35,251 nucleotides of DNA from Dysgonomonas sp. Marseille-P4677 (GTDB taxonomy: Bacteria; Bacteroidota; Bacteroidia; Bacteroidales; Dysgonomonadaceae), in NCBI RefSeq assembly GCF_016652235.1, contig NZ_JAEPKU010000036.1:1-35251 (forward strand). Direction: 5' to 3'. The notes under the pieces are model-generated. The model made no database searches. It was given only the letters and a program-made list of their open reading frames with translations, and had not been told where the DNA came from. Each line of letters starts with the position of its first letter. Within the stretch, counting starts at the first letter, position 1. Below are positions 1 through 35,251 of this stretch, in pieces. Both the position numbers and the translations under genes were made by a program.

Positions 1-105
1 CCGCGGCTTTATCTGTCCTTTTTTGCGCAATGCTATGGAAGGCTAAAAAAAGATAGAAACGAAGAGGTTTATACCCCAAGCAAGACACTTAGTTATATAG
101 GAGAT

Positions 106-1794
106 TTATTCGATGCTCGTAAAATTTCGGTTTATGAACTCTGTAATATTTCCGTATTTTTCAACACCAAGTTTTTTTCGTACACTAGTGGTTTTTGTAT
201 GAACAGTGTTAACACTCAATTGGATTACCACAGAGATTTCACTGCTGTTGAATTGCGAATAAATAAGGCAACATATTTTGAATTCTATATCGTCTAAGTT
301 GGGGTAGGCTTCTTTAATTTTATCAAAGATTCCGTAATGAACAGTATTTAGTACCTGATATAAAACCTCCCAGTCTGGAGTGTCTTTTCCATATGCAATC
401 TCATTAAACATTTTAATTAGGGCTTTGCCTTGTTTGTTTTCGGTATCTTGTATCAAATGCTCTAAATAAGCAGCTCTTTTTAATATTTTATAGTTATTGA
501 TCAGATTATTTCTCATAAACTCTTTTCGAGCATAATATTCTTTCAAGTCTGCTGTCAATGTAATTATTTCGTTGTTCAGTTTTTGTATTTCACCATAGGC
601 CTTGGATAATTGTTTAGTTTTAGAGAGCAATCTTCTATTATAGACGAGAAAGCTAATTGTCACTACCAATAAAGTAAGGTATAATATTCTTTCGATAATT
701 ACTTTCTTTCGTGCGAGCGCAATATTTTCGTTGCGCATTTCTTCAAACTGATGTTTTTTTTCTGTATTTGTTCGTGCATTACCCTTTTTTTCTTTCATTT
801 TACCAATCAGAAAACTGCTGTACATTTTATGATATTCCAAAGCTTTCGTATTGTTACCCGATTTCTCCTCAATTTGAGACAGGATATTGTAAATGTCCGA
901 TATTTTGGATAGGGAAGGGGGTGTTTCTTTTTCTGCAAATTTGAGACTAAGATCGGCATAATGACGGGCAGAATCAATTTTTGCCATATTCAGATAAGAT
1001 GTTGCTATATTTAATAAAATACGTCCCGATTCGAAAACAACACTATCTAGCATGGCTGCATCTTTGAAGTAAGTAATCGCTTTTTTGTATTCGCCTTGTT
1101 CGTTATATACTATTCCTTTACCTCGCAGTATTAATGCTTCCTCTTTCTTGTTCTGATGCTTCAAAGCCAAGTCTAATCCTTTGTTGTAATGGAATAAAGC
1201 CGAATCATATTGTTGAGAAATACGAAAATAGCGTCCCAATAATGTATTGGTTTTTATTTCGTATTTATGCTCTTTTATATCAGTAAATAAAGAAGAGGCT
1301 TCAGATAGCAGTTCTTTCGCGTCTTCAAAATGATCTTGATTGAGCATGATTTCTGCGATCGAGTATAAACTTAAGGCTTGTAAATATTTTATATCATGTT
1401 CTTTAGCATATGACTCCGCATATCTGTAATAATCAAGCGCTTTATCGAATAATTTATTCTTCTGTAAAACACGACCGCTGTAATAAGCTGAAAGTCCGGT
1501 ATAAGGATTTACCTGATTTTCTTTGAAATAATTATATACATCGAGTATAACTAAATCTGCTACGATGCTTTTGTTCGATCTGTCTTTTACCTGTACTTTG
1601 TATAATAGATATTTACAATAATTATACTCATCTTTTGGATCGATATGATAAGATTCTAGTAAAATTAATGCGTTATTTGGATTTTGGTTTATTAATTTCT
1701 CAATATTTTGCGAAGTTGGATTTGTTTCATCCTTTTCTTTCTTACATGATATAAATAGAAGAATAAACACAATGGGAATGGAGTAATACTTCAT
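106..1794 (-). CDS. Membrane-anchored TPR regulator with C-terminal LuxR-like HTH
   Basis: Probable one-component transmembrane regulator of 562 residues. The N-terminus is a short lipoprotein-type signal (LLFISC, Cys17). Residues 30-330 are helical repeats with TPR spacing, for example around 140-170, 183-212 and 222-250. One hydrophobic segment at about 366-386 (ILYLTLLVVTISFLVYN) is followed by a coiled coil (about 390-425). Residues 501-545 resemble the LuxR/sigma-4 helix-turn-helix (IEFKICCLIY, SSEISVVIQLSVNTV, RKKLG). The layout implies periplasmic TPRs sensing a ligand or protein and a cytoplasmic DNA-binding tail; that topology is inference. It is transcribed divergently from the secreted protein at 1991, with a TAnnTTTG box upstream, so it may control the neighbouring block. 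Its targets and ligand cannot be read from the sequence. If the Cys is lipidated, the protein would be anchored twice, which is odd; an uncleaved signal anchor is the alternative. Confidence 0.8.
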   Translation of the reverse strand: MKYYSIPIVFILLFISCKKEKDETNPTSQNIEKLINQNPNNALILLESYHIDPKDEYNYCKYLLYKVQVKDRSNKSIVADLVILDVYNYFKENQVNPYTGLSAYYSGRVLQKNKLFDKALDYYRYAESYAKEHDIKYLQALSLYSIAEIMLNQDHFEDAKELLSEASSLFTDIKEHKYEIKTNTLLGRYFRISQQYDSALFHYNKGLDLALKHQNKKEEALILRGKGIVYNEQGEYKKAITYFKDAAMLDSVVFESGRILLNIATSYLNMAKIDSARHYADLSLKFAEKETPPSLSKISDIYNILSQIEEKSGNNTKALEYHKMYSSFLIGKMKEKKGNARTNTEKKHQFEEMRNENIALARKKVIIERILYLTLLVVTISFLVYNRRLLSKTKQLSKAYGEIQKLNNEIITLTADLKEYYARKEFMRNNLINNYKILKRAAYLEHLIQDTENKQGKALIKMFNEIAYGKDTPDWEVLYQVLNTVHYGIFDKIKEAYPNLDDIEFKICCLIYSQFNSSEISVVIQLSVNTVHTKTTSVRKKLGVEKYGNITEFINRNFTSIE

Positions 1795-1818
1795 CGGTTT
1801 TTATTTTGTCTTATATAA

Positions 1819-1826
1819 CAAATATA
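1819..1826 (-). promoter_or_regulatory. -7 box TATATTTG of the TPR regulator gene
   Basis: Read on the minus strand this is TATATTTG, an exact match to the Bacteroidota -7 consensus TAnnTTTG, 25 bases upstream of the start codon at 1794. I see no convincing TTG at -33, so this is a candidate resting on one box and its position. Confidence 0.4.
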
Positions 1827-1990
1827 CGAATTTGCATTTTTTTCTAGCTATTAAATTGGCTTATATTCACCCTTTCCGATTGTTTTTTATCTCTTTTTAT
1901 AAAAAGTTTTCTTTTTCTCTAGGGTTTTTGGTTCCTGAACGATCATAATAATAGAAACCGGTTATTATTCATCTTTAAAACAATATAAGT

Positions 1991-3247
1991 ATGAAAACAA
2001 TTTATAAAAAGACCGTACAGATAGTCCTTGTTATTCTTATTGCATCTGTATCTATGTCGTTACAGGCTCAGAATATGTCGGCGAGCTACATTACTATCAG
2101 TGGTGTGGTCAAGGATAAAAAGTCGAATAAGAAGCTCGAATATGTAACTATTACTGTTCCGGGAACAAACATCGGTACTATAACAAATACGGATGGAGAA
2201 TTTTCGATTAAAGTAAAATCTGATTTTAATGCAAAGGCTCTGGAGATCTCCCACATAGGATACTTCAATACTAAATATCCGATAAAGGAAGAGGAACACG
2301 ATGTGACAATTTATCTTATACCGCATGTAAGTCAGCTGAAAGATGTTATAGTTCAGGCTGTGGATGCACGCAATCTGGTAGAGCAAGCTATTGGTAAGAT
2401 TGGCGATAATAATAGTACTAAAGCTAATATGTTGACTGGATTTTATCGCGAAACGGTAAAGAAAAGACGTAACTATATTAATATTTCTGAAGCAATACTC
2501 GAAATCTATAAAACATCATATACCGACGGCATTTCAGGCGATAGGGTTCAAGTATTCAAAGGACGCAGACTGTTAAGTCCCAAGGCAAGCGATACTCTTA
2601 TAGTTAAGCTACAGGGTGGCCCCAACCTTTCAGCGTTCTTAGATGTTGTGAAGAATCCCGAACTTATACTGGATGTAAAGACGCTTTCCGATTATAAGTT
2701 TGAATTAGAAGAATCCGCTATGCTAAACGAACGCCCTCATTATGTGATAAGTTTTACACCTCAGGTAGTGTATCCATATCCATTGCACTATGGCAGATTG
2801 TATATAGACAAACAAAGTCTGGCTTTTTCCCGTGCCGAGTTTAACCTAAGTATGGATGACCGAAATAAGGCGACACAGGCTATTTTGAGGAAGAAACCAT
2901 TTAATCTGCGATTCAAACCGGAAGAAGTGTCTTTCCTTGTTACATATAAATTGCAAGACGGGAAAAGCTATCTGAACTATGTATGGAGCGAAGTGAAGTT
3001 TAAATGTGACTGGAAACGTCGTCTTTTCTCTACAGGATATACCATTGTTTCCGAAATGGTGGTTACAGACCGTAAGGACGAAAATGTAATAAAGATTCCG
3101 AATAAGGAAGCGTTCAAAGAAAATTATGTATTGTCGGATAAAGTAGGAAATTTTTACGATCCGCATTTCTGGGAAGACTATAATATTATAGAACCTACCG
3201 AATCGCTTGAAAATGCAGTAAATAAATTGAAAAAACAATATAAATAA
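1991..3247 (+). CDS. Secreted CarboxypepD_reg-like domain protein (no STN)
   Basis: A 418-residue exported protein. Residues 1-27 form a signal peptide ending in AQA/Q. Residues 34-110 are a carboxypeptidase-regulatory-like beta-sandwich (ITISGVVKDKKSNKKLEYVT, then TNTDGEFSIKV and ISHIGY), the module that precedes the plug in SusC proteins. The remaining 300 residues are not a TonB receptor barrel. They contain a block (MLTGFYRETVKKRRNYINIS, then AILEIYKTSY) that recurs in the protein at 4758, so the two are paralogues. The match to the opening part of DUF5686-type proteins is only general, and those are much longer. It lies 51 bases ahead of an ECF sigma gene that seems to have its own promoter. 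Probably periplasmic or at the outer membrane. Function unknown; a role as substrate or partner of the sigma/FecR pair is inference from position and from the paralogue. Confidence 0.8.
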   Translation: MKTIYKKTVQIVLVILIASVSMSLQAQNMSASYITISGVVKDKKSNKKLEYVTITVPGTNIGTITNTDGEFSIKVKSDFNAKALEISHIGYFNTKYPIKEEEHDVTIYLIPHVSQLKDVIVQAVDARNLVEQAIGKIGDNNSTKANMLTGFYRETVKKRRNYINISEAILEIYKTSYTDGISGDRVQVFKGRRLLSPKASDTLIVKLQGGPNLSAFLDVVKNPELILDVKTLSDYKFELEESAMLNERPHYVISFTPQVVYPYPLHYGRLYIDKQSLAFSRAEFNLSMDDRNKATQAILRKKPFNLRFKPEEVSFLVTYKLQDGKSYLNYVWSEVKFKCDWKRRLFSTGYTIVSEMVVTDRKDENVIKIPNKEAFKENYVLSDKVGNFYDPHFWEDYNIIEPTESLENAVNKLKKQYK

Positions 3248-3261
3248 CCGCCATATTTTCG

Positions 3262-3269
3262 TAAATTTG
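3262..3269 (+). promoter_or_regulatory. -7 box TAAATTTG upstream of the ECF sigma gene
   Basis: Exact TAnnTTTG match 29 bases upstream of the sigma start codon at 3299, inside the 51-base gap after the preceding gene. It suggests a separate promoter for the sigma/FecR/STN unit. No clear -33 element is visible. Confidence 0.45.
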
Positions 3270-3298
3270 GATGTAATCTGTAAACGGTATTATAAATT

Positions 3299-3850
3299 AT
3301 GCTCAACGATTTACTTGTACTGAAAAAGATTAAAGAAGGGGATATAAAGACATTCGAAGAGGTCTTCCGAAACTACTATGCCTCTCTCTGTTTCTACAGC
3401 TTCAGTATTACCAATCGAAAAGACATTGCGGAAGAAATCGTACAAGAGTTGTTTTATGTTTTGTGGAAAGACAGACAAGAGATACAGGTGCTGCGCTCCG
3501 TGAAGAATTATCTTTACGGAGCAGTACGTAACCAGTCGCTACAATATCTCGAACATCGTGATGTGCAGGAACGCCATCGGCAAACTATTTTGCAGAAGAA
3601 TGAAAGTGAGCAGGATCTTACCCCCGACCTTCAGATGGAATACAAAGAACTCGAAAATGTGATAAATCGTACCTTAAAGCAATTGCCGGAACGCAGGCTC
3701 CGAATTTTTAAAATGCACCGTTTGGAAGGCAAAAAGTATAAGGAAATAGCTGAATACTTTGCTGTATCAGTAAAAACTATAGAAGCCGAAATGACTAAAG
3801 CTTATCAGGTATTACGACACGAAATAGAAAAATATAGCCACGTATTATGA
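3299..3850 (+). CDS. ECF RNA polymerase sigma-70 factor (Bacteroidetes type)
   Basis: A 183-residue extracytoplasmic-function sigma factor that would direct RNA polymerase to a small regulon when released by its anti-sigma. Region 2 spans about 5-60 (FEEVFRNYYASLCFYSFSI, then AEEIVQELFYVLWKDR). Region 4 spans about 118-175 (LKQLPERRLRIFKMHRLEGK, then YKEIAEYFAVSVKTIEAEM), a normal HTH. Length and spacing are usual for the group. Its stop codon overlaps the ATG of the FecR gene (ATGA), so translation is coupled and FecR is its expected partner. The genes it controls are not marked by any recognisable operator; autoregulation and control of the STN protein downstream are plausible. Confidence 0.95.
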   Translation: MLNDLLVLKKIKEGDIKTFEEVFRNYYASLCFYSFSITNRKDIAEEIVQELFYVLWKDRQEIQVLRSVKNYLYGAVRNQSLQYLEHRDVQERHRQTILQKNESEQDLTPDLQMEYKELENVINRTLKQLPERRLRIFKMHRLEGKKYKEIAEYFAVSVKTIEAEMTKAYQVLRHEIEKYSHVL

Positions 3851-4704
3851 ACCTAAAAGAAACTCAGAATAAAGCAACAGACATTGCTTGGAATAACCTC
3901 TACAAGCGATTCGAACAAGAAGGACTCCTTCCTGCCGAAGAGCGGGCGCTTAATACTAAAAAGGCTTTTCTCAGTGAGGCGAGCGTACGGTGGGTGGCTG
4001 TAGCTGCTGTTGTATTGTTATGTATTACTTCAGCCTTGCTTATTCATCAGTTATCTTCGTCGAAAGCCGATATGCTGACATTACAAAATCAGGATGATGC
4101 AACTACGTTGGTTACAACCCTCGAAGATGGTTCTGTAGTCTATCTGTCGAAAGCTGCATCGTTAAATTATCCTTCTCACTTTCATAAAGATAAAAGAGAA
4201 GTTACTTTGCAGGGAAATGCATTTTTCGAAATAAGTAAAAATAGGGAGCGTCCGTTTTTTATAGATACCAAAGCTGCTCAGATCGAGGTGTTGGGTACAG
4301 CTTTTAATGTGATAAGTAAAAATAATGAACCATTTTCTTTATCGGTAAAGCATGGTGAAGTAAGAGTAACACTAAAAACAACAGGACAGAAGGTTTATGT
4401 GAAAGAAGGAGAAACTGTATTACTCGAATCGGAGAGTTTACACAAATCTAAGGTGTCGGATTTGGATATGTTCGGTCAATATACAAGGCAGATACATTTT
4501 AAAGACGAACGGCTCGCAGATATTATTCGCATTATAAATATGAATTCAGACATAACCTTAGTGTTATCTCCCAATTTAGCAGACCGAAAATTAACTGTTG
4601 CCTTTTTTAATGATACCCCCCAGATGATGGCCGAATTGATATGTATGGCTATGAATTTGAAATGTACGGTAAGAGGTAATATGATTATTATAACCCCTCC
4701 TTAG
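3847..4704 (+). CDS. FecR-family anti-sigma factor
   Basis: A 285-residue inner-membrane anti-sigma factor. The cytoplasmic N-terminus (1-47) would bind the ECF sigma encoded just upstream. One membrane helix lies at about 49-69 (WVAVAAVVLLCITSALLIHQ). The periplasmic FecR domain covers about 85-190 (LEDGSVVYLSKAASLNYPS, VTLQGNAFFEIS, IEVLGTAFNV). Residues 212-283 are the DUF4974 tail, a fold related to STN, ending MIIITPP. In known surface-signalling systems this periplasmic part touches the STN domain of a TonB-dependent receptor. Here the next gene supplies an STN domain without a receptor barrel. The cytoplasmic part is short compared with the second FecR in this window. Confidence 0.92.
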   Translation: MNLKETQNKATDIAWNNLYKRFEQEGLLPAEERALNTKKAFLSEASVRWVAVAAVVLLCITSALLIHQLSSSKADMLTLQNQDDATTLVTTLEDGSVVYLSKAASLNYPSHFHKDKREVTLQGNAFFEISKNRERPFFIDTKAAQIEVLGTAFNVISKNNEPFSLSVKHGEVRVTLKTTGQKVYVKEGETVLLESESLHKSKVSDLDMFGQYTRQIHFKDERLADIIRIINMNSDITLVLSPNLADRKLTVAFFNDTPQMMAELICMAMNLKCTVRGNMIIITPP

Positions 4705-4757
4705 ATAAGTTTTTATAACTTTACTGTTAGGTAGTAATCTTCAAATAATAGCATATT

Positions 4758-6329
4758 ATGATATCGGCGGCAGAAAATATATTCCATCGTTTCATTGTCT
4801 GCTTGTTGTTATTCTTTACGGTAACAACCTTGTCGGCAGATGATGGAGGCATATTGAGCCGTAGGGTGGAAATAACAAAGAATAAAGGAACTGTTTATCA
4901 ACTATTGAAACAGTTGTCCGATCAGTCGGGATATCTTTTTATTTACGATAGCCAGATAATAGACAATAATAAAACTATAAAAATACGGAAGGGTAATTAC
5001 ACGCTAGGCGAAGCTATTTATGCCATTACACAAAACGAACGCTTAAAGATAAATGTAGTAGGTAACCATATTTTGCTCAGGCTCGACGATAATAAGGAGG
5101 AGCAGCTTAATCTCCGTACTGTACCTGCCATAGAGACCGAAAAAGAGCCTTATTTTACAATCAGCGGAAAGGTATACGATCGAATTACCAACGAACCTAT
5201 CGTTTATTCTTCTGTAAGTATTAATTATACTACAATTAATACTGTTACCAATCAGAGTGGCGAGTTTAGGCTTATTATTCCCGATTCGCTCAATCATTCT
5301 GTCGTAAAGTTTTCTCATGTAGGCTATGATAGTCAGGAGATAGAAGCGTACCTACTCGATGGGCAATATGTAAGTTTATCACTTGATCCGAGAGTGATCC
5401 CATTGCAAGAGGTTGTTGTCAGGGCGGTAGATCCGCTAAAAGAGCTACAGAATATGAAAGATAGTATCAAAGAAAACTATTCGTCGGAACCTGTTTTACT
5501 TACTGCTTTTTATCGTGAAGGTATAGATTATAAAAAAAAGAATATAGACCTTACCGAGTCGGTGCTTCAGATTTATAAGACAGGGTATCATAGTAAACCT
5601 GATAAAGACCAGACCAAATTGATAAAGATGCGTCGTATTGTAAGCAAGCAGGAAAAAGATACTATTTTCACTAAAATGAAATCGGGGATATATTCGACGT
5701 TGGTTTTGGATATAATAAAAGACTTGCCGGATTTTATTACTCTCGGTGAAAATACTCCTTACGAATATCGCCATACCGATATTACAACGATAGATGACAG
5801 GCGTGTGAATGTTATTTCATTCGAACAGCCGCAATATGTCAAAGAGCCGCTTTATAAGGGAGAGTTGTATATAGATGCAGATAATTCGGCTTTGACAGAA
5901 GCTCGCTTCGAAATAAATCCTCAATTTGTGGAAAAAGCAACCGGTTGGTTTATAGAACGTAAGAGTAGAGATATCAAGCTGAGCTTACAGGAGGCAAAAT
6001 ATGTTGTTTCATATCGCCCATCCGATGATGATAAATATTATGTAAGCCATATCAGAGGCGATATTCAATTTAAGGTCAGAAAAAAAGGCAGATGGTTTTC
6101 ATCACCGCTTCATATCTGGTTCGAGATGGTAAATTGTAAGACTGATACAGAAAATGTGAAAACATTCAACAAAAAAGAAAGGCTTTCGCCTCATAAAGTT
6201 TTTTCGGAAACAAAATATCGTTACGATAAGAGTTTCTGGGGGCATTTTAATGTCATTCTTCCGGAAGAAAAATTGAAAGAAACTATTCTTAATAATCTGA
6301 ATGAAGTAACAGAAACAGTTAGTAATTAG
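4758..6329 (+). CDS. STN + CarboxypepD_reg-like protein lacking a TonB receptor barrel
   Basis: A 523-residue exported protein with a signal peptide (about 1-27) and an STN domain at 40-109 (TVYQLLKQLSDQSGYLFIYD, then the typical ending VVGNHILLRL). A CarboxypepD_reg-like sandwich follows at 133-210 (FTISGKVYDRITNEPIVYSS; FSHVGY). The C-terminal 300 residues are homologous to those of the protein at 1991 (LLTAFYREGIDYKKKNIDL, LQIYKTGY). In SusC proteins these two N-terminal modules lead into a plug and a 22-strand barrel; neither is present here, and 300 residues could not hold them. It starts 53 bases after FecR and is probably in the same transcript. By analogy with FecA-FecR contacts the STN domain could signal to the neighbouring FecR; this is inference. 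Ligand and exact location are unknown. Confidence 0.82.
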   Translation: MISAAENIFHRFIVCLLLFFTVTTLSADDGGILSRRVEITKNKGTVYQLLKQLSDQSGYLFIYDSQIIDNNKTIKIRKGNYTLGEAIYAITQNERLKINVVGNHILLRLDDNKEEQLNLRTVPAIETEKEPYFTISGKVYDRITNEPIVYSSVSINYTTINTVTNQSGEFRLIIPDSLNHSVVKFSHVGYDSQEIEAYLLDGQYVSLSLDPRVIPLQEVVVRAVDPLKELQNMKDSIKENYSSEPVLLTAFYREGIDYKKKNIDLTESVLQIYKTGYHSKPDKDQTKLIKMRRIVSKQEKDTIFTKMKSGIYSTLVLDIIKDLPDFITLGENTPYEYRHTDITTIDDRRVNVISFEQPQYVKEPLYKGELYIDADNSALTEARFEINPQFVEKATGWFIERKSRDIKLSLQEAKYVVSYRPSDDDKYYVSHIRGDIQFKVRKKGRWFSSPLHIWFEMVNCKTDTENVKTFNKKERLSPHKVFSETKYRYDKSFWGHFNVILPEEKLKETILNNLNEVTETVSN

Positions 6330-6411
6330 GTGTATAATTTCGAGCGTGCAGCTTTTTATATCATTTTTCCGTCAATGAATAAGAACTATAACCGAAATTA
6401 AAACTACCATT

Positions 6412-7656
6412 ATGAAAAAATTATTAACCTTATTCATTATTCTTATTCTACCTTTATTTATTGCATGTTCTTCTGATGTTGAGAATCCATCTCCGGGTCC
6501 GTTACCTGATGCTGAACCCATTGTTCTCAAGCCCGAATTTGATAATAAATTGAAAAATAGTATAGATTTTAGTATTGATCTATTTAAAACAGTATATAAA
6601 TACGATAGCAATCCCAATGTATTTATATCGCCTCTGTCGGTAGACATGGCTTTGAGTATGATGTGGAATGGTGCAGCTGGAGACACAAAAATCGAGATGC
6701 AGCAAGCATTATATGATGAAGGTTATACGCCGGCTCAAATAAATGAATATTCGAAGACGTTTCGTGAAGCTTTAGTCGCAGTCGATCCTTCTACCCAATT
6801 AATGATTGCTAATTCCATATGGTATAAAAATAGTTTTGATATCAATAAATCCTTTATCGATGTTAATAAGTTAAACTATAATGCGGAGGTTGAAGCTCTT
6901 GACTTTTCGTCAGCAGATGCTGTTTCTAAAATTAATAATTGGTGTGCAGAAAATACAAATAATAAGATACCTCAAATTATAGATAATATACCCGATAAAG
7001 CAGTGATGTATCTTATCAATGCGATATATTTCAAAGGAATTTGGAAGTTTCAGTTCGACAAGAAAAACACAAATAATGCTAAGTTTCAGGCCGAAGACGG
7101 TGAGCAGGATGTGAGCATGATGTCGCAGAAGGCTACTTTGTCATATTCAGAAGATGTAAATGGACGTTATATCGAACTGCCATATGGTAATAAAGCATTT
7201 AGTATGGTTGTCGCTTTACCTCAAGAAGGGAAAACGATTGACGATATAATCACTAATTTAAATGCCGACTCTTGGAATGCCGTGATCAAAGGATGGAGTA
7301 CGAATCATGTAGATGTAAGGTTTCCACGTTTTCAACTAGAGTGTGAGTATGATATGCATGAAGATATATTGCCGGAGATGGGGATGATAAAGGCATTCGA
7401 CGATAGGGCCGATTTTGCCGGAATTTCTGCTACAGAGAGGCTACGTATATCGAAAGTCAAACATAAGACCTTTGTAGAAGTAAATGAAGAGGGAACTGAA
7501 GCTGCTGCCATAACAATGGTTGAGTCCCTCTTAACTTCTATCGGACCATCTATCCCAATTTCTTTTAATATGAATGAACCATTTATTTTTGCTATTAAGG
7601 AAAACAGTACCGGGGTTATTCTCTTTATGGGGAAAATAGGAAAGATTACGACATAA
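6412..7656 (+). CDS. Lipoprotein serpin (serine protease inhibitor family)
   Basis: A 414-residue serpin with a lipoprotein signal (LPLFIAC, Cys19), so it should be tethered to the cell envelope. The fold is complete: VFISPLSVDMALSMMWNGAA near the start, INAIYFKGIWKFQF in the middle, and FNMNEPFIFAIKENSTGVIL at the end. The hinge of the reactive-centre loop reads EEGTEAAAIT, the small-residue pattern of inhibitory serpins. Counting from the hinge Gly361 as P15 puts P1-P1' near Thr375-Ser376, with Leu at P2 and P3. That suggests an elastase-, subtilisin- or cysteine-protease-like target rather than a trypsin-like one; the register is an estimate. Bacteroidota serpins such as miropin of Tannerella trap host or bacterial proteases. 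It follows the STN protein by 82 bases in the same direction, possibly under its own promoter. Confidence 0.95.
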   Translation: MKKLLTLFIILILPLFIACSSDVENPSPGPLPDAEPIVLKPEFDNKLKNSIDFSIDLFKTVYKYDSNPNVFISPLSVDMALSMMWNGAAGDTKIEMQQALYDEGYTPAQINEYSKTFREALVAVDPSTQLMIANSIWYKNSFDINKSFIDVNKLNYNAEVEALDFSSADAVSKINNWCAENTNNKIPQIIDNIPDKAVMYLINAIYFKGIWKFQFDKKNTNNAKFQAEDGEQDVSMMSQKATLSYSEDVNGRYIELPYGNKAFSMVVALPQEGKTIDDIITNLNADSWNAVIKGWSTNHVDVRFPRFQLECEYDMHEDILPEMGMIKAFDDRADFAGISATERLRISKVKHKTFVEVNEEGTEAAAITMVESLLTSIGPSIPISFNMNEPFIFAIKENSTGVILFMGKIGKITT

Positions 7657-7681
7657 ATTTCTCATATTAGTCCCTTTCAAT

Positions 7682-8272
7682 TCAAATAAGAAATAGAACC
7701 AATATACCTAAAACTAAATCTGAGTGCTGGTTAAAATACGTCTTTATAAATCGGAGAGATTCTGATATATGTTCTTGTACAGTATGAACAGAAATACCTA
7801 GTTGTTCGGCTATCTCTTTATGCGAAAGGTTTTCTTTTCTACTCATATTAAATATTTTTTTCCTTTGGTGTGGAAGTTTATCAATAGCATCTATGAATAT
7901 TTGCTGATATTCGGAGAATATAAGTTCAGCTTCCACACCTTCTTCTTTTATTAACGAGGCTTTTGCATAAACTGCTTTCTTAACCTGTAGTTCGACGTTA
8001 CAATCTCTAAGATAGTTTAATATCCTATTGCGAGCCATTGTATATATAAATGCCGAAAAAGATAATTCGGGATTAATAAAATTGCGTATTTCCCATAAAC
8101 GTATGAATATCTCCTGAATAACATCATTTGTGTCTTCTTCCGATTTTAGAAAATGAAAACAATAATGATATAGCTTGTCCTTATATCTTATATACAGCTC
8201 TTTAAAAGCATCTTGACTTTCACGAGAGAGTAATAAGGCCAATTCGCTGTCTGTCTTTTGATTGTTCATCAT
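7682..8272 (-). CDS. ECF RNA polymerase sigma-70 factor of the PUL
   Basis: A 196-residue ECF sigma factor of the Bacteroidetes group. Region 2 lies at about 20-75 (FKELYIRYKDKLYHYCFHFL, then TNDVIQEIFIRLWEIRN). Region 4 lies at about 130-185 (AIDKLPHQRKKIFNMSRKEN, then HKEIAEQLGISVHTVQEHIS). The last residues (LVLGILVLFLI) are hydrophobic, which is seen in some Bacteroidota sigmas. Two adjacent ATG codons open the gene; either could be used. It faces away from the FecR gene at 8740, across 467 bases, instead of forming the usual sigma-FecR operon, and is convergent with the serpin gene. It is the likely activator of the PUL to its right, with that FecR as its inhibitor. Confidence 0.94.
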   Translation of the reverse strand: MMNNQKTDSELALLLSRESQDAFKELYIRYKDKLYHYCFHFLKSEEDTNDVIQEIFIRLWEIRNFINPELSFSAFIYTMARNRILNYLRDCNVELQVKKAVYAKASLIKEEGVEAELIFSEYQQIFIDAIDKLPHQRKKIFNMSRKENLSHKEIAEQLGISVHTVQEHISESLRFIKTYFNQHSDLVLGILVLFLI

Positions 8273-8739
8273 AGCTATTAGAAATAAAAGTACACTTATC
8301 TTTAAATAATAGTAATAGAGATATGAAGGTTAATAGATTTTAATGTGAATTTGATCTAAAAAAGAGTGACAAAGAGTAACATAATAGCTGAGACATATTA
8401 ATGATTTATCTATGGTGTTAACCTGTAAATTATCAATGTATCCCAGCCAATAAATACGCTAAACACTAACGAAATTACTGAATTTTTCTATTTTATCTAT
8501 AGTTTCTCAAAAGAATTTGAATCTTTGACTAAAAGTATCATTTGTGAAAAAGAAGGATAAAAAGTGAAATATATTCTATAAGTGTTTGCTTAATAGATTC
8601 TTGCTACATGCCTTATCAATAACCTTCTTTATATTTATAATCTTCTATGCAGGGTTTGTTGTGTTAAACTAAGTTAAAGTATAGAAGCTTACCCCTACAT
8701 CAATCAAGAAATAGTGTATTAATATAAAACCATAAAAGA
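8273..8739. other. 467-base divergent spacer between ECF sigma and FecR genes
   Basis: AT-rich region with stops in all frames and no gene that I can support. It must hold the promoters for the sigma gene (leftward) and the fecR-susC unit (rightward). I find no exact TAnnTTTG on either strand; the nearest is TATCATTTG near 8536-8546, one base too long. Control by a sigma factor with different specificity would fit, but no paired motif can be defined from one copy. Confidence 0.5.
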
Positions 8740-9759
8740 ATGAAAGATCATACACAAAATAAACTCCTGTTATCTCTTTTGACAAAGTATATTAATAACC
8801 AATGTACCGAAGACGAATTAGTAATATTATTTAATTGGTTAAAGTCTTCAGAGAGCAGTTTGGAGTTTGATTTTGTTAGCCGGTCTTTATGGGAACAAAT
8901 AAATAAAAAAATGTCGTATCCGAATGAAGAATCTATAGATAGATTGAGTAAAGAGGTCGATGTTTTATTCGAGAAGCTGGAAGAAGAGAGAATTCAACCT
9001 GCTAAAAAGATAAAACCTCTGCGATGGAAATGGGTTTATAAAGTTGCTATAGTTGCATCTATCCTTTTTATGATAGGAGGAGGCTATTATTTATTTGATA
9101 AATCGGGGAAAAAACAAGTGCAATATAATGAAATAAATGCCGGACGAGGCGATATAAAGGAATATACATTAGCCGATGGAACGCGCATTACACTTAACTC
9201 GGAAAGTAAATTGTTGATTTCTACAGATTATAATAAGGAAAACAGAACTGTAGAAATAGATGGAGAATGTTTCTTCGAAGTTGCTAAAAATCCCGATAAA
9301 CCTTTTATTATTAAGAGTGGAAATGCTCAGATAAAAGTTTTAGGTACATCTTTTAATTTGAAAGCGTATAAAGAAGACAATCGTTTGGATGTAACGGTTT
9401 CTACAGGAAAAGTACAGGTTAATATGTTCGATTTCGATATGCAGTTGCGAGTCTTACCATCAGAACATTTGTCGATAGATAAAACTACAGGAGAGATGTC
9501 GAAATTATCTTTTAAAGAAAATCATTCAGTAGATTGGATTAAGGGTGAATTCTACTTCGAAAATGAGCCTATAACGGAGGTGATAAAAATGATTAACCGT
9601 AAATTTGATAAGAAGGTAATATTGAAATGTGAAAACTGTAAACATGTTATTTCAGGAAGTCTTGAAAGCAAAAGCTTAGAGGGAATAGTGGAATCGATAT
9701 GCTTTACTACAGGATTGAAGAGTAAAGAAGAAGGGAGGAATATAATCCTCTATAATTAA
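8740..9759 (+). CDS. FecR-family anti-sigma factor of the PUL
   Basis: A 339-residue anti-sigma factor. The cytoplasmic part (1-95) is longer than in the FecR at 3847 and contains the usual helical segment (LLTKYINNQCTEDELVILFN). The membrane helix is at about 98-119 (VYKVAIVASILFMIGGGYYL). The periplasmic FecR domain spans about 140-235 (YTLADGTRITLNSESKLLIS, EIDGECFFEVAKNPDKPFII, IKVLGTSFNLKAY). The DUF4974 tail spans 267-337 (GEFYFENEPITEVIKMINRK, then NIILYN). It should hold the divergently encoded sigma factor at the membrane until the STN domain of the adjacent SusC reports substrate, the route known for host-glycan PULs of Bacteroides. Confidence 0.94.
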   Translation: MKDHTQNKLLLSLLTKYINNQCTEDELVILFNWLKSSESSLEFDFVSRSLWEQINKKMSYPNEESIDRLSKEVDVLFEKLEEERIQPAKKIKPLRWKWVYKVAIVASILFMIGGGYYLFDKSGKKQVQYNEINAGRGDIKEYTLADGTRITLNSESKLLISTDYNKENRTVEIDGECFFEVAKNPDKPFIIKSGNAQIKVLGTSFNLKAYKEDNRLDVTVSTGKVQVNMFDFDMQLRVLPSEHLSIDKTTGEMSKLSFKENHSVDWIKGEFYFENEPITEVIKMINRKFDKKVILKCENCKHVISGSLESKSLEGIVESICFTTGLKSKEEGRNIILYN

Positions 9760-9796
9760 TAACCTTAAAAATTTAATGCCCATGAAATAGAAGCCG

Positions 9797-9920
9797 AAAA
9801 AGACAAAAGTGGTAGTGCACGCAAACACTACCACCGGAATTTCTGCTGAAAATACCTGAATGTATTGGACCACAGAAAGAGTATTCTCAGCCCGAGTTTT
9901 AATAAATAGTATTCATTAAA
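9797..9920 (-). ncRNA. Candidate cis-antisense sRNA upstream of susC (DonS-type)
   Basis: On the minus strand a perfect 9-bp hairpin (arms 9809-9817 and 9826-9834, loop CACGCAAA on the plus strand) is followed directly by TTTTGTCTTTTT, an intrinsic terminator pointing left. About 100 bases to the right, TACATTTG on the minus strand (9927-9934) matches the TAnnTTTG -7 box. Together they predict a transcript of about 115 bases from near 9920 to near 9800, complementary to the susC leader. In Bacteroides, antisense RNAs placed between the anti-sigma gene and susC are a known class that represses the PUL. Ends are predicted, not measured. The alternative is that the hairpin works only in the plus-strand leader, but on that strand no U-tract follows it. 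Confidence 0.5.
9809..9834 (-). terminator. Hairpin with minus-strand U-tract in the susC leader
   Basis: GTGGTAGTG and CACTACCAC form a perfect 9-bp stem with an 8-base loop. The U-rich tract (TTTTGTCTTTTT) is on the minus-strand side, 9797-9808. In the plus direction the stem is followed by CGGAATTTCT, so termination there is unlikely. Confidence 0.55.
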
Positions 9921-9926
9921 ACATTA

Positions 9927-9934
9927 CAAATGTA
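9927..9934 (-). promoter_or_regulatory. Minus-strand -7 box TACATTTG overlapping the susC start
   Basis: CAAATGTA on the plus strand reads TACATTTG on the minus strand, an exact -7 match. It overlaps the first base of the susC start codon and lies at the right distance to drive the antisense RNA that would end at the 9809-9834 hairpin. No obvious -33 TTG. Confidence 0.4.
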
Positions 9935-12900
9935 TGTATATTAATCTAATATTAAGAAAAATACTAATGCGAACTTTTTCTATTTTTTTATTGATCGCAT
10001 TAACTTCCCAGTTTATTTGTGCTGAAAATGTTTATGCGCAAAATTTGAAAGAATCCAATATTACTTATAAAGTAAAGGATGCGAATGTAAAGGAAGTATT
10101 TAATGAACTGAGTAAACTAACCGGGTTTCACTTTCTTTATGAGGAGTCAGTTGTAAAGAAGGTCAAACCATTAAGTCTAAACATCGAAAATGGTTCGATT
10201 GAGTATATTCTTACAGATATCACGCGACAAACCGATTTACAGTTTAAAAAAGTAGGAAACACCATTTCCGTAAACAGGAAACCGGTTGTTGCTACTACTA
10301 ATGCTATTCAAACAAAGGTAGTAACTGGTGTAGTTGTCGATAAAACGAATGTTCCTATTATTGGAGCTACTGTGCTCGAAAAAGGAACAACAAATGGTGT
10401 AACGACCGATGTTGATGGGAAATTTTCATTGACAGTTCAGGATAATGCCACTTTGAGAATATCTTATATAGGCTATACTTCCCAAGAAATAAAAATCACC
10501 AATCAGACGAATATCACTATCCGATTGGAAGAAGATTCAAAGCTTTTGGAAGAAGTAGTAGTTGTAGGATATGGAACACAAAAGAAAGTGAATCTGACAG
10601 GTGCTGTTTCGTCTATCGATTATTCAAAAGAATCGGCATCTCGTCCTTTGATCGATGCTGCTCAGGCCTTAGGAGGTTTAGTTCCCGGTTTGCAAGTTAT
10701 GCAAGGATCAGGTAATCCTTACGGAGAAAGTTTTTCTATGAACGTTCGTGGTATAGGAACTCTAAACAATTCAAATCCATTAATTCTGGTAGATGGGATG
10801 GAACAATCTATCAGTAATGTAAATCCAATTGATATAGAATCTATATCTGTTTTGAAGGATGCGGCCTCTTGTGCTATCTATGGTAATCGTGGAGCCAATG
10901 GTGTAATTTTGATTACGACAAAAGCTGGAGGAAAGAAGGACAAGGTAAGTATAGAAGTTTCTTCAAAATTATCTATCAATTCTCCAATGAGAGTCCCGGG
11001 TCTTGTAAACAACTACGCCGATTACATGGAATTGATAAATGAATCATATGAAAATTTGGGGCGTGCGGCCGCTTTTTCAGATGAAACTATCCAGTTGTGG
11101 CGTGAGAAGGCAAAAGATCCAAACGGCATCTCCGAGTCAGGATATCCCAACTATGTAGCTTACCCAAATACCGATTGGTATGATGCTATCTATGATAGCC
11201 AAATGATGCAGGAATATACAATACAGGTATCAGGATCGACTGAAAAATCAGGATATAATTTCTCTTTCGGCTATACTGATAATCCGGGTATATTGAAAGA
11301 TTCAGGATTCAAGCGCTTCTTCGTTCGGAGTAATGTTTATGCCGATATAGCGAAATGGTTACGGGTAGGCAGTCGTATATGGGGTTATAATACCGACAGA
11401 AGTCGTGTTTCTACAGGTTCTCTTACCAGTATCGATATGACAAAGGTTGTTCCTGGAACATATCCGTATTACGATGGTAAATATGGTGCACCCGAATCTA
11501 ACGAAGAAGATCCGCAATCACATAATCCTTTATGGGACATGAACCATGAACACGGAGATATGAAATATACTCAAATATTCACCAATTTCTATACTTCAGT
11601 AAAATTTCTGAAGCATCTTAGTTATGATTTTGGTTTTTGGTACAAACATTACATTTACGATGGGAAATATGCAGCCAATGCCTTCCCTAAGTGGAGTTTC
11701 AGCCTGAATGAAATTACGGCAAATGCCATAGATTTAAAAACAGCAACAACCGGGCAAACCTATAACAGGGAAAATTATTGGAAATTCAATCATATCTTAA
11801 ATTACAATCAGAGCTTTGGAAAACATGATGTTACAGCATTATTAGGGTTTGAGCAAGAACGTTTCTGGAGTCGCACATCAAACGTAACATTACAAGGTTT
11901 GATAGACCCTTATATCGATGACATTGATGTAGGAACAGAATACAAATCTTCTTACGGAAATAACAGTGAGAATAAAGCTCGTTCTTGGTTTGGTAGAGCT
12001 ACTTATGCCTATGCCGGACGTTATTTGTTTGAAGTAGATATGCGTGGTGACGGCTCGTCAAAATTTGCTCCTGGCAATCGTTGGGGATATTTCCCTGCAG
12101 CATCAGTCGGCTGGAGAATATCTGAAGAATCGTTCATGGACGGTACAAAAGATTGGCTTTACAACTTCAAATTACGCGGATCTTGGGGGAAACTAGGTAA
12201 TAATAGCATTGGCAATTATGAATGGCAGCAAACGTACGGATTGGTAAACTATCCATTTAATAGTAATACCAATCTCGGCCTTGCACCTACAGAACAAGCC
12301 AATGTTAACCTGCAATGGGAAAAATCTACAACTACAAATTTCGGATTAGATTTTGGTATCCTTAAGAATCGGTTATCAGGTACTATCGACTATTACAATA
12401 GAGAGACATCAGGAATCCTTTATCGTCCGTCTATCATGATGATATATGGTAATGTAACGGCTGCACGTCAGAATATAGCAGAAGTTACAAATAAAGGACT
12501 TGAAGTACAATTGACATGGAGCGACCGTATCAAAGACTTCAATTATAGTGTAAGCGGTAATTTCTCTTATAATAAAAATGAGGTTAGTAAATATAAAGGA
12601 GAACTCAATCGTGGTTGGGTCACCGATGAAAATGGTAATAGGACATATGTGACCAATCTCGGGGATGTATCGACAGGAGGTACAGAACGCGTATTAGAAG
12701 GCCATATGATTAATGAATATTATATGTTGCAACCTTATAGCGGGGATCAGAATTATTTCAATCAAGATGGTTCTGTAAATCCAAACGGAGGTCCTAGGTC
12801 AGGTATGATCCGTACCGAAGATGATATGAAATGGCTGAATGCGATGGTTGATGCCGGATACAAATTCTATCCAAATCAGAAAGTAGATCAGGCTGGTATC

Positions 12901-13494
12901 TGGTACGGTGATTACATATACGCCGATACAAATGGCGACGGTATCTATGGTAATACCTACGACAATGACTTCACTGGTTCTTCATCTATGCCAAAATGGA
13001 ACTTTGGTATACAATTTACAGCTAGTTGGAAGGGTTTTGATATGTCTATGAATTGGTATGGTGTTGCAGGCAATAAACTATATTTCTATCGCAATGGTCA
13101 CAATGCCAGTACTACCATTAAAGGGTATGCTATAGGTAAAGATGTGGCTGATGATCACTATTTCTATGATCCGGCCAATCCATCCGATCCGCGTACTAAT
13201 TTGACTTCGGCTAATCCTCGCTTAAGCAACAATTCTGGTAGTAGTCAGAGTGAGTCAACCAATACCAAGTGGTTATATGACGGCAGTTTCTTGAAACTGA
13301 AAAATTTAACGTTCGGATATACTATACCAAAGATTCTTGTACGTAAAGTTTATGCCGACAATATCCGCTTTTTCTTCTCGGGAGAAAATTTGCTAACAAT
13401 TACAGGCTATCCAGGCATTGACCCTGAAATGCGTGCTTCGATTGGTTATTTGACCTATCGTCAGTTTGCGTTCGGTGTAAATGTTACATTTTAA
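9934..13494 (+). CDS. susC-like: SusC/RagA TonB-dependent outer-membrane glycan transporter with STN domain
   Basis: A 1186-residue outer-membrane transporter importing oligosaccharides with its SusD lid, powered by TonB. A signal peptide ends near residue 36 (VYAQN). STN domain at 50-115 (VKEVFNELSKLTGFHFLYEE), CarboxypepD_reg-like domain at 129-200 (TDVDGKFSLTVQ, ISYIGYTSQEI), then the SusC signature EEVVVVGYGTQKK at 206-218, the plug (VNVRGIGTLNNSNPLILVDG-like block with SVLKDAASCAIYG), and a long barrel ending FAFGVNVTF. The STN domain marks it as a signalling transducer that can act on the FecR upstream. The start at 9934 is uncertain: the ATG at 9967 (MRTFSIFLLIALTSQF) would give a more ordinary signal peptide. 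SusD begins within 20 bases of its stop, so the two are co-translated. Confidence 0.97.
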   Translation: MYINLILRKILMRTFSIFLLIALTSQFICAENVYAQNLKESNITYKVKDANVKEVFNELSKLTGFHFLYEESVVKKVKPLSLNIENGSIEYILTDITRQTDLQFKKVGNTISVNRKPVVATTNAIQTKVVTGVVVDKTNVPIIGATVLEKGTTNGVTTDVDGKFSLTVQDNATLRISYIGYTSQEIKITNQTNITIRLEEDSKLLEEVVVVGYGTQKKVNLTGAVSSIDYSKESASRPLIDAAQALGGLVPGLQVMQGSGNPYGESFSMNVRGIGTLNNSNPLILVDGMEQSISNVNPIDIESISVLKDAASCAIYGNRGANGVILITTKAGGKKDKVSIEVSSKLSINSPMRVPGLVNNYADYMELINESYENLGRAAAFSDETIQLWREKAKDPNGISESGYPNYVAYPNTDWYDAIYDSQMMQEYTIQVSGSTEKSGYNFSFGYTDNPGILKDSGFKRFFVRSNVYADIAKWLRVGSRIWGYNTDRSRVSTGSLTSIDMTKVVPGTYPYYDGKYGAPESNEEDPQSHNPLWDMNHEHGDMKYTQIFTNFYTSVKFLKHLSYDFGFWYKHYIYDGKYAANAFPKWSFSLNEITANAIDLKTATTGQTYNRENYWKFNHILNYNQSFGKHDVTALLGFEQERFWSRTSNVTLQGLIDPYIDDIDVGTEYKSSYGNNSENKARSWFGRATYAYAGRYLFEVDMRGDGSSKFAPGNRWGYFPAASVGWRISEESFMDGTKDWLYNFKLRGSWGKLGNNSIGNYEWQQTYGLVNYPFNSNTNLGLAPTEQANVNLQWEKSTTTNFGLDFGILKNRLSGTIDYYNRETSGILYRPSIMMIYGNVTAARQNIAEVTNKGLEVQLTWSDRIKDFNYSVSGNFSYNKNEVSKYKGELNRGWVTDENGNRTYVTNLGDVSTGGTERVLEGHMINEYYMLQPYSGDQNYFNQDGSVNPNGGPRSGMIRTEDDMKWLNAMVDAGYKFYPNQKVDQAGIWYGDYIYADTNGDGIYGNTYDNDFTGSSSMPKWNFGIQFTASWKGFDMSMNWYGVAGNKLYFYRNGHNASTTIKGYAIGKDVADDHYFYDPANPSDPRTNLTSANPRLSNNSGSSQSESTNTKWLYDGSFLKLKNLTFGYTIPKILVRKVYADNIRFFFSGENLLTITGYPGIDPEMRASIGYLTYRQFAFGVNVTF

Positions 13495-13511
13495 TTAAAG
13501 TGAAAAGAATT

Positions 13512-15302
13512 ATGAAAAAGATAAATCAATATTTGTTATCGGGATTAATCTCTGCATTTACGTTAATGGGCTGTAGCGCTGATTTTTTAGATACAGCTCC
13601 CCGTAATACTGTCAGTAGTGAGAATATATGGACGAGCGCAGCCTTAGCCGAAAAAGCAGTCGGTGGTGTTTATAACACCTTTGTCGGTTGGTATTGTGCC
13701 GGTTATAGCAATAATGGCAATCGTGTATGGGATTCCTATTCTTCGGTTATGGATATCGACCTGAACTGGATATCGCAGAATGCTCTTGTCAGAGGTACTG
13801 CCACACCATCCAATGGACAGTTTAGCAGTGCCTATACACGTGGCTATACGATGATTAACCGTGCTAATGATGTTATAGCCAATATCAATAGTGTGCCCAA
13901 TATGAAAGATTCGGATAAAGCACGTTATATGGCAGAGTGTAAATTTCTGAGAGCTTGGGCTTATAATAGGCTGAACATCCTCTTTAAAGGAGTTCCTCTT
14001 ATTACCGAGCCTATTACTAATGAAGATCAAGCAAAAGCTCCTCGTGCAAGTGAAGCCGAAATATGGAACCAGGTTCTGAAGGATTTGACAGATGCAATTA
14101 ATGAGCCTAATTTGCCCAATAAATATAAAGCAAATGATGCAAATTATGGACATGTTACTAAAGGGGCGGCTTATGCCTTTCGTGGGCAAGTTTACCTTTG
14201 GCTAAAAAAATGGCAAGATGCAGCAAACGACTTCAAAGCTGTTGGCGATTCAGGTTATTCACTCTTTACTTCAGGTGGATCAATAGCCTTTAAGAATCTG
14301 CTAAAAACAGCAAATGAACAATGCGATGAAATGATATTTTCTGTTCAATGCGAACAATATTCGGTAGCTAACCCATTGAATGTAAATTATGGTAATCGTT
14401 GTACAGGAGGTTCGATGTGGAATAATTATTTGCCAAATCCTCATTTTATAGAATCTTTCGAAGCAAAAGATGGAAGTAAATTTAACTGGGAAGATTATTG
14501 TCCTGGCTACAATTCGATGACTTCCGCACAACGTTCTGTGTTTTTCCTTCGAGATGGTATGACCGATGCTGAAATAACTAAAATGGCTACTTATGGTGCT
14601 GATATGAGCAAATATTTACCGGATGGGAATGAAGCCCGTATTCGTAAAGCTTATGAAAACCGCGACCCACGGCTAATGATGTCTGTGATTACACCATATT
14701 CTACTTATTTCGGATCATCGGGAGGAAAAGAGTATACTTATACTTTGCGTTGGCCTTATCGTGGATTTGACGGACGTGAACCTTTCGATATCCGTACCGA
14801 TACCAACAATTATTTCTATTACCTATGGCGCAAATTCGTTCCCGAAGGAAACGAGTGGCCATATCGTGACACATACGACTTAGATGTTAATTTAATTCGT
14901 TATGGACAAGTATTACTAGGATATGCTGAGGCTTTAAACGAATTGGGTAATACTGATCAGGCGATAGAACAGATAAATAAGCTTCGTTCACGTTGCGGTG
15001 CGCAATTGTTGAATAGTAATGACCCAACAACTGTGAAAGGTCAGGATGACATGCGTGAACGTATTCGCAACGAATATTACTGGGAGCTTGGTGGTGAAAA
15101 CGTGATGTATTGGAATGAGCTTCGTTGGAGAACATGGAAAGAGAAGAAGTTCCGCGACAATAAGAATGGATTGATGCAGATGTGGGGTACAACTACTTAT
15201 ACATGGTCTTGGTTGGGAGAGCAATGTTGGACATGGCCTATTCCGACTTCGGAACGTGAGAAAAACCCAAGTCTGACACAAAACGAGGGCTGGAACGATT
15301 AA
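13512..15302 (+). CDS. susD-like: SusD/RagB surface glycan-binding lipoprotein
   Basis: SusD-family partner of the SusC just upstream, binding oligosaccharides at the cell surface and closing over the transporter. The signal peptide ends in a lipobox (TLMGC), followed by the typical ADFLDTAPRNTVS and a SusD start pattern (WTSAALAEKAVGGVYNTFVG). The middle carries the TPR-like helical scaffold (AECKFLRAWAYNRLNILFKG, PRASEAEIWNQVLKDLTDAI, GAAYAFRGQVYLWLKKWQDA). The end has the expected YGQVLLGYAEALNELGN, RIRNEYYWELGGENVMYWNE and the final LTQNEGW. I prefer the ATG at 13512 (MKKINQYLLSG) over the in-frame GTG at 13500; either leaves the gene closely spaced behind susC. Aromatic residues are frequent, as in glycan-binding SusDs, but the substrate cannot be told. 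Confidence 0.96.
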   Translation: MKKINQYLLSGLISAFTLMGCSADFLDTAPRNTVSSENIWTSAALAEKAVGGVYNTFVGWYCAGYSNNGNRVWDSYSSVMDIDLNWISQNALVRGTATPSNGQFSSAYTRGYTMINRANDVIANINSVPNMKDSDKARYMAECKFLRAWAYNRLNILFKGVPLITEPITNEDQAKAPRASEAEIWNQVLKDLTDAINEPNLPNKYKANDANYGHVTKGAAYAFRGQVYLWLKKWQDAANDFKAVGDSGYSLFTSGGSIAFKNLLKTANEQCDEMIFSVQCEQYSVANPLNVNYGNRCTGGSMWNNYLPNPHFIESFEAKDGSKFNWEDYCPGYNSMTSAQRSVFFLRDGMTDAEITKMATYGADMSKYLPDGNEARIRKAYENRDPRLMMSVITPYSTYFGSSGGKEYTYTLRWPYRGFDGREPFDIRTDTNNYFYYLWRKFVPEGNEWPYRDTYDLDVNLIRYGQVLLGYAEALNELGNTDQAIEQINKLRSRCGAQLLNSNDPTTVKGQDDMRERIRNEYYWELGGENVMYWNELRWRTWKEKKFRDNKNGLMQMWGTTTYTWSWLGEQCWTWPIPTSEREKNPSLTQNEGWND

Positions 15303-15324
15303 TCGCCTGAAGAATTATTATTGC

Positions 15325-15372
15325 ATAAGGAGAAATATTAGAGACCTATTTTTCTTTCATATTTCTCCTTAT
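15325..15372 (+). repeat. Perfect 14-bp inverted repeat between susD and the GH43 gene
   Basis: ATAAGGAGAAATAT (15325-15338) pairs without mismatch with ATATTTCTCCTTAT (15359-15372) around a 20-base loop. No U-tract follows the right arm, so it is not a standard terminator. It could be a processing or stabilising element that sets different mRNA levels for susCD and the enzyme genes. The left arm holds AAGGAG, which the hairpin would hide; the GH43 start is 17 bases past the right arm. Confidence 0.6.
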
Positions 15373-15388
15373 ATAAATATTACTTAAG

Positions 15389-16438
15389 ATGAAAGAAAAA
15401 ATTTTATGTTTAAGTGTTATTCTTTTGCTGTTACTCTCTTGCGGAGAAAAAAATGATGGCAATGGAAACAACGGTAATGGAGGTGATGGGCCTGATCCGC
15501 CAACCTCTGTCAGATATGAGAATCCCATTATCAATGAAAATTGTCCCGATCCGTCGGTTATCAAAGCATCAGATGGTTACTTTTATGTATATAGTACGCA
15601 AAATAATTTACCTAATAATTACCTTTATCTACCTATCCATAAATCGAAAGATTTGGTTCATTGGGATTATATAGGAACCGTTTTTAATGAAAGTAATCGC
15701 CCAAAATGGATTCCCAATTCTAAATTGTGGGCTCCGGATATAAATTATTTTAATGGAAAATATGTTATCTACTATTCTATGGGCGTTTGGGGTGGAACTT
15801 ATGATTCTGCTATTGGAGTTGCTACAGCCGATAAACCTGAAGGACCTTTTACCGATCATGGAATAGTATTGGATTACACATCCCAAGGAGTAAATAATTC
15901 TATCGATCAATTTTTTATAGAGGACAATGGTCATAAATATTTAGTATGGGGTAGTTTTTATGGTATTTATGCCGTAGAATTGACCGACGACGGATTGGCT
16001 GTAAAGGAGGGAACTGTAAAGGTTCAACTTGCCGCTAATCAGATAGAGGGTTCTTACATTGTGGAACATGGTGGCTATTTTTATCTAATCGGCTCTGCCG
16101 GAAGTTGTTGTGAAGGTAAAAATAGTACTTATCATCTGATTTTCGGACGATCTAAGAACGTCCTTGGCCCTTATGTAACCAAAGACGGTAAACGTATGCT
16201 CGATGGCGCAGGAGATATATTATTACAGGGTAATAATATTTGGGCAGGAACAGGGCATAATGCCGAGTTTGTAAAAGACGATGAAGGCTCCGATTGGATT
16301 ATTTACCATGCATATCGCAAGTCGGATGACTCTGTAGGTCGCTTGTTAATGCTCGATAGAATCTATTGGGATGAATGGGGGCCATATGTCAAAGGTAATA
16401 CAGCTTCTATATCTGCGGAAGCTCCAATATTCAAGTGA
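15389..16438 (+). CDS. GH43 glycosidase lipoprotein (arabinanase/arabinofuranosidase-like)
   Basis: A 349-residue five-bladed beta-propeller glycosidase with a lipoprotein signal (LLLLSC, Cys18) and a Gly/Asn/Asp-rich linker (20-38) that holds the domain off the membrane. The GH43 inverting triad can be placed: Asp54 in NCPDPSV (general base), Asp173 in NSIDQFFIED (pKa modulator) and Glu220 in IEGSYIVEHGG (general acid). WAPDI (Asp117) and TGHNAEF, whose His is near the central metal in endo-arabinanases, are also present. The single-domain length and the GHN motif resemble arabinan endo-1,5-alpha-L-arabinosidases; exo-arabinofuranosidase, xylosidase or galactan activity in this broad family cannot be excluded. 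It is third in the susCD transcript and probably cuts polymer at the surface before import. Confidence 0.92.
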   Translation: MKEKILCLSVILLLLLSCGEKNDGNGNNGNGGDGPDPPTSVRYENPIINENCPDPSVIKASDGYFYVYSTQNNLPNNYLYLPIHKSKDLVHWDYIGTVFNESNRPKWIPNSKLWAPDINYFNGKYVIYYSMGVWGGTYDSAIGVATADKPEGPFTDHGIVLDYTSQGVNNSIDQFFIEDNGHKYLVWGSFYGIYAVELTDDGLAVKEGTVKVQLAANQIEGSYIVEHGGYFYLIGSAGSCCEGKNSTYHLIFGRSKNVLGPYVTKDGKRMLDGAGDILLQGNNIWAGTGHNAEFVKDDEGSDWIIYHAYRKSDDSVGRLLMLDRIYWDEWGPYVKGNTASISAEAPIFK

Positions 16439-16543
16439 AGAAATATATAAATACGGATTATCGTAATTTTATACTTACCATATATTAAAAAACAAATAAA
16501 GATACTTAACTTATATAGCCATTAAAAACTGTAATAATAATAT

Positions 16544-17626
16544 ATGAAAACTAAACTTATACTTTTAATAATATTCGTCATCGGAGGAATATTTTCGGCT
16601 AATGCTCAGCATCGTGCAGACCAACAAAAGTTGACCGATCCCGGATCTTTTTCCATGATATTGATGGGGGATCCGCAGGGGTATGTAAAATATGATATCA
16701 ATCAGCCTCTTTTAGAGCTTTGCACAGCTTGGATAGCTGATAATATAGACAATTTGAATATAAAAGCTACATTGTGTACAGGCGATTTGGTTGAACAAAA
16801 CGAAAATATTGTGCTTAACAGGGCAATGTTGAATCAGACGAGTAAAGAAATGTGGGAGGCAAGCTCAAGAGCTTTTGAACGTTTAGATAATAAAGTTCCT
16901 TACATCGTATCATGTGGAAATCATGATTATGGCTTTAAGCATGCGGAGAATGGTATTACCAATTTTCCGGACTATTTCCCATTCGAACGTAATTCTACAT
17001 GGCGGAATATTTGTATTTCTGCTTATCCGAATAGGAATAATAGGGCTTCTATCGAAAACGCCGCTTTTGAGTTTAAAGATCCAAACTGGGGTGATATTTT
17101 AGTTATTACTTCCGAGTTTCATCCTCGCGATGAGGTCTTAACCTGGGCCTTAGAGTTAATTTCGAAAGAAAAATATATCAATCATAAGGTTATTTTTATG
17201 ACTCATGGATATTTGACTAATGGCCCGAAAGCCAAGCTTATAGAGAAGGATAACTATAGCATAACTCCGGGTAATGCAGGAAAAGATATATGGGATAAGC
17301 TGATATATCCTTCTTCCAATATCAAATTAGTGATTTGCGGGCATACAGGAAATGGAAATCAAAAATTTGAAGACAATGTTTCGTATATAACAGCTAAAAA
17401 TGCAAATGGAAAGGTTGTATCCCAAATGATGTTTAATGTTCAGACCCTCGGTGGAGGTTGGGAAGGTAATGGCGGTGATGGTTGGTTGAGAATACTTGAA
17501 TTCTTGCCTGATGGTAAAACTATTAAAATTCGGACTTACTCTCCTTTATTCGGAATTTCACCTTCAACTAAACATTTAGCTAATCGCACAGAGGCGTTCG
17601 ATCAGTTTGATATTGTATTGGAATAA
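16544..17626 (+). CDS. Secreted calcineurin-like metallophosphoesterase in the PUL
   Basis: A 360-residue exported metallophosphoesterase with a signal peptide (1-21, ending ANAQ). Metal-site motifs appear in order: MGDPQ (Asp43, Gln45), CTGDLV (Asp81), CGNHD (Asn126, His127), FMTHG (His221) and ICGHTGNGN (His267). In most family members the first motif is DxH; here the His is Gln45, as in a subset of exported phosphoesterases. The protein would hydrolyse a phosphate ester in the periplasm or outside. It sits between the GH43 and GH2 genes, 15 bases before the latter, so it belongs to the PUL transcript. This hints at a phosphate-decorated glycan or a phosphorylated product as substrate; that is inference from position. 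Confidence 0.85.
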   Translation: MKTKLILLIIFVIGGIFSANAQHRADQQKLTDPGSFSMILMGDPQGYVKYDINQPLLELCTAWIADNIDNLNIKATLCTGDLVEQNENIVLNRAMLNQTSKEMWEASSRAFERLDNKVPYIVSCGNHDYGFKHAENGITNFPDYFPFERNSTWRNICISAYPNRNNRASIENAAFEFKDPNWGDILVITSEFHPRDEVLTWALELISKEKYINHKVIFMTHGYLTNGPKAKLIEKDNYSITPGNAGKDIWDKLIYPSSNIKLVICGHTGNGNQKFEDNVSYITAKNANGKVVSQMMFNVQTLGGGWEGNGGDGWLRILEFLPDGKTIKIRTYSPLFGISPSTKHLANRTEAFDQFDIVLE

Positions 17627-17641
17627 CTAATAATAAGAACT

Positions 17642-19519
17642 ATGAGAAAACTTTTATTTTTAAACATTCTTTTTCTATTATCATTTGTCATAAATGAAAT
17701 TTTTGCAGCTACACCTCGTCCCGAATATCCTCGTCCTCAGTTTGAGCGAACAGATTGGATAAATCTAAACGGCGAATGGACATTTGAGTTCGATTTTGTA
17801 GGGTCGGGCTTAGATAGAGGCTATAGCAGTGCAGCAAAATTTGATAAAAAAATTATAGTTCCATTTGCACCTGAAAGTAAATTATCGGGAGTAGGGTATA
17901 CTGATTTTATCAATCATATATGGTATCAGAAGAGCATTACCGTTCCGTCTAATTGGTCAAACAAGAATATTCTTCTAAATTTTGGTGCAGTATATTATAC
18001 ATCGGAAGTATATATTGATGGAAAGTTTGTTGGGCGTCACTTTGGTGGAAGTTCATCTTTCTCATTCGATATTACCAAATTTGTGGAAGCAGGGAAAACC
18101 CACAGCCTTGTGGTTTATGCATCCAGCGATGTTAGAACAGGTAAACAGTCGGCAGGAAAGCAATCTTTGCAATATGCCTCTCACGATTGTGACTATACCC
18201 GTACAACCGGTATTTGGCAAACTGTTTGGATGGAAGCCGTAAATCCATTCGGGCTGAAACGGACTCAGGTTATAACTGATATTGACCAGAAGCAGATAGT
18301 TATTCATCCTCAATTCTATAAAGAGAATAATCACTCGCTTAAAGTAATACTTAAAGATGGAGATAAGGTCGTTAATACTCAGAATGTAAAGGCTAGTAAT
18401 AATAGTATTATCGTAATTCCGGTTAAGAATATGAAAACATGGAGTCCCGAAAGTCCTTTTTTATATAATTTGACTTATCAGGTTTTAGATCAAAAAGGAG
18501 CTGTGCTGGATGAAGTAAATTCGTATGTCGGAATGCGCAAAGTACATATCGAGGGTAATAAAATCTTTTTAAATAACGAACCATATTATCAACGGCTGGT
18601 CCTCGATCAGGGCTTTTATCCCGATGGAATATGGACTGCACCTTCGGATGAAGCATTGAAGAATGATATTGTACTATCGATGCAGGCCGGATTTAATGGG
18701 GCTCGCCTTCATCAAAAAGTATTTGAAGAACGATTCTATTATTGGGCCGATAAGCTGGGTTATATAACTTGGGGTGAGAGTGCAAGCTGGGGCATGGATG
18801 CTAACGATATTGAGGTGGCAAGAAATTTCTTGGCCGAATGGTCTGAATGTATAATACGCGATAGAAATCATCCTTCATTGCTGATATGGACACCAATGAA
18901 TGAGCAGTGGTGGCCCGATAATGTGCAATATCCTAGATTTGCCGAAGACCTTTATAATGTAACCAAACAACTAGACCCTACTCGCCCTGTTAATAATTCA
19001 AGCGGAGGTCAGCATATAAAGACTGACATCTGGACGGTACATAATTATGAGCAGAATCCTGAAAAACTTAGAGATATAATTTACAAAGACGGGGTGTTCT
19101 TCCAAACTCCTATGATGACAAAGAAGAAATCGACCAACATAGGATTTAATGATGTGAAAGATGTCACTAAATATATTTTCCCATTATACGACGGCAAGAT
19201 GCCTTATGTCATCGATGAAGTAGGAGGTATCAAATGGGTAAAAGATCAGGAAAAGCAATTGAAAGATTCAAGAACAGAATCGTGGGGATATGGAGAAGCT
19301 CCTAAGTCGATGGAGGAATTCTATACCCGTCTCGAAGGGCAAATTGATGCCGTACTGTCTCTTTCTAAATATGTTTGGGGATATTGTTATACCCAATTGA
19401 CAGATGTTGAACAAGAGCAGAATGGTGTTTATTTTTATGATCGTTCCTCGAAATTTGATATGAAGCGGATTCATTCTATTTTTTCAAAAACGCCGGATCA
19501 AGTAAAACAGGTGGATTGA
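17642..19519 (+). CDS. GH2 family glycoside hydrolase (beta-galactosidase/glucuronidase-like)
   Basis: A 625-residue retaining exo-glycosidase with a signal peptide (1-23), predicted periplasmic. The sugar-binding jelly roll lies at about 28-200 (PRPQFERTDWINLNGEWTFE), an Ig-like domain at about 205-298, and the TIM barrel from about 300 (VGMRKVHIEGNKIFLNNEPY). Acid/base Glu421 is in LIWTPMNEQWW and nucleophile Glu526 in PYVIDEVGG. The motif GYCYTQLTDVEQEQNGVYFY near the end is typical of compact GH2 enzymes. There is no C-terminal extension, so it is shorter than LacZ. Beta-galactosidase, beta-glucuronidase, beta-mannosidase and alpha-arabinopyranosidase activities all occur in GH2. As last gene of the PUL it would trim imported oligosaccharides. 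Confidence 0.93.
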   Translation: MRKLLFLNILFLLSFVINEIFAATPRPEYPRPQFERTDWINLNGEWTFEFDFVGSGLDRGYSSAAKFDKKIIVPFAPESKLSGVGYTDFINHIWYQKSITVPSNWSNKNILLNFGAVYYTSEVYIDGKFVGRHFGGSSSFSFDITKFVEAGKTHSLVVYASSDVRTGKQSAGKQSLQYASHDCDYTRTTGIWQTVWMEAVNPFGLKRTQVITDIDQKQIVIHPQFYKENNHSLKVILKDGDKVVNTQNVKASNNSIIVIPVKNMKTWSPESPFLYNLTYQVLDQKGAVLDEVNSYVGMRKVHIEGNKIFLNNEPYYQRLVLDQGFYPDGIWTAPSDEALKNDIVLSMQAGFNGARLHQKVFEERFYYWADKLGYITWGESASWGMDANDIEVARNFLAEWSECIIRDRNHPSLLIWTPMNEQWWPDNVQYPRFAEDLYNVTKQLDPTRPVNNSSGGQHIKTDIWTVHNYEQNPEKLRDIIYKDGVFFQTPMMTKKKSTNIGFNDVKDVTKYIFPLYDGKMPYVIDEVGGIKWVKDQEKQLKDSRTESWGYGEAPKSMEEFYTRLEGQIDAVLSLSKYVWGYCYTQLTDVEQEQNGVYFYDRSSKFDMKRIHSIFSKTPDQVKQVD

Positions 19520-19538
19520 ATATTAACATATTCAAAGT

Positions 19539-19570
19539 AAAAGGTTGTCTCAATCGAGACAACCTTTTTT
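19539..19570 (+). terminator. Intrinsic terminator ending the PUL
   Basis: A 13-bp perfect stem (left arm AAAAGGTTGTCTC 19539-19551, right arm 19556-19568) with loop AATC and a T-run into 19570, 20 bases after the GH2 stop. The A-run on the left also makes it usable from the minus strand, where it would serve the Hsp20 gene. Confidence 0.88.
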
Positions 19571-19602
19571 GATTCACCTTAAAACCTAAATACCTACAAT
19601 AA

Positions 19603-20037
19603 TTATGAGATGGCAATTTTTTTCACTTTATCTTCAATAGTTTTCATCTGTTTTGGTAATGTAATTTGTAGAATGCCGTTTACCTGTGAAGCTGATATAT
19701 TTTCAGTATCGATGTTTTCAGGAATTGTAAAACTGCGTATAAATGAAGATTGCTTGAATTCGCGACGCAATATTTTATTGTTATCATCTTTTTCTTCATT
19801 TTCTACTTTACTTTCAGCAGATATTCTAAGGATTTCTTTTTCTATCTCTATTTTTATATCTTCCTTATTGAATCCCGGAACCGATAGTTCTATACTGAAA
19901 GCTTTTTCGTTTTCAGATACATTTGTAGCAGGGAGATCTCCATTAACGAATGGGTTAAATACATCGTCATTTACAAAATTGAAAAATGTAGGAAAAAAAC
20001 TTCCGCTTCTGTCGAATCTTCTAATTTGATTTTTCAT
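19603..20037 (-). CDS. hsp20: Hsp20/alpha-crystallin small heat-shock protein
   Basis: A 144-residue small heat-shock chaperone, ATP-independent, holding unfolded proteins in the cytoplasm. The N-terminal arm (MKNQIRRFDRSGSFFPTFFN) is followed by the alpha-crystallin domain at about 38-135, with VPGFNKEDIKIEIEKEILRI, ADS-like strand EFKQSSFIRSFTIPENI and the conserved NGILQITLPK. The C-terminal IxI-type tail is not distinct. Length is normal. It is a single gene, convergent with the PUL and sharing its terminator. Upstream it has a perfect AGGAGG ribosome-binding site, unusual for this phylum, and a cluster of TGCAAA repeats that may be an operator. Heat or stress induction is likely from the family, not shown by the sequence. 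Confidence 0.95.
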   Translation of the reverse strand: MKNQIRRFDRSGSFFPTFFNFVNDDVFNPFVNGDLPATNVSENEKAFSIELSVPGFNKEDIKIEIEKEILRISAESKVENEEKDDNNKILRREFKQSSFIRSFTIPENIDTENISASQVNGILQITLPKQMKTIEDKVKKIAIS

Positions 20038-20045
20038 AATCTTAT

Positions 20046-20051
20046 CCTCCT
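20046..20051 (-). promoter_or_regulatory. Canonical Shine-Dalgarno AGGAGG before hsp20
   Basis: Minus-strand AGGAGG lies 8 bases before the ATG at 20037. Most Bacteroidota genes, including the others here, have A-rich leaders without a Shine-Dalgarno site. A strong one suggests high or heat-tuned translation; it also fixes the start codon. Confidence 0.7.
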
Positions 20052-20096
20052 AAATTTATGTTAGTCGTTTTATTTTTTATATTATTGATTGTAACA

Positions 20097-20136
20097 TTTT
20101 GCAATCTATTAAGCATAATGCAAAAAGTATGCAAAA
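20097..20136. repeat. Clustered ATGCAAAA repeats upstream of hsp20
   Basis: ATGCAAAA occurs at 20118-20125 and 20129-20136, 11 bases apart (one helical turn), and an inverted TTTTGCAA lies at 20097-20104. The spacing on one face of the helix suggests a protein-binding site near the hsp20 promoter. In this AT-rich region chance is possible. Confidence 0.3.
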
Positions 20137-20290
20137 GTGACTAAATGGCATCTTTTCGGCTTTTTATAAAAGTTAAATTATGTTGTTTGTATTTTAATAT
20201 ATTGGTGTATAGTTTATTGAATTTATTATTGCCCTTTTCTTATATTGTGTGTGTAGTGACATAATGTCTTGTTTTTTGTGTCTGAGTATT

Positions 20291-20318
20291 AAAAAAGGGA
20301 ATCTTTTCGATTCCCTTT
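20291..20318 (-). terminator. Terminator of the bactofilin/actin-like operon
   Basis: A 10-bp perfect stem (AAAGGGAATC 20294-20303 with GATTCCCTTT 20309-20318, loop TTTTC). On the minus strand it is followed by a T6 run, 93 bases after the stop of the second bactofilin gene. Confidence 0.8.
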
Positions 20319-20410
20319 CTCCCAAAGACAAAATTGATCTATGTATTGTCATTGGTTATTAGTTCTTTTTCAATGTAGAAAATGAAGTGATTTTTAATAG
20401 TTTCTAAATA

Positions 20411-20980
20411 CTACCACCAATTATCTGTTTGATTTGTTGGTTCGAGATTAACCGAACTTTGCTTTCTAACTACCTGAGGTTCTTTATTCATATTATGGGC
20501 ATTCTGAAAAATAATAGAATCCTTCTTTACTGTTCCTAACTCTTTGGCTAAATCAGGTAGCGTATCAGTAGATTCCCTTTCTGAATAATTTTTAGCCTCT
20601 GCAATTTTTAGAGATAATAGTGATACTTTTAGATCAGGATTTAACATAACCTTTCCATTGATTATACAACCGGCTTCCATTATGGAAGTTTTAGTAATGA
20701 TTGTACCTTCTATAATAGCACTTGCTCCTAGTTGTAAGTCTTCAGCGCAAATTATATCTCCAATCACTCTACCTTCAATTATACAGCGTGTGGCAGTTAT
20801 GTTACCAATAATGCGGGCGCTGGCACTAATAGTAAGAGTATCTTCTATATAAAAATTACGTTCGTGCTCAGCGTCTAAAAGTAAGGAACCCAAAACAACC
20901 GTATCTCCTCCAAGTTCTACGATTTTCGGTGCTGTTACTTTAGTCTCTAAAGTACGGACTTTTCGTTTAAGCAAATACAT
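20411..20980 (-). CDS. Bactofilin-family polymer-forming protein (long form)
   Basis: A 189-residue bactofilin. Residues about 22-120 form the right-handed beta-helix core of short rungs with the hydrophobic/Gly rhythm (ISASARIIGNITATRCIIEG, RVIGDIICAEDLQLGASAII, EGTIITKTSIMEAGCIINGK). It has a 20-residue basic head (MYLLKRKVRTLETK) and a polar, low-complexity tail of about 60 residues ending NQTDNWW. Bactofilins assemble nucleotide-free filaments and act as scaffolds at the membrane. The tail, absent from the partner at 22064, could bind a client. It is the last gene of a three-gene operon, 20 bases after the actin-like gene. No peptidase or cell-wall enzyme, the common bactofilin neighbour, is nearby. 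Confidence 0.85.
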   Translation of the reverse strand: MYLLKRKVRTLETKVTAPKIVELGGDTVVLGSLLLDAEHERNFYIEDTLTISASARIIGNITATRCIIEGRVIGDIICAEDLQLGASAIIEGTIITKTSIMEAGCIINGKVMLNPDLKVSLLSLKIAEAKNYSERESTDTLPDLAKELGTVKKDSIIFQNAHNMNKEPQVVRKQSSVNLEPTNQTDNWW

Positions 20981-21000
20981 ATTTTCTTATTTAAACTAAA

Positions 21001-22021
21001 TTATTCGGAAATATTAGTCACTACAGTAGTTGCATTGCCAATATCTATTCCTACAGCAGATTTCATTCTTCCATGTCCTGCTCGCAACGAATTGAGAGCA
21101 TATCCTCTGCTGGCTACTGTTTCGGGATTATCTAAGACTATTATTTCAGTAAAGTTTCCGAACTCTTCTTTAAAGCAATCAATCAGTTCTTGATAATACA
21201 TCGCACCTCCACACATGTATATTCTGTTGGTTTTTTGCCAAATTAGAGTCGTTGATGATGTTGCGTAAGCTAGGCGATATAACTTCTTGATAATAAGTTT
21301 GGATTACATTTTTTCTCAATTCCCGTAAATCTACGTTCTGACGATTTAGAAAAACATAACCTCGCTGAAAAGCTTCATCGAATTGGTGAGCATTTCTGAG
21401 CTCTAAATAATACTTATTCTTCAATTCGTTAATCATCAAATTTACAGCATAACGAATCCCATGTGTGCTGATCATAGTCTGTTCTATAATTCCCGAATCT
21501 GTACTAAGTATAGATTCAAATGTACCAAATCCGCAACTGAAAACAAAGAAGCTTCCGGATACCGGCGGTTCTCCTTTTCGTATTGCAATAGTACATCCTA
21601 CGATTTCGGGCATTACTTCTACTTTTTGTACTTCCAAAATTACTTTCTTTATCGTTCCAGCATTGTGTGTTGACGCATCATAATTTAATATATGAGTTCG
21701 CTGGAAAAACTCTACTGCCTTATCCTTATAGATATAATAAGTGGAATAAGGGAACCCTGTTGTGATTGTTATCGGCTGTTCTACTTGATCTTGTATTAAC
21801 AACATAGATGCATTTGCTAGTAGTTGATAATCCGTATCATCAGGGGATGAGTTGATTAATTTGTGTGGAAATTGACCTTCATTCAAAGCAAGATCCCCAC
21901 AGATATACCATTTATTGGCATGTTGAATCTTTAATCCATGAAGCAAATCTTTCGATGTTTGCGACAGGACAGTGTTGTTGCTTTCAACCAAACTGGGAAA
22001 AAACCGGGTTTCAAGAATCAT
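21001..22021 (-). CDS. ParM-like actin-fold ATPase, circularly permuted, with one frameshift
   Basis: As given, two frames: 22021-21179 (280 residues) and 21216-21001 (71 residues). Dropping one A from the six-base run at 21231-21236 joins them into about 339 residues. Visible blocks are FFPSLVE (7-13), ICGDLALNEG (40-49), YQLLANASMLLI (65-76), ITTGFPYSTYYIYKD (86-100), a degenerate phosphate-2 loop FSCGFGTFE (161-169; Ser replaces the usual Asp), the adenosine loop IYMCGGA (267-273) and DNPETVASRGYALN (297-310), all as in ParM/StbA-type proteins. The phosphate-1 motif VGIDIGNATT, normally at residues 3-15, is at 323-332, just before the stop. A stop codon two codons upstream of the first ATG rules out a hidden N-terminal copy. 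The gene lies between two bactofilin genes in an apparent operon (gaps of 42 and 20 bases). The frameshift may be a sequencing error or real inactivation. Filament formation is inference. Confidence 0.75.
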
Positions 22022-22063
22022 AGTTTAAGAAGTTAAATTTATAAAATATAGGGGAATTAACCT

Positions 22064-22384
22064 TCAGGAAGTTGAGGGCTCCATTGAAATAATCCCTTCG
22101 TATGTTGCACCGTGCTCTAATGTTAATATCTTCGCGTCGAGTTCTCCTTTTATTTTACCAGTGTTTTTTATAGAAATAGAGTTGACTGCAGATATATTTC
22201 CTTCGATATACCCAAACACCACAAGATCAATGGCTTTTACGTTGCCTTGAACTACACCATTTGTGCCAATTACGACAACATTTGCGTCTTTTATATCACC
22301 TACAATAGTACCGTCAATGCGGATGTTATGGGTTTTTTCTATAGATCCTCGAAGTACAAAGCTTTCACTAACAATACTTGGCAT
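22064..22384 (-). CDS. Bactofilin-family polymer-forming protein (short form)
   Basis: A 106-residue bactofilin consisting of almost nothing but the beta-helix core: short repeats with the bactofilin rhythm (IRIDGTIVGDIKDANVVVIG, NGVVQGNVKAIDLVVFGYIE, GNISAVNSISIKNTGKIKGE, LDAKILTLEHGATYEGII). Head (MPSIVSESFVLRG) and tail (MEPSTS) are short. It is the first gene of the operon, 42 bases before the actin-like gene. It would polymerise without nucleotide, probably with the longer bactofilin at 20411; co-assembly and a link to the actin-like protein are inference from gene order. Polymer-forming cytoskeletal is the usual database label for this family. Confidence 0.9.
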   Translation of the reverse strand: MPSIVSESFVLRGSIEKTHNIRIDGTIVGDIKDANVVVIGTNGVVQGNVKAIDLVVFGYIEGNISAVNSISIKNTGKIKGELDAKILTLEHGATYEGIISMEPSTS

Positions 22385-22521
22385 TTGAGAGGAAAAATCA
22401 AAAAATCCTTGCTCTAGATTCTCTTTTCGGGCATATATATATTATTAAGAATAATTATATCGCTAGAGGCATTCAATGCTGATAGCTTTACTGAAACCGC
22501 TTTTAAAAGAAATTATATATG

Positions 22522-22529
22522 CAAATGTA
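22522..22529 (-). promoter_or_regulatory. -7 box TACATTTG for the bactofilin/actin-like operon
   Basis: Exact TAnnTTTG on the minus strand, about 140 bases before the first start codon (22384), implying a leader of about 130 bases. The only exact match that I noticed in this spacer; no clear -33. Confidence 0.35.
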
Positions 22530-22810
22530 CATTAAAAGATTTCTTTTTAGCATATTAGTTTAGTGAAAATTTTTCTTTTTAACATATAAGGTATATCGCT
22601 GTATGTTAGATGTATACTTGTGTTGTTAAATCAAATAAGTGTATTTTTAGTAAATTTTTTTTAAAATAATCAGGTTAAACAAAAAAATATTTATTTAAAC
22701 TTTAAATTCAATTGTTTTTCAGTATTTTCATGGAGTGGATACTTAGTTATACTGCGGGATTGGAAGATTTATTACTCTCTGTTTTTTTGATATGACATTA
22801 TCCTGAAATA

Positions 22811-22846
22811 AAAAAGGATTCTGATTACTTTATCAGAATCCTTTTT
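22811..22846 (-). terminator. Terminator of the hydroxypyruvate isomerase-like gene
   Basis: A 15-bp perfect stem (22811-22825 and 22832-22846, loop TACTTT) beginning 21 bases after the stop at 22868, with a T-run on the minus strand. The sequence is nearly symmetrical and could work in both directions. Confidence 0.85.
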
Positions 22847-22867
22847 ATTTTATGCTAACATTAATAC

Positions 22868-23752
22868 TTATACATCGCAAATACGGATACATTTTTCGAG
22901 CGAGGCTATTTTATCTTTTTGTTTCGGTACAAATTCTTGTCCAACGAAGCCTTTATATCCTGTTTCTACAATAGCTCGCATTATGGCAGGATAGTATAGC
23001 TCTTGAGTTTCGTCTATCTCATTTCGTCCCGGATTACCACCTGTATGTATATGAGAAAAATATTGATGGTATTTGCGTATATTTTCTATTATATTGCCTT
23101 CCATTATTTGCATATGATATATATCATATAATAGTTTGAAATTAGGAGAACCTATACGACGGCATAATTCAGCACCCCATATTGTATGATCGCACAAATA
23201 GTCTTTGTGCCCAACACTGTTTAGTAGCTCCATCGTGAGCACCACATTATACTTTTCCGCAATGGGAGTAATACGCTTTAGCCCTTTTTCACAATTTTCC
23301 CAACCTTGTAAATCAGTGACACCATTTCTTTTTCCCGAGAAACATATCAGATTAGTAAGGCCAGCTTCTGCTACTATCGGGATTACTTTTTCATAGCTGG
23401 CAACCAGTTCGTCATGCAACTCGGGTTGGTTAAATCCTCTGTCGATACCCAATCCTGCACCTTGTGCCATGGCAACTGTAAGCCCGTTGTTAAATACCAC
23501 AGGCCATTCTTCAGGATTAAGTAATTCAACCGACTGTATGCCTATTTTTTTACATATCTTACAAAATTCATCGAGAGGTATATCTCCAAAGCACCATTTG
23601 CTTACCGAGTGGCGTATATTTCCTTTAAGAGGTTCTTGCGCACTATTTTTGAAAATTGTGGATGCTGATAATCCCTGAACAGATGCTACAGCACCACTTG
23701 CAACAATGGCTTTTAGGGCGGTTCTTCGCGTAATATTCTTCATGGCGGACAT
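22868..23752 (-). CDS. Tat-exported sugar isomerase-like TIM barrel (hydroxypyruvate isomerase family)
   Basis: A 294-residue protein of the xylose isomerase-like AP endonuclease-2 superfamily, annotated in most genomes as hydroxypyruvate isomerase-like. The N-terminus is a twin-arginine signal (ITRRTALKAIVASGAVAS, Arg9-Arg10), so it should be exported folded. The metal-binding residues of the family are visible: Glu175 (LTMELLNS), Asp210 (KLLYDIYHMQIMEGN), His236 (SHIHTGG) and Glu273 (VGQEF). The family reaction is keto-aldose isomerisation of a small sugar or sugar acid; the true substrate of exported Bacteroidota members is unknown. Met4 (23743) is an alternative start that keeps the Tat motif. 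Single gene with its own promoter box and terminator. Confidence 0.88.
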   Translation of the reverse strand: MSAMKNITRRTALKAIVASGAVASVQGLSASTIFKNSAQEPLKGNIRHSVSKWCFGDIPLDEFCKICKKIGIQSVELLNPEEWPVVFNNGLTVAMAQGAGLGIDRGFNQPELHDELVASYEKVIPIVAEAGLTNLICFSGKRNGVTDLQGWENCEKGLKRITPIAEKYNVVLTMELLNSVGHKDYLCDHTIWGAELCRRIGSPNFKLLYDIYHMQIMEGNIIENIRKYHQYFSHIHTGGNPGRNEIDETQELYYPAIMRAIVETGYKGFVGQEFVPKQKDKIASLEKCIRICDV

Positions 23753-23785
23753 TTAAATAATAGGTGTTAGAAAAAATATAAAGTA

Positions 23786-23793
23786 CAAATATA
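23786..23793 (-). promoter_or_regulatory. -7 box TATATTTG of the isomerase-like gene
   Basis: Exact TAnnTTTG on the minus strand, 33 bases before the start codon at 23752. No clear -33 TTG. Confidence 0.45.
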
Positions 23794-23866
23794 AGATTAT
23801 TTGAGAAAGAATAGACTCCATGTGTTAATAATATATCTTTTCTTTCAGATTCTATGTAGGTCTGTT

Positions 23867-23922
23867 AAAAAAGGAAAACCGACGAAAAGTTAAAATATTA
23901 CTTTCGTCGGTTTTCCTTTTTT
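23867..23922 (-). terminator. Terminator downstream of pheS
   Basis: Two 21-base arms (23867-23887 and 23902-23922) pair perfectly around a 14-base AT-rich loop, starting 12 bases past the pheS stop, with T-rich sequence on the minus-strand exit. Very strong hairpin. Confidence 0.88.
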
Positions 23923-23934
23923 ATTTTTTTACTG

Positions 23935-24954
23935 TTAATGTGCACTCTCAAATTCTTCGAGGAATCGTTTATCGTTTTCAGAGAACATACGAAGATCTTT
24001 TACTCTATATTTAAGGTTTGTGATACGTTCTATACCCATCCCTAAAGCATATCCGGTATATAGCTTACTATCGATCCCGCAGTTTTCCAATACATTCGGG
24101 TCTACCATTCCACAACCAAGAATTTCTACCCAACCTGTATGTTTGCAGAACGGACAACCTTTTCCTCCACAGATATTACATGAGATATCCATTTCGGCAC
24201 TAGGTTCTGTAAATGGAAAATAAGATGGACGCAGGCGTATTTTAGTATCTGCACCAAAAAGTTCTTTTGCCACAAATATCAGTACCTGACGCAAATCGGC
24301 AAAAGACACGTCTTTATCTATATATAATGCTTCTACCTGATGAAAAAAACAGTGAGCACGGTATGAAATAGCCTCATTCCTGTATACGCGTCCCGGGCAA
24401 ATGATGCGGATAGGTGGTTGTTGTTTCTCCATTACGCGGGTTTGCACCGATGAGGTATGCGTGCGTAGCAGTACTTCGGGGTTGCGTGCTATGAAGAATG
24501 TATCTTGCATATCGCGGGCTGGATGATCGTCAGCAAAGTTGAGCGACGAAAATACGTGCCAGTCGTCTTCTATTTCAGGGCCTTCGGCGATTGAGAAACC
24601 CAAACGACGGAATATATCGCATATTTCTTTTTTTACGATTGATAATGGATGACGTGTTCCTAAAGCAATAGGAGCAGCAGTACGGGTAAGGTCTATGATA
24701 TCATTACCTATCTGTACATTTTCAAGCGATTCTTTCAATTGATTGATACGTTCCTGAGCCTTTTCCTTTAGCTCGTTCAATTTCATACCTACTTCACGCT
24801 TTTGTTCGGCGGCAACATTGCGGAAGTCATTCATCAATGATGAAACTTCTCCTTTCTTGCTCAAGTACTTGATGCGTAGTGCTTCTATCTCTTCAGCTTT
24901 ACTCGCTTTCAGGTTGTCGATCTCCGACAATAGCTGGTTAATCTTGTCAATCAT
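23935..24954 (-). CDS. pheS: Phenylalanine-tRNA ligase alpha subunit
   Basis: A 339-residue catalytic alpha subunit of the alpha2-beta2 phenylalanyl-tRNA synthetase, which charges tRNA-Phe in the cytoplasm. Residues 1-85 are the N-terminal coiled-coil arm that binds tRNA. The class II core follows, with GTRHPLSIVKKEICDIFRRL, motif 2 (ICPGRVYRNEAISYRAHCFF, then HQVEALYID) and motif 3 (YTGYALGMGIERITNLKYRV). The Cys-rich stretch CNICGGKGCPFCKHTGWVEI is common in PheS of several phyla. Length is normal. pheT is not adjacent; in this phylum the two subunits are often encoded apart. It has its own promoter box (24988-24995) and a strong terminator. Confidence 0.98.
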   Translation of the reverse strand: MIDKINQLLSEIDNLKASKAEEIEALRIKYLSKKGEVSSLMNDFRNVAAEQKREVGMKLNELKEKAQERINQLKESLENVQIGNDIIDLTRTAAPIALGTRHPLSIVKKEICDIFRRLGFSIAEGPEIEDDWHVFSSLNFADDHPARDMQDTFFIARNPEVLLRTHTSSVQTRVMEKQQPPIRIICPGRVYRNEAISYRAHCFFHQVEALYIDKDVSFADLRQVLIFVAKELFGADTKIRLRPSYFPFTEPSAEMDISCNICGGKGCPFCKHTGWVEILGCGMVDPNVLENCGIDSKLYTGYALGMGIERITNLKYRVKDLRMFSENDKRFLEEFESAH

Positions 24955-24987
24955 ATATAAATATCTTATTTTCTAAAGAAACGGTTA

Positions 24988-24995
24988 CAAAAGTA
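24988..24995 (-). promoter_or_regulatory. -7 box TACTTTTG of pheS
   Basis: Exact TAnnTTTG on the minus strand, 33 bases before the pheS start codon. No leader-peptide or T-box-like structure is apparent in the short 5' region. Confidence 0.45.
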
Positions 24996-25264
24996 CAGAT
25001 TTCTTTCTTTATATGCCACAGATGATTGATATTTTATGTAATCCTTTTTTTCTCTTCGGTTTGTGAATTTTCTTAAAATAATTATCAATATTTTTATTTT
25101 AAAAAAAGCTCGCATTTTATTTGTTTAGGGAGTAAAAAGTATATTTGAAATTCAATCAATTTCCAAAATATAGTAACTTTAATATTGTTTCTTGCTAAAT
25201 GATATCTTAATGGGGAATCTATATGTTAAAAAAGGCGGTTGAGATGTTATTTTAGTATTTTTTC

Positions 25265-25295
25265 TTGGTTTTCGTTTCTTATAAGGGTATATTTG
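25265..25295 (+). promoter_or_regulatory. Promoter of the Ig-like lipoprotein (TTG - 20 bp - TATATTTG)
   Basis: TTG at 25265-25267 and TATATTTG at 25288-25295 are separated by 20 bases, fitting the Bacteroidota -33/-7 layout. Transcription would start near 25302, only about 10 bases before the ATG at 25312 but 40 before the ATG at 25342. This favours the second start. Confidence 0.6.
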
Positions 25296-25341
25296 TTATT
25301 CAACCATTGAAATGAAAGACAATCATAAAATTACAATTACT

Positions 25342-25920
25342 ATGAAGAAGTATTTAATGCTATTATTGCTATGTCCGCTATTTTTGGCATGTAGTGATGA
25401 CGATGAAGTGACTCCCGAATTAAAATTAAGTAAAACTGCAGTTGAGCTTGATGTTGAGAATGATCATGTTGGGGTTGATATTATTGAAGCAAACGGAGAA
25501 TGCAGTGCTATATCTTCTGATGAGAAAGTTGCTTTGATAGGAGTAAATAATGAAGACAAGAAAGTATACATTTATGGTGTAGGGATGGGAGAAGCTACCA
25601 TAACCGTAAAAGATGCTATCGGTGTAGTAGCTACTATCAAGGTATCTGTTGGAGAAGGAGTATTGCCATTACCCGAAACTAATCCACTAGCCATATCCAT
25701 AAATGAAGGTGAAGTTAAGGAGTTAGCCTATCCACTAACAATGAAGGGTGCTTATAAGGCTGGTAGTAAGAATCCTGATATTGCAACAATTAATATCAAT
25801 AGAAACAATAAGAAAATAGAAATAACAGGCGTCACATCAGGTAAAACGGAGCTTTATATATATAGCGATAATACAAATAATGTTAAGTTTATATATGAAG
25901 TTACTGTGGCGAAACTGTAG
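25342..25920 (+). CDS. Small lipoprotein with Ig-like (BIG2-type) repeats
   Basis: About 192 residues from the preferred ATG at 25342 (MKKYLMLLLLCPLFLACS, a classic lipobox); the upstream in-frame ATG at 25312 would add ten polar residues and nearly coincide with the predicted transcription start. After a DDDE stretch there are two beta-rich repeats with the bacterial Ig-like pattern: one with KVYIYGVGMGEATITVKDAI and one with KIEITGVTSGKTELYIYSDN, each near the end of its repeat. The acidic residues just after the lipid Cys fit a surface-export signal of Bacteroidota lipoproteins. Binding partner and function are unknown. It stands alone with its own promoter and terminator. Confidence 0.75.
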   Translation: MKKYLMLLLLCPLFLACSDDDEVTPELKLSKTAVELDVENDHVGVDIIEANGECSAISSDEKVALIGVNNEDKKVYIYGVGMGEATITVKDAIGVVATIKVSVGEGVLPLPETNPLAISINEGEVKELAYPLTMKGAYKAGSKNPDIATININRNNKKIEITGVTSGKTELYIYSDNTNNVKFIYEVTVAKL

Positions 25921-25941
25921 GAGATACCAGTGAATAAAAAT

Positions 25942-25977
25942 AAAAGATGCTTACCAAAAAGTGAGCATCTTTTTTTA
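25942..25977 (+). terminator. Terminator of the Ig-like lipoprotein gene
   Basis: A 13-bp stem with one G-T pair (25942-25954 and 25961-25973, loop CAAAAA) and a T-run to 25977, beginning 22 bases after the stop codon. Confidence 0.85.
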
Positions 25978-25979
25978 TA

Positions 25980-26108
25980 TTTAGATGGCTGGCACATCTT
26001 ATAAGAGAAAAAGATTATGTACATTTGGATGTTTGTGAACTTGGTGGACAAGGGGCTGGATTGCGAAAGATAAATATAAACGACATATTGTTACCATTTC
26101 TACTATAA
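25980..26108 (+). pseudogene. Possible decayed gene fragment (restriction-specificity-like)
   Basis: Immediately after the terminator one frame is open for 42 codons and ends in TAA at 26106-26108, with no in-frame start codon. The end reads LGGQGAGLRKINI then NDILLPFLL. This pattern recalls the G-x-G-x-x-x-I-N-x-x-D-I-L-x-x-P stretch of type I restriction S subunits (HsdS), which suggests a remnant tail of a lost gene. The match is short and from memory; a chance open frame is quite possible. A TACATTTG box at 26020-26027 inside it could also be a promoter for the GH92 gene. Confidence 0.2.
26020..26027 (+). promoter_or_regulatory. Candidate -7 box TACATTTG upstream of the GH92 gene
   Basis: Exact TAnnTTTG, 160 bases before the GH92 start. 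No TTG at the expected -33 distance; it would leave a long leader, so confidence is low. Confidence 0.3.
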
Positions 26109-26186
26109 ATGCCATTAAAGAAGTTATAAGAAGTATTAAATGCCTGTTTTTCTCCTTTCGGGATAAACTAAATTCAGAATTTAAAC

Positions 26187-29100
26187 ATGAAAAACCTTTT
26201 TAAATTAAGTATAATATTTCTGGCAGTTATCTTACCGGGATGCAGTAATTCCCAAGAATCAAAGATTATCTGGCAAATAGGAGTACACGACAATAGTGCT
26301 TCCGAATTAGCTTTAGCACCTGACAAGTATAACGATTTCCTTACTCACGATTTCGGATGGGAAGACCGTTTTTACCTTATCGGAGAATCCTCTCCTGAGA
26401 AAGATTTTCCATATATTTTGCCAGGTCCTGCCGATGAGTGGGGAGGTACAAGTAACACAGCAGGTCTACGGACTCATGTGTTGAATATTCTCTTCAGGAT
26501 GAAGTCTGTGCCCGATCGAGGAGACTGGAAACTTATCCTTGATATTCTTGATACCAATAAAGACCGACCACCTTATTTCAAGGTTACGGTCAATGGACAG
26601 TCGTGGAAATATATTCTGCCCAACGGAGGAGGTGATGAGGTGCTTGGCGGTGATTACGGAAAGTGTATTAAACATACCATTGAGATACTTCTTTATTCAG
26701 GGTTCGTGAAAAAGGGAGGAAATGAGATTAATTTGACTAACCTCGAAGGTTCATGGCTTGTTTTTGATGATGTCAGACTCGAAGGTCCGGGCAATGCCAA
26801 ACTAGATAATGATGTTCATTCGGCTTACTTGCGTAGAGTTGAGGTAGCTGATTATCAGTTACCAGAAGTTTCTGCCCAGCCTTTGCTTGTCGATCTGGAA
26901 TATCTTTCGGGTAATCCGCTAGTAGAAGTTAAGGTTGATAATAAAACTATTCTCAAACAGACATTAGAACAAGGACGCTATGTACTTGAAGCCCCCATGC
27001 CTGTTGTGTCTAAAGAACAGGAAAGTAAATACAGCGTATTTATAGATGGTCAAACTGTTGAGAAAGGAACTATTATACGTTCGCCTAAACCTGATGTGAC
27101 AGTTGCCGATTATATAGATACACGAATGGGAACAGCTCACTCGCGTTGGATGATAGCACCCGGACCATGGATGCCTTTCAGTATGGTTAAACTTAGTCCC
27201 GACAATCAAAACCCGGGATGGCAGGCCGGTTATCAGCCGAGCTTCGAAAGTGTGGGCACATTCAGTCACATACACGAATGGACTATGGCGGGCTTAGGTA
27301 TAATGCCTACCAACGGAGCTTTGAAAACAACGATCGGAGATCAGTCCGTTTTCAAGAAGACAGATAAGGATTATCGTTCCGAGATAGACAAATCGAGTGA
27401 GGAAGCCGGAGTCGGATATTATAAAGTGCAACTTACCGATTACAATATCAAAGCTGAGCTTACAGCTACTACTCGTTGCGGATTTCAACGATATACCTAT
27501 CCTGCTGCTGTAGACTCGCGAGTAATGATAGACTTAAAGATCCCTGCCGAATATGGTTACAATATTCTCGATGCAAAGATCACTCAGGTTAATGAGCGCC
27601 GAATAGAAGGCTATAGCAAGCAACAATCTAAAAATATCTGGTCTACCGACAGCGATCAGGATTATACAGTTTATTTTGTTATAGAATTCGATCAGGACAT
27701 TTCAAAATTCGGAGGATGGATAAACGAAAATATTCTGGATAAGGCAGATTTATCTGCAAAAAATCCTAATAATATGGGTTGCTTTGCTGAATTTGATACC
27801 CGCCAGAATCCAATAGTTCAGGTACGCTCGGCGATATCGTATGGAGATATGGAAGGTGCACGTAGAAATCTACAAGAAGAAATAGCTAACCCATTCGGCT
27901 GGAATTTTGACCATATCAGAGATTTTCATCGTAAAGAATGGAACGGTATTCTGTCAAGAATCAATGTACAAAGTAATGATAGACGGGAAAAAATTCGTTT
28001 CTATACAAACATGTATCGTTCCTATTGTCGCAATACATTCAGCGATGTAGACGGACGCTGGGTTGATGCTACTGAAAAAATACAGAAGTTTGATGATCCT
28101 GATGCATTAGCTCTGGGCTGCGATGCTTTCTGGAATACTTTCTGGAATCTCAATCAGGTATGGAACCTGATTACCCCTGAGTGGTCGTCTCGATGGGTGA
28201 AATCGCAACTCGGGATGTATGATGCTAACGGATGGTTAGCTAAGGGGCCTGCGGGAATGGAATATGTACCTGTAATGGTAGCCGAACACGAAATTCCTTT
28301 ACTGGTTAGTGCCTATCAAATGGGAATCCGCAACTTCGATGTAGAAAAAGTATTTGCAGCAGCCAAGAAAATGCAGACTACTCCTGCTCAACATATAGGT
28401 AATGGATTGGCAGGCAATCGTGATCTAACTTCTTATCTCAAATATAAATATGTACCGGCAGACAAGGGGCGTTTTTCCAACTCGCTCGAATACTCGTTCG
28501 ACGACTGGACTGTATCTCAATTGGCTAAAGCTTTAGGTAAAGAGAAAGATTATGAGATATTTTCTGATAGAGGCAACTGGTGGCGTAATGTGATAGATAC
28601 TGAGACAGGTTATGCTCGTATGCGTTACAGCAATGGCGAATGGGAAAAAGATTTTGATCCGTTCAAGTCGGGTGCTAATCATCATTATGTAGAAGGTAAC
28701 GCATGGCAACTAACATTCTTTGTTCCTCAAGATGTACCGGCTCTTGCCAATATGATAGGTAGAGATCACTTTATCGAACGTCTCACATGGGGATTCGAAG
28801 CCAGTGAGCCATGGCGTTACAATGCTCCGGGAGATCAGTATTGGGATTTTCCTGTCGTACAGGGCAATCAGCAATCGATGCACTTTGCATTTCTTTTCAA
28901 TTGGGTTGGACAACCTTGGCAAACTCAGAAGTGGAGCCGTTCTATTATCGATCGCTATTATGGTCATGAAGTGGCTAATGCTTATTTGGGAGATGAAGAC
29001 CAAGGGCAAATGAGCGCATGGTTTGTAATGGCGGCCTTAGGTCTGTTTCAGACAGATGGAGGATGTAGTGTTGATCCTGTGTATGAAATAGGTAGCCCTT

Positions 29101-29342
29101 TATTTGAAAAAACGACTATCAATCTCGGTGAAAGATTTGGTCGAGGAACGCAATTCGATATTATAGCAAAAGGCGCTTCCCGTACTAATAAATATGTACA
29201 ATCGGCTAAGTTGAATGGGCGGGAGCTTAATTCGTTTTGTTTTCCTGCCAGAGAATTGCTGAAAGGTGGCACTCTCGAATTACAGATGGGAGCAGAGCCA
29301 AATAAGCAATGGGGATTAGACGAAGGTATAAAGGATAAATAA
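26187..29342 (+). CDS. GH92 exo-alpha-mannosidase lipoprotein with extra N-terminal beta domain
   Basis: A 1051-residue calcium-dependent alpha-mannosidase that would trim alpha-linked mannose from N-glycans or yeast-type mannan. Lipoprotein signal LAVILPGC (Cys19). Residues about 27-205 are an added beta-sandwich (IWQIGVHDNSASELALAPDK at the start) resembling the domains of rhamnogalacturonan lyase-type proteins. The GH92 N-domain begins near 310 (DYIDTRMGTAHSRWMIAPGP) and the catalytic (alpha/alpha)6 barrel follows. The probable acid Glu836 is in HHYVEGNAWQ, and the base pair Asp936/Asp938 in GDEDQGQMSAWF, spaced as in characterised GH92 enzymes. Most GH92 proteins have about 750 residues, so the N-terminal addition is notable. 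It is not in an operon with susCD; a terminator follows. Confidence 0.95.
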   Translation: MKNLFKLSIIFLAVILPGCSNSQESKIIWQIGVHDNSASELALAPDKYNDFLTHDFGWEDRFYLIGESSPEKDFPYILPGPADEWGGTSNTAGLRTHVLNILFRMKSVPDRGDWKLILDILDTNKDRPPYFKVTVNGQSWKYILPNGGGDEVLGGDYGKCIKHTIEILLYSGFVKKGGNEINLTNLEGSWLVFDDVRLEGPGNAKLDNDVHSAYLRRVEVADYQLPEVSAQPLLVDLEYLSGNPLVEVKVDNKTILKQTLEQGRYVLEAPMPVVSKEQESKYSVFIDGQTVEKGTIIRSPKPDVTVADYIDTRMGTAHSRWMIAPGPWMPFSMVKLSPDNQNPGWQAGYQPSFESVGTFSHIHEWTMAGLGIMPTNGALKTTIGDQSVFKKTDKDYRSEIDKSSEEAGVGYYKVQLTDYNIKAELTATTRCGFQRYTYPAAVDSRVMIDLKIPAEYGYNILDAKITQVNERRIEGYSKQQSKNIWSTDSDQDYTVYFVIEFDQDISKFGGWINENILDKADLSAKNPNNMGCFAEFDTRQNPIVQVRSAISYGDMEGARRNLQEEIANPFGWNFDHIRDFHRKEWNGILSRINVQSNDRREKIRFYTNMYRSYCRNTFSDVDGRWVDATEKIQKFDDPDALALGCDAFWNTFWNLNQVWNLITPEWSSRWVKSQLGMYDANGWLAKGPAGMEYVPVMVAEHEIPLLVSAYQMGIRNFDVEKVFAAAKKMQTTPAQHIGNGLAGNRDLTSYLKYKYVPADKGRFSNSLEYSFDDWTVSQLAKALGKEKDYEIFSDRGNWWRNVIDTETGYARMRYSNGEWEKDFDPFKSGANHHYVEGNAWQLTFFVPQDVPALANMIGRDHFIERLTWGFEASEPWRYNAPGDQYWDFPVVQGNQQSMHFAFLFNWVGQPWQTQKWSRSIIDRYYGHEVANAYLGDEDQGQMSAWFVMAALGLFQTDGGCSVDPVYEIGSPLFEKTTINLGERFGRGTQFDIIAKGASRTNKYVQSAKLNGRELNSFCFPARELLKGGTLELQMGAEPNKQWGLDEGIKDK

Positions 29343-29374
29343 TTATGTTCTATTTTACTACTTCTTAGAAATAG

Positions 29375-29404
29375 AAAAGGATGCTACTTTCGGAGCATCC
29401 TTTT
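29375..29404 (+). terminator. Terminator between GH92 and OmpA-family genes (bidirectional)
   Basis: An 11-bp perfect stem (AAAAGGATGCT 29375-29385 with 29394-29404) and an 8-base loop, between two convergent genes. The A- and T-runs flank both sides, so it can serve both the GH92 gene and the OmpA-family gene. Confidence 0.8.
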
Positions 29405-29424
29405 CATATTTATTAAATAGTTTT

Positions 29425-30573
29425 TTATTTGGTAACAGCAGTAAACACAACTACACGGTTCCATTGGTCGGTAGGGAATAGTTGTTCTTTATCTCCACTG
29501 GCTTTTGTTGTAATACGGCTAGGAGAAATATCATATTTGTCTATCAAGACATCAGCCACAGCTTTAGCACGTTGTTCGGATAATCTCTGATTGATTGCAG
29601 GAGTGCCTGTACTCTTATCTGCATAACCTGTTACGATAACATTTACAGATGGATTATCTCTCAAATAGCGAGCTGCATTGAAGATATTGATATCTTGATT
29701 TTTCTCAAGTCTAGCACTACCGATATGGAATACAACAACTGCATTCATCAACACTTCGGTTTGTTCTTTAATCTCTTTAGTTTCTTGTACTATTACCTGA
29801 GGTTCTGGCTTGTTGGCCAAATCAGTCTTCAGTCTGCTGATTTCACTATCTTTATTTGCCAGAAGAGCTCTTTGGTCATTGATCTGGTCGTTTAATCTCT
29901 TCAACTCGGCAGGGTCTGAAATATCAGCCATTTTAAAGCCTCCTTTCGAAAGGTCGAAAGTAACACCCAGTAAGGCATCTACAACACCATCGTATTTCTT
30001 GCCTTCTACACGGCCGTTGAAGTTGTCAGGCATCAAATTGCCTGTAACTTCTAGGTTAAGACTTACGCCTTCTGTTACACGGAAATCAGCTTGCAAGCCT
30101 GCACGTGGAACAATACTGTTTGTTCTCGAAATACCTTGATCTTTATTTTTGAATCCGTGAGCATAACCTATACCGGCAATACCGATCAAATTGAATACAC
30201 GATCTTGTTTATACGGTAAGAATAAATTAGTCAGATTCAATAAACCATCTGCATTTACTTGTATGTAATTGATATTGTAAGTGCCGTCAGTATTGCTTAT
30301 TTTATAATAATTTTTAGACTGCCATCCGCCAACTTGAAGACGCGCACCTATAGCAGGAGCAAAGTATTTACCTATTGAGAGAGCTGCATGAGGGCTAACC
30401 AAATCAGAAAAAGATGCATCTCTGTAATATTCACTGATGGTATAAGATGCACCACCTTGTAGCTGAATAAACCAGTTTTGTCCTAGTTTAGAGGGCACGA
30501 ATGCTTTTTCTTGTGCCAAAGCAGGAATCGCTGTAATGGCAACTGCTGCTATTGTTAATAGTACTTTTTTCAT
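29425..30573 (-). CDS. OmpA-family outer-membrane protein
   Basis: An outer-membrane protein of about 382 residues from the ATG at 30573 (MKKVLLTIAAVAITAIPALA signal, then QEK); an in-frame TTG three codons earlier is less likely. The N-terminal half is an eight-strand-type OmpA barrel (NWFIQLQGGASYTISEYYRD, ALSIGKYFAPAIGARLQVGG, LNLEVTGNLMPDNFNGRVEG). A short coiled coil follows (LKRLNDQINDQRALLANKD). The C-terminal OmpA domain that binds peptidoglycan spans about 275-382 (VVFHIGSARLEKNQDINIFN, VIVTGYADKSTGTPAINQRL, SEQRAKAVADVL). The barrel tethers the outer membrane to the wall and is often abundant. A TACATTTG box lies upstream. Confidence 0.95.
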   Translation of the reverse strand: MKKVLLTIAAVAITAIPALAQEKAFVPSKLGQNWFIQLQGGASYTISEYYRDASFSDLVSPHAALSIGKYFAPAIGARLQVGGWQSKNYYKISNTDGTYNINYIQVNADGLLNLTNLFLPYKQDRVFNLIGIAGIGYAHGFKNKDQGISRTNSIVPRAGLQADFRVTEGVSLNLEVTGNLMPDNFNGRVEGKKYDGVVDALLGVTFDLSKGGFKMADISDPAELKRLNDQINDQRALLANKDSEISRLKTDLANKPEPQVIVQETKEIKEQTEVLMNAVVVFHIGSARLEKNQDINIFNAARYLRDNPSVNVIVTGYADKSTGTPAINQRLSEQRAKAVADVLIDKYDISPSRITTKASGDKEQLFPTDQWNRVVVFTAVTK

Positions 30574-30632
30574 TTTGATCAATTTTAAATACTGTATAAA
30601 TTAAACAATATTAATTTATCATTGTTCAAAAA

Positions 30633-30640
30633 CAAATGTA
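30633..30640 (-). promoter_or_regulatory. -7 box TACATTTG of the OmpA-family gene
   Basis: Exact TAnnTTTG on the minus strand, about 60 bases before the ATG at 30573. The surrounding 294-base divergent spacer (30583-30876) is AT-rich with T-tracts; I see no exact rightward box for the antiporter gene. Confidence 0.45.
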
Positions 30641-30876
30641 GGGTTAATTATTGGGAAGTAAGTAAATAATGGTAATATACTTTTTATAAAATTTATCTAA
30701 ATCCTTATTGATAGCCGGATTCAAGGTGTTTTTTTTATTGCATGATAGCATTTTTTTTAATTAGTTTTTTCAGAAACCATTTTTTTTTGATAATTTTAGA
30801 TGTCAAATAAACCACATTCGACACTCTTTTTATTAGAAAAGATTAATTATACACAAATAGATTGATAAAATAATAT

Positions 30877-33249
30877 ATGGCGCATTTACCCCATTTTATA
30901 AGTGATCTGGCTATCCTTCTCATTACAGCCGGAATAGTAACTATTGTTTTTAAATGGCTTAAACAACCTGTAGTATTAGGATATATTGTTGCCGGATTTT
31001 TTGCCAGTTTACACTTCAAGAATTTTATTGAAGGGTTAGTCGTGAAAATATCAGGATTTTCTCAAGCCGAAGTTTCTCAGGTTTTTAGTAAGCTTCCCGA
31101 AATATCGGATATGGCCAATGTGAGTATATGGGCCGAGATAGGAGTAATATTTCTTTTATTTGCATTAGGGCTAGAGTTTAGTTTCAAAAAATTGATGGAT
31201 GTTGGAGGTAAAGCCTCTATTGCGACACTTATCAATCTTGGATCGATGATAGTAATTGGATATCTTGCCGGAGAGCTGTTTATAGTAAAGCTCATCGATG
31301 ACTGGGATACGATGAATAGTATCTATTTGGGATGTATGCTTTCCATGTCTTCTACTACTATTATCATTAAGGCTTTCAACGATATGGGCTTGCAAAAGAA
31401 GAAGTTTGCCGGTATTGTTTTCGGTATGCTTATAGTCGAGGATATTGTGGCAATTGTAATGATGGTGTTGCTCACTACCTTCGCTTCCAGCCAACATTTC
31501 GAAAGCGGACAGTTGGCAAACAGTGTAATCAAACTTATATTTTTTATGCTTATCTGGTTCGTTGTGGGTATATACATGATACCGACAATGCTCAAGAAAC
31601 TAAAGAAATATCTGAATGACGAAACTTTGATGATTGTTGCTGTAGGTCTTTGTCTAGGTATGGTGCTATTTGCATCATATGTAGGCTTCTCTGCTGCTTT
31701 GGGCGCATTTATAATGGGATCTATTCTTGCCGAGACTATAGAGTCGAAGCATATAGAACACTTAATAGAGCCGTTGAAAAATCTTTTTGGAGCAGTCTTT
31801 TTTGTGTCGGTAGGTATGATGGTCGATCCTTCTATAATAAGAGAATATGCAGTTCTTATACTTATACTTACCTTGTTAATCCTTGTTGGACGTACCATTT
31901 TTGCCTCTATCGGAGTATTAGCTTCGGGCGAGGGACTGAAAGTATCGATGCAGTCGGGATTCAGCCTGGCCCAGATAGGTGAGTTTTCTTTCATTATTGC
32001 TACTCTGGGAATGAGTTTGGGTGTTATTACAGATACTCTCTATCCTATAATTGTAACTGTTTCTGTAATTACGACATTTACTACGCCTTACTTTATCAAG
32101 GCGGCAGATCCAGCATACAATTGGATCGAAAAACGTATACCTGATAAGTGGAGTAGGCTCAAAGACGGGTATGCTGTGTCGGGGTATAATACGGTAAACC
32201 AGAAAAATGATTGGAATAAGTTACTGAAAAGTATTCTTAAACTAGTGGCTATATATACAAGTATCACCATAGCTATTTTACTCGTATTTCAGAACTTTAT
32301 TACTCCATATATTGTAGAATACGTACCCGGTAGTGTATGGGGTAATATTCTTGCTGCAGTAATAACACTTACGCTGATGGCTCCGTTTTTGCGTGCTATT
32401 ATGATGAAAAGAAATCGCTCGTCGGAATTTAAAAAACTATGGAAAGATAACCGTTTCAATAGAGGTGCTTTGATTTCACTAATCGCATTTCGAATCATTA
32501 TTTGTATGGTATTAGTATTGATGGTACTTATTCCATTGTTTCCACGTCTGACCGTTCTGATGGTAATAATATCATTGGCGGTAGTAACTTTGATTATATT
32601 CTCTCAGGGATTCAAAGAGCAGTCGCGTAGGATAGAAGCCCGTTTTCTGGAAAATCTGAATTTAAAACAAAGATATGATGAAAATAGAGCGTCCATATTG
32701 CCTACTGTAGCGAATGATTTGCTTTCCAAGAATATTCATATTGAAGAATTCGAAGTGTCGCAATCGTCTCCTAGTATAGGAAAGACTTTACGTGAACTGA
32801 ATTTTAGACAAAAAACAGGAGTAAATATTATAACCATCATAAGAGGAAGCCGCAAAATAAATATTCCTGACGGTAACGAATATCTGTATCCTTTCGATAA
32901 GCTTGTTGTTTCGGGATCGGATGAGGAAATGCAAAAACTGTCACAATATTTGGAAGATAAGAGGTTACAGGCGTCGCAGATAGAAGAAGACGCTCAACAT
33001 CATATCAGCCTCTCCCAATTTCTTATCGAGCCGGGCTGTTCGCTTATAGGCAAAACTATAGCCGATGCAGGTATACGTGAAAAAACTGAATGCATGGTAA
33101 TCGGTGCTGATCGTGGCAACGAATCTATAATTAATATATCACCATCTTTTATGTTCGAAGAAGGGGATATTATTTGGCTTGCAGGAGAAAAAGAAAAACT
33201 AAATTCGTTCGAAAATAATATAAAAGATTTATCACCTCTTATTCCTTAA
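30877..33249 (+). CDS. CPA2-family cation:proton antiporter with two TrkA-C domains
   Basis: A 790-residue inner-membrane antiporter of the monovalent cation:proton antiporter-2 (KefB/GerN-like) family, exchanging K+ or Na+ for H+. Residues 1-400 hold about 12 hydrophobic helices, with KWLKQPVVLGYIVAGFFASL, MSSTTIIIKAFNDMG, LIVEDIVAIVMMVLL, FSAALGAFIMGSILAETIES and AVFFVSVGMMVDPS, all typical of the exchanger core. Residues about 450-590 add four more predicted helices. The C-terminus carries two RCK-C (TrkA-C) regulatory domains at about 610-695 and 710-785 (SIGKTLRELNFRQKTGVNII; LIGKTIADAGIREKTECMVI). There is no NAD-binding RCK-N (TrkA-N) domain, unlike KefB/KefC. The DNA-glycosylase-like gene starts 18 bases after its stop, probably in the same transcript. 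Confidence 0.94.
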   Translation: MAHLPHFISDLAILLITAGIVTIVFKWLKQPVVLGYIVAGFFASLHFKNFIEGLVVKISGFSQAEVSQVFSKLPEISDMANVSIWAEIGVIFLLFALGLEFSFKKLMDVGGKASIATLINLGSMIVIGYLAGELFIVKLIDDWDTMNSIYLGCMLSMSSTTIIIKAFNDMGLQKKKFAGIVFGMLIVEDIVAIVMMVLLTTFASSQHFESGQLANSVIKLIFFMLIWFVVGIYMIPTMLKKLKKYLNDETLMIVAVGLCLGMVLFASYVGFSAALGAFIMGSILAETIESKHIEHLIEPLKNLFGAVFFVSVGMMVDPSIIREYAVLILILTLLILVGRTIFASIGVLASGEGLKVSMQSGFSLAQIGEFSFIIATLGMSLGVITDTLYPIIVTVSVITTFTTPYFIKAADPAYNWIEKRIPDKWSRLKDGYAVSGYNTVNQKNDWNKLLKSILKLVAIYTSITIAILLVFQNFITPYIVEYVPGSVWGNILAAVITLTLMAPFLRAIMMKRNRSSEFKKLWKDNRFNRGALISLIAFRIIICMVLVLMVLIPLFPRLTVLMVIISLAVVTLIIFSQGFKEQSRRIEARFLENLNLKQRYDENRASILPTVANDLLSKNIHIEEFEVSQSSPSIGKTLRELNFRQKTGVNIITIIRGSRKINIPDGNEYLYPFDKLVVSGSDEEMQKLSQYLEDKRLQASQIEEDAQHHISLSQFLIEPGCSLIGKTIADAGIREKTECMVIGADRGNESIINISPSFMFEEGDIIWLAGEKEKLNSFENNIKDLSPLIP

Positions 33250-33267
33250 CTTTTTATCGAGCCGGAT

Positions 33268-34089
33268 ATGATAGAAACACCCGAATCTACAACCATTGGC
33301 TATCAGGCAGAAAGTATATTGGCCGGTAAACGTATTGCCGAAGTGGTACAGGCCACGAGTCCTCATCGTTTTACATGGTACAATGGAGATCCTCTCCTCT
33401 ATGGAAGTTTACTCTTAGGAAGGGAAATTCTCTCTGTTAGGGGGCATGGCGCATTTATTGATATTGTATGCGATGACGATATTATATTATCTATAAGCGA
33501 TGGGGTAAATCTGAAATACTATCCGGCATTTGAAAAGCATCCCGCCAAACATCAGTTGCTAATTGTATTTGAAGACAAAAGCTTTATTGCTTTTACTGTA
33601 TCTATGTATGGCGGAATCTATACTTTTAAGAAAGTCTTTGATAATTTCTATTACAACAATAGTTTAAATAGTATTTCTCCATTGAAAGACGAGTTTGATG
33701 AAGCATATTTCGTGAATATTTTCAAACGTGTGAAGAAAGATATGTCTATCAAAGCCTTACTGGCTACCGAGCAGCGTATTCCCGGACTGGGAAATGGTAC
33801 ATTGCAAGACATACTTTTCAATGCAGGGCTTCATCCAAAACGTAAAATATCCACTATATCCGATTTCGAAAGGGGAGATTTATTCCACTGTCTTAAAGTT
33901 ACTTTAAAGAGTATGACCGATAAAGGTGGACGAGATACCGAAAAAGACTTTTACGGACATAAAGGAGGCTATAAAACTATATTATCCAAGAATACTTACA
34001 AAAATCCTTGCCCCAATTGTGGAGGAGATATTGTAAAAGAAGCTTATCTCGGAGGCACTATATATTATTGTTCCGCTTGTCAGAAATAA
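33268..34089 (+). CDS. Fpg/Nei-like DNA glycosylase homologue lacking Pro2 and other key residues
   Basis: A 273-residue member of the Fpg/Nei superfamily with a recognisable fold: N-terminal MIETPES, helix-two-turn-helix PGLGNGTLQDILFNAGLHP (172-190), and a zinc finger with Cys248, Cys251, Cys268 and Cys271 at the canonical C-x2-C-x16-C-x2-C spacing. Classical enzymes begin MPE(L/G)PE, with Pro2 as the nucleophile for base excision and strand cleavage. Here position 2 is Ile, while Glu3 and Glu6 are kept. The conserved Lys of the following strand (R-x-x-K) appears as RGHG (58-61), and the zinc-finger Arg is Gly (LGGTIYYC). It may therefore act as a glycosylase by another route, bind damage without cutting, or have another role. 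No other start in frame would restore the Pro. It is probably co-transcribed with the antiporter. Confidence 0.85.
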   Translation: MIETPESTTIGYQAESILAGKRIAEVVQATSPHRFTWYNGDPLLYGSLLLGREILSVRGHGAFIDIVCDDDIILSISDGVNLKYYPAFEKHPAKHQLLIVFEDKSFIAFTVSMYGGIYTFKKVFDNFYYNNSLNSISPLKDEFDEAYFVNIFKRVKKDMSIKALLATEQRIPGLGNGTLQDILFNAGLHPKRKISTISDFERGDLFHCLKVTLKSMTDKGGRDTEKDFYGHKGGYKTILSKNTYKNPCPNCGGDIVKEAYLGGTIYYCSACQK

Positions 34090-34095
34090 TGAAAA

Positions 34096-35145
34096 TCAAT
34101 ATAAATACAGGTCTCTCATTTTTTGTATATCTACATTCAGGACGTTTTTAAGATAGTTTTCCACCGAACCATGGTCTTTTTTAATTCTATCTAATCCCGC
34201 TTGCAAAAATTCAGCTTTTACCTCAAAGAATGATTTCATAGCCGGATTTTCTGCTTTCAGTTTAGCATATTTATTTGCAAGATAGGTATTAGACAATAGA
34301 TAATCTTTTATTATTGTTTTCTCATCTACACCTAAGGCTGAGAGAAATAGAGCCGCGGCCATACCAGTACGGTCTTTTCCTGCCGAACAATGAAACATTA
34401 ATGGAGCGTCATCCTCGTTTTGCAACAAAGCAAAAAAGTCTTTGTAGCGATTGATACATGTTGTATCACTGACGAGTAAAACATTCATGTCCATCATCAG
34501 TTGGTCGGCTTGTTCTGAGGTTATCTTACTCACGTCTTTTTTTACCGCATTCATCAAATTACCCGGACTGATAGAATAGGCATAATTTTTCTTTAACGAT
34601 GTCGGGTTTTTGTCTGGTCCCATCTGCATTTCTTCTTCCGATCGAAAATCGACTATCGATACCAGAGGGATTGCAGCAAGATATTCAAGATCGGCATCGG
34701 TGAGATTGTGTAAATCGTCGGAACGGAAAACTTTACCCCATTTCACATATTTGCCATCTGTGTTTTGATAACCTCCCATATCACGAAAGTTATAGCCTCC
34801 TGTCATGGGTAAATGCCTGTCGGCTACAATTGCAGTTCCCTTTTCGGTAACGACTGCAAAATAAGAGCGTGCCGAATCTGTAACGTTTAGAGGAAAAGTG
34901 CCACTGTTGATGCCCTTGGCTATCGGCTGTGAGAAATCTATATTATCTACCGAAGGCCCTGCATACAAAGTCCATTGTCCATTTGTATATATTTGTATCG
35001 ATGCGTTTTTTGTCGTTTTTTCTCTTATGATTGTTATGTCTTTTGAAATATCTTCACCTGAATATTCTGCCTTTTGAGATTCTTTTTTGTTGCACGAGGT
35101 AGATAATAGTGTAACTAAGGTCATAGCTATAATTAGTTTTTTCAT
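34096..35145 (-). CDS. Lipoprotein tyrosine-protein phosphatase (DSP/Tyr phosphatase type 3)
   Basis: A 349-residue phosphatase of the cysteine-based tyrosine phosphatase superfamily. Lipoprotein signal LVTLLSTSC (Cys18), so it acts in the periplasm or at the envelope. Residues about 35-108 look like a small beta-sandwich. The catalytic domain begins GGYNFRDMGGYQNTDGKYVK, with Asp166 in SIVDFRSEEE as possible general acid. The P-loop is HCSAGKDRTG (Cys253, Arg259), matching the HCxxGKDRTG signature of the Y_phosphatase3 group, whose members act on phosphotyrosine or phosphoinositides. It is convergent with the glycosylase-like gene, with stop codons 6 bases apart and no terminator between them, so the transcripts must overlap. 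The upstream region to 35251 is AT-rich; no exact -7 box is seen. Confidence 0.93.
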   Translation of the reverse strand: MKKLIIAMTLVTLLSTSCNKKESQKAEYSGEDISKDITIIREKTTKNASIQIYTNGQWTLYAGPSVDNIDFSQPIAKGINSGTFPLNVTDSARSYFAVVTEKGTAIVADRHLPMTGGYNFRDMGGYQNTDGKYVKWGKVFRSDDLHNLTDADLEYLAAIPLVSIVDFRSEEEMQMGPDKNPTSLKKNYAYSISPGNLMNAVKKDVSKITSEQADQLMMDMNVLLVSDTTCINRYKDFFALLQNEDDAPLMFHCSAGKDRTGMAAALFLSALGVDEKTIIKDYLLSNTYLANKYAKLKAENPAMKSFFEVKAEFLQAGLDRIKKDHGSVENYLKNVLNVDIQKMRDLYLY

Positions 35146-35251
35146 TTATATGTCGTGTTATTTTATTTATCTAAATATATCTTTATGTAAAAATACATCG
35201 GATTAGAACAGGATACAAAATAAAAACATTTTTTTAACAAAGATCTTAATT

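Follow-up and report, generated by a model that had tools for sequence, protein, structure and literature searches.

The window analysed here, a 35,251-nucleotide stretch of a Dysgonomonas sp. Marseille-P4677 contig, carries on its minus strand, from position 22021 down to 21001, a ParM-like actin gene that is read in two frames and lies between two bactofilin genes (Table 1). Both bactofilins exceed the PF04519 cut-off (56.1 and 75.1 bits against 27.9), and the downstream one starts 20 bases past the stop of the C-terminal actin piece. No repeats of 20 bases or more were found around the cassette within positions 20300-22500. Further out, 19603-20037 encodes an HSP20 chaperone (PF00011), while 17642-19519 resembles a glycoside hydrolase and 23935-24954 the phenylalanyl-tRNA synthetase alpha chain, both by reading of the translation only.

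Table 1. Features of the actin-bactofilin cassette, in window coordinates.
Feature	Position	Strand	Evidence
Upstream bactofilin, 106 aa	22064..22384	-	PF04519, E 5.4e-21
Permuted actin, N-terminal piece, 280-aa ORF	21179..22021	-	ORF; PHROG 691; family profile at 21224-22012
Glu of PEIVG, site of the ParM catalytic Glu	21605..21607	-	read from translation
Phosphate-2 element FVFSCGFGTFE, Ser in place of the usual first Asp	21515..21547	-	read from translation
Adenosine motif, CGGA in the window copy	21202..21213	-	translation
C-terminal piece, 71-aa ORF in the other frame, with adenosine motif, linker and phosphate-1 hairpin	21001..21216	-	ORF; family profile
Phosphate-1 motif VGIDIGNATT, C-terminal	21025..21054	-	read from translation
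Downstream bactofilin, 189 aa	20411..20980	-	PF04519, E 4.7e-15

To our knowledge, the phosphate-1 hairpin opens every known actin, Hsp70 and hexokinase-like ATPase. The preliminary description of this DNA had instead read phosphate-1 as the last recognisable element of a 339-residue protein that begins just past it, with a stop close upstream of its ATG. The motif is indeed encoded near the end of the gene, and the ORF at 22021 opens, after its Met, with ILETRFFPSLVE, the sequence that comes after phosphate-1 in ordinary ParMs; upstream of this start, in frame, there is one codon and then a stop. The length of 339 residues is a composite, the window gene not being one ORF, and it is in intact one-ORF relatives of 338-341 aa that the order is kept in a single protein. 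The name ParM-like proved apt, given the matches to PHROG 691, ALP_N and Dh-cParM1 described below. Within the window, the N-terminal piece matches PHROG 691, 'partition protein', at E 1.9e-13 (residues 8-248 on profile positions 28-265), and positions 261-337 of the family profile match the C-terminal piece at 21007-21237 (E 2.1e-38). Pfam gave no match in either actin piece at E<=5 and PHROGs gave none in the C-terminal piece; a PF06406 (StbA_N) search of the source genome also returned no match, but with its controls equally silent it carries no weight.

The frame switches at about 21224-21237, where the two family-profile matches meet, and this frame-split copy is the sole permuted actin found in the source genome. 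Compared with four Dysgonomonas relatives, both pieces show mostly silent differences (pN 0.07-0.11; pS 0.65-0.84, which is near saturation). Since pN is far below pS in both, the frame change is either a lesion that arose recently on the scale of that divergence or a mistake in the assembly, which has 278 contigs. A programmed frameshift was considered and not favoured, the relatives being read in one frame. The split into two frames could also raise the suspicion that the motif order of the window is itself produced by breakage or misassembly of the gene. We regard this as exceedingly improbable, because the order recurs in intact one-ORF relatives from 35 other genomes (a count that excludes the fragments at contig ends in G396 and G604) and from three Mucilaginibacter MAGs, and because both window pieces differ from their Dysgonomonas relatives chiefly at silent sites.

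The order of motifs is uniform across the family. In 41 of 42 distinct relatives (tabulated without loci above 9,500 bases) the phosphate-1 motif starts at residue 320-325, so its C-terminal position is not a matter of chance; the remaining one, at residue 295, belongs to L111, whose N-terminus is cut by a contig end and whose row lacks its first ~29 residues. When L009 and L011 are counted with the 42 tabulated relatives, 44 of 44 have phosphate-1 near the C-terminus. Alignment A3 has 42 rows, L003 and L019 being omitted as near-duplicates along with the window piece, and L009 and L011 being added. In it, both glycines, the aspartate, the asparagine and the last threonine of the motif are invariant (42/42 rows), and a tail of 6-23 residues follows it. 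A search of the first 70 residues found no phosphate-1 in any of the 41 rows whose N-terminus is complete, and none was seen in the in-frame stretch upstream of the start among the rows examined, which rules out for these rows an unseen N-terminal copy. Homologues thus bear out the preliminary description both in the conserved C-terminal motif and in the lack of an N-terminal one.

Other elements of the nucleotide site are retained, with one exception. The Glu ahead of phosphate-2, at the catalytic position, is E in 42/42 relatives; this Glu of PEIVG we take to be equivalent to E148 of R1 ParM. The first two glycines of the adenosine motif are invariant (42/42), and GGG is found in 38 of 42. 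The exception is the first Asp of phosphate-2, presumably D170 in R1 ParM, which is replaced in all 42 relatives (by S in 37, N in 3 and G in 2). In ParM, this Asp is needed for hydrolysis.

Profile searches place the start of the family at a point some way into the ordinary ParM sequence. PHROG 691 matched 4/4 members scanned at E 7e-19 to 8e-23; residues 7-308 of L004 align to positions 27-319 of the 329 in the profile (E 1.4e-21), and the match begins at profile position 27 in L029, 47 in L023 and 49 in L013. Of five ordinary plasmid ParMs set against the same profile, four give a single continuous match beginning at position 3 or 4 and L039 matches in two stretches. Similarly, Pfam ALP_N (PF17989), matched by 37 of 42 members at E<=0.01, begins at position 17, 18 and 20 in L013, L023 and L029, respectively, and at position 1 in two ordinary ParMs. 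In G179 the PHROG 691 match reaches back to profile 16 because it runs across the stop upstream of the ORF. Across 395 genomes of the phylum, all 12 ALP_N matches over the cut-off are family members that start at profile 15-21, with no ordinary-order protein among them; sensitivity here was low, with matches in just 11 of the 24 family-holding genomes and in 1 of 14 controls, below the cut-off. An ordinary-order ParM with an N-terminal phosphate-1 does occur in a Bacteroidota assembly (L124, G257:C42), as one hit from a wider PHROG 691 search. In all 335 genomes that profile also picks up ORFs of FtsA, Hsp70 and MreB size, and it therefore marks actin-like ATPases in general. At the other end of the protein, positions 1-27 of the FtsA profile match C-terminal residues 322-348 of L013 below the cut-off, which is weak support.

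We additionally compared the family profile with a profile of ten plasmid ParMs (L039, L040, L080-L087) while rotating the latter. Unrotated, the two align over 278 columns (family 21-313 against ParM 58-393) with a score of 120.0; with the first 20 ParM residues in L039 numbering shifted to the end, the score rises to 129.3 over 303 columns, now reaching family position 338. Cuts at alignment columns 36-84 give 127.9-129.3, a cut at column 96 gives 124.3 and the other cuts 66.6-120.1, so that the family segments are collinear with ParM after one rotation (peak 129.3 against 120.0). By itself, the C-terminal segment is too short for identification, as columns 308-343 match ParM 16-31 at no better than E 0.025 and columns 316-338 alone match the ParM phosphate-2 region. 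The argument for permutation therefore rests on the whole: phosphate-2 and the adenosine element are placed, and the sole element missing in front is the one found at the end. A sequence search of the PDB with eight sequences returned noise.

Structure prediction is in line with this reading. The AlphaFold2 model of L029, a relative that shares 40% identity with a D. mossii copy and is not the window's own protein, has a pLDDT of 90.0 and a pTM of 0.90 (a prediction with a D. mossii protein first and eight close sequences reached a pLDDT of only 41). The model is predicted to share the fold of the parent ParM-type actins, its alignments to ParM-type structures beginning at chain residue 18 or beyond (VIA-align); these alignments cover model residues 1-321 at most, and the hairpin is predicted at 321-336, as two C-terminal strands (321-327 and 331-336). 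Together with the C-terminal motif in 42/42 relatives and the lack of an N-terminal copy, this supports the circular permutation that had been proposed, with a chain that, as read from sequence and model, runs from a start just past the place of phosphate-1 through phosphate-2 and the adenosine motif to the old C-terminal end, and from there across a short linker (~313-320 in L029) to a phosphate-1 hairpin at its end. The hairpin would return to the first sheet within its own subunit, rebuilding the nucleotide site, which would place the new ends at the turn joining strands 2 and 3. Sitting at a free end beyond a linker, the hairpin could conceivably insert in the neighbouring subunit instead, a strand swap in which the permutation is real and builds the filament rather than the protein's own active site. 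In actin, the residues matching family residues 2-7 pair with the second hairpin strand. We consider such a swap improbable, as the single-chain model reaches a pTM of 0.90 with hairpin blocks at pLDDT 91 and 85, and residues 2-7, which would pair with that strand, already form a predicted strand in the monomer.

The permuted actin family is widespread in Bacteroidota, yet patchy. Profile searches found it in 24 of 395 genomes of the phylum (counting the source genome and one 43-residue fragment) and in 8/126, 19/126 and 2/128 genomes of three orders, the phylum and order samples overlapping; among the closest 61 genomes, 3 hold it, the source genome included. The family tree has good support for 30 of its 40 inner branches and places the window piece with the other Dysgonomonas copies. 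The three Mucilaginibacter MAGs hold one intact copy each at ~60% identity. Three intact copies occur in genome G017, two of them also found under D. mossii DSM 22836, and two occur in its genus mate G014. In these two genomes the bactofilin-actin-bactofilin cassette recurs two to three times at different places (L061, L062 and L063 in G017; L064 and L065 in G014), with actins ~84% identical to that of the window.

We read 30 distinct loci with their flanks, and at 24 of them a same-strand bactofilin follows the actin, overlapping or touching it in 4 cases, within 50 bases in 10, at 91-271 bases in 6 and at 1.01-1.21 kb in 4 (the gap of the window being measured from the first actin piece). 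A downstream bactofilin is absent from the stretch read at the 6 other loci, which belong to two genera (L044 and L046; L049, L052, L055 and L060); at L049 this stretch ends at 1.45 kb by the contig end. An upstream bactofilin is seen in Dysgonomonas only, at 6/6 loci; the bactofilin flanks are conserved broadly on the downstream side and within one genus on the upstream side. Outside the window, bactofilins were recognised with a profile built from the window pair and relatives, in part confirmed by PF04519. Six Dysgonomonas genomes without the actin, when checked, had 1-2 bactofilins each; G000, with one cassette, has 4, G014, with two, has 5, and G017, with three, has 7. Because the count rises with cassette number, bactofilins appear to multiply with the actin. 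This co-duplication and the close coupling of the genes suggest that the actin and bactofilin are physical partners.

A different role, as a chromosomal ParM-type actin for DNA segregation with bactofilin neighbours that are incidental, would account for the family's best matches being the 'partition protein' profile PHROG 691 and the chromosome-encoded Dh-cParM1 of Desulfitobacterium hafniense (PDB 8x1i; PMC12270681). The permuted family aligns to Dh-cParM1 only from its chain residue 23, so we take the order of Dh-cParM1 to be ordinary; furthermore, the paper gives its partners as cParR rather than bactofilin, and the accessible part of that text contains no occurrence of 'permut', 'bacteroid' or 'bactofilin' (PMC12270681). 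With the ParM/StbA plasmid actins (PF17989, PHROG 691) the family is collinear over ~270-300 residues past the first profile positions; it differs from them in being circularly permuted and bactofilin-linked, in having lost the phosphate-2 Asp and in that none was found in the plasmid collection. There, three tblastn queries against 72,556 records returned no close relative, only 5 records, none reaching 26% identity and each annotated as ParM/StbA or PRTRC protein D, with ordinary order in the two checked. Members of the family lie on contigs of up to 4.3 Mb. With these findings, and with a downstream bactofilin at 24/30 loci that has been duplicated along with the actin, a segregation role seems to us quite improbable.

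Searches for a mobile or defensive origin were likewise negative. No member was found in viral contigs (pattern scan) or phages (one query), and plasmids held distant ParM/StbA/PRTRC proteins only, so a phage or plasmid gene was set aside; an anti-phage defence role was dropped after five proteins gave no PADLOC match. Among chromosomal actins, FcmB of filamentous cyanobacteria is likewise ParM-related and has a role in cell morphology, and the part of the FcmB paper available to us has no occurrence of 'permut' or 'bactofilin' (PMC12645912). The NCBIfam FcmB model matched 1 of 22 members scanned, at E 5.5e-4. In the open-licence literature, as far as its texts were accessible and including PMC12645912, PMC12448750, PMC10945521 and PMC12270681, we found neither a circularly permuted nor a bactofilin-linked actin, in agreement with the preliminary description, which knew of no bactofilin-linked permuted actin.

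Taken as a whole, the evidence is probably best explained by a Bacteroidota family of circularly permuted ParM-type actins that work with the adjacent bactofilin or bactofilins, a partnership suggested by gene order and by duplication as a unit. Most likely, the permuted actin would assemble in a nucleotide-dependent manner on or alongside membrane-bound, nucleotide-free bactofilin polymers and so control where or when these form. Since the phosphate-2 Asp is lost in every aligned member, we predict nucleotide binding with slow turnover: ATP hydrolysis would be slow or lacking, and the product a stable filament acting as a switch, unlike the dynamic ParM. The same replacement of this Asp by S, N or G in 42/42 relatives would also suit a nucleotide-binding switch that regulates bactofilin without forming filaments, an account that overlaps the preferred one in all but assembly, and moved ends could disturb filament contacts. 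Yet the closest folds are filament formers, judging from structure titles, and the catalytic-position Glu and phosphate-1 are invariant; we hold a switch without filaments to be unlikely, though a real contender. The best reading is a nucleotide-controlled polymer or switch that may organise bactofilin at the membrane. It is possible, at somewhat less than an even chance, that phylum-wide the permuted actins and bactofilin constitute a two-component cytoskeleton, in which a slow or non-hydrolysing actin would lend nucleotide control to a nucleotide-free polymer.

A conserved natural permutant of this kind would mean that the phosphate-1-first order is not required in the actin fold, and it would give a clear-cut way to examine how the ends of an actin contribute to filament contacts. 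It would also be a candidate for a dedicated actin partner of bactofilins, of which we found no description in the accessible portions of the literature. Both claims are testable with a protein of ~340 residues, one member of which is predicted at high confidence by AlphaFold2.

The most probable role would be in local cell-shape or cell-wall work. The bacterial actin for cell shape, MreB, is a separate protein here, with its own profile matching in 395/395 genomes; replacement of MreB is ruled out on this ground, and the permuted actin is therefore an addition. On the family itself the MreB profile is weak (10 of 42 members at E<=0.01, the best at 9.3e-5), and MreB_Mbl scores 15.3 bits for L029 and 13.3 for L013, below the cut-off of 27. 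According to the part of PMC10945521 available, M23 peptidase neighbours mark shape-related bactofilins, as in the BacA-LmdC module of a bactofilin and an M23 endopeptidase, a bactofilin gene cluster in which that text names no actin as a part. Of the 30 loci, three (L045, L047 and L048) have an M23 peptidase gene immediately upstream of the permuted actin, and weaker M23 matches occur further away at 3 more. At L045, L047 and L048 the bactofilin is ~1.2 kb downstream of the actin; a TPR protein is encoded between the two at L047, and a gene of the same length stands there at L045. By reading, an ATP synthase-like cluster comes next at L045 and L047.
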